Source: Mesorhizobium sp. CAU 1732
GTDB taxonomy: Bacteria > Pseudomonadota > Alphaproteobacteria > Rhizobiales > Rhizobiaceae
NCBI RefSeq assembly: GCF_039888675.1
Contig: NZ_JBDQQR010000001.1
Span: 62,001 to 126,000 of the forward strand
DNA length: 64,000 bases
Direction: 5' to 3'
The stretch's first letter is position 1, and the number at the start of each line of letters is the position of its first letter. The translations under genes and the position numbers were made by a program. Under the pieces are notes generated by a model that did not search any database, was not told the origin of the DNA, and saw only the letters and a list, made by a program, of their open reading frames with translations. Below are positions 1 to 64,000 of the stretch, in pieces.

Positions 1-142
1 TCACATGGAATGCCTTGATCCAGTCGTACCACGACACCGGCGCAGCCAGAAACAATGCGGCCGTCAGTCCGGCGACGATCAGCAGCGACACGAGCGCCCG
101 CATCATCGGAGTGCCGGATTTCGATGCGGTAGCACCACTCAT
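1..142 (-). CDS. hemJ: Protoporphyrinogen IX oxidase HemJ (N-terminal part, cut by window edge)
   Basis: The minus strand from 142 to 1 encodes 47 residues beginning [10 protein letters not shown], with a hydrophobic helix (residues about 15-34) and then YDWIKAFHV, which matches the conserved first helix of HemJ (the helix carrying the haem-ligating His). HemJ is the membrane enzyme that oxidises protoporphyrinogen IX in bacteria lacking HemG and HemY. The ATG overlaps the hemE stop by four bases (ATGA), so the two are translationally coupled and form a haem-synthesis operon. The C-terminus lies outside the window. The call rests on this short motif plus the well-known hemE-hemJ gene order. 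Confidence 0.8.
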
Positions 143-1173
143 GTCGTCGCCTCACGAACCCGCGCCACCATGCGTTCCACATGGGCGATGGGAGCCTCGG
201 GCGTGATGCCGTGACCAAGGTTGAACACCAGAGGGCCGGAACCGAGTTCGCGCAGGATGGCGTCGACACCCTCATCGAGCGCCTTGCCGCCGGCAACCAG
301 TCGCAGCGGGTCGAGATTGCCCTGTACCGCACCGTGCCCCTGGAGCGTCTTTGCCTGGCTCAGCGGCACGGACCAATCGATGCCCAGCGCAGTGATGCCA
401 GTGGCCGCCCTGTAGCCGTCGTAGAGCGATCCAGCACCCTTCGGAAAGCCGATGATCGGCGTGTCGGGATGAACAGCGCGGACCCGTCGCACGATCTCGG
501 CCACCGGACGCATGCAATAGTCCTGAAAACACGCTTCATCGAGGACACCGGACCAGGAATCGAAAATCTGGACTGCGTCCGCGCCGGCATCGATCTGGCG
601 AATGAGATAGTCGGCGGATTGACGGGCAAGCAGGTCGAGCAGATCGCGCATGGCCTCGGGATGCCGATAACCGAAGAGCCGCGCTGGTGCCTGGTCGGGC
701 GTTCCATGCCCCGCGATCATGTAGGTCGCGACCGTCCAGGGCGCGCCGCAGAAACCGAGCAGCGTGGTTTCCTCAGGCAGCTCTTTGCGCAACCGCCGGA
801 CCGTCTCGTAGACCGGCGCCAAAACCTCGTGGAAAGCCTCGGTAGACAGCGTGGCAATGTCTTCCATCGCGATCGGCGTCATCACAGGCCCACGTCCTTC
901 CTCAAAGCGCAGGTCACGGCCAAGCGCATGGGGAACGACCAGGATATCGGAAAACAGGATCGAGGCGTCGAAGCCGAACCGCTTGATCGGCTGCAGGGTC
1001 ACTTCAACGGCGAAATCCGGATTGTAGCAGAGGTCGAGGAAACCACCTGCTCGCTTGCGCGTTTCACGGTACTCGGGAAGGTAGCGTCCCGCTTGTCGCA
1101 TCATCCAGATCGGTGGCGGGAAAACGGTCTCTCCCCTGAGCACATCAAGGACGATTCGCTTCTTCTCAGCCAT
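139..1173 (-). CDS. hemE: Uroporphyrinogen decarboxylase
   Basis: HemE decarboxylates the four acetate side chains of uroporphyrinogen III to give coproporphyrinogen III in cytosolic haem synthesis. The 344-residue product has the usual family length. It carries the N-terminal signature [16 protein letters not shown] (residues 21-36), which holds the substrate-binding arginines, and a [13 protein letters not shown] signature near residue 140. It is the first gene of the leftward hemE-hemJ operon and its upstream region is the putative replication origin, the same arrangement as at the Caulobacter and Sinorhizobium chromosome origins. Confidence 0.97.
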
Positions 1174-1211
1174 TCTTACCCTTCGAGGACCAAGCGCCCT
1201 AAAACTAAAAA

Positions 1212-1246
1212 GACTCTTTTAATGGAATCTTTTGATTCTACGACTC
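1212..1246. promoter_or_regulatory. Cluster of four GANTC (CcrM methylation) sites
   Basis: GACTC at 1212-1216, GAATC at 1225-1229, GATTC at 1234-1238 and GACTC at 1242-1246 lie within 35 bases. A random GANTC is expected about once per 256 bases. A further GAATC is at 1368-1372. CcrM methylates GANTC in alphaproteobacteria and couples methylation state to the cell cycle. The cluster overlaps the AT-rich part of the putative origin and the hemE promoter region, so it may time initiation or hemE expression; that role is inference. Confidence 0.6.
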
Positions 1247-1540
1247 TGTTGGTAACGGCAATTGTCGGTTCTGCACGATCAGGCCGCGAGAAAGACGCTG
1301 TAAGCGTTTCCGGTATCGTCAGGATACCCGTGGAACAACTTCGGGGATAACCCTGAAAAAGAGATGAGAATCAGTCTCTTACGGATCGACGAAAAATGCC
1401 GGGTTTGGCGCTCGGCGGGACGAAGCGACGCAGCCCCCATTTTCATTCACAGCCCCCTTTCGTTTTCGACGGCAGGGCGAATTGTGGACAAACCGGCCTC
1501 TGATACAGTCCGGTCGGAATGCCGGGGAAAACTGTCTCCG

Positions 1541-1549
1541 TTATCCACA
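1541..1549 (+). promoter_or_regulatory. Consensus DnaA box
   Basis: The sequence TTATCCACA is an exact match to the bacterial DnaA-box consensus. It lies 26 bases upstream of the preferred GTG start of ppsR and inside the putative oriC. Its presence is one reason to place the ppsR start downstream at 1576 rather than at the ATG at 1519. Confidence 0.75.
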
Positions 1550-1575
1550 CGCACCAACAGGGTACGGGACGGCCT

Positions 1576-2397
1576 GTGAACAAACAGCAAAGCTTCTTTC
1601 ATCTCCACATGATCTCCGACGCGACGGGCGAAACGCTGCTCTCGGCGGGCCGCGCGGCTGCGGCCCAGTACAAGGATGCGCGTGCGATCGAGCACATTTA
1701 TCCGCTAATCCGGACCGAGCGGCAGCTCATCAAGGTGCTCGAGGAAATCGATGAGTCGCCCGGCATCGTCCTCTACACGGTCGTCGATCAGGACCTTGGC
1801 CGCCTCATCGACAGCCGCTGCGCCACGATGGGTCTTCCTTGCGTCTCCGTGCTCGAGCCGGTCCTGACGGTCTTCCAGTCCTATCTCGGGGCACCTGCCG
1901 GCAGACGGGTGGGCGCGCAGCACGTTCTCGATGCGCAATATTTCCGCCGTATCGACGCGCTGAATTACACGATGGAGCACGATGACGGTCAGCTCTCGAA
2001 CGACGTCGAGGATGCGGACGTCATCCTGATGGGAATTTCGCGAACGTCGAAGACGCCGACGAGCATCTATCTGGCGAACCGCGGCATCAAGACGGCGAAC
2101 ATCCCCATCGTGTTGGGTGTGCCGATCCCGGAAAGCGTCATCTATGCCAAGAAGCCGCTGGTGGTCGGGCTCGTCGCAACGGCCGAGCGCATCTCCCATG
2201 TCCGCGAAAACCGCATGCTCGGCAGTTCCATCGGCTACGACCAGCAATCCTATGTCGATCGCACGGTCATCGCGCAGGAACTCGCCTATGCCCGCCAGCT
2301 CTGCTCACGACACGGCTGGTCGACGATCGATGTCAGCCGACGATCGATCGAGGAAACGGCCGCCGCCATCGTTGCGTTGCGCGGCAAGACACGGTAA
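1576..2397 (+). CDS. ppsR: Pyruvate, phosphate dikinase / PEP synthase regulatory protein (DUF299)
   Basis: This 273-residue bifunctional serine/threonine kinase and phosphorylase would inactivate and reactivate pyruvate phosphate dikinase or PEP synthase by ADP-dependent phosphorylation. The family core begins at [16 protein letters not shown], and a P-loop-like [15 protein letters not shown] lies in the C-terminal half. I chose GTG 1576 because homology starts within a few residues of it and because the upstream in-frame ATG at 1519 would make the DnaA box coding. This is the RP001-type gene that flanks the origin opposite hemE in alphaproteobacteria. The exact start is uncertain. Confidence 0.9.
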
Positions 2398-2422
2398 CCG
2401 CGCGGCAGGGAAGGATATCTTC

Positions 2423-3022
2423 ATGCCGGATCGCATTGTTCTCGCCTCGGGAAGCCCGTTTCGCCGCAAGATGCTGGCGGATGCGGGTCTGGTCTTCGAT
2501 GCGGAATCCCCCGAGACAGACGAGCGCGCGGTGGAAAGTGCCGTGGCCAATGCCGGCATGATGCCGGATGATCTGGCGCTGATCCTGGCCGAAGCCAAGG
2601 CGCTGGACGTTGCGGAGCGCAATCCCGGCGCGCTTGTCATCGGCTGCGACCAGACGCTGTCGCTCGGCGACGAGGTTTTGCACAAGCCCCGCGATATGGA
2701 GGAGGCGCGCCGGCGTCTTCTTGCACTCTCCGGGAAAACCCACCAGCTCAACAGCGCCGTCGTATTGGCCCGTGACCAGCAGGTCGTGTGGCGTCATGTG
2801 GGGATTGCCCGGTTGACGATGCGCACCCTCGATCCGGGCTTCATCGGGCGTCATCTGGCGCAGGTCGGCGACAAGGCCTTGTCGAGCGTGGGCGCCTATC
2901 AGATCGAGGGCGAAGGCATCCAGCTCTTCGAGGCGATCGACGGGGATCATTTCACGATCGTCGGCCTGCCGCTGCTGCCGCTGCTTGCCAAACTGCGCGA
3001 CCTGGGAGCGATCGATGGCTGA
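2423..3022 (+). CDS. maf: Maf-family nucleoside triphosphate pyrophosphatase
   Basis: Maf proteins hydrolyse non-canonical or modified nucleoside triphosphates to monophosphates (house-cleaning) and are linked to septum formation. The 199-residue product has the N-terminal phosphate-binding motif [11 protein letters not shown] (residues 8-18) and the catalytic region IGCDQTLSL with Asp76. The GxDQ variant resembles the YceF (m7GTP) subgroup more than the dTTP/UTP-type GADT motif; that assignment is an inference. The ATG at 2423 was chosen over upstream in-frame ATGs because those would overlap ppsR. The 3' end overlaps aroE by eight bases, consistent with a ppsR-maf-aroE-coaE operon. Confidence 0.92.
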
Positions 3023-3857
3023 AGCGGCAAGGAAAGCCTTTATCATCGGGCATCCGATTTCGCATTCGCGCTCGCCGATGATCCATGGTCACTGGCTCGA
3101 GAAGTATGATCTTGCCGGCAGCTATGAGCGTATCGACGTCGCCCCGTCCGATCTGACCGCCTTCGTTCGCGGCATGCGAGACAACGGTTTCGTCGGCGGC
3201 AACGTCACGATCCCGCACAAGGAGGCGGTTTGCGGGCTTGTCGATCATGTGGACGAAGCTGCCCAATTGATCGGAGCGGCGAACACGCTGTGGTTCGAGG
3301 ATGGTCGGCTCAATGGATCCAATTCCGACGCGCCCGGCTTTGCGGCGGATCTCGACAATCGCGCGGCCGGCTGGAGACAGGCGCGTGCCGCGCTCGTCCT
3401 CGGCGCGGGTGGCGCATCGCGCGCGGTGCTTTTTGCGCTTATCCAGGCCGGCATCCCGGAAATCCGGCTGGTGAACCGCTCGCCGAAGCGTGCGCGCGAA
3501 CTCGCCGATCGTTTCGGATCAGGCGTTCGCGCCGAGCTCTGGGATGCGCGTAATGAGCTCGCCAGCGGTGCCCAGCTCGTCGTGAACACGACGTCGATAG
3601 GCCTGAATGGCGAAGGCGGCTCACCGCTCGACGTCGCCAACCTGCCGGACGATGCGATCGTCAATGATATCGTCTACACACCCCTTCTGACGCCGCTGCT
3701 TGCGGCTGCCAGGGCGCGTGGCCTGAAGACCGTGGACGGTTTGGGCATGCTTCTCGAGCAGGCCGTGCCCGGCTTCGAGCGCTGGTTCGGGGTCAGGCCG
3801 CAGGTCACCGAAGCGCTGCGGGCACTCGTCGTCGCGGACATCGAGGCGCATCGATGA
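3015..3857 (+). CDS. aroE: Shikimate dehydrogenase (NADP+)
   Basis: AroE reduces 3-dehydroshikimate to shikimate in aromatic amino acid synthesis. The 280-residue protein shows the substrate site SHSRSP (residues 16-21), the catalytic lysine in [10 protein letters not shown] (Lys69), and a Rossmann NADP motif [10 protein letters not shown]. The ATG at 3015 overlaps the maf stop, and the coaE start overlaps the aroE stop (ATGA), so translation is coupled along the operon. Confidence 0.96.
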
Positions 3858-4459
3858 TCATTCTTGGTCTGACCGGCTCGATCGGCATGGGCAAATCGAC
3901 CACGGCAAAGATGTTCGTCGAGGCCGGCGTGCCGGTTCATGATTCCGACGAGACGGTCCATCGGCTCTATTCCGGGCGCGCCGCGCCGCTGATCGAGGCC
4001 CGGTTTCCCGGCGTGACGGCGAATGGCGCGGTCGATCGGCAGAAACTTGCCGGTGAGGTTCTCGACAATCCCGCCGCGATGCGCGATCTCGAAGCGATCA
4101 TCCACCCGCTGGTGCGGGCTGAGGCCGACGCATTTCTGACGCGCAACCGGGACGCGGGCACGCCCGTCGTGGTGCTCGACATCCCGCTCCTGTTCGAGAC
4201 CGGCGGCGAGGGCCGCGTCGATCGCATCGTCGTCGTGACCGCGCCGGCCGACGTTCAGCGCGAGCGCGTTCTGGCCAGGCCCGGCATGACGGCGGAAAAA
4301 TTCGAGGCGATCCGCGCCCGGCAGACCCCGGATGCCGAAAAGCGCGCGCGGGCGGACTACGTCATCGATACGAGCCTCGGGCTGAAAGCGGCCAAAGCGA
4401 GCGTGAACGACATCGTCCGCCAACTGTCTGGGGGCGATCGGGCCGAGACATCACGCTGA
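3854..4459 (+). CDS. coaE: Dephospho-CoA kinase
   Basis: CoaE phosphorylates the 3'-hydroxyl of dephospho-CoA, the last step of coenzyme A synthesis. The 201-residue product opens with the Walker A motif GSIGMGKST (residues 8-16) and has the family segments DIPLLFE and [16 protein letters not shown]. It overlaps aroE by four bases. Together with coaA at 18.2 kb the window encodes the first and last enzymes of CoA synthesis from pantothenate. Confidence 0.96.
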
Positions 4460-4510
4460 GCTTGTCGCAGCCATCGTCAGCGTCCATCCTGATCGCGCAG
4501 GAGCGAATCG

Positions 4511-5233
4511 ATGCGTGAGATCATTTTCGATACGGAAACCACCGGCCTCGACAACCGCGAGGACCGGATCATCGAGTTCGGCGGTATCGAGCTCGTCAAC
4601 CGGTTTCCGACCGGGCGCACGTTTCATGTCTACATCAATCCACAGGGGCGCTCGGTGCACCCCGAGGCGCTGGCGGTCCATGGCATCAGCGACGCTCAGC
4701 TTGCTGACAAGCCGGTCTTTTCGGCGATTGCCGATGAGCTCGTCGCCTTTCTGGATGGCGCCCACCTCGTCGCTCACAACGCCAATTTCGATATCGGCTT
4801 CCTGAATGCCGAATTCGGCAGGCTCGGCATCGGGCCCGTCGATCCGGGGCAGGTGATCGACACGCTCGCGATCGCCCGGCGCAAGCATCCGATGGGGCCG
4901 AACTCGCTCGACGCGTTATGCCGGCGCTACGGCATCGACAACAACCACCGCGTCAAGCACGGGGCGCTCCTCGACTCGGAGCTTCTGGCCGAAGTCTATA
5001 TCGAGCTGATTGGTGGAAAGCAGGCAGCACTTGGGCTCGAAGTCGAGATTCAGGTCGATGCTGCGAACGGCGATGGCGATATCGCGGTCGTGATCGTGCA
5101 GCGCGAACGCCCGCTTGCACCACGCCTCAGTGCCGCCGAAGCCGAGGCGCACCGGGCGCTGGTGGACACGATCGGCGGCGACGCGATCTGGCGTCAGGTC
5201 GATCAGGCCTATCTCGACGCGTCCACACCCTGA
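4511..5233 (+). CDS. dnaQ: DNA polymerase III epsilon subunit (3'-5' proofreading exonuclease)
   Basis: DnaQ is the proofreading exonuclease of the replicative polymerase core. The 240-residue protein has the DEDDh exonuclease motifs: FDTETTGLD (Asp7 and Glu9), HNANFDIGFLNAEF, and the terminal HGALLDSELLAEVY with the catalytic His and Asp. Length and order match alphaproteobacterial DnaQ. It lies 51 bases after coaE and ends at the convergent terminator shared with secB. Confidence 0.95.
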   Translation: MREIIFDTETTGLDNREDRIIEFGGIELVNRFPTGRTFHVYINPQGRSVHPEALAVHGISDAQLADKPVFSAIADELVAFLDGAHLVAHNANFDIGFLNAEFGRLGIGPVDPGQVIDTLAIARRKHPMGPNSLDALCRRYGIDNNHRVKHGALLDSELLAEVYIELIGGKQAALGLEVEIQVDAANGDGDIAVVIVQRERPLAPRLSAAEAEAHRALVDTIGGDAIWRQVDQAYLDASTP

Positions 5234-5239
5234 CGAAGA

Positions 5240-5270
5240 AAAGGCCCGGACGATGTCCAGGCCTTTCGCA
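5240..5270. terminator. Bidirectional terminator between dnaQ and secB
   Basis: The inverted repeat AAAGGCCCGGAC (5240-5251) and GTCCAGGCCTTT (5255-5266) forms a 12-base stem with one mismatch and a three-base loop. It sits between convergent dnaQ and secB, with short T and A tracts on the two sides, so it can serve both transcripts. Confidence 0.75.
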
Positions 5271-5297
5271 TTCTTATCAAATCTGGCTGGTGCCCGA

Positions 5298-5810
5298 TCA
5301 GGCGTTGCCGCTGACCTTGGCCTTCGCCTGTTCTTCCGCCATGCGCTGCTGGAACATCTGCGCGAAATCGATCGGGTCGATCATCAGCGGGGGGAAACCG
5401 CCATTGCGCGTCGAGTCCGCGATGATCTGGCGCGCGAACGGGAACAGCAGGCGCGGGCATTCGATGAAGAGGATTGGCAGCATGTGCTCCTGCGGAAAAC
5501 CCGCCACGCGGAACACGCCGCCATAGATCAGTTCGACATTGAACAGCACGTCGCTGTCGGCCGATGCCTTGGCGTTCAGCGTCAGCGTCACGTCGTATTC
5601 GCCTTCCGAGATCGGATTTGCGTTAACGTTGACGTTGATGTTGATGCTGGGTGCCTTGTCGCGGCTGCGCAGCGAGTTCGGTGCGCCCGGGCTTTCGAAG
5701 GACAAATCCTTCACATACTGGGTCAGGACGTTGAGCGCGGGCTGCGCGCCGTTGCCGGTCTTCGCCGCGCCTGCGGGTGGCGTGTTCGTTTCTTCGGGTT
5801 GCTTGGCCAT
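5298..5810 (-). CDS. secB: Protein-export chaperone SecB
   Basis: SecB is a cytosolic tetrameric chaperone that holds preproteins unfolded and delivers them to SecA. The 170-residue sequence shows the family core [17 protein letters not shown], then [23 protein letters not shown] and the [20 protein letters not shown] segment. The low-complexity N-terminal tail (residues 1-22) and C-terminal extension are typical of alphaproteobacterial SecB. The dnaQ-secB neighbourhood is conserved in the order. Confidence 0.96.
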
Positions 5811-5942
5811 CAGGCGGAATCCTCTTTCTTCAGCCTCTCACGGCCGGGCATTGAAATCGCGGGCTTGGCTACCATGGCATGTCGGGCCTGACAAGCTTGG
5901 CGAACGGCCACGTCCGGAGGCCGGGCCAGTGCTGCAAAGGCG

Positions 5943-6440
5943 CTATCGATCATCCTTGAGGAAGCGTTTGCGGTCGTCGGGACCGGGTTCCTTCGTATAC
6001 TCGTCCTCGTCGAGATCGATCGTGTTGGGACCGCGCTGCCTGCGCCATCCACCGGTTGACGCGCCGCCGGCCGTTCCGCCGACGACTACGATCCGGCGCT
6101 TCAGAAACTGCCAGCCCAGGTCACGCACCGCGGGAATGAACAGCAACAGCCCGATCGCGTCGGTCACGAAGCCGGGCAGAATCAACAGAACGCCCGCCAC
6201 CATCACCATCAGACCGTGAACCAGATCGCGCCCCGGCGTGCCGCCCGCTTCCATGGTGGTGCGCATCCGCGACAGGATGCCGAAGCCCTGGACCCGAAGG
6301 AGGACCGCGCCGAGAACGGATGTGGCGATCGTCAGGCCGATTGTCGGCAGCACCCCGATCTGACTGCCCACGATGATGAACGCGGCGATCTCGATGAGCG
6401 GCATCGCGAGGAAGAACAGGGGTGCAATGGCGAATGGCAC
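5943..6440 (-). CDS. fxsA: FxsA-family inner-membrane protein
   Basis: The 165-residue product has the FxsA domain: membrane helices at about residues 5-25, 28-48 and 78-100, and the family motif LLILPGFVTDAIGLLLFIP followed by a basic, charged cytoplasmic tail rich in Asp, Glu and Arg. FxsA is named for suppressing F-exclusion of phage T7 in E. coli; its physiological role is not established. It is transcribed divergently from the Tim44-like gene. I see no gene in the 132 bases between it and secB. Confidence 0.9.
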   Translation of the reverse strand: MPFAIAPLFFLAMPLIEIAAFIIVGSQIGVLPTIGLTIATSVLGAVLLRVQGFGILSRMRTTMEAGGTPGRDLVHGLMVMVAGVLLILPGFVTDAIGLLLFIPAVRDLGWQFLKRRIVVVGGTAGGASTGGWRRQRGPNTIDLDEDEYTKEPGPDDRKRFLKDDR

Positions 6441-6603
6441 GGGATCTCGATCTTTCAGCAGGGTGGGGCGGTGACGTACGGCGTATCCGCTCTAGATAGG
6501 TTGTCTGCGCTTTGATTTGAATGATGGCTTGATGCGTTCTATATGCAATGGTGTCGCTGGCAGGTTCTGGTCTTTGCCGGCATAAAGGTTTTTGGCGGAC
6601 GAT

Positions 6604-7314
6604 ATGGAATTTTTCGACTTCGGCACGATCTTCTTTCTCGTCGCGGCGATCGTGATCTTTTTCCAGCTGCGTAACGTGCTGGGCAGACGGACCGGGAACG
6701 AACGCCAGCCGTTCGATCCCTACACGTCTGCGCGTACCGGTCCGAAGCCGGAAGCAACGTCGCCTGCCGAGAATGTCGTGTCGCTGCCGCGCCGCAAGGG
6801 CAATGGCGAACCCGACGTTGAAGCCTATGCCGCAATCGATGCGTTTGCAAAGCCCGGCACCGACCTGAACAAGGGCATGCGGGCCATTCACGACAACGAT
6901 CCGACATTCGAGCCGAAGACCTTCGTCGACGGCGCGAAGATGGCATACGAGATGATCGTCATGGCTTATGCCGATGGCGACCGCCGCACGCTGAAGAACC
7001 TCCTGTCGCGCGAAGTCTATGACGGTTTCGTCGCCGCGATCGCCGACCGCGAGAGCCGTTCGGAAAAAATCCAGTCCTCCTTCGTCGGCATCGACAAGGC
7101 CGATATCGTCGCGGCCGAGATGAAGGGCAGCGAATCGCATGTCACGCTGCGCGTCGTCAGCGAGCTGATTTCGGCGACCCGCAACAGCGGCGGTGAAGTG
7201 ATCGATGGCGACCCGGAAACCGTGGCCGAGGTCAAGGACGTCTGGACATTCGCCCGCGACACGCGATCGAACGATCCGAACTGGAAGCTTGTCGCCACCG
7301 AAGCCGACGACTGA
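6604..7314 (+). CDS. timA: Tim44/TimA family membrane-associated protein
   Basis: The 236-residue protein has a single N-terminal membrane helix (FGTIFFLVAAIVIFFQL, about residues 5-21), a basic linker with GRRTGNER, and a C-terminal Tim44-like domain (about residues 95-230) with FVDGAKMAYEMIVMAYADGD. Alphaproteobacterial TimA proteins are related to the mitochondrial import component Tim44. The fixed ATG at 6604 is preferred to the TTG at 6592 because the membrane helix begins immediately after it. It is followed by mltA, smr and an XRE gene in one rightward cluster. Confidence 0.88.
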   Translation: MEFFDFGTIFFLVAAIVIFFQLRNVLGRRTGNERQPFDPYTSARTGPKPEATSPAENVVSLPRRKGNGEPDVEAYAAIDAFAKPGTDLNKGMRAIHDNDPTFEPKTFVDGAKMAYEMIVMAYADGDRRTLKNLLSREVYDGFVAAIADRESRSEKIQSSFVGIDKADIVAAEMKGSESHVTLRVVSELISATRNSGGEVIDGDPETVAEVKDVWTFARDTRSNDPNWKLVATEADD

Positions 7315-7344
7315 TCGGCCGGCCACCTTGCGCGAGGCCGTGCC

Positions 7345-8451
7345 GTGCCGCTTTCCCCGCTCTTCCAGCCTGTCGCCTTCGGCGATCTTCCCGGCTGGAA
7401 CGATGACCATCACGCCGAGGCGCTCGCTGCATTTCGCCTGAGCGCGGTCTATGCAACCGGCGCGACCTATCGAACGGGTACGCTTGGCGTCGAGCACGCT
7501 GCTTTCACAGACGCGTTCGCCGCAGCGTTGCGGCTCGACGGTCCGAACGACCAGCAGGCCCGGCACTTCTTCGAAACCCATTTCCAACCGATGCGGATCG
7601 TCCCCGATGATGCGGCGTCGGGCTTCGTCACCGGCTTCTACGAGCCGCAGGTGAATGCTTCGCCAGTTCGCACGGATGCGTTCAAGGTTCCGCTTCTGGC
7701 GCCTCCCGCCGATCTCGCGAAGATCGATGACGGCAACCGGCCAGCCGGGCTCGATCCCTATCTTGCTTTCGGAAGGCAAACGCCGGACGGGATCGTCGAA
7801 TATCACGACCGGCGCGCGATCGAAGAGGGTGCGCTGGGCGATCGCGCCGAGGCGCTTGCCTGGGTTGCCGACCCGGTCGACGCGTTCTTCATCCATGTCC
7901 AGGGCGCAGCGCGGCTCGTGATGCCGGATGGGCGGATGCGGCGCATCACCTATGCGGCGAAGTCGGGCCAGCGCTTTACCGGGGCAGGTAGAATTCTTGT
8001 CGACCTGGGAGAAATCCCCCTTGCTGCCGTGACGATGCAGTCGATCAGGGCGTGGCTTGCGGCGCATCCGCACCGTGTCGACGACATCCTCCGCCAGAAC
8101 CGGTCGTACATCTTCTTTCGCGAGGCCGCGGTCGACGATGCCGGCCTTGGGCCGATCGCGGCCGCGAAAGTTCCGCTTACGGCTGGCCGCTCGATGGCGG
8201 TCGACAGGTTGCTGCACACCTTCGCGACGCCGTTCCATGTCGTCGCGCCCTCGCTGGATGCGTTCGGCAGCGCGCCGTTTCGCCGCCTCATGATCGCGCA
8301 GGACACCGGCTCCGCGATCGTCGGCCCGGCCCGCGGTGACCTGTTTGCCGGGTCGGGCGATGCAGCGGGCGAGATCGCGGGCGTCATCCGCCACGATGCG
8401 GATATCGTCGCACTGGTTCCGGTGGGTCTCGTGCCGGGAGCGGCGGCATGA
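7345..8451 (+). CDS. mltA: MltA-domain lytic murein transglycosylase
   Basis: MltA cleaves peptidoglycan glycan strands to give 1,6-anhydro-muropeptides. The 368-residue protein has the MltA barrel signature FVTGFYEPQVNAS, the segment DPVDAFFIHVQGAARL, and a C-terminal 3D domain with AQDTGSAIVGPARGDLFAG that holds the expected catalytic Asp. The GTG start at 7345 gives no signal peptide or lipobox, and no plausible upstream start supplies one. The released anhydro-sugars would feed the AmgK/MurU recycling route encoded at 30.8-33.0 kb. Confidence 0.9.
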   Translation: MPLSPLFQPVAFGDLPGWNDDHHAEALAAFRLSAVYATGATYRTGTLGVEHAAFTDAFAAALRLDGPNDQQARHFFETHFQPMRIVPDDAASGFVTGFYEPQVNASPVRTDAFKVPLLAPPADLAKIDDGNRPAGLDPYLAFGRQTPDGIVEYHDRRAIEEGALGDRAEALAWVADPVDAFFIHVQGAARLVMPDGRMRRITYAAKSGQRFTGAGRILVDLGEIPLAAVTMQSIRAWLAAHPHRVDDILRQNRSYIFFREAAVDDAGLGPIAAAKVPLTAGRSMAVDRLLHTFATPFHVVAPSLDAFGSAPFRRLMIAQDTGSAIVGPARGDLFAGSGDAAGEIAGVIRHDADIVALVPVGLVPGAAA

Positions 8452-9005
8452 ACGCGAAGGCCGACAAGCCGCTGTCGATGGAAGACCGGATTTTATGGAA
8501 CCGGGTCGCGCGCTCCACGAAACCCCTGCCAGGCAAGGCGGTCGAGGAGCCGCCGGCTGTCGTCGAGCAGTTCGCCGACCTGCTGGACGCGCCCGTCAAG
8601 ACGCCGAAGCGAGCGGCAGCCGAGCCTCAACCGGAGCCTTCCCGGCCGAAATCATCGCAGGCGCGCCAGCACGGCATCGATTCTCCGACGCGCGACAAGC
8701 TCGCGAAGGGCCGGATCCCGATCGAGGGCAAGGTCGATCTCCACGGCCTGACGCAGAGCGAGGCGCATGCGCTGCTCCTGTCCTTCCTGCATCGCGCCTA
8801 TGCCGATGGCCGCCGCCACGTCCTGGTGGTGACGGGCAAAGGCTCGTCGCTGGGCAGCGATGGCGTCCTGAAGCGCGCGGTGCCGGCCTGGTTCGCCACG
8901 CCGCCGTTTCGCGCACTGGTCGGCGGGCATGAGCATGCCGCACGCAACCATGGCGGTGCCGGCGCGATCTATGTGCGGCTGCGCCGACCGTCCGGCGGTG
9001 CGTGA
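8448..9005 (+). CDS. Smr-domain endonuclease-like protein
   Basis: The 185-residue protein has an N-terminal charged region (MEDRILWNRVARSTKPL) and a C-terminal Smr domain (about residues 90-180) with the conserved motifs VDLHGLTQSEA and VVTGKGSS followed by HGGAGAIYVRLRR. Smr domains, also at the C-terminus of MutS2, can nick DNA or RNA. The ATG overlaps the mltA stop by four bases. The pairing of mltA and smr is common in Rhizobiales. Confidence 0.9.
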   Translation: MNAKADKPLSMEDRILWNRVARSTKPLPGKAVEEPPAVVEQFADLLDAPVKTPKRAAAEPQPEPSRPKSSQARQHGIDSPTRDKLAKGRIPIEGKVDLHGLTQSEAHALLLSFLHRAYADGRRHVLVVTGKGSSLGSDGVLKRAVPAWFATPPFRALVGGHEHAARNHGGAGAIYVRLRRPSGGA

Positions 9006-9379
9006 TGACACCGTTCGGCGCAAAGATGCGTGAACTCCGCACCGGGAAAGGCGTAACGCAAAAGCAGATGGCGGCGGCGCTTGGCGTCAGCGCAGCCTAT
9101 CTGTCGGCTCTGGAGCATGGGCAGCGCGGCGCGCCGAGCTGGGCGCTCGTGCAAAAGATCGTCGGCTATTTCAATGTGATCTGGGACGATGCCGAGGAGT
9201 TGCAGACCCTGGCGGCCGCGTCGCATCCCCGGATTGTCGTCGATACGTCGGGCCTGTCGGCGCCGGCCACGCTTCTCGCCAATCGGCTCGCATCGGAAAT
9301 CGGCAAGCTTTCGGACGATGACATCGCGGCGCTGACGGAAAATCTCGAAGCCGCGATACGCAAGAGCAAGAACGCCTGA
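9005..9379 (+). CDS. XRE-family helix-turn-helix regulator
   Basis: The 124-residue protein carries a canonical Xre/Cro HTH near the N-terminus: MRELRTGKGVTQKQMAAALG then VSAAYLSALEHGQRGAPSW. The remainder (IGKLSDDDIAALTENLEAAI) is helical and may dimerise. The ATG at 9005 overlaps the smr stop by one base (TGATG); a GTG at 9002 is an alternative. Being last in the timA-mltA-smr cluster it may regulate that operon, but no operator was identified. It ends 12 bases from the convergent DUF1402 gene. Confidence 0.88.
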   Translation: MTPFGAKMRELRTGKGVTQKQMAAALGVSAAYLSALEHGQRGAPSWALVQKIVGYFNVIWDDAEELQTLAAASHPRIVVDTSGLSAPATLLANRLASEIGKLSDDDIAALTENLEAAIRKSKNA

Positions 9380-9391
9380 TCCTGTCCCGAT

Positions 9392-10366
9392 CTAGAACAG
9401 CGCCTGCAATTCCGCGATTTTGTCGTTCACCAGCCAGCCATAATAGTTTTCTTCCGGCAGGCGCGGGGTTTCGCCCGCCCTGCGGCGGCGCTCGTTCTCG
9501 GCCTTGAGCGCGTAGGCCCGCTGCTCGGGGTTGCCGACATTGTAAAGCGTCGCCGTGACGCCGGGATTCTTCGAGATGTCGAACCCGGCGATCTTGCGAT
9601 AGGCGTCGATCGACGTCTTCAGCGTTGCGGCGACATAGGCGAGCGTCAGGTCCGGGTCCATGATCGTGCGATATACCTGCTGCGGGTTCTCATGATCGAG
9701 TTTCGGCAGTCCCGACACGCGCGTCACGAGATCGCTCATCTGCAACGCGGTCAGCGGGTTGAGCTGGCCGATGCCGAATGTCTGCCCGGCATAGAAGGGC
9801 TGGAAGAAGACGGCACTGAACCGGTCGTTGGGAAAACTGGCGCCATCCACCGTGCGGCCCCGGAATGTCTTCTCCCACACCGCCTCGCGGCAGGACCAGA
9901 GATCGTAGCTGTCCGAGACCGAGGCGCAGCTTTGGAATTGCGGACGGGCGACGAAGGCGCTGACGGACTCGCCGCCATGCGAAAAGTTGAAGTTCGAGCC
10001 GAGATAGGACGCCGCCTTCACATAGTAGGTCTGGAGCCGGTCATAGGCATCGACATTGTAGGTGTGCTCGCCGACGATCGCGCCGACCATATGCATCGGA
10101 TCGATGCCGTAACGCGCCGACACGGATACGATCTTTGAGCGCAGCGCGTTGTCGGTCTGCAACAGCGCGTAGACCTTGCGGTACTTGGCGTCATAGGTGG
10201 AGCGCGCGGCGCGGGTGCGGTTTGCCGACGCGGCCGGAACACCTGGCTGCTCGGCATGGCGGTTGCCCGGAGGCACCAGCGTGGCGGCACCCGCGGACGC
10301 GGCTCCAAAGCTGGTGGCCATCGCCGAAAAGCAGAGGACGGCGAGTAGCCGGGCGGCGATCTTCAT
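9392..10366 (-). CDS. DUF1402 family exported protein
   Basis: The 324-residue product begins with a Sec signal peptide (MKIAARLLAVLCFSAMATSF, cleavage near residues 27-29 after an Ala-rich stretch). The body has the pattern GIDPMHMVGAIVGEHTYNV and FGIGQLNPLTALQMSD, which resembles lysozyme-like or transglycosylase folds with an early Glu and a G-Q-x-N motif. DUF1402 is found almost only in Rhizobiales. A periplasmic cell-wall role is an inference and no enzymatic activity is assigned. Confidence 0.85.
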   Translation of the reverse strand: MKIAARLLAVLCFSAMATSFGAASAGAATLVPPGNRHAEQPGVPAASANRTRAARSTYDAKYRKVYALLQTDNALRSKIVSVSARYGIDPMHMVGAIVGEHTYNVDAYDRLQTYYVKAASYLGSNFNFSHGGESVSAFVARPQFQSCASVSDSYDLWSCREAVWEKTFRGRTVDGASFPNDRFSAVFFQPFYAGQTFGIGQLNPLTALQMSDLVTRVSGLPKLDHENPQQVYRTIMDPDLTLAYVAATLKTSIDAYRKIAGFDISKNPGVTATLYNVGNPEQRAYALKAENERRRRAGETPRLPEENYYGWLVNDKIAELQALF

Positions 10367-10434
10367 GTGTGGTCTAGACCAGAGGCTCGTTCGTGAGGAC
10401 GCGCAAACCTAGTTGCAGGCTCTTATCGAGTCGA

Positions 10435-10466
10435 GAGCCCCGACGCTCAATCGTTCGTCAGGGCTC
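10435..10466. other. Stem-loop between hslU and the DUF1402 gene
   Basis: GAGCCC-c-GACG (10435-10445) pairs with CGTC-a-GGGCTC (10456-10466) around a 10-base loop. It lies downstream of hslU on the minus strand but has no adjacent T-run, so it may be a transcript-end or processing structure rather than a classical terminator. Confidence 0.4.
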
Positions 10467-10503
10467 CGAAGTTCTGCAACTATGCTTTTGCTGTCACACC
10501 CCT

Positions 10504-11811
10504 TTACAGGATGAATCGCGACAAATCCGTGTTCTTCGCCAGGTCGCCGACATGCTTGTCGACATATTCGGCGTCGATCGTGATCTCCGTACCGGACTTG
10601 TCCGGCGCGTTGAACGAGATGTCGTCCAGCACCCGTTCCATCACGGTCTGGAGGCGCCGAGCGCCGATGTTCTCGACACTTGCATTGAGATCGACGGCGA
10701 TGCCCGCGAGCGTGTCGATCGCATCGTCGCTGAACGAGAGCGACACGCCCTCTGTCAGCATCAGCGCGATATACTGCTTGATCAGGCTCGCCTCGGTTTC
10801 GGTCAGGATGCGGCGGAAGTCGTCCTTCTCGAGCGCACGCAGTTCGACGCGGATCGGCAGGCGGCCCTGAAGCTCGGGCAGAAGATCGGACGGCTTCGCC
10901 ACGTGGAAGGCGCCCGACGCGATGAAGAGGATGTGGTCGGTCTTGATCGGCCCGTATTTCGTCGCAACGGTCGTCCCTTCGACCAGCGGCAGCAGATCGC
11001 GCTGCACGCCTTCGCGCGACGGTCCGCCGGCAACGTCGCTGCGGGTCGCGACCTTGTCGATCTCGTCGAGGAAGACGATGCCGTTGTTCTCGGTCGATTC
11101 CAGAGCGCGGCGCACGACTTCCTCCTGGTCGAGAAGTTTTTCGGACTCGTCGCTCACCAGAAGGCTGTAGGATTCCTTCACCGTGGTCTTGCGCGTCTTG
11201 GTGCGCTGGCCGCCCATCGCCTTCTGCATCATCTCGCTGAGATTGATCATGCCGACGCCGCCCGGCATTCCGGGAACCTCGAAACCGGGCATCCCGCCCG
11301 TTCCCGTGTCGGCGACCTCGACCTCGATCTCCTTGTCGTCGAGCTCGCCGTCGCGCAGCTTCTTGCGGAAGGAATCGCGCGTCGCGGGGCTTGCGGTCTT
11401 GCCGACCAGCGCCTCCAGCACGCGCTCCTCGGCGTTGATATGCGCGCGCGCCTTCACGTCCTCGCGCATCGTGTCCTTCACGAGCCCGATGGCGACCTCG
11501 ACCAGATCGCGGATGATCTGCTCGACATCGCGGCCGACATAGCCGACTTCGGTGAACTTGGTGGCCTCGACCTTGATGAAGGGCGCACCGGCGAGCTTCG
11601 CCAGTCTGCGCGAAATCTCGGTCTTGCCGACGCCGGTGGGGCCGATCATCAGGATGTTCTTCGGCATCACCTCTTCGCGCATCTGGCCTTCCAGTTGCTG
11701 GCGGCGCCAGCGATTGCGCATCGCAATGGCCACGGCGCGCTTGGCGTCCTTCTGGCCGATGATGTAGCGGTCGAGTTCGGAAACGATCTCGCGGGGGGAA
11801 AAAGTGGTCAT
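10504..11811 (-). CDS. hslU: ATP-dependent protease ATPase subunit HslU (ClpY)
   Basis: HslU is the AAA+ unfoldase that feeds substrates to the HslV peptidase. The 435-residue sequence has Walker A GPTGVGKT (57-64), Walker [10 protein letters not shown], the intermediate I-domain (about residues 110-230) and the C-terminal RFIL tail that docks into HslV. It is the last gene of the leftward hslV-GNAT-membrane protein-hslU cluster, which separates the two protease subunits by two unrelated genes. Confidence 0.97.
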
Positions 11812-11822
11812 CTACTTTTACG

Positions 11823-12974
11823 CTAAGCCTTGATGGGAGGGAGCTTGTTGAGCACGGATGTGGGGAGCGTTGGCCGCACGATCAAGCGGCGGATGTGCTG
11901 CCAGCCCGCGCCGAAGGTGATGATCAGCGCACCGACCACCAGCAGGATAAGCGCGAACGGCGGCACGCCGGTCGTATTGGCCGTCGAATTGACGAGGTAA
12001 TAGATGCCGAGCGAGCCGAAATAGGCAAGTGTGGGCACCAGCAGCGAGCGCCGGTCTATGGCAAGCGCCACATAGACGAAGCTGGCGATCAGCAATGCGA
12101 GCATGATCGTCGCGCTGGTGTCGGGCTCGATATTGCCCAGAACCACGTCCTGTCCTGTCGCCATGATGAACAGCGGATGCACCAGCATCGGCGCTGACAC
12201 CACATGCAGCCAGAAAGCGCAGTCCGACCATGTGGTGCGCCGCTCGCGGTCGTGGATATCGAGCGCGACCGCAATGGCGAACACCACCAGTCCACAGATC
12301 AGCGGCATATAGAGCGAGGCGCGGAGCAGTTCCGGCATCTCCTCGATTTGCGGCATCGCGACCGACCCGGCGGCGACGCCGTCGTAAAGAATGAGGGCCG
12401 TTTGCAGGAATGCGAGCAGGGTTGCCGCGATGGCGACGACGCCCGCAAGGATAGGAACGCGAAACCGCCAGAAATAGATCGCCGCCGCAGCAATCACCCC
12501 GCCCAAGACGAGATAGCCGGCAGGTCCGACGATCTGTCTCAGCGCCAGCAGTTGCCACAATGATTCAGGCATGCGGATCGTATAGCGCGCGTCGGCAACC
12601 AGCAGCAGCACAGCCGCGATGGAGCCAGCAAACAGCAGGCTGAGCACTGTCGAGGACAGCTTCATGCGGTGCTGACGCGTGACGACTTCCGCAACCAGCC
12701 AGGAAAAGCCGGCCAGCAACCCGGCGATCCAGATCGGACGATTCTCGATCAGCGTCGACAGCACGAAATAAAAACCGGCCGTCAGAAGCACGATGCCGAC
12801 CGTGACGAACAAGTCGTTGCCGCCGCCGATGAGCCGCAGGTTTTCGTCTTGAGCGCTGTCGTCATCGTCGGGTGACAGCGTGAGCGCTTGCTCCATCTGA
12901 TGGAGGCGATCGCGCTGGGCAGGAGAGATGACGCCTTCCACAACCGCATTGTCGAGCGTTTGCGCGCTGATCAT
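11823..12974 (-). CDS. Multi-pass membrane protein of unknown function (hslUV cluster)
   Basis: The 383-residue protein starts with a soluble stretch of about 50 residues that includes an acidic segment (SPDDDDSAQDEN), followed by roughly 10-12 predicted membrane helices, for example LFVTVGIVLLTAGFYFVL and GPAGYLVLGGVIAAAAIYF. It ends in a basic tail. The layout resembles DUF2157-type membrane proteins, but I do not recognise a defined function. It lies 11 bases upstream of hslU on the same strand and 27 bases after the GNAT gene, so it is probably co-transcribed. Confidence 0.8.
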   Translation of the reverse strand: MISAQTLDNAVVEGVISPAQRDRLHQMEQALTLSPDDDDSAQDENLRLIGGGNDLFVTVGIVLLTAGFYFVLSTLIENRPIWIAGLLAGFSWLVAEVVTRQHRMKLSSTVLSLLFAGSIAAVLLLVADARYTIRMPESLWQLLALRQIVGPAGYLVLGGVIAAAAIYFWRFRVPILAGVVAIAATLLAFLQTALILYDGVAAGSVAMPQIEEMPELLRASLYMPLICGLVVFAIAVALDIHDRERRTTWSDCAFWLHVVSAPMLVHPLFIMATGQDVVLGNIEPDTSATIMLALLIASFVYVALAIDRRSLLVPTLAYFGSLGIYYLVNSTANTTGVPPFALILLVVGALIITFGAGWQHIRRLIVRPTLPTSVLNKLPPIKA

Positions 12975-13001
12975 GTTAACCCCGTCTTGCTGCCTGCCGC
13001 A

Positions 13002-13538
13002 TTATCGCGGCACGCGGGCGGCACCATACTGCATGATGAGCGTATCGCCAGTCCGGCCGACAAGATGAGGGACCGGCACAAAGCCGGCCTTCTGATAGGC
13101 GCGGATGGCGCGGGCGTTGTCGGCATCGGGGTCGATGACGATGCTCGCATGGCCTTCGTCGATTCTGTCGGACACGAATGCCTTCAGGGCCGCCGAGCCG
13201 ATGCCTTTCGAGAGAAGCTGGGGATCGCCGATCGACAGGTCGACGCCGATGGTTTCAGGCGGCAGTTCGGCAAGCCAGGGATGATCCTTCAGCCACTGTT
13301 CGTTCTGATGGTGGCCGATGAACCAGTACTGGATGTAGCCGACCGGGTCGCCGTCCACGGTGATGAGGAATGGGCGCGTCGTATCCCGTCCCTCGACCAT
13401 GTCGCGGATGAAGCCGAGTTCCTCTTCGGGATCGCCCCACCACTCGCGCATGTGCGGACTTTTCAGCCATTGCTCCAGCAACGGGTAGTGCTTCGGTTCC
13501 ACCGGCAGGAAGGCGATATCGTCAGCCCTCTTCGGCAT
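13002..13538 (-). CDS. GNAT N-acetyltransferase resembling AAC(6')
   Basis: The 178-residue protein has the GNAT fold with strong resemblance to the AAC(6')-Ib group: [20 protein letters not shown] near the N-terminus, PVGYIQYW, an acetyl-CoA loop in [14 protein letters not shown], and the terminal motif [18 protein letters not shown]. Related chromosomal acetyltransferases are common in Rhizobiales and are not necessarily resistance enzymes; aminoglycoside or other amine substrates are possible. Its start overlaps the hslV 3' end by 17 bases. Confidence 0.85.
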
Positions 13539-14076
13539 CGAGCGTTTCCACCACGAAGCTGTCGTTCGTGTAGACGCAGATCTCGGCTGCGATCTTCATG
13601 GCCCTGCGGGCGATGTCCTCTGCATCCTTGTCGGTGTCCATCAGCGCGCGGGCGGCAGCGAGCGCATAATTGCCGCCGGAGCCGATGGCCATCACGCCAT
13701 GCTCGGGTTCCAGCACGTCGCCGGTGCCGGTGAGCGCCAGCGTCACGTGTTTGTCGGCCACCAGCATCATCGCCTCGAGGCGGCGCAGATAGCGGTCCGT
13801 GCGCCAGTCCTTGGCGAGTTCGACGCAGGCGCGCGTCAACTGGTCGGGATATTGCTCGAGCTTGGCTTCGAGCCGCTCGAGAAGCGTGAATGCGTCGGCG
13901 GTCGCGCCGGCGAAACCTGCGATGACGTTGCCCTTGCCGAGGCGCCGGACCTTCTTCGCGTTGCCCTTCATGATCGTCTGGCCGAGGCTGACCTGCCCGT
14001 CGCCCGCGATCACGACCTTGTTGTCCTTTCGCACGGTGACGATCGTCGTCGCGTGCATTGTCAGTTCGTTCGACAT
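13522..14076 (-). CDS. hslV: ATP-dependent protease peptidase subunit HslV (ClpQ)
   Basis: HslV is the proteasome-like dodecameric threonine peptidase of the HslUV complex. The 184-residue sequence has a short propeptide (MSNELTMHA) before the predicted catalytic Thr10 in [20 protein letters not shown], and the core segments [17 protein letters not shown] and [17 protein letters not shown] chose the ATG at 14076 because rhizobial HslV proteins have a propeptide of this kind; an ATG six codons later would leave MHA before the TT. It is divergent from hisB. Confidence 0.95.
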
Positions 14077-14253
14077 ATCAACTCCGATACTGCCTCCGGC
14101 CGGCCTATGGTGAAATGCAGCGCCGACCGCGTCGCGTGTATGTATGTGCGGACCGGCGGAATGCAAATCGCAACCGCCTTGGGCGGTGTGCTGGCAATCC
14201 CGCGACCATGCTGGTAAGAGGCTCACGCTTTCAAGAGGGCGAGGTTCCATAGA

Positions 14254-14859
14254 ATGGCCGGTCAGGATCGCAAGGCGAGCGTCGAGCGCGCGACAAAGGA
14301 AACCCGGATCGCCGTCACGGTCGATCTGGACGGGAAGGGCGTATCCGCCATTTCGACAGGCGTCGGCTTCTTCGACCACATGCTCGACCAGCTCGCACGC
14401 CACTCGCTGATCGACATGACGATCAAGGCCGAGGGCGACCTCCACATCGACGATCACCACACGGTCGAGGACACCGGCATCGCGATCGGCCAGGCCATCG
14501 CCAAGGCGCTCGGCGAGCGACGCGGGATCGCGCGCTATGCTTCGATCGACCTCGCCATGGACGAGACGCTGACCAAGGCGGCGATCGACGTTTCGGGACG
14601 GCCGTTCCTCGTTTGGAACGTCGCCTTTTCGTCGCCGAAGATCGGCACCTTCGATACCGAACTGGTGCGCGAGTTCTTCCAGGCGCTGGCGCAAAATGCC
14701 GGCATCACGCTCCACGTCCTCAACCACCACGGCGCCAACAACCACCACATCGCCGAAACCTGCTTCAAGGCGGTGGCGCGGGCGTTGCGCGCCGCGATCG
14801 AGCCCGATGCACGGCAGGCGGGTGCGATTCCGTCGACCAAGGGCACGTTGAACGGATGA
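14254..14859 (+). CDS. hisB: Imidazoleglycerol-phosphate dehydratase
   Basis: HisB dehydrates imidazole glycerol phosphate to imidazole acetol phosphate in histidine synthesis. The 201-residue monofunctional enzyme has the Mn-binding motifs [28 protein letters not shown] and [18 protein letters not shown] with their paired His and Glu residues. It is the first gene of a rightward cluster hisB-DUF2628-hisH-DUF1330-hisA-hisF-hisE. Confidence 0.97.
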
Positions 14860-14868
14860 GCACCGATC

Positions 14869-15348
14869 ATGGCTAGCTTTGTCGTTATGGAACCGCCCGC
14901 ACGTGTGGAAGCCGACGCGGTGATCGTGCGCGACGGCTTCCACGTCTTCGCGTTCCTGATCCCGTTCGTCTGGCTGCTGGTGCATCGTCTCTGGATCGAG
15001 GCGCTGATCGCGCTGGTGGTTGCCCTGGCGCTCGGCTTTGCCGGGTCCTATGCCGGCTTCGCCGCCGCACCGGCCCTGTCGCTCCTCGTTTCGCTTTATG
15101 TCGGCCTCGAAGGCGCGTCGCTGAAGTTGGCTGCGCTGCGCCGTCGCGGCTGGCGCGAATGGGGCGTGGTCGAAGCCGACAACCGCACCGACGCCGAAAC
15201 GCGCTATATCGCGGAAGCCTATGTCGACGGGACTGCGGACGATCGTCCCGCGCCTTTGCCGGTCCTGTCTTCCGCATCGCAACTGCGCCAGACGGTCCCT
15301 GCGGCCGGTCCGGCGCTGGGGCTCTTTTCCTATCCAGGCAGACATTGA
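14869..15348 (+). CDS. DUF2628 domain membrane protein
   Basis: The 159-residue protein has an N-terminal soluble start, then hydrophobic segments at about residues 25-65 ([20 protein letters not shown], then [17 protein letters not shown]) and 65-85, and a soluble C-terminal tail. This is the DUF2628 layout. The gene sits between hisB and hisH in many Rhizobiales, and its stop abuts the hisH ATG, but no role in histidine synthesis is known. Confidence 0.85.
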
Positions 15349-15999
15349 ATGCGCGTCGCGATCATCGACTACGGCTCGGGCAACCTCAAATCCGCCACCA
15401 AGGCCTTCGAGCGCGCCGCGCGTGAGGCCGGCATATCGGCCGAGATCGACTTGACGGACGACGCGGAACGCGTCCGCACCGCCGACCGGATCGTGCTGCC
15501 GGGGGTCGGGGCCTATGCGGATTGCCGAGCGGGCCTCGATGCCGTGCCGGGCATGGTCGAGGCGATCGACGAAATGGTGCGCCGGAAGGGCCGGCCGTTC
15601 CTCGGCATCTGCGTCGGCATGCAGCTCATGTCGTCGCGGGGTCTGGAAAAGACGATCACCAACGGCTTCGGCTGGATCGAGGGCGATGTGACGGAAATGC
15701 TGCCGTCGGACCCGTCACTGAAGATCCCGCAGATCGGCTGGAACACGATTCACGTGAAACATTCCCACCCGCTCTTCGCCGGAATCAGCACCGGTGAGGA
15801 CGGCCTGCACGCCTATTTCGTGCATTCCTACCATCTGGAGGCGAAGCACGCAGAAGACGTTCTGGCCGTTACGGACTATGGCGGGCCGGTAACCGCGGCC
15901 GTCGCGCGCGACAATGTTGCGGGCACGCAGTTCCACCCGGAAAAGAGTCAGGCGCTGGGTCTGGCCCTGATCGGCAATTTTCTAAACTGGAAGCCTTGA
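15349..15999 (+). CDS. hisH: Imidazole glycerol phosphate synthase, glutamine amidotransferase subunit HisH
   Basis: HisH hydrolyses glutamine and channels ammonia to HisF. The 216-residue class I amidotransferase has the oxyanion/nucleophile motif [12 protein letters not shown] with the catalytic Cys, and the C-terminal [10 protein letters not shown] with the catalytic His and Glu. It directly follows the DUF2628 gene with no spacer. Confidence 0.97.
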
Positions 16000-16009
16000 G
16001 GAGCACGCG

Positions 16010-16300
16010 ATGAGCAAGAAGGGGTATTGGATGGCGATGGTCACCATCAGCGATCCGGATGGATATCCAAAATATATCAGCGCGAATGCGGCTGCCTTCG
16101 AGAAATATGGCGCGAAATTTCTGGTGCGCGGCGGGCAGCACACCGACCCGGAACTGCCGACAGGCGACCGGCAGGTGATCATCGAGTTCGAAAGCTACGA
16201 CGTCGCGCTCGCCTGCTTCAACTCGCCCGAATATCAGGCGGCGCTGAAAATCCGCAAGGAATGCTCGACGGCGCAGCTCGCGATCGTAGAAGGCGTTTGA
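16010..16300 (+). CDS. DUF1330 family protein
   Basis: The 96-residue protein is a ferredoxin-like dimeric alpha/beta barrel domain of the DUF1330 family ([37 protein letters not shown]). Its function is not known. It lies 10 bases after hisH and four bases before hisA, a placement recurrent in Rhizobiales his operons, so it is co-transcribed with histidine genes. Confidence 0.9.
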
Positions 16301-16304
16301 CCAC

Positions 16305-17069
16305 GTGATCCTGTTTCCCGCGATCGATCTCAAGGAAGGCCAGTGCGTCCGGCTCAAGCTGGGCGAGATGGCGAGCGCGACGGTCTACAATCCCGACCCC
16401 GGCGCTCAGGCGAGGGATTTCCAGGAGCAGGGTTTCGAGTGGCTTCACGTGGTCGATCTCGACGGCGCCTTTGCCGGTGAAAGCCGCAACGGCGCGGCGG
16501 TCGAGGCGATCCTGAAGGCGACGACCAACCCGGTCCAGCTCGGCGGCGGCATCCGGACGCTGGCCCATATCGAGGCGTGGCTCTCCAAGGGGCTGGCGCG
16601 CGTGATCCTCGGCACGGTCGCGGTGCGCGATCCTGACCTCGTGAAGGAAGCGTGCAAGGCGTTTCCCGGAAAAATCGCCGTCGGCATAGACGCCAAGGGC
16701 GGCAAGGTCGCCGTCGAGGGCTGGGCGGAAGCCTCGTCGCTCGGTGTCGTGGAACTGGCGAAGAAGTTCGAGGGCGCAGGCGTGTCCGCGATCATCTATA
16801 CGGATATCGACCGCGACGGCGTCCTGACCGGCATCAACTGGGACGCCACGATCGATCTGGCGAACGCCATCTCGATCCCGGTGATCGCATCCGGCGGCCT
16901 CGCATCGATCGCCGACATCGTGCGCATGACCATGCCGGACGCAAAAAAGCTCGAAGGCGCAATCTCCGGCCGCGCGCTCTATGACGGCCGCATCGATCCG
17001 GCCGAGGCCTTGGCGATCCTGAAGGGCACGCTGAAGGTCGAACCGGCACTGTTCGAGGATCCCAGATGA
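16305..17069 (+). CDS. hisA: ProFAR isomerase (HisA)
   Basis: HisA isomerises the ProFAR intermediate to PRFAR in histidine synthesis. The 254-residue TIM barrel has the catalytic Asp8 in FPAIDLKEG, the second Asp in YTDIDRDG, and the phosphate-binding motifs LGGGIRT and IASGGLAS. It starts with GTG. Its 3' end overlaps hisF by four bases (ATGA). Confidence 0.97.
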
Positions 17070-17848
17070 CCCTCAAAGCCCGCGTTATCCCTTGTCTCGA
17101 CGTGCATGATGGCCGCGTGGTCAAGGGCGTCAACTTCGTCGATCTGATCGATGCCGGCGATCCGGTCGAGGCGGCGAAGGCTTATGATGCCGCCGGTGCG
17201 GACGAGCTTTGCTTCCTTGACATCACGGCGTCGTCCGACAATCGCGAGACGATTTTCGACATCGTCGCCAAGACGGCCGAGCAGTGCTTCATGCCGCTGA
17301 CGGTGGGCGGCGGGGTGCGGCAGGTGTCGGATATCCGCAAGCTCCTGCTCGCCGGCGCCGACAAGGTCTCGATCAACACGGCGGCGGTGAAGAACCCGGA
17401 TTTCGTGGCGCAAGCTGCCGACAAATTCGGCAACCAGTGCATCGTCGTCGCGATCGACGCCAAGAGGGTGTCGGGCGAAGGCGAGGCGGATCGGTGGGAA
17501 ATTTTCACCCATGGCGGCCGCCAGACCACCGGCATCGACGCGATCGACTTTGCGCGCAAGGTGGTCGATCTCGGTGCCGGCGAAATCCTCCTGACTTCGA
17601 TGGACCGGGACGGCACCAAGGCCGGTTACGACATCGCACTGACGCGCGCTATCGCGGATGCCGTGCGTGCGCCGGTCATCGCGTCGGGTGGCGTGGGAAC
17701 GCTCGATCACATGGTCGAGGGCATACGCGACGGGCATGCAACCGCGGTGCTGGCGGCCTCGATCTTCCACTTCGGCACATACACCATTGCGCAGGCCAAG
17801 GCGCACATGGCAAAAGCGGGCTTGGCCGTGCGGCTCGATGCCGCCTGA
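17066..17848 (+). CDS. hisF: Imidazole glycerol phosphate synthase, cyclase subunit HisF
   Basis: HisF uses ammonia from HisH to convert PRFAR to imidazole glycerol phosphate and AICAR. The 260-residue TIM barrel has catalytic Asp12 in [14 protein letters not shown], the second Asp in [12 protein letters not shown], and phosphate motifs VGGGVR and IASGGVGT. It overlaps hisA and is followed 16 bases later by hisE. Confidence 0.97.
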
Positions 17849-17864
17849 GCCTGGGGAGGGATCT

Positions 17865-18185
17865 TTGGCCGGATTTTCGCTGATTGATCTGGAAGCGATC
17901 ATTGCCGAACGGGGACGGTCGGGCGCGGCGGATTCGTGGACGGCGAAGCTTTTCGCCAAGGGAACCGACAAGGCCGCGCAGAAGATGGGCGAAGAGGCGG
18001 TCGAGGCCGTCATCGCTGCGGTCAAGGGCGATCGCGACGGGCTCGTTTCGGAAAGTGCCGACCTTCTCTACCACTGGCTCGTCGTTCTTTCGCTGGCCGG
18101 CGTGACGGTCGATGATGTGATGGCCGAGCTCGAAGCACGCACCACGCGTTCGGGCATCGAAGAAAAGGCGTCGCGCGCGCGTTAG
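17865..18185 (+). CDS. hisE: Phosphoribosyl-ATP pyrophosphatase
   Basis: HisE removes pyrophosphate from phosphoribosyl-ATP, the second step of histidine synthesis. The 106-residue product has the family motif [14 protein letters not shown] and [18 protein letters not shown] chose the TTG start at 17865 because a strong ribosome site GGGGAGGG (17853-17860) sits four bases upstream, the residues after it align with the HisE N-terminus, and no nearby ATG exists. Confidence 0.93.
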
Positions 18186-18206
18186 ATCGCGTCGCGCTCA
18201 AGGCAC

Positions 18207-19172
18207 ATGCCGATGGACCAGCTCGTCCCCACCGAAAAATACTCTCCCTACCGGATCTTCTCGGCCGAACGTTGGGCGGAATTCCGGGCCGATACGCCGC
18301 TGACGCTCAGCGAGGATGAGGTCAGGCGGCTGCGGTCGCTGAACGATCCCGTCGACCTCGACGAAATCCGCCGCATCTACCTGACGCTGTCCCGGCTCCT
18401 GTCCGCCCATGTCGAGTCGAGCCAGCTTCTCTTCCGGCAACGCCAGATTTTCTTCGAAGCCAATGACGCGGTGAAAACGCCGTTCATCATCGGCATCGCA
18501 GGATCGGTCGCGGTCGGCAAGTCGACCACGGCCCGCGTCCTCAAGGAGTTGCTGCAGCGCTGGCCGTCCAGCCCCAAGGTCGATCTCATCACGACGGACG
18601 GTTTCCTGCTGCCCAATGCGGTTCTGCGCCGCGAAAACCTGATGGAGCGAAAGGGTTTTCCCGAAAGTTACGATGTCGGTGCGCTGCTGCGGTTCCTGTC
18701 GGGCATCAAGTCCGGCCAGCGCGACGTGCGCGCGCCGCTCTATTCGCACATGACCTATGACGTATTGCCGGGCGCCTATGTGACGATCGATCGGCCGGAC
18801 ATCCTCATCTTCGAGGGCATCAACGTCCTCCAGCCGCGGAAGCTTCCGCCGGACGGCAAGTTCGTGCCCTTCGTCTCGGATTTCTTCGACTTCTCGATCT
18901 ATATCGATGCGGACGAGGACATGATCCACAAATGGTACATCGACCGCTTCATGCGGCTGCGCGAGACGGCATTCAAGGATCCGGAATCCTTCTTCCATCG
19001 CTATTCGCAACTGTCCGAGGAAGCCGCGCGCGCGATCGCCGAAGGGTTGTGGGCGAACATCAACCTCAGGAACCTGCGCGAAAACATCGTTCCGACGCGC
19101 CCGCGCGCCGATCTCGTCCTGCGCAAGGGGGCGGATCACCTGATCGAAGAAGTCGCGCTCAGGAAGCTCTGA
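18207..19172 (+). CDS. coaA: Type I pantothenate kinase
   Basis: CoaA phosphorylates pantothenate, the committed step of CoA synthesis and the target of CoA feedback. The 321-residue P-loop kinase has Walker [10 protein letters not shown] (99-107), then LITTDGFL and FEGINVLQ motifs and the [17 protein letters not shown] segment. It follows hisE by 21 bases; a his-coaA linkage is common in this order. Confidence 0.96.
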
Positions 19173-19194
19173 GTTCCGGCATTGGGCGAGATGC

Positions 19195-19821
19195 TCAGAT
19201 GGCGTCAGGACGCGTCACACGGCGCAGCGTCAGGTTGATCCGCCCGCCATTCTTGAGCAGCGTCGAGGTCGTCGGGTAAATCCGGTCGACGCCGTGGAAG
19301 GCGAGACGACCTTCGCCGCCAAGCACGACCAGATCGCCGCTCTTGAGCTTGAACGACACGGTCCGGCCCTCGCGTGTGCGCTCGCCGACGCGAAACAGGC
19401 AGGTTTCCCCAAGCGAGATCGAGACGACCGGCGCGTCCAGATCGTGCTCGTCGCGATCCTGGTGCATGCCCATCTTCGCGTCCGCCGTATAGAAATTCAC
19501 GAGACAGGCCTCGGGCGGCGCGTCGTACCGGGCGACGTCGTTCCAGATGTCGAGAAGCCGTTGCGGGATCGCCGGCCATGGCTCGCCGGTGGCGGGGTGC
19601 GTGGGCTGGTAACGATAGCCGCGCTCCTTGTCCGTGACCCAGCCAAGCACGCCGCAATTCGTCATGCGCACGCTCATCGGCTTGCCAGTGCGCGGCATGG
19701 TCGGCACGTAGAGCGGTGCGGCCTGCACCACGGCGCGAATGTCCTCGACAAGCGCTTCCTGCGCTGCGCGGTCGAGATAGTCCGGGATGTGTCGCACGCC
19801 GCCTGGAAGGACGAGCATCAT
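19195..19821 (-). CDS. alkB: AlkB-type 2-oxoglutarate/Fe(II) dioxygenase
   Basis: AlkB oxidatively demethylates alkylated bases in DNA and RNA. The 208-residue protein has the Fe ligands in MHQDRDEHD (HxD) and AFHGVDR, and the 2-oxoglutarate-binding arginines in RINLTLRR. N-terminal MTNCGVLGWVTD and the RYQPTHPATGEPWP substrate lid match bacterial AlkB rather than eukaryotic homologues. It is convergent with coaA. Confidence 0.93.
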   Translation of the reverse strand: MMLVLPGGVRHIPDYLDRAAQEALVEDIRAVVQAAPLYVPTMPRTGKPMSVRMTNCGVLGWVTDKERGYRYQPTHPATGEPWPAIPQRLLDIWNDVARYDAPPEACLVNFYTADAKMGMHQDRDEHDLDAPVVSISLGETCLFRVGERTREGRTVSFKLKSGDLVVLGGEGRLAFHGVDRIYPTTSTLLKNGGRINLTLRRVTRPDAI

Positions 19822-19910
19822 GGCATGACCTGAAACCGAATCCGGCGGCGATGATGCCGCCGCGTAGGAAGATTTTCAAGAGAACCAGTCGAGCGACCCA
19901 ATGCGGCGAT

Positions 19911-20348
19911 CTACTCGGACGTGACCTTGCCGCGCATCTTCTTGACGCCGGAGCGGCCCGCCTTTTCTTTCAGGCGGCGCTCCACGGAGCCTTTCGAGGG
20001 CCGTGTCTTCTTCCGCGGCTTGGGCGGCGGTTCGGCAGCCCTAGCGAGGAGTTCGGTGAGACGCTCGCGCGCATCGGCGCGGTTCTGCTCCTGCGTGCGG
20101 AAGCGGCTCGCCTCGATGACGATGACGCCGTCCTTGGTCGCGCGCTGGCCTGCGAAGTGCAGCGCCCGTTCGCGCACGCGTTCAGGCAGGCCCGGTGAGT
20201 TGACCACGTCGAACCGCAACTGGACGGCGGTCGCGACCTTGTTGACGTTCTGTCCGCCCGGACCCGACGAGCGGATGAAGTTTTCATCGAGTTCATCTTC
20301 GCCGACCTCGACGCCGGGCGCTATGCGAAGTCCTTTCTCCGATGTCAT
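19911..20348 (-). CDS. arfB: Alternative ribosome-rescue factor ArfB (YaeJ)
   Basis: ArfB is a codon-independent peptidyl-tRNA hydrolase that frees ribosomes stalled on non-stop mRNA. The 145-residue protein contains the GGQ catalytic loop in RSSGPGGQNVNKVATAV (Gly31-Gln33) and a strongly basic C-terminal tail (KPRKKTRPSKGSVERRLKEK) that inserts into the empty mRNA channel. It lacks the stop-codon recognition domain of RF1 and RF2. Confidence 0.94.
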   Translation of the reverse strand: MTSEKGLRIAPGVEVGEDELDENFIRSSGPGGQNVNKVATAVQLRFDVVNSPGLPERVRERALHFAGQRATKDGVIVIEASRFRTQEQNRADARERLTELLARAAEPPPKPRKKTRPSKGSVERRLKEKAGRSGVKKMRGKVTSE

Positions 20349-20440
20349 TGCGCCATTCCTTCCGCGATCCCGTGATCCCTACATAGGCTGGCATCGGCCC
20401 CGGCGAAAGCCGTAAGCAAAAGCGCGGAAGCCATCAAGCA

Positions 20441-20468
20441 AAAGGCCCGGCGTGTGGGCCGGGCCTTT
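20441..20468 (-). terminator. Rho-independent terminator of pckA
   Basis: AAAGGCCCGGC (20441-20451) and GCCGGGCCTTT (20458-20468) form a perfect 11-base stem with a six-base loop just past the pckA stop at 20494. On the minus strand the stem ends in TTTTGCTT. Confidence 0.8.
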
Positions 20469-20493
20469 GGCGATCCGTTGCGTCGTGCGGCAG

Positions 20494-22104
20494 CTACTCG
20501 GCGGCTTCCTGCAGGCGTGGCGCGGCGTTGAGCGTGGTCGCATCGACGTGTTGCTCGAACTTGGCGAAGTTGTCGATGAACATGCCGACGAGGCGCTTGG
20601 CCTGGCGGTCATAGGCCGGCTTGTCCGCCCATGTCGCCCGAGGGTCGAGGATCGCGGCATCGACGCCGGGAACCGAGACGGGCACGTCGAAGCCGAAATT
20701 CGGGTCGGTGCGGAATTCGACCGAATTGAGCGAACCGTCCAGCGCTGCCGAGAGCAGCGCGCGCGTCGCCTTGATGGGCATGCGCTTGCCGGTGCCGTAA
20801 GCGCCGCCGGTCCAGCCGGTGTTGACGAGCCAGCAATCGACGCCGTGGCGCGCGATCAGGTCACGCAGCAGGTTGCCGTATTCCGACGGGTGGCGCGGCA
20901 TGAAGGGCGCACCGAAGCAGGTCGAGAACGTCGCTTCCGGCTCCGTCACGCCCTTTTCCGTACCCGCGACCTTCGCGGTATAACCGGACAGGAAGTGGTA
21001 CATCGCCTGCGCCGGCGTGAGCTTTGCGATCGGCGGCATCACGCCGAACGCGTCGGCGGTCAGCATGATGATGTTCTTCGGGTGTGCCGCGCGGCCGGTT
21101 TCGCTCGCATTGGCGATGAAATCGAGCGGGTAGGCGCAGCGCGTGTTCTCGGTCAGCGAACCGTCGTCGAAATCGGGAACGCGCGTTTCGTCGAGCACGA
21201 CGTTTTCCAGCACGGTGCCGAAGCGCCGCGTCGTGCCGAAGATTTCCGGTTCGGCTTCCGCAGAGAGCTTGATCGTCTTGGCGTAGCAGCCGCCTTCGAA
21301 GTTGAAGATGCCGTGCTCGCCCCAGCCATGCTCGTCATCGCCGATCAGCGTGCGCGACGGATCGGCCGACAGCGTCGTCTTGCCGGTGCCCGACAGGCCG
21401 AAGAACACGGCCGCGTCGTCCTGCGCGCCGACATTGGCCGAGCAGTGCATGGGCATGACGCCCTTTTCGGGCAGCAGGTAGTTCAGCGCGGTGAACACCG
21501 ACTTCTTCATCTCGCCCGCATAGGACGTGCCGCCGATCAGCACGAGCATGCGGGTGAAGTCGATCGCGATCACCGTTTCGGTGCGGCAGCCATGGCGTGC
21601 GGGATCGGCGCGGAACGACGGCAGGTCGATGATCGTCATCTTCGGCACGAAGCGGTCGAGCGTCGAACGCTCCGGCCGGATCAACAGGTTGCGGATGAAC
21701 TGCGAGTGCCAGGCGAATTCGGTGATGACGCGCGTCGGCAGGCTGTTGTCTTCGTCGGCGCCGCCGATGAGGTCCTGGACGTAGAGATCGAGTTCGGCCG
21801 CGTGAGCGATGAAATCCTGGCGCAGCAGTTCGAACCGCTCCGGGCTCATCGGCTTGTTGTTGTCCCACCAGACCTTGTCCTCGGTGGAGGCGTCCCGGAC
21901 GACGAACTTGTCCTTCGGCGAGCGGCCGGTGTGCTGGCCCGTATAGGCGACCAGTGCGCCGTGCGCGGTGAGCTTGGCCTCGTTGCGCTGAAGCGCATGT
22001 TCGACCAGCTCGGCAGGGCCCAGATTGTAGTGGACGGTACCCGCGGTCGCGAGGCCGATGGATTCGATCCCGTTGCCGGGATTACGCAAACCGATTTCTT
22101 TCAT
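20494..22104 (-). CDS. pckA: Phosphoenolpyruvate carboxykinase (ATP)
   Basis: PckA converts oxaloacetate and ATP to PEP, the entry to gluconeogenesis from C4 acids. The 536-residue protein has the family signatures [15 protein letters not shown], the P-loop [11 protein letters not shown] and the [20 protein letters not shown] segment with the metal-binding Asp. The ATG at 22104 has a GGTGAGG ribosome site. It is divergent from chvI, a conserved pairing in Rhizobiales; ChvI is reported to influence central carbon genes. Confidence 0.97.
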
Positions 22105-22216
22105 CCTCACCACCAAAGCTCGGAGCCGACAGAACAAGCTTCCGTTTGCCGGCGAGGATCGTGCGGCCAGCGAACCGAAGTATGAATGGTCAAAACCAGA
22201 AAAAGCCATTGATTTC

Positions 22217-22241
22217 AAATCTTTAATCGATTTAAAGATTT
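22217..22241. promoter_or_regulatory. Perfect 25-base palindrome upstream of pckA
   Basis: AAATCTTTAA (22217-22226) and TTAAAGATTT (22232-22241) form a perfect 10+10 inverted repeat around TCGAT. The 9-mer TTTAAATCG recurs at 22251-22259 and 22270-22278 on the plus strand and inverted at 22228-22236. The site lies 113 bases upstream of the pckA start. A LacI-family regulator, PckR, is known to control pckA in Sinorhizobium; whether this is its operator is an inference. Confidence 0.55.
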
Positions 22242-22460
22242 TGAATTCTTTTTAAATCGGTTGTAGCTGTTTAAATCGACAGGTGGTGCACGCATATTGT
22301 GCAGCAACGACAACCGTGGATCGGACAGACGGTTAAGTACACGCTGGGCATTGCGGCCCGTCCGGTAAAGGCTTATGCCACAATTTGTACCCAATTTGTC
22401 CGCCTATACCCCCTTCTCCAAAGCAGGAAGGGACACCCGCTCATGAGGGAGCCGCTTGAC

Positions 22461-23162
22461 ATGGCAACGATCGCGCTGGTCGATGATGACCGCAACATCC
22501 TGACGTCCGTATCGATTGCGTTGGAGTCCGAGGGCTACCGGGTAGAGACCTACACGGACGGCGCTTCCGCGCTGGAAGGGCTGGCTGCGCGTCCCCCGAA
22601 TCTCGCGATCTTCGATATCAAGATGCCCCGCATGGACGGCATGGAACTGCTGCGGCGCCTGCGTCAGAAGAGCGATATGCCCGTGATCTTCCTGACGTCG
22701 AAGGATGACGAGATAGACGAACTCTTCGGCCTGAAGATGGGCGCCGACGATTTCATCCGCAAACCCTTCTCCCAGCGTCTTCTGGTCGAGCGTGTCCGTG
22801 CGGTGCTTCGTCGCGCCAATGCCCGCGAAGCCGGAGCGAAGACGCCCGCACAACAGGCCAAGTCGCTCGAGCGCGGCCAGCTCGTGATGGACCAGGAGCG
22901 GCACACCTGCACCTGGCGCGGCGAGCCCGTGACGCTCACCGTCACCGAATTCCTGATCCTGCATTCGCTTGCCCAGCGTCCCGGTGTCGTGAAGAGCCGC
23001 GATGCGCTGATGGACTCTGCCTATGATGAGCAGGTCTATGTCGACGACCGCACGATCGACAGCCACATCAAGCGCCTGCGCAAGAAGTTCAAATCGGTCG
23101 ATGACGATTTCGACATGATTGAGACGCTTTATGGGGTAGGTTACCGCTTCCGCGAGGCCTGA
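22461..23162 (+). CDS. chvI: Two-component response regulator ChvI (OmpR family)
   Basis: ChvI is the response regulator of the acid and envelope-stress system needed for host interaction in rhizobia, Agrobacterium and Brucella (BvrR). The 233-residue protein has a receiver domain with the acidic pocket VDDD, phospho-acceptor Asp52 in [10 protein letters not shown] and Lys in LTSKDDE, then a winged-helix DNA-binding domain (about 135-231) ending [13 protein letters not shown] 22461 has an AGGGAG site upstream; an ATG at 22443 would add six residues. Confidence 0.96.
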
Positions 23163-23187
23163 ACCCTGGCGCGGAGTGCAGGAACTT

Positions 23188-24966
23188 ATGACGGCAGACG
23201 CCGAGATGGACGCGGCCAGAGCGAAGCGTGAGGCGAGAGGCGGATCCAATCGTTGGAGCCGGATTCTCGTGCGCGTCCGCCGCATGCTGGGCCACTACGT
23301 CTTTTCGAGCCTGACCCGACGCATCCTGTTCCTCAACCTTGCCGCGCTCTGCGTCATGGTCATCGGCATCCTCTACATCAATCAGTTTCGCGACGGCCTC
23401 GTGCAGGCCCGCATCGAGAGCCTGATGACGCAGGGCGAGATCATCGCCGGTGCGATCGCCGCGTCGGCCACGGTCGAGACGGATTCGATCACGATCGACC
23501 CCGAAAAGCTGCTCGAACTGCAGGCGGGCGAAAGCCTGCCGCCCGGGACGGGCCAACTCGACAGTCTCGACTTTCCGATCAATCCCGAGCGTGTCGCGCC
23601 GGTCCTGCGCCGCCTGATATCGCCCACATTGACGCGCGCGCGCATCTTCGACCGCGACGCGAACCTTCTGCTCGATTCCCGCCACCTCTATTCGCGCGGC
23701 CAGATCCTTCGTTACAATCTGCCTGCCGTGGCCGAGGAGGAGCTTGGCCCGCTGCAGCGGCTGGAGAAGTTCGTCACGAAGCTGTTCGCCCGTTCGGACC
23801 TGCCGGTCTACAAGGAGCAGCCCGGCGGCAGCGGCGCGGGCTTTCCGGAAGTCATGAGCGCATTGCAGGGCAGCCCGTCGACGCTGGTGCGCGTCAGTGA
23901 ACAGGGCGAGCAGATCGTGTCCGTCGCCGTTCCGGTGCAGCGCTTTCGCGCCGTTCTGGGCGTGTTGATGCTGTCGACCCAGGGTGGCGATATCGACAAG
24001 ATCGTCGCTGCCGAGCGCCGAGCGATCCTGCGCGTGTTTGCGGTGGCGGCGACCGTCACCGCGATCCTGTCGATGCTTCTGGCTTCCACCATCGCCAATC
24101 CCCTGCGGCGCCTGTCGGCTGCCGCCGTCCGGGTTCGACGCGGCGTGAAGAGCCGCGAGGAAATTCCCGATTTCTCCGACAGGCAGGACGAGATCGGCAA
24201 CCTGTCCGTCGCCCTGCGCGACATGACCAACGCGCTTTATGCCCGCATCGAGGCGATCGAGAGTTTTGCGGCCGATGTGAGCCATGAACTCAAGAACCCG
24301 CTGACGTCGCTGCGCAGCGCGGTCGAAACGCTGCCGCTGGCCAAGAATGAAACGTCGCGCGATCGACTGATGGAGGTGATCCAGCACGATGTCCGCCGCC
24401 TCGACCGCCTGATCACCGATATTTCGGATGCGTCGCGTCTCGACGCGGAACTCGCTCGTGACGATGCGTCGCGCGTCGATCTGTTGAAGCTGGTACAGGA
24501 CCTTGCGGGCGCGTCCCGCGAAGCCGGTCGTCACAAGCGCGCCGTGGCGATCGAGGTGCGCACCGCCAAGAAGGATCAGCCGGCGCGGGACTTCTACGTT
24601 CCCGGCCACGATTTGCGGCTCGGCCAGGTCCTGACGAACCTCATCGAGAACGCCCGCTCCTTTGTGCCGGATGACAAGGGCCGTATCCTGATCACCCTGT
24701 CGCGCTCGCCCCGTCATGTGATCGTGACGGTGGACGACAATGGCCCCGGCATCCACGTCGAGGATATCGAGCGCATTTTCGAGCGTTTCTACACCGATCG
24801 CCCGTCGGGCGAGGCCTTCGGCCAGAACTCCGGTCTCGGCCTGTCGATCAGCCGCCAGATCGTCGAGGCGCATGGCGGCAGGCTGACGGCGGAGAACATC
24901 GCAGGCACGAAGCCCGGCGAGTTCCAGGGCGCACGCTTCGTCGTGACCCTGCCCGCAGAGGGCTGA
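23188..24966 (+). CDS. chvG: Sensor histidine kinase ChvG
   Basis: ChvG is the membrane sensor partner of ChvI (BvrS in Brucella). The 592-residue protein has a first membrane helix at about residues 45-65 (LFLNLAALCVMVIGILYI), a periplasmic domain of about 200 residues, a second helix (VFAVAATVTAILSMLLAS), a HAMP segment, the H-box FAADVSHELKNPLTSLRSAV with the phospho-His, and an ATPase domain with N, G1 and G2 boxes (NLIENARSF, DNGPGI, GLGLSI). A GTG at 23176 is an alternative start. Confidence 0.96.
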   Translation: MTADAEMDAARAKREARGGSNRWSRILVRVRRMLGHYVFSSLTRRILFLNLAALCVMVIGILYINQFRDGLVQARIESLMTQGEIIAGAIAASATVETDSITIDPEKLLELQAGESLPPGTGQLDSLDFPINPERVAPVLRRLISPTLTRARIFDRDANLLLDSRHLYSRGQILRYNLPAVAEEELGPLQRLEKFVTKLFARSDLPVYKEQPGGSGAGFPEVMSALQGSPSTLVRVSEQGEQIVSVAVPVQRFRAVLGVLMLSTQGGDIDKIVAAERRAILRVFAVAATVTAILSMLLASTIANPLRRLSAAAVRVRRGVKSREEIPDFSDRQDEIGNLSVALRDMTNALYARIEAIESFAADVSHELKNPLTSLRSAVETLPLAKNETSRDRLMEVIQHDVRRLDRLITDISDASRLDAELARDDASRVDLLKLVQDLAGASREAGRHKRAVAIEVRTAKKDQPARDFYVPGHDLRLGQVLTNLIENARSFVPDDKGRILITLSRSPRHVIVTVDDNGPGIHVEDIERIFERFYTDRPSGEAFGQNSGLGLSISRQIVEAHGGRLTAENIAGTKPGEFQGARFVVTLPAEG

Positions 24967-24972
24967 CGCCAC

Positions 24973-25449
24973 ATGCAATCGGACGCGCGTATCAATGTCC
25001 ATGCGACGGTGCTCGTCGTGGGGCGGACCGGGCTTCTCATCCAGGGCACGTCGGGGTCGGGTAAATCGTCTCTCGCCGCACGCCTGATCGATTCATGCGC
25101 CGCAAAACGCGTGTTTTCGTGTCTGGTCGCGGATGACCGCGCGTGGATTTCGGTTTCTGCCGGGCGCATCGTCGCGGAAGTGCCCGACGCGATCGCAGGC
25201 CTTATCGAAACCCGTGGCAATGGACCGACGGCGGTCGATCACGAGCGGCGGACTCTCGTCGATGCAGTGGTCAACCTCGTCGAGCCATCCCGGGCCCCGC
25301 GCCATCGCGAACCCGCGACGGAAGACATCCTCGGCGTCCTCCTCCCGCGCCTCGACCTCCCGTCAGGCAATCCCGAAAGCTGTTCGCGCGCTGTGCTCGG
25401 CTGGCTGGCTTCCGATCCAGAGAGTGCAACGCCGCTCCGAAAGTGGTAG
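24973..25449 (+). CDS. hprK: HPr kinase/phosphorylase, short alphaproteobacterial form
   Basis: HprK phosphorylates a serine on HPr and so adjusts the nitrogen-type PTS. The 158-residue protein contains only the C-terminal kinase domain: Walker A GTSGSGKSS (25-33) and the later ILGVLLPRLDLP segment. The N-terminal domain of Gram-positive HprK is absent, as is usual in alphaproteobacteria. It lies six bases after chvG and upstream of EIIA and HPr genes, linking envelope sensing with PTS-based regulation. Confidence 0.93.
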   Translation: MQSDARINVHATVLVVGRTGLLIQGTSGSGKSSLAARLIDSCAAKRVFSCLVADDRAWISVSAGRIVAEVPDAIAGLIETRGNGPTAVDHERRTLVDAVVNLVEPSRAPRHREPATEDILGVLLPRLDLPSGNPESCSRAVLGWLASDPESATPLRKW

Positions 25450-25760
25450 AGACACGGCCAAACTGCGTCAATTTGGCGTAGGCGCGCGTCATTTTACACT
25501 TGTCAAAGGCCAAAGCGCTGACAAGATAGCGCACCTGTCGTCCGGCCGAAAAAAACGCTACTGGCTATGGTTCGAACCGACGCAGCGAGCAGGCTCGCAG
25601 AATGGCCGTGCTGCACGAATGACGGGAGTGGGGTGGTGATCAGTTTTCACAGTGCCGGAAGAGGCTGGCGTCGCCACTTCGCGGCCGGCATGCTTGGCCG
25701 AAAATCGCCGGCTTCCATGACGATCTTGTGCGGCAGCGTGTTCCCGGCACGGTCAGCCGT
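25450..25760. other. Gene-free interval between hprK and the EIIA gene
   Basis: No credible coding region was found in these 311 bases; short open stretches lack family resemblance and codon bias. The one visible structure is an inverted repeat CTTGTCA (25499-25505) / TGACAAG (25519-25525) that could be an operator or stem-loop. A promoter for the EIIA-HPr pair may lie here. Confidence 0.5.
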
Positions 25761-26162
25761 ATGATCGGTCTCGTGCTCGTCACGCATGGCCGGCTGGCCG
25801 AAGAGTTCCGCCACGCCGTCGAGCATGTGGTGGGACCGCAAGACCACATCGAAACCGTGTGCATCGGAGCCGATGACGACATGGAGCAGCGCCGCAAGGA
25901 CATCGTCGATGCCGTTGCGCGCGCCGACACGGGTGCAGGCGTCATCGTCCTGACCGACATGTTCGGCGGCACGCCGTCAAATCTGGCCATTTCGGTCATG
26001 AGTTCGGGTCAGGTCGAGGTCATTGCGGGCGTGAACCTGCCGATGCTGATCAAGCTTACCAGCGTGCGCACCGGCGACGACATGCCTGCCGCCCTGCATC
26101 AAGCGCAGATGGCAGGCCGCAAATACATCAACGTCGCCAGCCAGCTTCTTAGCGGCAAGTAG
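25761..26162 (+). CDS. PTS EIIA component, mannose-family type
   Basis: The 133-residue protein is an EIIA-Man domain: MIGLVLVTHGRLAEEF with the phospho-accepting His9, and VLTDMFGGTPSNLAI. No sugar-specific EIIB, C or D genes are nearby, so it most likely acts as a regulatory phospho-protein in the nitrogen-type PTS together with HprK and HPr, as proposed for Brucella and Sinorhizobium (ManX/EIIA-Man). ATG 25761 was chosen because the family begins there. Confidence 0.92.
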   Translation: MIGLVLVTHGRLAEEFRHAVEHVVGPQDHIETVCIGADDDMEQRRKDIVDAVARADTGAGVIVLTDMFGGTPSNLAISVMSSGQVEVIAGVNLPMLIKLTSVRTGDDMPAALHQAQMAGRKYINVASQLLSGK

Positions 26163-26172
26163 ACGGTCCCCA

Positions 26173-26460
26173 GTGAGTTCAGACGCCGCCGCGCTCCATC
26201 GTGACCTGACCATCGTCAACAAGCGAGGTCTGCATGCGCGCGCGTCAGCCAAGTTCGTCCAGTTGGTGACGGGCTACGACGCGGATGTCCGGGTCGAGAA
26301 GGACGGCGTCGAGGTCGGCGGCACATCGATCATGGGGTTGATGATGCTGGCTGCGGGCGTCGGCTCATCGATTTCCGTGACCGCCACGGGTCGGCAGGCT
26401 GGCGAAATCATGGAAGCGCTCTCCGCCCTCGTGGCCGACCGCTTCGGAGAAGAGTGCTGA
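26173..26460 (+). CDS. ptsH: Phosphocarrier protein HPr (NPr type)
   Basis: The 95-residue HPr has the EI-dependent phosphorylation site KRGLHARASAKFV (His21) and the HprK target region GGTSIMGLMMLAAGVGSSI with its Ser. It starts with GTG, 10 bases after the EIIA gene. The hprK-EIIA-HPr set forms the core of the rhizobial regulatory PTS; EI-Ntr and EIIA-Ntr genes are not in the window. Confidence 0.94.
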   Translation: MSSDAAALHRDLTIVNKRGLHARASAKFVQLVTGYDADVRVEKDGVEVGGTSIMGLMMLAAGVGSSISVTATGRQAGEIMEALSALVADRFGEEC

Positions 26461-26490
26461 ACCCCGATGGGGATCGGCAGACATGCACGA

Positions 26491-26506
26491 ATAAAGATTT
26501 CTTTAT
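26491..26506. promoter_or_regulatory. Palindromic operator upstream of ahcY (SahR-like)
   Basis: ATAAAGA-TT-TCTTTAT is a perfect 7+7 inverted repeat, AT-rich in an otherwise GC-rich region, and lies 102 bases upstream of the ahcY start. It looks like the operators reported for ArsR-family S-adenosylhomocysteine-responsive regulators (SahR) at proteobacterial methyl-cycle genes. That match is from memory of the motif and is an inference. Confidence 0.55.
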
Positions 26507-26608
26507 GTTGCATTGCCCGGGCAGGTGATTTCTGCTAGTCAGGCGCCAAAACGCGCCCTTTTCTGCACGACGCATGGCGCGGATTTTCATGAGATCGGAG
26601 CAAACGCC

Positions 26609-28006
26609 ATGACCGCCAAAGACTACGTTGTCGCGGATATTTCACTCGCTGACTGGGGCCGCAAGGAAATCGAGATCGCCGAGACCGAGATGCCGGGCCT
26701 GATGGCCTCGCGCGAGGAGTTCGGCACCACCAAGCCGCTCAAGGGCGCGCGCATTTCCGGCTCGCTGCACATGACCATCCAGACGGCGGTGCTGATCGAG
26801 ACGCTTCAGGCGCTCGGCGCGGACGTCCGCTGGGCTTCGTGCAACATCTTCTCGACGCAGGACCACGCCGCAGCAGCCATCGCCGCCGCCGGCACGCCGG
26901 TCTTCGCCATCAAGGGCGAAACCCTCACCGAATATTGGGAATACACCGACAAGATCTTCCAGTGGACCGATGGCGGCACCACGAACATGATCCTGGACGA
27001 TGGCGGCGACGCCACGATGTATATCCTCATCGGCGCGCGCGCCGAGGCTGGCGAGGACGTCCTGTCCAAGCCGGGCAATGAGGAAGAGGAAATCCTCTTC
27101 GCCCAGATCAAGAAGCGCATGGCCGCGACACCGGGCTTCTTCACCAAGAACCGCGACGCGATCCGCGGCGTGACCGAAGAAACCACGACCGGCGTCAACC
27201 GCCTCTACCAGCTTCAGAAGCGCGGTCTCCTGCCGTTCCCGGCGATCAACGTCAACGACAGCGTCACCAAGTCCAAGTTCGACAACAAGTATGGCTGCAA
27301 GGAATCGCTGGTCGACGGCATCCGCCGCGCCACCGACACGATGATGGCCGGCAAGGTCGCCATCGTCTGCGGCTATGGCGATGTCGGCAAGGGCTCGTCC
27401 GCTTCGCTTCAGGGTGCCGGCGCCCGCGTCAAGGTGACGGAGGTCGACCCGATCTGCGCGCTGCAGGCTGCGATGGACGGCTTCGAGGTCGTTACGCTGG
27501 ACGATGCCGCATCGACCGCCGACATCGTCATCACGACGACCGGCAACAAGGACGTCATCACGCTGGACCACATGCGCAAGATGAAGGACATGGCGATCGT
27601 CGGCAACATCGGCCACTTCGACAACGAGATCCAGGTCGAGGCGCTGCGCAATCTGAAGTGGACCAATGTGAAGCCGCAGGTCGATCTGATCGAATTCCCC
27701 GGTGGCAACCGCATGATCCTTCTCTCGGAAGGCCGCCTGCTCAATCTCGGCAACGCGACCGGCCATCCGTCCTTCGTGATGTCGGCCTCCTTCACCAACC
27801 AGGTGCTCGCGCAGATCGAACTCTGGACGAAGGGCGACCAGTACCAGAACGAGGTCTATGTGCTGCCGAAGCACCTCGACGAGAAGGTCGCGAGGCTGCA
27901 TCTCGACAAGGTCGGCGCGAAGCTCACCCAGCTTTCGAACGAACAGGCCGATTATATCGGTGTGACCCAGCAGGGTCCGTTCAAGCCGGAGCACTACCGC
28001 TACTGA
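26609..28006 (+). CDS. ahcY: Adenosylhomocysteinase
   Basis: AhcY hydrolyses S-adenosylhomocysteine to adenosine and homocysteine, keeping methyltransferases free of product inhibition. The 465-residue enzyme shows the substrate region [19 protein letters not shown], the NAD-binding motif [19 protein letters not shown] and the C-terminal KPEHYRY. The ATG at 26609 begins the conserved N-terminus; an upstream in-frame ATG at 26513 would add 32 unrelated residues. Confidence 0.97.
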
Positions 28007-28033
28007 TTTATTAACCATTTGGCACAACATATT

Positions 28034-28070
28034 GGGGCCGGGCAATTGACTTTTGCCCGGCCCCTTTTTT
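28034..28070 (+). terminator. Rho-independent terminator of ahcY
   Basis: GGGGCCGGGCAA (28034-28045) and TTGCCCGGCCCC (28053-28064) form a perfect 12-base stem, followed by six T residues (28065-28070). It lies 28 bases past the ahcY stop. Confidence 0.92.
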
Positions 28071-28210
28071 GCGCGCGGGTCACCTTCACGACGATTCGGC
28101 CGCGCTGTACAGTGACGTGATTCGCGACGCCGCCGGCTGGTGAGGGGAACCAGTATGGTGCGTCCTTTCTGGGCGTCGAGGCGTCCATGCGGCGGAGAGG
28201 ACTTGGGACG

Positions 28211-30763
28211 ATGCCAGGGGTTGACCCACTGGAGGCGGGGATGACCTGCACCGGGGACCGGATTGATTCCGGATGCGAAACGATTGGTCGGGGAACGGCC
28301 CGCCGCCTGGCTGACGCGCTTGCGGGTTCCGTCGCCGGACTTGGCGTCCTGTCGTTGCCGGTCGTCGCCTTCGCGCAGAGCGGTGAGGCCGCGCGCGCCG
28401 CCGGCCGCGTCTCGCTTGCGACCAGCGACGTGATCCAGCTTGCGCTCTTCCTGGGCATAACCGGCGCGGCCATGCTGTCGGCGATCCTCCTGATCCGCGA
28501 GCGCGCCCGCACCGCGAACGAGAACGTTCATCTGCGCGAACGCGTGGCCGAGCTGGGCACCGCACTCCAGCGCTCCGAATCGCTGCTCAATCTCAGGGAC
28601 CAGCGCATCGTCGTCTGGTTCGACGATGCGCGTAAGCCCGAACTGGTCGGCACGCTCGCGGCCGCCGATGCACCGGAAGATCGCGCCACGTTCATGGCGT
28701 TCGGCAAATGGATGTCGCCGCGCAGCGCGGCCGCGCTCGAGCGTGCGATTGCGGGATTGCGCGAGCAGCGCAAGGCGTTCGACCTCGTTGCGGAAACGAA
28801 CAGGGGCGCATTGCTTGAAATCCAGGGCCGGATCGCGGCCTCGCATGTCGCCGTGCGCTTCCTTTCTTTGACCGACGCCCGCCGCGACCACGCGGAACTG
28901 CGTCTCGATCACCAGCGCCTGCAGAGCGAACACGGAAATCTTCTCGGCCTTCTCGATACGCTGAAAATGCCGGCCTGGATGCGTTCGGGCGATGGCAGCT
29001 TGAGCTGGGTCAACGCGGCCTATGCCGAAGCGGTCGAGGCGCCGACGGCGGCGATGGCCATCGACGAGAAGCGCGAGATGCTCGGCACCGCCGCGCGCGA
29101 GCAGATCGGCCACGCGCATCTGTCCAGCCCCGTCTTTGCGCAGAGCCTGTCCACGGTGATCGGTGGCGACCGCCGCGTGTTCGCGGTCACCGACTTTGCC
29201 GGCAAGGACGGCTCGGTCGGCCTCGCCTGCGACATCAGCGATATCGAGGCGATCCGCGAGGAGCATGAGCGGACCGTGCGCAGCCATGCCGACACGCTCG
29301 ACCAGTTGAACACCGCCGTCGCGATCTTCGACACCGACCAGAAACTGCGCTTCTTCAACCAGGCTTTCCAAAAGCTCTGGGAGCTGGATATCGCCTTCCT
29401 GTCGAGCGGGCCCGACAACACGATCCTGCTCGATCGCCTGCGCAGCGACGGCAAGCTTGCGGAACAGCCCGAGTGGCGGCGCTGGAAGGAAGCGCTGCTT
29501 GAGGCCTATCGCGCCGTCGAGCCGGAGGAGCATCTCTGGCACCTGCCGGACGGCCAGACGCTTCGCGTCGTCGCCAACCCGCAGCCGAAGGGCGGCGTGA
29601 CGTGGGTCTTCGAAAACCTGACCGAGAAGATCAGCCTCGAAAGCCGCTACAACACCGCTGTTCGGGTTCAGAACGTTACGCTGGACAACCTCGCAGAAGG
29701 CGTTGCCGTCTTCGGGCCGGACGGCCGTGTGCGGCTTTCCAACCCCGCCTTTTCCACCCTTTGGGGCATTCCGGCCGGACTGGTGAAGGCCGGGACGCAC
29801 ATCTCCGTGGTGAAGGCCGCGTGCCAGTCGCTGACACGGTCGAGCCCGTGGGGCGAGCTTGCCGCCGCCGCGACTGGCTTTGACGAGGAACGCCGCGATG
29901 GCCAGGGCCAGGTCGAGCTCAACAACGGCTCGGTGCTCCGCTACGCACTCGTCCATCTGCCGAACGGGCAGGTGATGACGACCTTCGTCGACGTGACCGA
30001 CAGCGTGAATGTCGAGCGCATGCTCAAGGACAAGAACGAGGCGCTGGAGCGCGCGGACCAGCTCAAGAACGACTTCGTCCAGCACGTGTCCTACGAGCTT
30101 CGCTCGCCGCTGACCAACATCATCGGCTTCACGGAACTCCTTGGCCAGGAGACGACCGGGCCTCTCAACCAGCGCCAGCGCGACTATGTCGGCCATATCG
30201 CCTCGTCGTCTGCCGAACTGGATACGATCGTCGACGACATTCTCGATCTGGCGACCGTGGATGCCGGCATCATGGAACTGGAGATCAGCGAAATCCTGAT
30301 CGAGAGCACCGTGAACTCGGCGGCCGACCTGGTGGCCGAACGGCTGCGCGAACACCGCATTGGCCTGGAACTCGATCTCGGCCGCGCGCCGTCCTCGTTC
30401 CATGCCGACGAGAACCGTATTCGCCAGGTTCTGTTCAACCTCCTGAGCAACGCAGCGAACTACGCGCCGGAAGGATCGACGATCCGGCTGCGCTGCGAGA
30501 GCAATCCGGGCGGCGTCGCGTTCTCGGTTCATGACGACGGGCCGGGCATCCCGGACGACGTGCTGGAGAGCATCTTCCGGCGCTTCGAGCCGCGCACCAA
30601 TGGCGGGCGTCATCGCGGTGCGGGCCTCGGCCTCTCGATCGTGAAGAGCTTCGTCGAGCTGCATGACGGCACTGTCGAGATCGACACCGGCGAAGGGCGC
30701 GGAACGACCGTGATCTGCCGGTTCCCGATGGCGCCCGAGGGATACCGGGCGGCGGCGGAATAA
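28211..30763 (+). CDS. divL: DivL-type PAS histidine-kinase-like cell-cycle regulator (Tyr in H-box)
   Basis: The protein (850 residues) has two N-terminal hydrophobic segments, a coiled-coil, a tandem PAS region (about 230-580) and a histidine-kinase core. The dimerisation H-box reads HVSYELRSPLTNIIGF, with Tyr628 where kinases have the phospho-His. This is the hallmark of DivL, the pseudokinase that acts on CckA to control CtrA in Caulobacter. N (LLSNAANYA), G1 (DDGPGI) and G2 (GAGLGLSI) boxes remain. The ATG at 28211 has a GGAGAGG site at 28194-28200; an ATG at 28187 is possible. Confidence 0.88.
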   Translation: MPGVDPLEAGMTCTGDRIDSGCETIGRGTARRLADALAGSVAGLGVLSLPVVAFAQSGEAARAAGRVSLATSDVIQLALFLGITGAAMLSAILLIRERARTANENVHLRERVAELGTALQRSESLLNLRDQRIVVWFDDARKPELVGTLAAADAPEDRATFMAFGKWMSPRSAAALERAIAGLREQRKAFDLVAETNRGALLEIQGRIAASHVAVRFLSLTDARRDHAELRLDHQRLQSEHGNLLGLLDTLKMPAWMRSGDGSLSWVNAAYAEAVEAPTAAMAIDEKREMLGTAAREQIGHAHLSSPVFAQSLSTVIGGDRRVFAVTDFAGKDGSVGLACDISDIEAIREEHERTVRSHADTLDQLNTAVAIFDTDQKLRFFNQAFQKLWELDIAFLSSGPDNTILLDRLRSDGKLAEQPEWRRWKEALLEAYRAVEPEEHLWHLPDGQTLRVVANPQPKGGVTWVFENLTEKISLESRYNTAVRVQNVTLDNLAEGVAVFGPDGRVRLSNPAFSTLWGIPAGLVKAGTHISVVKAACQSLTRSSPWGELAAAATGFDEERRDGQGQVELNNGSVLRYALVHLPNGQVMTTFVDVTDSVNVERMLKDKNEALERADQLKNDFVQHVSYELRSPLTNIIGFTELLGQETTGPLNQRQRDYVGHIASSSAELDTIVDDILDLATVDAGIMELEISEILIESTVNSAADLVAERLREHRIGLELDLGRAPSSFHADENRIRQVLFNLLSNAANYAPEGSTIRLRCESNPGGVAFSVHDDGPGIPDDVLESIFRRFEPRTNGGRHRGAGLGLSIVKSFVELHDGTVEIDTGEGRGTTVICRFPMAPEGYRAAAE

Positions 30764-30769
30764 ACCTGC

Positions 30770-32278
30770 ATGACAAGCACGTTGCTGCGGCTCGAACTGC
30801 CAGATGAGGATGCATCGCGCAGGCTCGGCGAGGATATCGCCATGATGCTGGCGCGGGGCGACGTGGTCGCGCTCGACGGCGATCTCGGCATGGGTAAGAC
30901 GACGCTTGCCCGCGCGATCATCCGCGCCATGGCCGGGGACGACGATCTGGACGTGCCGAGCCCGACTTTCACGCTGGTCCAGGTCTATGAGGGCCGCATT
31001 CCGATCCAGCATTTCGATCTCTACCGCCTGACCTCACCGGACGAACTCGACGAACTCGGTTTCGCCGAAGCGATCGAACAGGCCGCGGTGCTGATCGAGT
31101 GGCCGCAGCGTGCGGCCGGTGCGATGCCGTCCGATGCCGTGACGATTGCGCTCTCCGAACATGGCGATGGCCGGATCGTATCGATTTCGGGGCCCGAAGC
31201 CTTCATGGAGAGGCTCCAGCGCTCACTTGCGCTTCGCGCCTTCGTCCAGACGTCGGGATTTGAGCCGGCTAAGCGTCGTTTTCTGGTCGGTGACGCGTCC
31301 TCCCGTGCCTACGAGACGATTTCCGCGCCGGGCCGCGAACCACTGATCCTCATGAACGCGCCGCGGCGTCCCGATGGCCCGCCGATCCGCGACGGCAAGC
31401 CCTACAGCCAGATCGCGCATCTGGCGGAAGACGTGACGCCCTTCGTGGCGATCGCGAAGGTGCTGCGTGACGCCGGCCTCGCCGCGCCCGAAATCCCGGC
31501 AGCCGATCTCGATCAGGGCATGCTTCTGGTCGAGAATCTGGGGTCGGACGGCGTGCTCGATGCGTCAGGTGTGCCGATCGCTGAGCGATACATTGCAGCC
31601 GCCGAATTGCTCGCTGCCATGCACACCCGCCGCTGGCCGTCCCACATCGATCTGGGCGGGGGCGTGATCCACCAGGTGCCGGCCTATGACCACGGCGCGA
31701 TGGCGATCGAGACCGAGCTTCTGACCGACTGGTATCTGCCGCACGTCGCCGGCCGCCCGGCAAGCGAAGCCGAACGACGGAACTTCGCGGGCGCCTGGAG
31801 CGCGGCGTTCGACAGGCTCGACCACGCGGAAAAAAGCCTCGTCCTGCGCGACTATCATTCGCCGAACCTCATCTGGCGCGGTGACAAAGTCGGCCATGAC
31901 CGGATCGGCCTGATCGACTTTCAGGATGCGATGATCGGCCCCGCGGCCTATGACGTCGCGTCGCTTGCGATGGATGCGCGGGTGACGATCCCGCCGGAAC
32001 TGGAACGCCGCATCGTCGATGCCTACTGCGCGGCCCGCGAGGCTTCGGGGTCGTTCGACCGCGCGGCTTTCGAAGAGGCCTACGCGATCATGGCGGCGCA
32101 GCGGAACTCCAAGATTCTCGGCATCTTCGTCCGTCTCAACGTCCGCGACGGCAAGCCCGGCTATATGAAGCACCTGCCGCGCATTCGCGACTATGTCTCG
32201 CGCGCGCTCAGCCATCCGTCGCTGCGCGCTCTGCGCGATTTTTACGCGTCTGCCGGTATCATTGGAGCCGCCGAATGA
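30770..32278 (+). CDS. tsaE: Fusion of tRNA t6A ATPase TsaE with an AmgK-type sugar kinase
   Basis: Residues about 1-150 are TsaE, the P-loop subunit of the threonylcarbamoyl-adenosine (t6A37) complex: DGDLGMGKTTLARAI, PSPTFTLVQVY and the FDLYRL/DELDELGF region. Residues about 165-500 are an aminoglycoside phosphotransferase-fold kinase with LRDYHSPNLIW (catalytic Asp and Asn) and GLIDFQDAMIG, matching AmgK, which phosphorylates the anomeric carbon of N-acetylmuramic acid in cell-wall recycling. Adjacent murU supports this. The frame is continuous at 502 residues, and the same fusion is known in Rhizobiales. Confidence 0.92.
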   Translation: MTSTLLRLELPDEDASRRLGEDIAMMLARGDVVALDGDLGMGKTTLARAIIRAMAGDDDLDVPSPTFTLVQVYEGRIPIQHFDLYRLTSPDELDELGFAEAIEQAAVLIEWPQRAAGAMPSDAVTIALSEHGDGRIVSISGPEAFMERLQRSLALRAFVQTSGFEPAKRRFLVGDASSRAYETISAPGREPLILMNAPRRPDGPPIRDGKPYSQIAHLAEDVTPFVAIAKVLRDAGLAAPEIPAADLDQGMLLVENLGSDGVLDASGVPIAERYIAAAELLAAMHTRRWPSHIDLGGGVIHQVPAYDHGAMAIETELLTDWYLPHVAGRPASEAERRNFAGAWSAAFDRLDHAEKSLVLRDYHSPNLIWRGDKVGHDRIGLIDFQDAMIGPAAYDVASLAMDARVTIPPELERRIVDAYCAAREASGSFDRAAFEEAYAIMAAQRNSKILGIFVRLNVRDGKPGYMKHLPRIRDYVSRALSHPSLRALRDFYASAGIIGAAE

Positions 32279-32997
32279 ACGCCGGGCCGCGTACGGCGAT
32301 GGTGCTGGCCGCCGGTCTCGGCAAACGCATGCGTCCCCTGACCGAAAATACGCCGAAGCCGCTGATCCCGGTTGCCGGAAAGCCGTTGCTCGACTGGGGC
32401 CTCGACGCGCTCAGCGCGGCAGGCATCGAGAAGGCGGTCGTGAATGTCCACTACCTCGGCTCCCAGATCGTCGATCATCTGGCGGGCCGCGCCGCGCCGC
32501 GCATCGTGATCTCGGACGAGACGGACCGGCTGCTCGATTCGGCCGGCGGTATCGTGAAGGCGCTCGGCGAATTGGGCGGCGAGCCGTTCTACATCATAAA
32601 CGCGGATACGTTCTGGATCGACGCCGCAAACTCCAATCTGGAGCGTCTTGCCCTTGCATGGGACGCCGGGCGGATGGATAGTCTGCTCATGCTTGCCCAT
32701 CTCGACGACGCGACAGGCCATAGCGGCACCACCGATTTCCTGATCGGCGGTGACGGCCGCCTTTCGCGCGCCAATGCGTCGCCCGACGGCCTGATCTATG
32801 CCGGCGCGGGCATCGTGCATCCACGCATATTCGATGGCGCTGCCGCTGAACCGCATTCGCTGAACCGCTATTTCGACGAGATGATCGCGCGCGGCACCCT
32901 GTTCGGGTTGCCGATGCAAGGACACTGGATCACGGTCAGCACGCCGAACTCGTTGGTGGATGCCGAAGCGGCGGTCGCGCGCCTGCGGGCTCGATGA
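32275..32997 (+). CDS. murU: MurNAc-1-phosphate uridylyltransferase MurU
   Basis: MurU converts MurNAc-1-phosphate and UTP to UDP-MurNAc, the step after AmgK, bypassing de novo synthesis and thereby giving fosfomycin tolerance in Pseudomonas. The 240-residue nucleotidyltransferase has the N-terminal signature MVLAAGLGKRMRPLTENTPK then LIPVAGKPLLDW, and metal-binding IINADTFW. It overlaps the tsaE-amgK stop by four bases. Confidence 0.92.
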   Translation: MNAGPRTAMVLAAGLGKRMRPLTENTPKPLIPVAGKPLLDWGLDALSAAGIEKAVVNVHYLGSQIVDHLAGRAAPRIVISDETDRLLDSAGGIVKALGELGGEPFYIINADTFWIDAANSNLERLALAWDAGRMDSLLMLAHLDDATGHSGTTDFLIGGDGRLSRANASPDGLIYAGAGIVHPRIFDGAAAEPHSLNRYFDEMIARGTLFGLPMQGHWITVSTPNSLVDAEAAVARLRAR

Positions 32998-35900
32998 CGG
33001 GCTTCGATACGGCGGCGCGCGAAGTGCCGAATGTCCTGTCGATCCCCGCCGGCGTGCCCTTCCTCGAAACGCTCGCAGATGCCGTGCTGGATGGCCGGCT
33101 TGTCGAGGGCGTGGCGACACGCGACGATCCGCTGGCGCTGGCCGCGACGACGATCTACGTGCCGACGCGCCGCGCGGCCCGGGCGTTGCGCAGCGCCTTC
33201 GTGGACAGGCTTGGCGGGGTGTCGGCGATCCTGCCCACCATCCGCCCGCTGGGCGAATTCGAGGAGGACGCGGGTCTTTTCGATGGGTCGGAAGCCGACG
33301 AACTGTCGCTCGCGCCGCCGATAGAGCCGCTCGACCGAATTCTGCTCATGGCGCCGCTCGTGCAGGCGTGGAAACGTCGCCTGCCGGCTCATGTCGCGGC
33401 CCTGTTCGGCGAAGATGTCGTCGTTCCGGCGTCACTCTCGGATGCGCTGTGGCTGTCGCGGGACCTTGCCGATCTGATGGACGAGATCGAGACCGGCGGC
33501 GCGGACTGGGCGCGGCTGGCGGGCCTCGTTCCGGAAGATCTCGCCAATTGGTGGCAGGTGACGCTCGAATTTCTCGATATCGTCACCCGCGCCTGGCCTG
33601 CGCTGCTGGTCGAGCGCGACCGCTCGAACCCTGCCGCGCACCGTAACGCGATGATCCGGGCGGAAGCCGTCCGCCTTGCCCGCGCGCCGCCGGCCGGACC
33701 CATCATCGCCGCGGGTTCCACGGGCTCGATCCCGGCGACGGCGGAACTTCTGGCCACGATCGCGCGGCTTCCTTTGGGGGCGGTCGTCCTGCCCGGTCTC
33801 GACCGCGAAGCCGACGCGCGAAGCTGGGCCGAGATCGCCAGCGACGACAACCCGCCCTCGAGCTTCGGCCATCCGCAGGCGGGCCTGAAGAAGCTGCTCG
33901 GCCTTCTCGGCATCGATCGCTCCGAGGTGAGGGAGGTCTCGTCCGCGCCTGCCGGCATGGCGGCCCGGATCCGCGCGGTCAACGAGGCTTTGCGACCGGC
34001 CGAAACCACCGATGCGTGGGCAATCGGCGACCGAACCGTCGATCCGGCGACGTTCGATGGCGTCAGCCTGATCGAGGCGGCCAATGAACGCGAGGAAGCG
34101 CTGGCGATCGCCGTGACGCTGAGGCTCGCCATCGGGGATGGATCGAAAAGTGCCGCGCTCGTCACGGGCGACCGGCTGCTTGCGCGTCGCGTCTCGGTCG
34201 AATTGCGGCGTTTCGGCATCGAGGCCGACGATTCGGGCGGGACGCAGCTTTCCTCGACGCCGCCGGCGACATTGCTTCGCGACATGCTGGAAGCGGTCTT
34301 CCGGCCGGGTGATTCGGTCTCGATCATGGCGCTTCTGAAACATCCGCTGCTCCGATCCGGCATGGATCGCCAGCATGTCCGCGCTGCCGCTGAGGCGATC
34401 GACCTGGTCGCGCTGCGCGGCGGTGTGGGGCGGCCCGACATCACGGAACTCCGCGCGCGGTTTGATCGCTGCATCGACGCCCTCCTGGGCGACCCGCGCA
34501 AGCCGTTCTGGCTGGAGCGCCTGTCGCAGGAGCGGATCGATGGCTGCCGCCGCCTGCTCGACGCGATCGGGCTCGCGCTGGCCGAACTAGCGGGCTTGCG
34601 AGGGCAAAAATCATCGGTGTCGCAGCTTGCGCGCGCATCCGTCCTCGCGATCGAGGCTCTCGGGCGTGATGAAAATGGAAGCCTTGGCGAGTTCTATCGC
34701 GGCGATGCAGGCGACCGGCTTGCGGCGTTCCTGCGCTCCCTTGTGGGCGCCACCGCCGAGCTACCGGTCGACACCGGTGAGTGGCCCGAGGTGCTTGCGG
34801 CGCTCATCTCCGGCGAGACGGTGAAACCGTCGGTGGCAGGCGACTACCGCGTGTCGATCTGGGGCGCGCTCGAAGCCCGGCTACAGACCGTGGACACGCT
34901 GGTTCTGGGCGGGCTCAACGAAGGCTCCTGGCCGCGCAAGGCCGAGCCGGATCGCTTCATGTCGCGCTTCATGAAGGCCGGCATGGACCTCGAGCCGCCG
35001 GAGCGCCGCATCGGTCAGGCCGCGCATGACTTCGTTATGGCGATGGGCACGCCCAACGTTGTGCTGACGCGCGCGGCACGTGCTGGCGACGCCCCGGCGC
35101 TCGCGTCTCGCTGGCTGCAACGGATCAAGACATTTGCCGGCAAAGAACCGGTGGCGGCGATGGCCGCTCGTGGTATGGCTGTGCTGGGTTGGGTCCGTGA
35201 TCTGGACCGCAGCGAGCCTGTCCCGTTTGCCCCGCGACCGCGCCCGATTCCCCCGCTGGACAGGCGTCCGGTCAATTTCTCCGTGACGGAGATCGAGACG
35301 CTCAGGCGCGATCCATACGCCATCTATGCGCGGCGAATTCTTCGCCTGGAGCCGCTGCAACCCCTGCTGCGGGATCCGGGTGCCGCCGAACGCGGAAACC
35401 TGTTCCACGATATCGTGCATCAATTCGCAGTCGCGGGCATCGATCCCTTCGCCCCCGAGGCGGAAGCGAAGCTGCTCGAGATCGGCCGAAGGCTGTTCGA
35501 CGAAGCGGCCTTGCCGCCCGATGTCGATGCGATCTGGTGGCCGCGCTTCGCCAAGATGGCATCCGGGTTCATTGTCTGGGAGCGCGGCCGCCCGGCCGGC
35601 ATCAAGCGCCGCATCGCCGAGGCGCGCGCGGATGCCACGCCGGTCGGCGTCACCCGCGCCACGCTGCGCGGACGTGCGGACCGGATCGATCTGCGCGCCG
35701 CCGATCATGCCGACATCCTCGATTTCAAGACCGGCTCGTCGCCATCCAAGGGTCAGGCGCACACGCTGCTGGCGCCGCAGCTTGCGCTGGAAGGCGCGCT
35801 GTTGATGCGCGGTGCGTTCGGCGAGGCCGGTAAGGTGACGCCATCGGAACTCGCCCATGTGCGCATGAAGCCCAACGGCGACGTGCTGGAGGAATCCATT

Positions 35901-36116
35901 CTGGAATTCAACCGGCAGCCCAAGACCGCCACGCAGCTTTCCGACGAGGCGTGGGAACGCCTGGAACGGCTGGTCGCACATTATGAGCGGGCGGAAACCG
36001 GATATCTGTCGCGCGCCCTTCCCTTCCGCGAAGGCGACATGACCGGAAATTACGACCATCTCGCACGTGTGCTGGAATGGTCGGCCGGCGGCGATACCGG
36101 GGAGGAGGTGGAATGA
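32994..36116 (+). CDS. addB: Double-strand break repair protein AddB
   Basis: AddB is the second subunit of the AddAB helicase-nuclease that resects DNA ends for RecA. The 1040-residue protein has a C-terminal PD-(D/E)XK nuclease (ERGNLFHDIVH and ILDFKTGSSPSKGQ). At the N-terminus, where a Walker A would be, the sequence is SIPAGVPFLETLADAVLDG, without the GKT/S, as in other alphaproteobacterial AddB. No four-Cys iron-sulfur arrangement is evident around the nuclease. Overlaps murU and addA by four bases each (ATGA). Confidence 0.94.
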   Translation: MTGFDTAAREVPNVLSIPAGVPFLETLADAVLDGRLVEGVATRDDPLALAATTIYVPTRRAARALRSAFVDRLGGVSAILPTIRPLGEFEEDAGLFDGSEADELSLAPPIEPLDRILLMAPLVQAWKRRLPAHVAALFGEDVVVPASLSDALWLSRDLADLMDEIETGGADWARLAGLVPEDLANWWQVTLEFLDIVTRAWPALLVERDRSNPAAHRNAMIRAEAVRLARAPPAGPIIAAGSTGSIPATAELLATIARLPLGAVVLPGLDREADARSWAEIASDDNPPSSFGHPQAGLKKLLGLLGIDRSEVREVSSAPAGMAARIRAVNEALRPAETTDAWAIGDRTVDPATFDGVSLIEAANEREEALAIAVTLRLAIGDGSKSAALVTGDRLLARRVSVELRRFGIEADDSGGTQLSSTPPATLLRDMLEAVFRPGDSVSIMALLKHPLLRSGMDRQHVRAAAEAIDLVALRGGVGRPDITELRARFDRCIDALLGDPRKPFWLERLSQERIDGCRRLLDAIGLALAELAGLRGQKSSVSQLARASVLAIEALGRDENGSLGEFYRGDAGDRLAAFLRSLVGATAELPVDTGEWPEVLAALISGETVKPSVAGDYRVSIWGALEARLQTVDTLVLGGLNEGSWPRKAEPDRFMSRFMKAGMDLEPPERRIGQAAHDFVMAMGTPNVVLTRAARAGDAPALASRWLQRIKTFAGKEPVAAMAARGMAVLGWVRDLDRSEPVPFAPRPRPIPPLDRRPVNFSVTEIETLRRDPYAIYARRILRLEPLQPLLRDPGAAERGNLFHDIVHQFAVAGIDPFAPEAEAKLLEIGRRLFDEAALPPDVDAIWWPRFAKMASGFIVWERGRPAGIKRRIAEARADATPVGVTRATLRGRADRIDLRAADHADILDFKTGSSPSKGQAHTLLAPQLALEGALLMRGAFGEAGKVTPSELAHVRMKPNGDVLEESILEFNRQPKTATQLSDEAWERLERLVAHYERAETGYLSRALPFREGDMTGNYDHLARVLEWSAGGDTGEEVE

Positions 36117-39100
36117 GCCGCATCCTCCACGTGCCGCAGGATACGATCGACGCGCAGGCAAAGGCGTCGCAGCCACGCATCTCGGCATGGGTGTCGGCCA
36201 ATGCCGGCTCGGGCAAGACGCATGTCCTGGCGCAGCGGGTGATCCGGCTGCTGCTCGATGGCGCCGATCCCTCGCGCATCCTGTGCCTGACCTATACGCG
36301 CGCTGCCGCCGCCAATATGGCGAACCGCGTCTTCGCGAACCTGTCGCGCTGGGCGACGCTTGCCGATACCGAACTCTCGGCCGAAATCGCGACGCTCACC
36401 GGCCACGCACCCGATGCGTCGCGCATCGCACGCGCCCGCCAGCTCTTCGCCCGCGCGCTGGAGACGCCGGGTGGCCTCAAGATCCAGACGATCCATGCGT
36501 TCTGCGAAGCGGTGCTGCACCAGTTTCCGCTCGAGGCCAACATCGCCGGCCATTTCGAGATGCTGGACAGCCAGATGGAGGCGGCACTCGTGGCCGAGGC
36601 GCGCCGCGAGATGATCACGGCCGCAGGCTCGGACCATCCGGGCCTCGGCGAAGCGTTTGCCGCCGTTCTGCAGATTGGCGGCGAGATGGGCCTCGACGCG
36701 CTTCTGGGCGCGATCGTCTCGCAACGCGATGCGCTGCGGCGCTTCATCGCGCAGATCGGCGAAGGCGATCCTCGCTTCGTCCCGCTGTTCGAGGAATTTG
36801 GCTTTTCCGGTTCTGAAACGCCCGACGCGTTGGCTGGCGACATCTGGCCGGACAGCTATTTCGACATGAACCTCGCCCGTGCGATCGATGCGCGGGCCCA
36901 TGCGGCGGGCAAGGCGACCGCGGCAGGGTTCGCGGCGAACCTCTCGGCCGCCTGTGCGCTGGAAGCGCCGAGCGACCGCCTGTGGGCGCTGCGCGGTGCT
37001 TTCCTGACCAGGAAGGAGGGCGTTTGGGCTGCGAGATCGACCAAGTCGATCATGGCGAAGGGTGTCGGCGAGCATTTCCCGGAATTCGCCGAGGAATTCG
37101 CGCGCTTCGCCGGCGCGATCGACGTGGCCTGTGATCGCGTTGCGCTGTTCACGATGCTCGACGGGACGCGTGCGGCCCTGGTGATCGCAGACTGGCTGAT
37201 CGCCGCCTATGAGCGGCTCAAAAGCGCGCGCGGCTTCCTCGACTTCAACGACCTGATCACACGCACGGCGGCATTGCTCTCGCGGCGCGATGCCGGCGCG
37301 TGGGTCCAGTACAAGCTGGACAAGGGCATCGATCACATCCTGCTCGACGAGGCGCAGGATACCGGTCCCGACCAATGGGCCGTCGTGAAGGCGCTCGCCT
37401 CGGAGTTCTTCGCCGGCCAGGGCGCGCGCGAGGTCCAACGGACGGTTTTCGCCGTTGGCGACGAGAAGCAGTCGATCTATTCCTTCCAGGGCGCGGATCC
37501 TGAATCCTTCGCCATCGGCGGCCGCGAATTCCGTGATCGCGTGGTGGAAGCCGATGGGCGCTTCGAGCATGTGCGGCTGACGCGCTCGTTTCGCTCGACA
37601 TGGGACGTGCTTTCAGCCGTCGATCTCGTTTTTGCCCGAGAGGAGAATCGCGACGGGCTGACGCGTGACCCGGAGCCGATCGAGCATCTGGCGATCCGCG
37701 AGAACGCACCCGGCCATGTCGAGGTTTGGCCTTCGCTGGGGCCCGTCGACGTCGAGGAACCCGACGACTGGACCGAGGCGATCGATCACGCGTCCGCGCC
37801 CGCCGTCAGGCTCGCGCGCCAGATCGCCGACACGGTGGAGCATTGGCTGAAGACCGCCAACGTGATCGAGGGCACCGGCCGTCGCCTGAGCGCCGGTGAC
37901 GTGATGGTTCTGGTTCGGAAACGCGACCGCTTCATCCACGCGCTCGGGCGCGAATTGAAGGATCGCGGCATTCCGGTCGCCGGCGCGGATCGGCTCATGC
38001 TGACCGGCCATATCGCGGTGCAGGACCTGATGGCGATCGCGCGCATCGCGCTCCAGCCCGACGACGACCTCTCTCTGGCCGCTTTGCTCAAGAGCCCGAT
38101 CTTCGGCTTCGACGAAGACGCGCTCTATCGCTTAGCTGCGGATCGGCCGAAAGGCCGTTCGCTTCTGGCATCGTTGCGTCTGGCCGCCGATCACGACGCG
38201 CGCGCGCGTTCCGTGGCTGACTTGCTGGCAAAATGGCGGCGCGAAGCAGGCTTCCACCCGCCATTCGAGTTCTTTGGCAACATTCTGGGCCGAGATCGCA
38301 TGCGCTCCCGCTTCATCGCGCGGCTGGGCCCCGAAGCGGGCGACGTCGTGGACGAGTTCCTGAACTTCTGTCTCGCCGCCGAGCGCACGGGCGTCACCGA
38401 ACTCGAGGCGTTGATCGCCCTGCTCGATGGCGGCGGCCCCGAGATCAAGCGCGAGATGGACCAGACGCGCGGCGAAGTCCGCATCATGACGGCCCACGCC
38501 GCAAAGGGGCTCGAAGCGCCGGTCGTGTTCCTCGTCGACAGCGGCAGCGCGGCGTTCTCCGACAGCCATCTTCCGCGCCTGATGCCCTTCGACGCTCCGC
38601 GGAAAGGTTGGCACGGGCGCGGCTTCCTGTGGCGTGCCGCCTCCGACACGAACAACGCGTTCTCGCGGGAGTTGACGGGGCTTGCCCGCGCCAAGGCGGA
38701 GCAGGAATACAGGCGGCTCCTCTATGTCGGAATGACACGGGCCGAGGACAGGCTGATCGTCTGCGGCTACCACGGCAAGCGCGGCCAGGCCGACGGAAGC
38801 TGGCACACGATGGTTGGTGGCGCGCTTGCCGCCTCCGAGCATACGCAACAGCGTCAGCATGAGGCGACCGGCGAGACGGTCCTTCGTTACGCGGTGACGC
38901 CATCGCAGCGCGTGGAGGCGGAAGCCGAGACGAAGACGGTGGCGGACGCTGCGGCCCCGGTTCCAGCGTCGCTCTGGGAGAAGCTCCCCGCCGCGCCTCC
39001 CTTGCCGCGCCCGCTGTCACCCTCGGGCACGTCCGCGATCATCGAGCCGGAACCCGAACTGTCGCCGACACAGCGTTCCCCGGTGCTCGACGCGGAACTG

Positions 39101-39631
39101 GCGCCCTCCATTGCGATGGAACGCGGGACGGCGGCGCACCGGCTGCTGCAGGTTCTGCCCGCGCTGCCCGTTGCCGACCGCGAGGCCGCCGCACAGCGTT
39201 ATCTGTCGCGTATCGGCAGGATGTGGACGGAAGGCGATCGCACCTGGCTGTGGCAGGCCGTCGACCGCATCCTCTCGCATGGCGATTTCGCCGACATCTT
39301 CACTGAAGGGTCGCGTGCGGAGGTGGCCGTGATGGGCCGCCTCACCGTTGCGGGAACTGAGCGCGCCGTCTCCGGCAAGATCGACCGCCTGGTCGTCACC
39401 GACAGCGAAATACTGATCGTCGACTACAAGACCAACCGCCCGCCGCCGTCCCGTATCGCCGACCTACCGCCCTCCCACGTCGCGCAGATGGCGCTCTATC
39501 GCGACCTGTTGCGGCCGATCTATCCTGGACGAACAGTCCGTGCGGCACTGGTCTATACCGAAAGCCCGGTGCTTCTGGCCCTTGCCGATGACGTGATGGA
39601 TGCCGCCCTTGCCCGACTCAGGCCGGCGTGA
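36113..39631 (+). CDS. addA: Double-strand break repair helicase-nuclease AddA
   Basis: AddA is the UvrD-like 3'-5' helicase and nuclease of AddAB, which replaces RecBCD here. The 1172-residue product has Walker A SANAGSGKTHVLAQRV near residue 30, Walker B ILLDEAQDTGPDQW, motif GDEKQSIYSFQGADPESF, helicase motif RRLLYVGMTRAEDRLIV and a C-terminal nuclease with GKIDRLVVTDSEILIVDYKT. The ATG at 36113 overlaps the addB stop. The murU-addB-addA-trxA run is collinear in Rhizobiales. Confidence 0.95.
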   Translation: MSRILHVPQDTIDAQAKASQPRISAWVSANAGSGKTHVLAQRVIRLLLDGADPSRILCLTYTRAAAANMANRVFANLSRWATLADTELSAEIATLTGHAPDASRIARARQLFARALETPGGLKIQTIHAFCEAVLHQFPLEANIAGHFEMLDSQMEAALVAEARREMITAAGSDHPGLGEAFAAVLQIGGEMGLDALLGAIVSQRDALRRFIAQIGEGDPRFVPLFEEFGFSGSETPDALAGDIWPDSYFDMNLARAIDARAHAAGKATAAGFAANLSAACALEAPSDRLWALRGAFLTRKEGVWAARSTKSIMAKGVGEHFPEFAEEFARFAGAIDVACDRVALFTMLDGTRAALVIADWLIAAYERLKSARGFLDFNDLITRTAALLSRRDAGAWVQYKLDKGIDHILLDEAQDTGPDQWAVVKALASEFFAGQGAREVQRTVFAVGDEKQSIYSFQGADPESFAIGGREFRDRVVEADGRFEHVRLTRSFRSTWDVLSAVDLVFAREENRDGLTRDPEPIEHLAIRENAPGHVEVWPSLGPVDVEEPDDWTEAIDHASAPAVRLARQIADTVEHWLKTANVIEGTGRRLSAGDVMVLVRKRDRFIHALGRELKDRGIPVAGADRLMLTGHIAVQDLMAIARIALQPDDDLSLAALLKSPIFGFDEDALYRLAADRPKGRSLLASLRLAADHDARARSVADLLAKWRREAGFHPPFEFFGNILGRDRMRSRFIARLGPEAGDVVDEFLNFCLAAERTGVTELEALIALLDGGGPEIKREMDQTRGEVRIMTAHAAKGLEAPVVFLVDSGSAAFSDSHLPRLMPFDAPRKGWHGRGFLWRAASDTNNAFSRELTGLARAKAEQEYRRLLYVGMTRAEDRLIVCGYHGKRGQADGSWHTMVGGALAASEHTQQRQHEATGETVLRYAVTPSQRVEAEAETKTVADAAAPVPASLWEKLPAAPPLPRPLSPSGTSAIIEPEPELSPTQRSPVLDAELAPSIAMERGTAAHRLLQVLPALPVADREAAAQRYLSRIGRMWTEGDRTWLWQAVDRILSHGDFADIFTEGSRAEVAVMGRLTVAGTERAVSGKIDRLVVTDSEILIVDYKTNRPPPSRIADLPPSHVAQMALYRDLLRPIYPGRTVRAALVYTESPVLLALADDVMDAALARLRPA

Positions 39632-39698
39632 CACAAGTGCTTGAAGTCGGGGTCGCCGGCCCCCACATCTGGCTCGACACAATCCCATGGAGACCGAT

Positions 39699-40022
39699 AT
39701 GGCCACCGTCACCATCGACAAGAACAATTTTGAGTCCGACGTCCTGCAGTCGGCGGAACCCGTCGTCGTGGATTTCTGGGCAGAGTGGTGCGGTCCCTGC
39801 AAGATGATCGCGCCCGCTCTCGAGGAAATCGCGGGCGAACTCGACGGCAAGGTGAAGATCGCCAAGATCAACATCGATGAAAACCCGGAACTGGCCGCTC
39901 AGTTCGGCGTCCGCTCGATCCCGACCCTGATGATCTTCAAGGGCGGCGAAGTGGCCGACATGAAGGTCGGCGCTGCACCGAAGACCGCGCTGTCGGCCTG
40001 GATCGGCGGCAACGTCGCCTGA
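39699..40022 (+). CDS. trxA: Thioredoxin 1
   Basis: Thioredoxin reduces protein disulfides in the cytosol. The 107-residue protein has the active site [10 protein letters not shown] (Cys31 and Cys34), cis-Pro segment [13 protein letters not shown] and the usual fold length. ATG 39699 is preferred to an ATG at 39687 because GGAGA sits seven bases before it and the family starts there. Confidence 0.97.
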
Positions 40023-40045
40023 TCGACACTTTGGTGGAATGAAAC

Positions 40046-40076
40046 AAGCCCGGCATCGCGCCGGGCTTTTTCTTTG
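40046..40076. terminator. Bidirectional terminator between trxA and folC
   Basis: AAGCCCGGC (40046-40054) and GCCGGGCTT (40060-40068) form a perfect nine-base stem with a five-base loop, followed on the plus strand by TTTTCTTT. It lies between convergent trxA and folC. Confidence 0.85.
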
Positions 40077-41414
40077 TCACGTTGGCGGGGTGCCGTTTTT
40101 CGCCAGAACCTCGCCGATGAGATAGAGCGAGCCGCAGATGAGAATGCGCGGCGGATGGTCCGGATCGTCCCATGCGTCGCGCAGCAGCATCAGCGCATTC
40201 TCCACGGAGGCGACGGGCTCGGCGTTGAGCCCAGCAGCCGTCGCCTTTGCAGCGAGTTCGTCATTCGGCACGCCGGCATCGCTTTCGTTGACCGGCACGG
40301 TGAAGACATGCCGCGCCATGCCATGGAAATTGTGGAAGTAGCCGGTCTGGTCCTTGGTGTTGATCATGCCCGAGATCAGCACCAGCGGTAGCGGCCGCTT
40401 GTCCTCCTGCTCGGCCAGCGCCTCCGCGACGACCGCGCCGGCATCCGGGTTGTGACCGCCGTCGATCCAGATATCCGACCCCTTCGGTGCCAGATCGACA
40501 AGCGTGCCCTCGGTGAGCTTCTGCATGCGCCCCGCCCACGCGACGCGGTTCATGGCGATATCGGCGATGCGGTTCGTGACGCGGAACCCGGCCGCCTTCA
40601 CGCCGGCGATAGCGGCTGCCGCATTGGCATATTGGTGACGGCCGGGCAGGCGCGGCGGCGTCAGGTCGAAGAGCCCGTCATCGTCCTGATAGACCATGCG
40701 GCGGTTCTCCTCGAAGGCGAGGAAATCCTGCCCGTAGATCAGCGCGGGCGCACCCAGCCTCTCGGCCGTCTCCACCAGCACGTCGCGTGCGGCGTCATAC
40801 TCCTGCGCGCCCACGATGACGGGCACGCCGGGCTTGATGATGCCGGCCTTCTCGATCGCGATGAGCTCGACGCGGTCGCCGAGATAGGCTTCGTGGTCGA
40901 GAGAGATCGGCATGATGATGGTCGTGGCGGGCTTGGCGATGACGTTGGTCGCATCGAACCGCCCGCCCAGGCCGACCTCGACGATCGCGGCGTCGGCGGG
41001 GTGTTCCGAGAACAGCACGAACATGACCGCGGTCAGGATTTCGAAGACGGTGATCATCTCGCCGCGATTGGCTTCGGCCACCCGCGCGATCGCGTCGGCC
41101 AGCACCGCGTCCTCGACCAGCCTGCCGCCGCCTGCCGCTCCGATGCGGTAGCGTTCGTGCCAGTTGACGAGGTGCGGCGAGGTGTGGACGTGGCAGGTCA
41201 GCCCCGACGCTTCGAGCAACGCGCGCGAGAACGCGGCTGTCGAGCCTTTGCCGTTGGTTCCGGCGATATGGATGACCGGCGGCATCCGCTCGTGCGGATT
41301 GCCGAGCCGCTCCAGCAAGCGCGTGATGCGCTCCAGCGACAGGTCGAACCCTTTCGGGTGGAGGGCCATCAGCCGTTCGATTTCGCGGTCGGCGGCGTGA
41401 AGTTCGGTGGTCAT
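40077..41414 (-). CDS. folC: Bifunctional dihydrofolate/folylpolyglutamate synthase
   Basis: FolC adds glutamate to dihydropteroate and extends folate polyglutamate tails. The 445-residue Mur-ligase-family enzyme has the P-loop HIAGTNGKGSTAAFSRALL, the TSPHLVNWHERYRI segment, EVGLGGRFDATN and the C-terminal IDGGHNPDA motif. It is last in the leftward trpF-trpB-trpA-accD-folC run, a conserved alphaproteobacterial order. The gap to accD is 127 bases. Confidence 0.96.
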   Translation of the reverse strand: MTTELHAADREIERLMALHPKGFDLSLERITRLLERLGNPHERMPPVIHIAGTNGKGSTAAFSRALLEASGLTCHVHTSPHLVNWHERYRIGAAGGGRLVEDAVLADAIARVAEANRGEMITVFEILTAVMFVLFSEHPADAAIVEVGLGGRFDATNVIAKPATTIIMPISLDHEAYLGDRVELIAIEKAGIIKPGVPVIVGAQEYDAARDVLVETAERLGAPALIYGQDFLAFEENRRMVYQDDDGLFDLTPPRLPGRHQYANAAAAIAGVKAAGFRVTNRIADIAMNRVAWAGRMQKLTEGTLVDLAPKGSDIWIDGGHNPDAGAVVAEALAEQEDKRPLPLVLISGMINTKDQTGYFHNFHGMARHVFTVPVNESDAGVPNDELAAKATAAGLNAEPVASVENALMLLRDAWDDPDHPPRILICGSLYLIGEVLAKNGTPPT

Positions 41415-41541
41415 GGGACCGATCCTGCTGTCGCGAGATGCACTGCGTTCACGTGGAGCCTAGAACCACTTCGATCCCGATGGAATCGAAATGGCGCAGT
41501 GTGCTGCACTTGCGCAGCGACTTTTTCACGTGGCGCTTCGC

Positions 41542-42462
41542 CTAGGCTTCGGCGCGCGCCTCGGTCACGGCGGGAACCGGCGGGAGGATGTCGGCGAGCG
41601 GCTCTTCGGTCGCCTTTTCCTTGAGCAGGATCTTGAGCAGGCGCGACACCGTGGCTTTCATATCGAGACGCGAGACGACCATGTCCACCATGCCGTGCTC
41701 CATCAGATATTCGGAGCGCTGGAAGCCTTCGGGCAGCTTCTCGCGGATCGTCTGTTCGATGACGCGTGCGCCCGCGAAGCCGATCACCGCGCCCGGCTCG
41801 GCGATATGGATATCGCCCAGCATCGCATAGGAGGCGGTGACGCCGCCGGTCGTCGGATTGGTCAGGACGACGATGTAGGGAAGGCCTGCCTCCTTGAGAC
41901 GATCGACCCCGACCGTGGTGCGCGCGAGCTGCATGAGCGACAGGATGCCTTCCTGCATGCGCGCCCCGCCCGAGGCGGAAAAGAGCACCAGCGGCTTTTT
42001 CTGTTCGATCGCGGTTTCGAACGCCTTGATGATCGCCTCGCCGGCAGCCATGCCGAGCGACCCGCCCATGAAGGAGAAATCCTGCACCGTCACGACGATC
42101 GGCAGGCCTTCGATCGAGCCGGTTGCCGACACGACGGCGTCTTCGAGACCGGTCTTGGCCTTGTAGTCGCGCAGACGGTCCGTATAGCGCTTCTCGTCGC
42201 GGAATTTGAGCGGATCGAGCGCGACCTTGGGATTCTCGAGCAACGAATAGGCGCCGTCGTCCAGGAATGCCTTGAGGCGCTCCTTGGCCGTGATCTTCAT
42301 GTGGTAGCCCGACGAGGGGATCACGAACTGGTTCTGTTCGAGATCCTTGTGAAAGACCATTTCGCCGGTCTCGGGATCCTTGATCCAGAGATTGTCGGGC
42401 ATGTCGCGCCGGCCAAGCATCGAATTGATCTTGGGGCGGACGAAATTGGTGATCCAGTTCAT
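41542..42462 (-). CDS. accD: Acetyl-CoA carboxylase carboxyltransferase beta subunit, zinc-ribbon cysteines missing
   Basis: AccD with AccA transfers carboxyl from carboxybiotin to acetyl-CoA to form malonyl-CoA for fatty acid synthesis. The 306-residue protein has the crotonase-like core ([54 protein letters not shown]). The N-terminal zinc ribbon, which has four Cys in E. coli, here reads [11 protein letters not shown] and [10 protein letters not shown], so none of the four ligands remains. Loss of some ligands is known in relatives. Confidence 0.95.
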
Positions 42463-42501
42463 GGCAGGTCTCCGCTTCGGTCTGTGGAGAGGATGGAGCC
42501 G

Positions 42502-43341
42502 CTATTCGGCAGGAGCAAGGCGGGCCCGGCGCACGCCGTGGGCGAGACCGTCAACCAGCGTTGCGACGGCTTCGGCCGGATCGGCGGTGAGCTTGCCGTT
42601 GGCGTCGATAACGTTCGCGACGGCGTTGACGATCGCCGTGCCGACGACGACGCCGTCAGCCGACGCGCCGATGGCGCGCGCCTGCTCGGCGGTCTTGACG
42701 CCGAAACCGACGCAGACGGGCAGGTCGGTGTGCGCCTTGATGCGGGCAACCGCTGCGCCGACCTTCGATGTATCGGGAAGCGCCGAGCCTGTGATGCCGG
42801 TCATGGAGACGTAGTAGACGAAGCCCGACGTGTTCGAGAGCACCTTGGGCAGGCGCTTGTCGTCGGTCGTTGGCGTCGCGAGGCGGATGAAGTTGATGCC
42901 GGCGTGAAGTGCTGGCAGGCACAGCTCCTCGTCCATCTCGGGCGGCAGGTCGACGACGATCAGCCCGTCGATGCCGGACGCCTTGGCGTCAGCCAGGAAC
43001 CGCTCGACCCCGTAGATGTAGATCGGGTTGTAGTAGCCCATCAGGACGATCGGCGTCTCGTCGTCCGCCTTGCGGAAATCGGCGGCCATTGCGAGCGTCT
43101 TGGGAAGTGTCTGGCCGCCCTTGAGCGCACGCAGCCCGGCCGCCTGAATCGCGGGGCCGTCTGCCATCGGATCGGAGAACGGCATGCCGAGCTCGATCAC
43201 GTCGGCGCCGGCCTTTGGCAGCGCCTTCATGATCTTGAGCGACTCGTCGTAGCTCGGATCACCGCCCATGAAATAGGTCACGAGCGCCGGGCGCCCTTCG
43301 GCCTTGAGCTTCGCCATGCGGCGGTCGATACGGGTGTTCAT
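42502..43341 (-). CDS. trpA: Tryptophan synthase alpha subunit (frame open upstream into toxin gene)
   Basis: TrpA cleaves indole-3-glycerol phosphate and channels indole to TrpB. The 279-residue TIM barrel starts [20 protein letters not shown], with catalytic Glu in [17 protein letters not shown] and Asp in [11 protein letters not shown]. The ATG at 43341 has a ribosome site AGGAAGAAGG, so independent initiation is likely. However, the reading frame has no stop between the upstream toxin gene (ATG 43641) and TrpA, so a 379-residue toxin-TrpA fusion can also be made. Confidence 0.95.
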
Positions 43342-43641
43342 GTCGCCTTCTTCCTGAAGCCCCGCTTGCGCTGGATCGGCACGCTGATCCCAAACACGGA
43401 CTACCTCTATATTGTCTTTGGTTACGCGATAGATGATTGCAAACGGAAGACGCGGGATGCTGTATATACGAAGCCCTGTCTCGTCCACTGGCCTCCCGAT
43501 GTAAGGGTGGTCGGAAAGGGTGGCAACAGCTCTGACGTATTGCTTGGTGGCGCGCTCCGAACCTGCGTGAAAGATGCTGCCGTAATATTCCAGGAACCAA
43601 GCCAGATCGTCGTTGGCGGAAGCCAGGTAGACTAGCCTCAT
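43342..43641 (-). CDS. RelE/ParE-superfamily toxin, in frame with trpA
   Basis: The first 100 codons from ATG 43641 encode a RelE/ParE-like domain: [60 protein letters not shown]. Such toxins cleave mRNA at the ribosome or poison gyrase. Length matches the family up to VWDQRADP, but no stop codon follows. The codons run on as [10 protein letters not shown] into the TrpA ATG, crossing the trpA ribosome site. The start overlaps the antitoxin stop (ATGA). Base composition is visibly less GC-rich than trpA, suggesting acquisition. Whether toxin is made alone is not evident. Confidence 0.85.
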
Positions 43642-43904
43642 GAACGGCGGGGCTTCAGAAAGACGTCTGGTTCCGGTGGTTGCAGCTCATTTTCGGTGCC
43701 CCAGCTCTCGATCCAGCGATGCATAGCCTCGGCCGAGATGAAAACGCCCTTGTCAGCCTCTGCAATGCGTTCCTTCAACAGCCTGCGCTCGGTTTCGGAA
43801 CCCCGCAAAAAGGAAGCGTAATCGCGGTGCTTTTCATCCGCAAACGACGCGGCCTCCGCCTTCTCGATCTCCAAACCGCTTACCGTGTTCTCTCGTCTGG
43901 CCAT
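43638..43904 (-). CDS. Type II antitoxin partner of the RelE/ParE-like toxin
   Basis: The 88-residue protein lies directly upstream of the toxin with a four-base overlap, the usual antitoxin-first arrangement. It is mostly helical and charged ([20 protein letters not shown]) and ends in [20 protein letters not shown], a C-terminal pattern shared by small antitoxins found next to RelE/ParE toxins. No clear ribbon-helix-helix DNA-binding signature was picked out at the N-terminus. The pair sits between trpB and trpA on the same strand. Confidence 0.78.
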
Positions 43905-44012
43905 GTCGGATTGCCATGATCTCTTGTTCGGGCAAAGCTAGCACAGCCGGCCACTTGGCTCAAACCGTCCAGCTTCTTGTCGCCGCTCGCCTGGTCTATC
44001 GACCGTGCCCCG

Positions 44013-45233
44013 TCAAATCTCCATGCCCATCATGCCGGCCACGGTGTGCACGTCCTTGTCGCCGCGGCCGGAGAGGTTGACGATGATGATCTCGTCCTTC
44101 CTCATGCCGGGCGCGATCTTCATGGCGTGGGCGATGGCATGCGCGGATTCGAGCGCCGGGATGATGCCTTCGGTGCGGGTCGTGAGCTGAAACGCTTCCA
44201 TAGCCTCGTCATCGAGGATCGGCAGGTAGTCGACGCGGCCGCTGTCGCGCAGCCAGGAATGCTCCGGGCCGACACCGGGATAATCGAGGCCGGCCGAGAT
44301 CGAATGGCCGTCCAGAATCTGGCCGTCTTCGTTCTGAAGCAGGTATGTGCGGTTGCCGTGCAGCACGCCGGGCTTGCCGGCATTCATCGAGGCACAGTGT
44401 TCGGCGCCGTCGAGCCCCCGTCCGCCGGCCTCGATGCCGATGATCCTGACGTCTTTATCGTCGAGGAAGGGGTGGAAGATGCCGATCGCGTTGGAGCCGC
44501 CACCAACCGCCGCGATGACGACGTCCGGCAGCCTGCCCTCGCGCTCGAGAATCTGCTCTCGGGCCTCCGTGCCGATCACCGACTGGAACTCCCGCACCAG
44601 TTCCGGATAGGGATGCGGTCCGGCGGCCGTGCCGATCAGGTAATAGGTGTCCTCGACATTGGTCACCCAGTCGCGAAGCGCCTCGTTCATGGCGTCCTTC
44701 AAGGTGCCGTGCCCAGCCGAGACGGGCTTCACTTCCGCGCCCAGCAGCTTCATGCGGAAGACGTTGGGCTTCTGCCGCTCGACATCTGTCGCGCCCATAT
44801 AGACCACGCACGGGTAACCGAACCGCGCGGCGACGGTTGCGGAGGCGACGCCATGCTGACCGGCGCCCGTCTCCGCGATGATGCGCTTGCGGCCCATGCG
44901 CTTGGCCAGCAGGATCTGGCCGAGGCAGTTATTGATCTTGTGCGAACCAGTGTGGTTCAAATCTTCGCGCTTGAAGTAGATTTTCGCGCCGCCGAGATGC
45001 CTGGACAGGCCCTCCGCGTGGTAGAGCTTCGATGGCCGGCCGGCATAGTGCGTCGAGAGCGCCTGGAGTTCGGCCTTGAATGCGGGATCATTCTTCGCCT
45101 TGTCCCAGTGATCCTGAAGATCCAGGATCAGCGGCATCAGCGTTTCGGCAACGAAACGACCGCCGAAAATGCCGAACATGCCTTGCTCGTCGGGACCGGT
45201 GCGGAACGAATTTGGCGGCACGGGCTGGTTCAC
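44013..45233 (-). CDS. trpB: Tryptophan synthase beta subunit
   Basis: TrpB is the PLP enzyme that condenses indole and serine. The 406-residue protein has the PLP lysine in [20 protein letters not shown], the GAGQHGVA loop and the phosphate-binding GGGSNAIG. It lies 25 bases after trpF. The trpB-trpA junction, normally tight, is separated here by about 670 bases holding the toxin-antitoxin pair. Confidence 0.97.
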
Positions 45234-45258
45234 GGCCGGTCTCCTCGGGAATGCGGCG

Positions 45259-45915
45259 TCAGGCTGCGATCGCGCGTGCGGCTCTGACGGCCTTGAAGAA
45301 GTCTGCTATCGATGCCGCATCCTTGACGCCCGGCGCGCTTTCCACGCCCGACGAAACGTCGATGCCGGGCGGGTTGGCGAGCGCCAGCGCATCGCGGATA
45401 TTGGCGGCGGTCAGCCCACCCGAAAGCATGTAATCGATGCCCGGGTCAAGGGCGGCGAGAATGGTCCAGTCGAAGGTGACGCCGTTGCCGCCGGGCAACT
45501 CGGAGCCCTTGGGCGGCTTCGCGTCGAACAGAAACCGGTCCGCGACGCCCAGGAACGGCTCGATCGCTGCAAGATCGTCCGCCTCGCTGATCGAAAACGC
45601 CTTCATGACCGGCAGGCCGTAGCGCGCCTTGATCGCGGCGGTGCGTTCCGGCGTTTCGCGGCCGTGAAGCTGAAGCATATCGGGCGCCATCGCTTCGACG
45701 ATCGCATCCAGAAATGCGTCGTCGGCATCGACGGTCACCGCGACGGATTGCGCCCTGCCCCTGGCGCGCGCGCGAAGCACGCCCGCTTCCGCCGGCGCGA
45801 TGTTTCGCGGGCTCTTGGGAAAGAAGATGAAGCCGACATGCGAAGCACCGCCATCGAGCGCCGCGTCCAGCGCTTCGGGGGTCTTGAGGCCACAGATTTT
45901 GATGTCGAGGGTCAT
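45259..45915 (-). CDS. trpF: Phosphoribosylanthranilate isomerase
   Basis: TrpF catalyses the Amadori rearrangement of phosphoribosylanthranilate in tryptophan synthesis. The 218-residue TIM barrel begins [19 protein letters not shown] with the catalytic Cys, and has [15 protein letters not shown] and phosphate motifs [11 protein letters not shown]. It heads the trpF-trpB-[TA]-trpA-accD-folC run. Confidence 0.96.
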
Positions 45916-45967
45916 GAGCGCGGGAGTGCCATGAAATCAAGGCGGAGTCGAGGAAAGAGCCGTCTGT

Positions 45968-46732
45968 TCACTCGAACGCGATGGCCTGCAGCGCGCTGCC
46001 GTTGCGCTTGAGCCAGGCGCGGGCTTCTTCGGTGCGCGGGCACAGTTCCTTGCACAGCTTCCAGAATTTCGGGCCGTGGTTCATCTCCTTCAGATGCGCA
46101 ACCTCGTGGGCGACGAGGTAGTCGATCACTGTCGGCGGGGCCATCATGATGCGCCACGAAAAGGAGAGGTTGCCGTCCGACGTGCACGATCCCCAGCGTG
46201 ACGACGTATCCTTGAAGCGCACGGCCTTCGCGGCGCGGCCGACGGATGCGGTGTGCTTGCCCACCAGCGGTTCGATGTCGCGCTTGGCCTCGCGCTTGAG
46301 GAAATCGGACAGGCGACGCCCCAGATGGCGCCGGTCGCCGTGGACGACGATGACGGGCTTGCCGTCATGAACATCGAGCGTCACGGTGCCCCGCTTGCCC
46401 GGTTCGTGAACGATCAGATGCGGAACGCCGCGCAACGGCAGCTTGACGCCGGGACGCACTTGCGGCCTGTCCGGGACGTTGGCGAGCTTGGTCTCGAGCC
46501 AGCCCTGATGCCGATCGAGAAAGCGCTCGACCTCGCCGCGCGCCACGCCCGGCGGCACGGTGATGCGCAAGCCTCGCCCGCCCGTGTCGATGCGCAGGGT
46601 CAGCCGCTTGGCGCGGTCGTTTTCGACGATGCGCAGCGGCAGTTCGCGGTTGGCGACGACATGCACGCGCTCGAGCGGTGCGGCGCGTGGTCGGGGAGCG
46701 GGTTTTGACGGGCGGAGAAAGCCGAAGACCAT
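45968..46732 (-). CDS. YgjP-like (DUF45) zinc metallopeptidase-family protein
   Basis: The 254-residue protein has a N-terminal beta-rich region (RLTLRIDTGGRGLRITVPPG) and a C-terminal gluzincin-like motif LVAHEVAHLKEMNHGPKFWK (HExxH plus downstream His). Members of this family include E. coli YgjP, reported to be a UTP pyrophosphatase rather than a protease; the substrate here is unknown. No signal peptide is visible, so it is cytosolic. Confidence 0.88.
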   Translation of the reverse strand: MVFGFLRPSKPAPRPRAAPLERVHVVANRELPLRIVENDRAKRLTLRIDTGGRGLRITVPPGVARGEVERFLDRHQGWLETKLANVPDRPQVRPGVKLPLRGVPHLIVHEPGKRGTVTLDVHDGKPVIVVHGDRRHLGRRLSDFLKREAKRDIEPLVGKHTASVGRAAKAVRFKDTSSRWGSCTSDGNLSFSWRIMMAPPTVIDYLVAHEVAHLKEMNHGPKFWKLCKELCPRTEEARAWLKRNGSALQAIAFE

Positions 46733-46792
46733 GACGACATACTATCCGATTCGCCGTGCGGCGGGAGCGAGACGAAGAAGGGCAAACGAAAA

Positions 46793-46816
46793 CGGCGCCG
46801 GATGTCTCCAGCGCCG
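46793..46816 (-). terminator. Rho-independent terminator after the DUF2852 gene
   Basis: CGGCGCCGG (46793-46801) pairs with CCAGCGCCG (46808-46816): nine base pairs in RNA counting one G-U, six-base loop. On the minus strand the stem is followed by TTTTCGTTT. It lies between the DUF2852 stop and the YgjP-like gene. Confidence 0.7.
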
Positions 46817-46849
46817 CTTCGGGAGGATGCGCCGTGGCGCGGATCCTTA

Positions 46850-47284
46850 TCAGTCGTCGAGCAGGCCTTCGCCCTTGGGCTCGTTGCGGGCCGGCGTGTT
46901 GCGCGAACGCTGCGACATGAAGCGGTCGAACTCTTCCTGATCCTTCGCCCGGCGAAGTTCGCGGGCATAGGAGTCGAACTCCTCGCGCATTTCTTCGAGC
47001 TTGCGGCGCTCTTCCGCAAGGCGCTCCAGTTCCTTCGTGCGCCAGTCGTCGAATGCGACGTTACCGGTCCGTGCGTGCATGTGCGCTCCCTTGCGGCAAG
47101 AGCCGAAGAAATTGTTGCGGGCCTTGCTCCACTCACCCTTGTAGTCCTCGAGGCGGTCGCCCCAGAGAATGTAGGCGAGCATGGCGAGACCCAGCGGCCA
47201 GAACACCATGAAACCGACGACCATCAGCGCGATGGTTGCGGGCGTCCACGCAGGACGGATCAAAGCGGTCTTGGTCATATTCAT
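46850..47284 (-). CDS. DUF2852 domain membrane protein
   Basis: The 144-residue protein has one membrane segment (TPATIALMVVGFMVFWPLGL, then AMLAYILWG) near residues 12-40, a linker with FFGSCRKGAHMHARTGNVAF, and a long charged coiled-coil (ERLAEERRKLEEMREEFDSY). This matches DUF2852, found mainly in Rhizobiales and of unknown function. ATG 47284 follows a GGAAGGA site; an ATG two codons later is equally possible. Confidence 0.85.
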   Translation of the reverse strand: MNMTKTALIRPAWTPATIALMVVGFMVFWPLGLAMLAYILWGDRLEDYKGEWSKARNNFFGSCRKGAHMHARTGNVAFDDWRTKELERLAEERRKLEEMREEFDSYARELRRAKDQEEFDRFMSQRSRNTPARNEPKGEGLLDD

Positions 47285-47384
47285 CCGTTCCTTCCAGTTG
47301 GATGCAGCCACGATCGGCTGCTTGAATTCGAAATGGGAACGGAAAAATGGCGATTCAAGACGGGATCGGATGAATCCGGACAAG

Positions 47385-48539
47385 CTATTGTTTGAAATAG
47401 CGTAATTTCGCTGCGTCCAGGGCCAGCACGACGAGGCCGGCGACCAGCCCCCAGAACGCGGCCCCGATGCCCGCGACAGCGAGACCCGATGCAGTCACGG
47501 CAAACGCCACCGCCGCGGCTGTCCGGTCCTTCGGATCCGCCATGGCGATCGACAGCGCATTGGCGAGCGGAGCGAGCAGGCCGAGACCCGCCACGAGCAG
47601 GATCAGGCTCGGCGGGAGGATCGCGAACAGCGCGACGAGCGACGCTCCGAAGAGTGCGAAGACCAGATAAATCGCAGCGTAGAACGGGCCGGTGAGCCAT
47701 CGCTTGCTCGGGTCGGGATGGGCATCCGGCCCGGTGCAGATCGCAGCCGAGATGGCGGCGAGATTGGTCGTCAGCGCCAGAAAAGGGGCCGTGAGGAGGG
47801 ACACCAAACCTGTTGCCGCGATCAATGGCCCGGCGGGTGGTTCATAACCCGACGCCTTGAGAACGGCGAGCCCGGAGAGATTTTGCGAGGCCATGGTGAC
47901 GAGATAGAGCGGCACCGCGAGGCTTACCGCTGCCGCAAGCGAAAACTCGGGCGCGATCCACGTCAGCGTGGAAATTTCAAGCGGCGGCAATGCGGGTATC
48001 CGTCCGGTCGCCCATGAGATGAGAACACCGCCCACCAGCACCGACAGGACGGACATGGCAGGGCTGACGATCCTGATCAGGAAGAAGGCAAGCAGCAGCG
48101 GCAGCACCAACCATGGATCGATCGCGACGCTGCGCGCCGCGGACATCACGAAAGTCAGGACGATGCCGGCAAGCATGCCTGACGCCACCGATGCCGGTAT
48201 CCTGGACATCAGCCGCGTCAGCGGCTGGAACAGCCCTGTGGCGACGAGCAGCACCGCGGTAATGATGAACGCGCCGACCGCGTCATTGACCGTCAGTCCG
48301 GTGGTCGTCGCCATCAGTGCGGCGCCCGGCGTCGACCACGCCGTGATCACCGGCATTTTGTAGCGCCATGAGAGCCAGGCGGTTTCGATGGCGATTGCCA
48401 GGCAGATCGTGGCGACGAGGCTCGTGACCTGGTCGGGCGCCGCCCCCACCGCCATGCCGGCGGCAATGATCAGCGCAAGCGTGCCGCCGAAGCCGACGAT
48501 GGCAGCGACGAAGGCGGAGGCGGGAACCGAGGCCCGCAT
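47385..48539 (-). CDS. benE: BenE-family transporter (benzoate/H+ symporter-like)
   Basis: The 384-residue protein has about 11-12 membrane helices and the BenE landmarks FVAAIVGFGGTLALIIAAGM, ITAWSTPGAALMAT and LVTMASQNLSGLAVLKASGY. BenE proteins import benzoate with protons; the substrate is unverified here and no benzoate catabolic genes are nearby. The start overlaps the stop of the upstream hydrolase gene by one base. Confidence 0.9.
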   Translation of the reverse strand: MRASVPASAFVAAIVGFGGTLALIIAAGMAVGAAPDQVTSLVATICLAIAIETAWLSWRYKMPVITAWSTPGAALMATTTGLTVNDAVGAFIITAVLLVATGLFQPLTRLMSRIPASVASGMLAGIVLTFVMSAARSVAIDPWLVLPLLLAFFLIRIVSPAMSVLSVLVGGVLISWATGRIPALPPLEISTLTWIAPEFSLAAAVSLAVPLYLVTMASQNLSGLAVLKASGYEPPAGPLIAATGLVSLLTAPFLALTTNLAAISAAICTGPDAHPDPSKRWLTGPFYAAIYLVFALFGASLVALFAILPPSLILLVAGLGLLAPLANALSIAMADPKDRTAAAVAFAVTASGLAVAGIGAAFWGLVAGLVVLALDAAKLRYFKQ

Positions 48540-49327
48540 CAGCGATGTTCCGAGGCGCGCTCGACAAGGCCTTCGAGCGCCGAGATCATCATTGCCAGGT
48601 CCTGGGGGCGCGAGAGGCGGTGGTCGCCGTCCCGGATCAGAGACAGCGTCACGTCGTCCGCCGGAAGATGCTCGACCAGCTTCAGTGCATGGGCGTGCGG
48701 CACGTCGGGATCGGCCATGCCTTGCAGGATATGGACCGGACAATGCGTATCGATAAGCCCGACCAGAACGCGGTTGGCGCGGCCGTCGTCGAACAGTGCC
48801 TTGGTGTAGATGTTCGGCTCGGGCGAATAGTCGGAATGCTCCTCGATGAACCCGCGCGTTTCGAGGTCGGATTTCTGCGCCTGCGTCAGCGCGGGCTCCA
48901 TCAACTCGACCGTGAAGTCGGGCGCGGGCGCGAGGAGCAGAAGCCCGGCGACGCGCGCGCCCTCGCCTGCTTCGTGCAACGCCTGCACCATGCGCAGGGC
49001 GATCCAGGCGCCCATTGAGGAGCCCACGAGGATCTGCGGGCCGGTTGTCGTCTCGCGCAGCACGGCGAGGCTCTGCGCAAGCCAGAGCGAGATCGTGCCG
49101 TCTGCGAATGCGCCGCCGGATTCGCCATGGCCCGAATAGTCGTGCCGCGTGAAGGCATGGCCGTTGGTGACCGCCCAGGCGTCAAGCGTTTCCGCCTTGG
49201 TACCCAGCATGTCGGAACGATAACCGCCGAGCCACACCACGCCCGGCGACTGTCCATCGCGGTGACGCACGGCGATGCGGTCTCCGTTGACGTCGATAAA
49301 GTCGGGTTGCGTCTGGATGCTGGACAT
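48539..49327 (-). CDS. Alpha/beta hydrolase (serine hydrolase)
   Basis: The 262-residue protein has the nucleophile elbow LVGSSMGAWIALRMV (GxSxG), an oxyanion region VWLGGYRSDM, an Asp in ILQGMADPDVPH and the terminal His in IRDGDHRLSRP. It matches the palmitoyl-protein thioesterase ABHD10-like or dienelactone hydrolase-type bacterial group; substrate unknown. It is divergent from infC and translationally coupled to benE. ATG 49327 is preferred over GTG 49339 because of a GGAAG ribosome site. Confidence 0.88.
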   Translation of the reverse strand: MSSIQTQPDFIDVNGDRIAVRHRDGQSPGVVWLGGYRSDMLGTKAETLDAWAVTNGHAFTRHDYSGHGESGGAFADGTISLWLAQSLAVLRETTTGPQILVGSSMGAWIALRMVQALHEAGEGARVAGLLLLAPAPDFTVELMEPALTQAQKSDLETRGFIEEHSDYSPEPNIYTKALFDDGRANRVLVGLIDTHCPVHILQGMADPDVPHAHALKLVEHLPADDVTLSLIRDGDHRLSRPQDLAMMISALEGLVERASEHR

Positions 49328-49539
49328 GGCGGCTGGCACTTCCTACTTGCGGTCTGTCCGCACGTCATGCCATGGGGCGCGACCGCAGTGAAGGCATCGC
49401 CGATTGGCCCACGACTTTTCGCCAGCCCCGTGATTCTTTTCTCGTCCTGTGCTAATGACGGTCGCGCCGTATCTGCAAAATGTGCGATGGCGGCACGATT
49501 TCAGGACAATATCGTCAACGATTCGAGGAGACTACGACC

Positions 49540-50076
49540 ATTCGCAGACCGTTCAAATCCGCAGCGCCCGTCAAGGAAGGGCCGCGCGCAAATCTGGAGA
49601 TTCGTGTTCCGCAGGTACAGCTGATCGATACCGAGGGCGTCAACCGTGGCGTCGTGTCGATCAATGAGGCGTTGCTCCTGGCCGAAGACGCCGGGATGGA
49701 TCTCGTCGAGATCGTGCCGCACGCTCAGCCCCCCGTTTGCAAGATCACCGATCTTGGCAAGATGAAATACCAGAGCCAGAAGAAGGCCGCGGAGGCGCGC
49801 AAGCGCCAGAAGACCATCGAGATCAAGGAGATCAAGATGCGTCCGAACATCGACACCCATGATTACGAAACCAAGATGAAGGCGGTGCGCCGCTTCTTCG
49901 AGGAAGGCGACAAGGTCAAGCTGACCCTTCGTTTCCGTGGCCGTGAAATGGCTCACCTTGAACTCGGCATGCAGCTCCTGAACAAGGTGCGCGAGGAAGT
50001 GACCGAGATCGCCAAGGTCGAGGCCGAGCCGAAGCTCGAAGGCCGTCAGATGATGATGGTGCTTGCGCCGAAGTAA
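49540..50076 (+). CDS. infC: Translation initiation factor IF-3, non-standard ATT start
   Basis: IF-3 monitors start-codon fidelity and keeps ribosomal subunits apart. The 178-residue protein has the N-domain ([20 protein letters not shown]), linker and C-domain ([20 protein letters not shown]). Homology begins at RRPFKS after an ATT codon at 49540, with the ribosome site GAGGAG at 49525-49530, nine bases upstream. AUU initiation of infC is known from E. coli, where IF-3 represses its own translation through it. An ATG at 49480 would add 20 residues unlike the family. Confidence 0.94.
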
Positions 50077-50102
50077 CGAGCCCGTCTGCGGATCGTAGCC
50101 CC

Positions 50103-50726
50103 ATGTCGACGAACGATCCCGCCGCGCTCGCCCGTTTCCAGCGAGCGCGGCGTTTTGTTTTGTTTGCGCTCATACTGGTGGCGACGGCGGGATTGCTCTT
50201 TTGCGGTTCCGCGCCTCAAGGCAGCGAACTGCATGAATTCGTCGAAGCGGTCGGGCTCGGATTGATCGGCGTCGCGATCGTCGGGCGGCTGTGGTGCACG
50301 GTCTATATCGGCGGGCGCAAAGCCGCCGAGATTGTCGATCGAGGCCCCTATTCGATCTCCCGCAATCCGCTCTACGTGTTTTCCACGCTGGCAGCCGCCG
50401 GCGTCGGTGCGCAGACGGGGAGCATCGTTATCGCGGGTTTATTCGCCGTCATCTCGGCGAACGCGTTTCATGTCGTGATCCTGCGCGAAGAAGCCTATCT
50501 GAAGGCAAATTTCGGAGCGGCCTTCACAGCCTACATGCAGCGTGTCCCGCGTTTCCTGCCGCGTTTTTCGCTTTATCGTGACGCGGAGACCGTGACGCTG
50601 CGGCCCGATCGGCTTTACCGCACCCTCGGTGACGGCCTCGTCTTCTTCGTTGCCGTCCCGGTGTTCGAGACGATCGAAGCGCTTCAGGCAAGCGGTTCTC
50701 TGCCGGTTCTGTTGCGTCTTCCGTAA
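50103..50726 (+). CDS. Isoprenylcysteine/phospholipid methyltransferase-family membrane protein
   Basis: The 207-residue protein has several membrane helices (FVLFALILVATAGLLF, GLGLIGVAIVGRLW, IVIAGLFAVISANAF) and the ICMT/PEMT signature GPYSISRNPLYVFSTLAAAG with a following ILREEAYLKANFG cofactor segment. The family uses S-adenosylmethionine to methylate lipids or prenylated cysteines; the substrate here is unknown. It is inserted between infC and rpmI. Confidence 0.87.
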   Translation: MSTNDPAALARFQRARRFVLFALILVATAGLLFCGSAPQGSELHEFVEAVGLGLIGVAIVGRLWCTVYIGGRKAAEIVDRGPYSISRNPLYVFSTLAAAGVGAQTGSIVIAGLFAVISANAFHVVILREEAYLKANFGAAFTAYMQRVPRFLPRFSLYRDAETVTLRPDRLYRTLGDGLVFFVAVPVFETIEALQASGSLPVLLRLP

Positions 50727-50785
50727 CTGAAGCGACGCACGGCTGTTGCGTCCCCCGCATCTTGCTGGTATGGAGCCGGCGTTCA

Positions 50786-50824
50786 AAGAACCGCCCGGCA
50801 GGGCATGCCGTGGCGGTTTCTTAT
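50786..50824 (+). terminator. Stem-loop upstream of rpmI (terminator or attenuator)
   Basis: GAACCGCC (50788-50795) pairs with GGCGGTTTC (50812-50820), with an inner GGCA/TGCC stem and a T-containing tail. It lies 60 bases after the methyltransferase gene and about 75 bases before rpmI. It could end the infC transcript or act in a leader that controls rpmI-rplT. Confidence 0.6.
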
Positions 50825-50895
50825 GCTTTCCGGGCTTTGGTCGGCCTGGAGCAAAAACAAGCGCAATCACGCGCACAGAAACAGGAAACAGCAAA

Positions 50896-51105
50896 ATGCC
50901 CAAGATGAAGACCAAATCGGCCGCCAAGAAGCGGTTCAAGATCACCGGCACAGGCAAGGTGAAAGCCGCTGCCGCCGGTAAGCGCCACGGCATGATCAAG
51001 CGCTCCAACAAGTTCATTCGCGATGCCCGCGGCATGATGGTTCTCGCAGAGCCGGATGCAAAGAAGGTCATCAAGAACTTCCTGCCGAACGGCGGCGGGC
51101 TCTGA
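50896..51105 (+). CDS. rpmI: 50S ribosomal protein L35
   Basis: The 69-residue basic protein starts [20 protein letters not shown] and has the [19 protein letters not shown] region of L35. The ATG at 50896 has an AGGAAA site. L35 and L20 are adjacent, as usual. An upstream in-frame ATG at 50746 would add 50 unrelated residues. Confidence 0.97.
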
Positions 51106-51135
51106 GCTTAGCGGACAGATTAAGGAGATCATGAC

Positions 51136-51537
51136 ATGGCACGCGTAAAGAGAGGCGTTACCGCCCACGCAAAGCACAAGAAGGTCCTGAAAGCCGCCAA
51201 GGGTTTCTACGGCCGTCGCAAGAACACCATTCGCATCGCGAAGCAGGCAGTCGAGAAGTCGCTGCAGTACGCTTACCGCGATCGCAAGAACCGCAAGCGC
51301 AATTTCCGCGCTCTGTGGATCCAGCGCATCAACGCGGCTGTGCGTGAGCATGGCCTCACCTATGGCCGCTTCATCGACGGCCTGAACAAGGCGGGCATCG
51401 AGCTCGACCGCAAGGTCATGTCCGACATGGCGATCCACGAGCCGCAGGCATTCGCAGCGCTGGTCGCCAAGTCGAAGACCGCGCTTGAATACCTCAAGGA
51501 CACCACGCCGAACGCTTTTGAGAGCGCGGTCGCTTAA
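51136..51537 (+). CDS. rplT: 50S ribosomal protein L20
   Basis: The 133-residue protein starts [20 protein letters not shown] and has the [14 protein letters not shown] and [20 protein letters not shown] segments of L20, an assembly protein that binds 23S rRNA and in E. coli represses its own operon. It follows rpmI by 30 bases with a ribosome site AAGGAG. Confidence 0.98.
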
Positions 51538-51576
51538 AGCACCAGCGCTTCCCAGGCATTCGATATTGGTATTGGG

Positions 51577-51612
51577 AAACCCGCGCTGGCACGGCTGGCG
51601 CGGGTTTTTCTT
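51577..51612 (+). terminator. Rho-independent terminator after rplT
   Basis: AAACCCGCGC (51577-51586) and GCGCGGGTTT (51598-51607) form a ten-base stem with a T-rich tail (TTTTTCTTT). It separates the ribosomal genes from pheS. Confidence 0.88.
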
Positions 51613-51664
51613 TGATATGCACGCACGTTTCACGTGAATCTGACTGTAGAAGTGATCTTTGCCC

Positions 51665-52762
51665 ATGAGCGAACAACAGGCCCAACTGGCAGACCTCGAA
51701 ACGACGCTGCTCGCGGACATCGCCGCCGCCTCGGATGAGCAGGCGATCGAAGCCGTGCGCGTCGCCGCACTCGGCAAGAAGGGCTCCGTATCCGAAAAGC
51801 TGAAGACGCTGGGCTCGATGAGCGCGGAAGAGCGACAGGTGATGGGACCCGCCATCAACGGCCTCAAGGATCGTGTCGGCGAGGCCCTGTCGATCCGCAA
51901 GGCCTCCTTGCGCGATGCTGCGATCGAGACGCGCCTGGCCGCCGAGAAGGTCGATGTGACGTTGCCGGTCCGCCAACCACCGGCGGAACGCGGACGCATC
52001 CATCCCATCAGCCAGATCATCGACGAGATCGCTGCGATCTTCGGCGACATGGGGTTCGCGATCGCCGAGGGCCCGGACATCGAGACCGACCACTACAATT
52101 TCACCGCGCTGAATTTCCCGGAAGGCCACCCGGCGCGCGAGATGCACGACACCTTCTTCTTCCAGCCGGACGAAAAAGGCGAGCGCAAGGTGCTGCGCAC
52201 GCACACCTCGCCGGTGCAGATCCGCACCATGGAGACGCAAAAGCCGCCGATCCGCATCGTCATTCCGGGCAAGACCTACCGGCAGGATTCCGACGCCACC
52301 CACTCGCCGATGTTCCACCAGCTCGAAGGGCTGGTCATCGACAAGTCGGCCAATGTCGCCAACATGAAGTGGGTGCTGGAGGAGTTCTGCAAGGCGTTCT
52401 TCGAGGTGCCGAATGTGAAGATGCGGTTCCGCCCGTCCTTCTTCCCCTTCACCGAACCGTCGATGGAAGTCGACATCCAGTGCGACCGCTCGCGGCCGGG
52501 CGAAGTCCGCTTCGGTGAAGGCTCGGACTGGATGGAAATCCTCGGCTGCGGCATGGTGCATCCCAACGTGCTGCGCCATGGCGGGCTCGACCCGGACGAG
52601 TATCAGGGCTTCGCCTGGGGCATGGGCATCGACCGCATCGCCATGCTGAAATACGGCATGCCGGATTTGCGCGCATTCTTCGACGCCGATGTGCGCTGGC
52701 TATCGCACTACGGCTTCCGCCCGCTCGACATGCCGACGCTGTTCGGAGGGCTGAGCAGCTAG
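51665..52762 (+). CDS. pheS: Phenylalanine-tRNA ligase alpha subunit
   Basis: PheS carries the catalytic class II core of the (alpha-beta)2 enzyme that charges tRNA-Phe. The 365-residue protein has an N-terminal coiled-coil, motif 2 ([31 protein letters not shown]) and motif 3 ([18 protein letters not shown]). ATG 51665 is preferred; a TTG at 51659 would add two residues. The stop is one base from the DUF4160 ATG. Confidence 0.97.
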
Positions 52763-52763
52763 G

Positions 52764-52997
52764 ATGCCGACGCTCCTGATAGAGGCCGGATTTCGCTTTC
52801 ACTTCTTCTCCGGCGACTGGAACGAGCCTCCGCATGTCCATATCGATGCAAACGGGATGAGAGCGAAAGTCTGGCTTCGCGACCTTCGGATTGCCAAACG
52901 CGGTGGTTTCAGTGGACCGGAGATGCGTCGTATAATGCAGGTCGTGACACGACACCAAGACCAGTTTCTGGAGGCATGGAATGACTTCTTCGCCTGA
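52764..52997 (+). CDS. DUF4160 domain protein
   Basis: The 77-residue protein has the DUF4160 pattern GFRFHFFSGDWNEPPHVHID and MRRIMQVVTRHQDQFLEAWN. DUF4160 and DUF2442 genes are frequently adjacent and resemble toxin-antitoxin pairs in size and overlap, but no activity is established that I can cite. It lies between pheS (one base away) and a DUF2442 gene that it overlaps by 17 bases. Confidence 0.85.
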   Translation: MPTLLIEAGFRFHFFSGDWNEPPHVHIDANGMRAKVWLRDLRIAKRGGFSGPEMRRIMQVVTRHQDQFLEAWNDFFA

Positions 52998-53259
52998 TTA
53001 CCCGGAAAAGGACCGGCCCGTCGAGGCTTGGTGCGATCTCCACGAGCTCCATGTCCGGCTCGCGGACGGCCGTCACGTTTCGACGCCGTTATGGTGGTAT
53101 CCTCGCCTGCTGAATGCGACCCCGGCGCAGCGCAACAACGTCCGACTCATGCTTGACGGTATTCATTGGCCGGATGTGGACGAGGACCTTTCCGTCGACG
53201 GAATGCTACGCGGCCGCAAAGCACGCGGTGCCGTCGAGCCTTCGGTCGCGGCCGAATGA
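52981..53259 (+). CDS. DUF2442 domain protein
   Basis: The 92-residue protein has the DUF2442 features ELHVRLADGRHVSTPLWWYP and MLDGIHWPDVDEDLSVDGM. It overlaps the DUF4160 gene by 17 bases and the GFA gene by four bases (ATGA). The pair may be a toxin-antitoxin-like or regulatory module. The C-terminal tail after GLRGRK-like residues is low in complexity. Confidence 0.85.
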   Translation: MTSSPDYPEKDRPVEAWCDLHELHVRLADGRHVSTPLWWYPRLLNATPAQRNNVRLMLDGIHWPDVDEDLSVDGMLRGRKARGAVEPSVAAE

Positions 53260-53657
53260 CGATGCACCACACAGGCTCATGCCGTTGCGGACTGATTTCC
53301 GCCGAGACGAACGCGGAACCGTTCCAGCGCTCCTATTGTCACTGCCGCGACTGCCGCAAGCAGACCGGTGCGCCGGTCATGGCTTTCGTCGGCTTCAAGG
53401 AAGGCGATCTCGTCTGGCACGGCGAGCCGAAGACATGGCACGCGGGCGGCGTGACGCGTTCCTTCTGCGATTATTGCGGCAGCCAGATCGGCTATCGCGA
53501 TGCCAAGCTGCCGGGCGAGGTCTATCTCTCGCTGGGTTTCATGGACGACCCGGAGAGCTATGCGCCGACCCTGCATGCCTTCACGAAGCGGCAATTGCCG
53601 TTTCTCCACATCGACGACGACCTGCCGCGCTATGACGGTTTCTCGATCGAGCGCTGA
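53256..53657 (+). CDS. GFA family (CENP-V/glutathione-dependent formaldehyde-activating-like) protein
   Basis: The 133-residue zinc protein shows the GFA cysteines: SCRCGLISAE, YCHCRDCRKQTGAP and FCDYCGSQIGY. Most GFA-like proteins lack proven formaldehyde chemistry, so the function is open. It overlaps the DUF2442 gene by four bases and ends 21 bases before pheT, so it sits inside the pheS-pheT unit. Confidence 0.9.
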   Translation: MTMHHTGSCRCGLISAETNAEPFQRSYCHCRDCRKQTGAPVMAFVGFKEGDLVWHGEPKTWHAGGVTRSFCDYCGSQIGYRDAKLPGEVYLSLGFMDDPESYAPTLHAFTKRQLPFLHIDDDLPRYDGFSIER

Positions 53658-53678
53658 CCGAATGACTGGAAGACGATC

Positions 53679-56084
53679 ATGAAATTCACCCTTTCCTGGC
53701 TCAAGGACCACCTCGAGACCGACGCGACGCTGGACGACATCGTCGAGCGTTTGACGATGATCGGCCTTGAGGTCGAGAGCCTCGACGACAAGGCATCGCT
53801 GAAACCCTTCGTCATCGCGAAGGTTCTGACGGCCGTGCAGCATCCCGATGCGGATCGTCTGCGCGTGCTGAGCGTGGACACAGGCACTGGCGCCCCGATC
53901 CAGGTCGTCTGCGGCGCGCCCAATGCGCGGGCGGGCCTCGTCGGCGCGTTCGCGGCGCCCGGCACCTATGTTCCCGGCATCGACGTGACGCTTTCGGTCG
54001 GCAAGATCAGAGGCGTGGAAAGCCACGGCATGATGTGCTCGGAGCGTGAGCTGGAACTGTCCGACGAGCATGACGGCATCATCGACCTGCCCGAGGATGC
54101 GCCGGTCGGCACGCCCTATGCGACCTGGGCGAAGCTCGACGATCCCGTGATCGAGATCAATCTGACGCCGAACCGCCCCGATGCGACCAGCGTCTACGGC
54201 ATCGCACGCGACCTCGCGGCGGCCGGCCTCGGCACGCTGAAGACAGCGCCGGTCGAGCCGGTCGCGGGCGACGGTGCCTGCCCCGTCAAGGTGACGATCG
54301 AAGATGGCGATCTCTGCCCCGGTTTCGCGTTGCGGCTGGTTCGCGGCGTCAAGAACGGCCCGTCGCCGAAATGGCTGCAACAGCGCCTGATCGCGATCGG
54401 CCTCAGGCCCATCAATGCGCTGGTGGATATCACCAACTACGTCACCTTCGACCGCGGCCGCCCGCTGCACGTCTTCGATGCGAAGAAGGTCGCCGGCAAT
54501 CTCGTCGTGCGCCGCGCGAAGGACGGCGAGACGGTGCTGGCGCTCGACACGCGCGAATACACACTGACGCCGGAGATGTGCGTCATCGCCGACGACAATG
54601 GCGTCGAATCGATTGCCGGCATCATGGGCGGGGAGCATTCCGGCTGCGACGCGGCGACGACGGACGTTCTGATCGAATCCGCGCTCTGGAACCCGCGCAA
54701 CGTAGCGCGGACCGGCCGCGAACTCGGCATCATCACCGACGCGCGCTACCGTTTCGAGCGCGGCGTCGATCCCGAATTCATGGTGCCGGGGCTGGAACTG
54801 GCGACGAAGCTCGTCATGGATCTCTGCGGCGGCACGCCGAGCGAAGCCGAGATCGTCGGCTATGCCGGCCATGAGCCGAAGATCGTTGCCTTCCCCTTCG
54901 CGGAGGTGAAGCGCCTGACCGGCATCGAGGTCGGCGCCGACGACAGCGCGTCGATCCTCGCCCGCCTCGGTTTCGAGCCGCGTGGCACCGGCGACGTCAT
55001 CGACGTCGCGGTGCCGTCCTGGCGGCCGGACGTCGAGGGCAAGGCCGATCTCGTGGAAGAGGTCATGCGTATCCACGGCGTCGAGAAGATCGCGCCGCAG
55101 CCGCTGACGAGCCATGACGCGGTCAACGGCCGTATCCTGACCACGATCCAGATACGCACCCGCGCGGCCAAGCGTGCGCTTGCCGTGCGCGGCATGATGG
55201 AAGCGGTGACGTGGTCGTTCATCCCGGCGAAGCATGCCGAGCTGTTCGGCGGTGGGCAGAACGCGCTCAAGCTCGCCAACCCGATCGCAGCCGATATGTC
55301 CGACATGCGCCCGTCGCTGCTGCCTGGCCTGATCGCGGCTGCGCAGCGCAATGCCGATCGCGGCTTTGCCGATGTGGCGCTGTTCGAGGTGTCCGGCACT
55401 TATGAGGGCGACAAGCCGGAGGACCAGCGCCGCGTCGCCGGCGGCGTGCGTCGCGGCACGGCGAAGCTCGAAGGGCAGGGCCGCAACTGGGCCGGCAATG
55501 CGGGCGCGGTCGGCGTCTTCGACGCGAAGGCCGATGCTTTGGCCGTGCTGGAAGCGGCCGGCGCGCCGGTGGACAAGCTGCAGGTCGAGGCCGGCGGCCC
55601 CGCCTGGTATCATCCGGGCCGATCAGGCACGATAAAACTCGGCGCCAAGGTCGTGCTCGGCACGTTCGGCGAGTTCCACCCGAAAACGCTGGAGGCGCTC
55701 GACGCGTCGGGGCCGCTGTGTGGCTTCGAAATCTTCATCGATGCGATCCCGGAGCCGAAGGCGAAGCCGACGCGCACCAAGCCGCGCCTCGATCTCTCGC
55801 CCTTCCAGGCGGTGAAGCGCGATTTCGCCTTCGTGGTCGACAAGGCCGTCGAGGCGGCGACGCTGACGCGCGCCGCAAGCGGGGCCGACAAGAAACTGAT
55901 CACCGGCGTCCGCGTCTTCGACGTGTTCGAGGGCGCGTCGCTCGGCGAGGGCAAGAAGTCGGTCGCCATCGAAGTCGCGATTCAGCCGGTCGATCGAACC
56001 CTCACTGACGAGGATTTCGAGGCGCTCGCCGGCCGGATCGTCGAGAACGTCGCGAAGCAGACCGGCGGCGTGTTGCGGGGCTAG
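53679..56084 (+). CDS. pheT: Phenylalanine-tRNA ligase beta subunit
   Basis: PheT completes the phenylalanyl-tRNA synthetase. The 801-residue protein has an N-terminal tRNA-binding OB domain (about 38-150, [20 protein letters not shown]), B3/B4 editing domain (about 210-380), B5 domain (about 400-480), catalytic-like core and a C-terminal anticodon-binding FDX-ACB domain ([20 protein letters not shown]). It is separated from pheS by about 915 bases. Confidence 0.97.
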
Positions 56085-56087
56085 CGC

Positions 56088-57026
56088 ATGTCGCCCGAAG
56101 GTAGGAACCGGCTTCGGGATAAAGACATGCGCAAAAAGGACGGCTCGAAGCGACTTCTGCCGCCCGGCGCGGAAGAGCGACATGTGACGACGGCGGCGGG
56201 CCGGCTGCGCGTTCTGCACGCGGGCGTTGCGGCGGATGACCGATCTCCAGTCGTTCTCGTGCATGGCGGGGGCAGCGATAGCGCTGCGATTTCCTGGTAT
56301 CGGCTGATCGGCCCGCTCGCCGGGAGCCGCGAGGTCTGGGCGCTGGACCTGCCTGGTTTCGGCGGCAGCATCGGGGCCGAGCCTGTCGGCGGCCCCCGCG
56401 AGATGGCCGCCGTGCTCGCCGAGGCGATGGATCGGCTCGGCGTAGGCCCGGCGATCGTCTTTGGTGTTTCGATGGGCGGCGATGTGGCGCTCAATCTGGC
56501 GCTCGACCATCCCCGGCGCGTGCGCGGGCTGGTGCTGGTCGCCCCGGGCGGGCTCGTGCCGATCTTCCGAAACCGTGCCGCGCATTTTGGAGCCTGGCTC
56601 ATGGCCCGGTCGCCGGACTGGCTGCTCCGGCCTGCCTCGCGCCTTTCCAATCGCTTCGCCCGGACGGCGCTGCGCGCGATCGTCAAGGACATTCGCAAGC
56701 TGCCGCCCGAAGTCGTCGAGGAGTTCGTGCACGAAGCCCGCCACCCCCGCGGAGGCCTGGCCTATGGCCGCTACAACCAGGCAACGATCGGGCGCCGAGG
56801 CATGCTGAACGACCTCAGCGATCGCGTCCACGCGATTGCGGTTTCCACGTTGATCCTCCATGGCGAGGACGATCCGATCGTCGATCCGGAAGGATCGCGC
56901 CGGGCCGCCGCCCGCATGCCCGACGCTCGTCTCGTCATGGTTCCCGGCTGCGGCCATTGGGTGCAGCTTGAGGCCCACGACAGGTTCCTCTCCGAGGTCA
57001 GCGCCTTCCTCGCTGGAAGCCCGTGA
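56088..57026 (+). CDS. Alpha/beta hydrolase
   Basis: The 312-residue protein has the alpha/beta hydrolase landmarks VVLVHGGGSDSAAISWYRLI, the nucleophile elbow FGVSMGGDVALNLAL (GxSxG), an Asp in LHGEDDPIVDPEG and the terminal His in VPGCGHWVQLEA. Substrate is unknown. It begins four bases after pheT and may be co-transcribed. An ATG at 56127 (MRKKDGSKRL) is an alternative start. Confidence 0.88.
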   Translation: MSPEGRNRLRDKDMRKKDGSKRLLPPGAEERHVTTAAGRLRVLHAGVAADDRSPVVLVHGGGSDSAAISWYRLIGPLAGSREVWALDLPGFGGSIGAEPVGGPREMAAVLAEAMDRLGVGPAIVFGVSMGGDVALNLALDHPRRVRGLVLVAPGGLVPIFRNRAAHFGAWLMARSPDWLLRPASRLSNRFARTALRAIVKDIRKLPPEVVEEFVHEARHPRGGLAYGRYNQATIGRRGMLNDLSDRVHAIAVSTLILHGEDDPIVDPEGSRRAAARMPDARLVMVPGCGHWVQLEAHDRFLSEVSAFLAGSP

Positions 57027-57040
57027 CCTCGAAGATGGTA

Positions 57041-57145
57041 GAGCATCGGACCGAAAAGTGGAATCCGGTTTTCGGATTATTCCGATGCTCAAACAAAAAG
57101 AGATAGATCGCCACTCGTGCGTCCGTAAGGATGCGCGGCGATCTA
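57041..57145. repeat. Double palindromic mosaic element (RIME-like intergenic repeat)
   Basis: Two nested inverted repeats stand in tandem between convergent genes. First: GAGCATCGGA (57041-57050) with TCCGATGCTC (57081-57090), and inner CCGAAAA (57051-57057) with TTTTCGG (57069-57075). Second: TAGATCGCC (57104-57112) with GGCGATCTA (57137-57145), inner stem around GCGTCC/GGATGC. The first resembles palindromic repeats I recall from Mesorhizobium and other Rhizobiales genomes (RIME-type). It could also act as a bidirectional terminator. Confidence 0.7.
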
Positions 57146-57182
57146 GCGTGTGTCTCCCGGGCGGCTCGGACGAGGCGCGCTG

Positions 57183-59137
<1,955 letters not shown>

Positions 59138-59265
59138 GATGAGCTCCGATGGGATTGTATGCGTGGGAGAGTTATCGCCTGACATAGGTCTTCACGGTCG
59201 CATGTTCAGGAGCGCTAGGCAAAAAACCTCGGTGAATGCATGCCGAGGACAAGGGAGACGACGAC

Positions 59266-60252
59266 ATGTTCAGATGGGGCATCCTGTCCACCGCCAAGAT
59301 TGCACGCGAGCAGCTCATTCCTGCGATCCAGGAATCGGACAACGGCGTGCTGTCCGCGATCGCCAGCCGCGACGGAGCGAAAGCCTCGGCGCTGGCGGAG
59401 CGATTCGGCGCGCCGCATGCGTTCGGTTCCTACGAGGACATGCTGGCGTCGCACGTGATCGACGCCGTCTACATTCCGCTGCCCACCTCGCAACATGTGG
59501 AGTGGGCGGTGAAGGCCGCCGATGCCGGCAAGCATGTGCTGGTGGAAAAGCCGCTCGCGCTCCACGCCGATCAGATTGCGCCGGTCATCGCCGCGCGGGA
59601 CCGCAACAAGGTCATCGTCTCCGAAGCGTTCATGGTCACGTACCACCCGCAATGGGCGAAGGTGCGCGACCTGATCGCGGACGGTGCGATCGGGCGGCTT
59701 CGCTACGTGCAGGGCGCGTTTTCCTACTACAATGTCGATCCGCAGAACATGCGCAACCGGCCCGAACTGGGCGGCGGCGCATTGCCCGACATCGGCGTCT
59801 ATCCGGCCGTGACGACGCGCTTTGCGACCGGGGCGGAGCCGAGGCGGGTGCAGGCGACCGTCGAGCGTGACAAGACCTTCGGCACCGACATCCATTCGAG
59901 CATCCGGGCGGATTTCGGCAGTTTCGAACTGTCCTTCTATCTGTCCACCCAGCTTGCCGCGCGGCAGATGATGGTCTTCCACGGCGACAAGGGCTTCATC
60001 GAGGTCGCATCGCCCTTCAATGCCGGCCTTTACGACGACCACCGCGTGACCTTGCACGATCAGGGGCATGGAACGGCACAGATCTTCCGCTTCCCGGCAA
60101 CGAAACAATATCAGCTTCAGGTCGAGACGTTCGCCCGGGCGGCGCGCGGCGAAACGGTACAGCTTTTCTCGCTCGAGGAGTCCGTGAAGAACCAGAAGCT
60201 GATCGACGCGGTGTTCCGCGCCGGCGACACCGACACGTGGGAAAGCGTCTGA
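59266..60252 (+). CDS. Gfo/Idh/MocA-family oxidoreductase
   Basis: The 328-residue NAD(P)-dependent oxidoreductase starts [20 protein letters not shown] with a Rossmann fold and has the signature [14 protein letters not shown] with catalytic Lys, then the C-terminal beta-sheet domain ([20 protein letters not shown]). Family members act on sugars, inositols or dihydrodiols; substrate unknown. ATG 59266 follows AAGGGAGA. It is divergent from the aldo/keto reductases. Confidence 0.92.
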
Positions 60253-60259
60253 CAGCGCG

Positions 60260-60625
60260 TCAGCGCGGGCCGGCCGTGCGTTCCGCAAAGCCCGCAACCG
60301 CAATGGCGAGCCAGCCGAGGATCATCAGGATGCCACCGGCGGGCGCCGCCATGGGAAACAGGCGCTGGCCGATGGTTTCGCGGGCTACGAGATCGCCGCA
60401 AAACAACGCCATGCCGAGCAGGAGCACATAGCCTGCAATCGTGAGCGACCGGCGCTGGCCGAGGAGCCCGATTGCGAGCAAAGCCGGCGCGTGCATCAGG
60501 AGGAAGTTGGCGGCCGTGCCGAGATTGCCGCCGCCCACATGGGCCGCAGCCGCCGACAGAGCCACGCCTGCCGCGCCGCAAAGACCTGCTGCGGCGATGA
60601 GTGTTGGTCCTGAAAGAGCGCTCAT
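60260..60625 (-). CDS. DUF423 family membrane protein
   Basis: The 121-residue protein has four predicted membrane helices (TLIAAAGLCGAAGVALSAAA, LLMHAPALLAIGLLG, IAGYVLLLGMALFCG, GGILMILGWLAIAVAGF) and the family positions GxxGVxLGAxxAHxxx. DUF423 is widespread and uncharacterised. Its start overlaps the ChaC stop (60622-60625, ATGA). Confidence 0.88.
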   Translation of the reverse strand: MSALSGPTLIAAAGLCGAAGVALSAAAAHVGGGNLGTAANFLLMHAPALLAIGLLGQRRSLTIAGYVLLLGMALFCGDLVARETIGQRLFPMAAPAGGILMILGWLAIAVAGFAERTAGPR

Positions 60626-61395
60626 GGGGTGGTTTCCGATCCGAAATGCGCCCGCTCGATCCGCTCGGCGACCAGTTCCTGGAGACGCCAGAGGTACCGG
60701 TCGTGGATTCCGAGTTCCTCCAGGCGGGATACGGTCGAGAACAAATATTCCGCCATCGATCCGCGAAAACCGCATGCCCTTGCCAGCACATCGGCAAGCG
60801 CCTCATCGGAGAGACCGCTGACATAGCGCCCGCTGTTGCGGTTCATCGCGAAGGTCAGCGCCGTGACGGGCCCCTCGTCCGTTTCGGTCCGGATGAAGCG
60901 CGCGGGAAAGGCGCTCGGCACCATGCTCATCTCGCGCCGCACGAGGCGATCGAGGTTTTCCTTGAGGCGGTCGCCGGGAATGCGATGAACGACGCCCCTG
61001 CATTGGCCGCCGCGATCGAGCGCCAGCATGAGGCCCGGCTCGGTGTCGCTGCCGCGAAAGCGATAGTCCCAGCCGAGGCAGAAGGAGCGCCGCCAGCCAT
61101 GCGCCCGGGCGACCCGCTGCTCGGCAACGTCATATTCGGGGTTCCAAATCAGCGAGCCATAGGCGAAGACCCAGAAATCGTCGCGTGGCGCCCGCTGCAT
61201 CAGTTCGGCCACGAGCGCATCGTAGTCGGTCTCCGTGGCGGGTCGAAAGCCGCTGAGGAGACGAGGCCCGGGGTCGGCGATTTCGCGCGCCAATGCCTCG
61301 AGGTGGCGCTGCGAAAGGCGCAGCGCCCGGCCATTGTTCGCCGTCGTTGCGATTCGTGATGGCTGTATCGTATCTGTGCGAATAGGGCGCTGCAT
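60622..61395 (-). CDS. chaC: Glutathione-specific gamma-glutamylcyclotransferase-like protein (ChaC)
   Basis: ChaC proteins cleave glutathione to 5-oxoproline and Cys-Gly. The 257-residue protein has the substrate-binding motif VFAYGSLIWNPEYDV (YGSL), FCLGWDYRFRGSDTEPGLML and GVVHRIPGDRLKENLDRLV. The N-terminal 60 residues are a charged extension. It is coupled to the DUF423 gene and divergent from dnaK. Confidence 0.9.
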   Translation of the reverse strand: MQRPIRTDTIQPSRIATTANNGRALRLSQRHLEALAREIADPGPRLLSGFRPATETDYDALVAELMQRAPRDDFWVFAYGSLIWNPEYDVAEQRVARAHGWRRSFCLGWDYRFRGSDTEPGLMLALDRGGQCRGVVHRIPGDRLKENLDRLVRREMSMVPSAFPARFIRTETDEGPVTALTFAMNRNSGRYVSGLSDEALADVLARACGFRGSMAEYLFSTVSRLEELGIHDRYLWRLQELVAERIERAHFGSETTP

Positions 61396-61504
61396 GGTGC
61401 CGATATGGGAGTTGGCTGAGACGTGTCAGCGGCTGTGAGCCGCTTTCTAGCGCAAAATTGCCGCAAATCTCCACCTATTCCAACGAAATCCACGCTGACA
61501 GCGA

Positions 61505-61533
61505 CTTGCGCGGAAAATCCCACCTTCTTATAT
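61505..61533 (+). promoter_or_regulatory. RpoH-type heat-shock promoter of dnaK
   Basis: CTTG (61505-61508), an 18-base spacer, then CTTATAT (61527-61533) matches the alphaproteobacterial heat-shock consensus CTTG-N17/18-CYTATNT exactly. It lies about 125 bases upstream of the dnaK start, so expression of dnaK-dnaJ probably depends on sigma-32. Confidence 0.72.
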
Positions 61534-61656
61534 ACCCCACAACCTCGCGAGGTGGCCGATGGATGGCTGCTTTCGCGAACTTGTCGAGTAACGGGGGCCG
61601 TCCCCCGGAATGCCTCTAGAGGGTCCACGACGGCCTGCTAATCGGAGAGAATGAAC

Positions 61657-63573
61657 ATGGCCAAAGTTATTGGTATCGATCTCGGAACGACGAATTCCTG
61701 CGTCGCCGTCATGGACGGCAAGGACGCCAAGGTCATCGAGAACGCGGAAGGCGCGCGCACGACGCCGTCGATCGTCGCCTTCACGGATTCGGATGAGCGA
61801 CTGGTCGGCCAGCCTGCGAAGCGCCAGGCGGTGACCAACCCTGAAAATACCCTGTTCGCCATCAAGCGGCTGATCGGCCGTCGCTACGACGACCCGGTCA
61901 CCGAAAAGGACAAGAAGCTCGTCCCCTACAAGATCGTGAAGGGTGACAATGGCGACGCGTGGGTGGAAGCCCACGGCTCCAAGCAGTCGCCAAGCCAGGT
62001 GTCGGCGATGATCCTTCAGAAGATGAAGGAAACCGCTGAAGCCTATCTCGGCGAGAAGGTCGACAAGGCCGTCATCACGGTTCCGGCCTACTTCAACGAC
62101 GCCCAGCGTCAGGCGACCAAGGATGCCGGCAAGATCGCGGGTCTCGAAGTCCTGCGCATCATCAACGAGCCGACCGCGGCAGCACTCGCCTATGGCCTCG
62201 ACAAGAAGGAAGGCAAGACGATTGCCGTCTACGATCTTGGCGGCGGCACGTTCGACATCTCGGTGCTCGAGATCGGCGACGGCGTCTTCGAGGTGAAGTC
62301 GACCAATGGCGACACGTTCCTCGGCGGCGAGGACTTCGACATGCGCCTGGTCGAGTATCTGGCGGCCGAGTTCAAGAAGGAACAGGGCATCGACCTGAAG
62401 ACCGACAAGCTCGCGCTCCAGCGCCTCAAGGAGGCCGCTGAAAAGGCGAAGATCGAGCTGTCGTCGGCATCGCAGACCGAGATCAACCTGCCCTTCATCA
62501 CCGCCGATGCGACGGGTCCGAAGCACCTGACCATGAAGCTGACGCGCGCCAAGTTCGAGCAGCTCGTCGACGATCTCGTCCAGCGCACCGTCGAGCCCTG
62601 CAAGGCGGCGCTCAAGGATGCCGGCCTCAAGGCCGGTGAGATCGACGAAGTGGTTCTGGTCGGCGGCATGACCCGCATGCCCAAGATCCAGGAGATCGTG
62701 AAGCAGTTCTTCGGCAAGGAGCCGCACAAGGGCGTCAACCCCGACGAAGTCGTCGCTATGGGCGCGGCCATTCAGGCCGGCGTTCTGCAGGGCGACGTCA
62801 AGGACGTGCTGCTGCTCGACGTGACCCCGCTGTCCCTCGGCATCGAAACGCTGGGCGGCGTGTTCACCCGCCTGATCGAGCGCAACACCACGATCCCGAC
62901 CAAGAAGAGCCAGGTCTTCTCGACCGCCGAGGATTCGCAGTCGGCCGTGACGATCCGGGTCTTCCAGGGCGAGCGCGAGATGGCGCAGGACAACAAGATG
63001 CTGGGTCAGTTCGATCTGGTCGGCATCCCGCCTGCACCGCGCGGCGTGCCGCAGATCGAGGTCACGTTCGACATCGACGCGAACGGCATCGTCAACGTTT
63101 CGGCCAAGGACAAGGGCACCGGCAAGGAGCACCAGATCCGCATCCAGGCATCGGGCGGTCTGTCCGACGCCGACATCGAGAAGATGGTCAAGGACGCCGA
63201 GGCGAATGCCGAGACGGACAAGAAGCGTCGTGACGCCGTCGAGGCCAGGAACCAGGCCGAAGCGCTGATCCATTCTTCGGAGAAGTCGCTGAAGGAGTAT
63301 GGCGACAAGGTTTCCGAGGAGGACCGCAAGGCCATCGAAGCCGCGCTCGCCGAGCTGAAGACGGCCACCGAGGGTGACGACGCCGAGGACATCAAGGCGA
63401 AGTCCAACACGCTTGCCGAAGCATCGATGAAGCTCGGCCAGGCGATGTACGAGGCAAGCCAGGCGGAGGCCGCAGAGGCCGACGCGAAGGCAGATGCGGC
63501 CAAGAGCGGCGACGATGTCGTGGACGCCGATTTCGAGGAAATCGACGACGACGACAAGAAGAAGTCTGCCTGA
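61657..63573 (+). CDS. dnaK: Molecular chaperone DnaK (Hsp70)
   Basis: DnaK binds unfolded protein in an ATP-driven cycle with DnaJ and GrpE. The 638-residue protein has the ATPase signatures [27 protein letters not shown] phosphate 2 ([17 protein letters not shown]) and [17 protein letters not shown], the linker [17 protein letters not shown] and an acidic C-terminal tail ([12 protein letters not shown]). ATG 61657 is preferred to ATG 61651 because GGAGAG then has normal spacing. Confidence 0.98.
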
Positions 63574-63591
63574 TCCGGCCAGAACGAACGG

Positions 63592-63616
63592 AAACCCGGC
63601 CTAGTGCCGGGTTTTT
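63592..63616 (+). terminator. Rho-independent terminator after dnaK
   Basis: AAACCCGGC (63592-63600) and GCCGGGTTT (63606-63614) form a nine-base stem with a five-base loop and a TTTTT tail ending at 63616. It lies 18 bases past dnaK, implying dnaJ is partly expressed from another promoter or by read-through. Confidence 0.9.
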
Positions 63617-63794
63617 CCGTGGATGGGCGCTTCGGGTTGCGGCTGGAATGCGGGACAAAACACCGCTCGAACCGGCCAACATCTGGCATATCCACGCAAT
63701 GCTCACTAAATCGATGACATGCAGCGCCCGGGGGCGTGTGCGTATCGCAGCAACAATCGGCGCTTGAACCAAGGCTCGTCGCCCAGGGAAACCC

Positions 63795-64000
63795 ATGAAG
63801 GCTGATTTTTACGAAACGCTCGGCGTCCAGAAGGGGGCGGACGAAAAAGAGCTCAAGAGCGCGTTTCGCAAGCTCGCGATGCAGTGCCATCCCGACCGCA
63901 ATCCCGGCGATGCGGCGTCCGAGCAGCGCTTCAAGGAGATCAACGAAGCCTATGAGACGCTGAAGGACCCGCAGAAGCGCGCGGCCTACGACCGTTTCGG
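63795..64000 (+). CDS. dnaJ: Chaperone DnaJ (N-terminal part, cut by window edge)
   Basis: The 68 visible residues begin [20 protein letters not shown] and form a complete J domain with the HPD motif in CHPDRNPGD and the [12 protein letters not shown] end. DnaJ stimulates DnaK ATPase and delivers substrates. The G/F-rich and zinc-finger regions lie beyond the window. It follows dnaK by 221 bases that include the dnaK terminator. Confidence 0.95.

Follow-up and report, generated by a model that had tools for sequence, protein, structure and literature searches.

A ParE-type toxin reading frame that continues into the tryptophan synthase alpha subunit in Mesorhizobium sp. CAU 1732

ParDE and PaaA2–ParE2 are the described toxin–antitoxin (TA) systems closest to the locus reported here. 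In the accessible text of PMC8630535, PaaA2 lacks a detectable DNA-binding motif, as do the antitoxins of the fused clade described below. A second precedent is provided by the SMC–HicA fusions (HicA class 14), in which, according to the accessible part of PMC10865869, a TA toxin domain is joined to a larger protein, as in the present case. For tryptophan operons, the accessible text of PMC2395257 reports genes without known function in the trpB–trpA interval as well as fusions of trp genes to unrelated genes (trpF–truA and trpE–PLPDE_IV), and the word 'toxin' is absent from its main text.

We analysed 64,000 nucleotides of Mesorhizobium sp. CAU 1732 (contig NZ_JBDQQR010000001.1, positions 62,001 to 126,000; hereafter the window), in which a TA pair is located between trpB and trpA (Table 1). 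The minus-strand gene order is presumably trpF, trpB, antitoxin, toxin frame, trpA and accD, with trpF, trpB and accD named by their sequences and order. The window toxin belongs to the same family as the ParDE and PaaA2–ParE2 toxins (PF05016), and the antitoxin gene is likewise located upstream and overlaps the toxin frame in the canonical type II layout. However, the window toxin has no stop codon and runs into TrpA, and the pair is inserted between trpB and trpA and lacks a third, regulatory gene. Unlike PaaA2, the antitoxins of the unfused relatives of the window pair contain an RHH region. In contrast to SMC–HicA and other toxin fusions, the fusion partner is a core biosynthetic subunit, the toxin is N-terminal and TrpA retains an internal start. 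The literature searched, which included the accessible texts of PMC2701414, PMC2395257, PMC10865869 and PMC8630535 and left subscription papers mostly outside, described neither a TA pair at the trpB–trpA junction nor a fusion of a toxin to TrpA.

Table 1. Features of the trpB–trpA region, in window coordinates
Feature	Position	Strand	Basis or remark
trpB, tryptophan synthase beta subunit, upstream neighbour	44013..45233	minus	named by position and trpB-like matches in relatives
Promoter-like TTGAGC-17-TAGCTT, TG before second hexamer	43935..43963	minus	trpB–antitoxin gap
Antitoxin, 88 aa	43638..43904	minus	C-terminal half conserved; N-terminal RHH DNA-binding region absent
ATGA overlap, antitoxin stop/toxin start	43638..43641	minus	sequence; weak SD at toxin start
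Continuous toxin, short linker and TrpA frame	42502..43641	minus	379 codons, ATG 43641 to TAG 42502
ParE-family toxin domain	43372..43641	minus	residues 1–90; PF05016 E 4.9e-11; AlphaFold pLDDT 88.5
Junction/linker codons 91–100	43342..43371	minus	stop-free; residues 94–99 modelled with pLDDT <50
AGGAAGAAGG, Shine-Dalgarno-like site for internal TrpA start	43346..43355	minus	within toxin-linker codons; -10.7 kcal/mol
trpA, tryptophan synthase alpha subunit, 279 aa	42502..43341	minus	PF00290, TIGR00262; sole match in genome

The initial annotation had claimed that the toxin frame from ATG 43641 continues without a stop into the TrpA ATG at 43341 and crosses the trpA ribosome site. Both points were confirmed: the toxin and TrpA form a single frame of 379 aa, and a Shine-Dalgarno (SD)-like site sits within the toxin-linker codons. 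A free small toxin with its own stop, as in a canonical type II system, was not found in the window, where the frame is open into TrpA. Residues 5–89 of the frame match Pfam ParE_toxin above the curated cut-off (43.5 versus 23 bits, E 4.9e-11), and residues 109–354 match Trp_syntA (E 1.6e-90). TrpA, which reads MNTRIDRRM from 43341, scores 254 bits against the TIGR00262 equivalog cut-off of 102. The AlphaFold model of the 379-aa protein (mean pLDDT 88.2, pTM 0.71) comprises a toxin domain and a TrpA barrel joined by a linker of low confidence at residues 94–99, and the modelled barrel matches solved TrpA chains in the PDB (5ey5, 5kmy and others). The N-terminus of TrpA points away from the TrpB interface, and thus a domain attached there would not have to obstruct the complex. 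On the plus strand opposite trpA and the toxin, a 714-aa open frame (41491–43635) is probably a GC-rich shadow frame.

The toxin domain adopts a predicted ParE/RelE fold. Of the 17 best rows listed in a PDB search with the model of residues 1–90, 14 are titled ParE or ParDE and the remaining three are 5ceg (twice) and PrpT; TMq ranges from 0.67 to 0.83. By TM-score, the best matches are the ParE proteins of PaaA2–ParE2 and of Mesorhizobium opportunistum, and 5cw7, 5czf, 6xrw, 5ceg and 8c24 appear near the top of the list. Cami1 (8phb, 379 residues), which we take to be a CARF–RelE fusion, is also among the fold-search matches. At the sequence level, the toxin matches solved ParE toxins with weak E-values (best, 2.7e-06), and 15 plasmid records contain relatives named RelE/ParE toxins (best identity, 44%). 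NCBIfam gave no meaningful match for the toxin or antitoxin, and defence-system models gave none for the four proteins searched. Elsewhere in the window genome, a remote toxin relative is found at G000:C1:1269339-1269596 (23% identity, E 2.3e-5).

A second trpA would render the fusion irrelevant, and this possibility is set aside given the one TrpA match in the window genome (G000). Single matches were likewise obtained in G291, G156 and G554. In addition to its main trpA, M. ephedrae (G226, contig C20) contains remote TrpA-like matches at 82546-83259 and 89408-90076 (44% and 29% identity).

How is the trpB–trpA junction organized in relatives? A trpA match was obtained in 148 of 150 relatives. 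The junction varies among 30 fetched loci, where a few bases, a TA pair or other genes separate trpB from trpA. The other genes, at L004, L005, L007 and L019 for example, are presumably cutA-like, ArsC-like and others, as judged by eye. The same TA pair lies between trpB and trpA in many relatives; a toxin relative was detected in 41 of 394 family genomes (E ≤ 1e-8), and the scan of named genomes yielded 33 loci. The junction comparison covers fetched loci (30 of the 45 listed matches, with L095 and L096 outside), and 32 distinct fetched loci have a toxin relative upstream of trpA, within 60 nt in 21 and farther away in 11. An alignment of relatives, which the initial annotation had proposed as a check, revealed that the toxin stop is present at 17 of these 21 loci and absent at four, all from one toxin clade; the loci were picked by similarity to the window toxin and hence are not a random sample. 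The stop overlaps the trpA start (ATGA or GTGA) in 12 loci and shortly precedes it in five, whereas the four stop-free toxins are in frame with trpA. Thus, a separate toxin is the usual state and an in-frame toxin is special, and the open frame of the window is more than a product of chance. Translational coupling, which had been offered as a tie between the toxin and TrpA, is supported as the common arrangement in relatives by their stop–start overlaps but not in the window, where the frame is continuous and such an overlap is absent. The junction resembles a hot spot for insertions, and the GC dip in the antitoxin (0.58) and toxin (0.55) versus trpB (0.64) and trpA (0.67) might fit an acquired pair. 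The toxins of L038 and L069 are broken, and their junctions were read from the last toxin piece. At the unfused L069 locus of M. ephedrae (from 4001), the toxin is frameshifted after approximately residue 33 and the shifted frame is open into TrpA over 382 codons, a different route into TrpA that possibly arose by chance.

An in-frame toxin is found in the window, in M. camelthorni (L062), in a Mesorhizobium MAG (L063, G554) and in G156 (L038); L033 of G291 is the same assembly and stretch as L062. The intact fusions comprise 379 aa in the window, 381 aa in M. camelthorni and 383 aa in the MAG. L038 keeps the in-frame junction, and its toxin is frameshifted mid-domain, possibly through an assembly error because the assembly consists of 770 contigs. 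In a toxin tree with few columns for 55 rows, unsettled bootstrap values and broken toxins represented by their longest piece, the four fused toxins form one clade (support 100/98), with the unfused L064 and L069 toxins beside it (99/92). The trees omit 10 duplicate loci, L031, L032 and short matches (<150 aa for trpA, <260 aa for trpB and <55 aa for the toxin).

The flanking genes tell a different history. In the trpB tree, the window falls in a starred seven-row set of itself, five same-genus genomes and one genome of another genus, and a single clade of the four fused rows is rejected (p-AU 0.0002). For trpA, p-AU is 0.017 for the monophyly of the four fused rows and 0.071 for the window and M. 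camelthorni alone. The fused cassette is patchy, occurring in one of 146 genomes of the MAG's genus (E 1e-15) and in one of three genomes of M. camelthorni's genus (E 1e-8); G156 is the only genome of its genus in the set. In the genus of the unfused G087, a toxin relative is present in four of four genomes. No new fused genome was found among the matches fetched from 396 relatives of G291. Vertical inheritance is therefore disfavoured by trpB, trpA and the patchy presence. Since the toxins form a single clade that trpB rejects, the fused cassette probably spread sideways, and its rarity within host genera fits such a spread. A short stretch of trpA was perhaps transferred as well. Across 17 overlapping 90-nt windows along trpA, the CAU 1732 sequence resembles M. 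camelthorni more than it resembles the same-genus L003 in the first four, and L003 is nearer in nine of the remaining 13. However, the same-genus L012 reaches 0.86 versus 0.88 in the first of them, and the likeness of the trpA 5' end to M. camelthorni is thus only a hint.

TrpA in the window can presumably still be produced as a free protein because a strong internal ribosome site is kept. SD strength was calculated from the 20 nt before the start codon against the anti-SD. The TrpA ATG of the window has the strongest value among the sites measured (-10.7 kcal/mol); elsewhere in the fused clade, the TTG of L062 has -8.9 kcal/mol and the ATG of L038 -7.5 kcal/mol, versus -6.0 kcal/mol at the TrpA start of the six nearest unfused loci. 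The pattern is uneven: the ATG of L063 reaches only -4.5 kcal/mol and its upstream TTG -8.9 kcal/mol, and strong sites also occur without a fusion at L058 (-8.3 kcal/mol) and L002 (no TA pair, -9.8 kcal/mol). The toxin start of the window has almost no SD (-1.2 kcal/mol). Given its strong internal start, the fusion may be a minor product in the window. The TrpA start of M. camelthorni (L062, about 4298-4312) lacks an ATG and instead reads TTG followed by ATC, and the next in-frame ATG lacks an SD (0.1 kcal/mol); hence, TrpA there either begins at the TTG or is supplied by the fusion. RNA folding around the start codons is ordinary (z 0.26, -0.69 and 0.49).

Upstream of the pair, a standard sigma-70 scan of 43300-44200 identified no consensus promoter, and a terminator search found none. 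The pattern TTG-N(16-18)-TGNTA, which was picked after the sequences had been viewed and applied to related loci, is present at nine of 11 TA loci, including three of the four fused ones, against a mean of 0.06 in shuffles. The TTG-N17-TGNTA element precedes both fused and unfused pairs and might also feed trpA.

Could the continuous frame reflect a neutral loss of the toxin stop? The fusion would then exist in traces or not at all, TrpA would derive solely from the internal start, and the toxin would be on its way to being lost. The strong SD and ATG within the window frame suit this alternative, as do the frameshifted toxins of L038 and the unfused M. ephedrae and the lack of a match to the TA pair in the trpB–trpA region of seven of seven same-genus genomes. 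If these frameshifts are not assembly errors, the toxin is dispensable in some lineages and is not needed for TrpA. However, intact fusions occur in three species, and their toxins and antitoxins are under purifying selection, with pN/pS values of 0.171, 0.233 and 0.262 for the toxin (Fisher p 4e-8 or lower) and 0.191, 0.234 and 0.165 for the antitoxin. NG86 omega is 0.14–0.18 for the fused toxins, 0.15–0.19 for three unfused pairs and 0.10–0.15 for fused-clade TrpA. With a single origin of the fusion, this constraint postdates it; with more than one, part of the selection is older than the fusion. Inactivation of the toxin through fusion, another suggestion of the initial annotation, is accordingly not borne out as decay in the three intact fusions, but the G156 toxin is frameshifted with its junction in frame. 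The TTG-only TrpA start of M. camelthorni and the spacer lengths also speak against a neutral loss. The spacer that separates the EE codons from the TrpA start measures 6 nt in the window, 9 nt in M. camelthorni (to TTG), 15 nt in L063 (to ATG) and 15 nt in L038. Because all are multiples of three, the frame survived at least two length changes, although frame-keeping alone is weak evidence, with a chance expectation of about 1 in 9. We consider a neutral stop loss unlikely, but not to be neglected.

The antitoxin differs between fused and unfused loci in its N-terminal half. A profile of the N-terminal 46 residues (RHH), trained on 14 unfused antitoxins, gives 71–95 bits for every one of the 16 unfused antitoxins scored (from 17 close loci without fusion, L080 being left out), and the two held-out sequences score 70.8 and 73.4 bits. 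In the fused clade, all four antitoxins score -1.5 to -0.3 bits, and a control profile of the C-terminal half gives 83–106 bits on all 20 antitoxins. With a score below 0 bits, as for the three other fused-clade antitoxins, the window antitoxin contains no RHH DNA-binding domain of the kind that would mediate autoregulation. Pfam RHH_1 (PF01402), scanned against six unfused antitoxins, passes its cut-off in L065 and L068 only, with L042 below the cut-off and L064, L069 and L089 without an RHH match, and thus Pfam alone would not separate the antitoxin groups. The best reading of these sequences is that the fused-clade antitoxin would not bind DNA. Stop loss and RHH loss fall on the same branch and therefore constitute a single co-occurrence, not a statistical correlation.

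These antitoxin features would also be expected if the enzyme-joined toxin were inactive and the antitoxin served as a folding partner of a harmless new domain that benefits TrpA, for example in stability or assembly. The conserved C-terminal half and absent DNA-binding half of all four antitoxins, together with the well-folded toxin domain in the AlphaFold model, are compatible with such a role. However, all 12 columns that are invariant across 23 toxins of the family are kept in the window and in the two other intact fusions, which indicates no visible loss of the toxin core, and we regard a harmless domain as distinctly improbable. A sequencing or assembly artefact, to which the short length change between the window junction and those of unfused relatives might point, or a chance open frame can be set aside as very unlikely and, for practical purposes, refuted, because intact in-frame copies with different linker lengths are found in M. 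camelthorni and an independent Mesorhizobium MAG.

The open frame is real, shared and constrained. We therefore return to the fusion itself, with the caveat that the preferred reading and its alternatives overlap. The locus probably encodes no free toxin; instead, the toxin would exist only as the N-terminal domain on some TrpA molecules, capped by an antitoxin that does not bind DNA. We propose that a ParE-type TA pair entered the trpB–trpA junction of Mesorhizobium-like bacteria. In most carriers looked at, it would have remained separate, combining an RHH antitoxin with a toxin stop overlapping or close to the trpA start, an arrangement in which trpA translation can be coupled. In one derived cassette, shared by the window, M. 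camelthorni, the MAG and G156, a stop-free toxin would have become in frame with TrpA next to an antitoxin without the DNA-binding region. The toxin would be made solely as part of toxin–TrpA, probably at a low level by re-initiation at the antitoxin–toxin ATGA, and the bulk of TrpA would probably come from the strong internal start at 43341. Some fusion protein is likely made because ribosomes that translate the toxin encounter no stop codon until TrpA ends. The antitoxin would be retained to cap the toxin domain. With the trpA ribosome site embedded in the toxin-linker codons, the TA pair would be hard to lose without disturbing trpA, and the toxin amount would follow operon translation. The production of a toxin–TrpA fusion beside normal TrpA, as suggested at the outset, is thus the best-supported reading. 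Both proteins may be made, and the fused toxin may be toxic, neutralised by its antitoxin, tied to TrpA function and of advantage to the cell.

As a further step, the toxin may have been domesticated. A fraction of TrpA would then carry a live ParE domain, with the antitoxin lacking a DNA-binding region as its dedicated cap. A shortage of antitoxin, such as through proteolysis in starvation, would cause a TrpA-borne growth arrest and link tryptophan synthase supply to growth control, and the pair would be hard to delete. We view this extension as possible but doubtful.

An annotation that starts trpA at 43341 would hide the fusion. If the fusion protein is made and active, it would represent a ParE-type toxin found solely as a domain within a core enzyme of amino-acid biosynthesis. 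Across species, a single locus offers a natural series of no pair, a separate pair, a stop–start overlap, a fusion and a fusion with a broken toxin. This series makes it possible to test how selfish TA pairs become chromosomally fixed and whether a TA toxin can join a metabolic enzyme.
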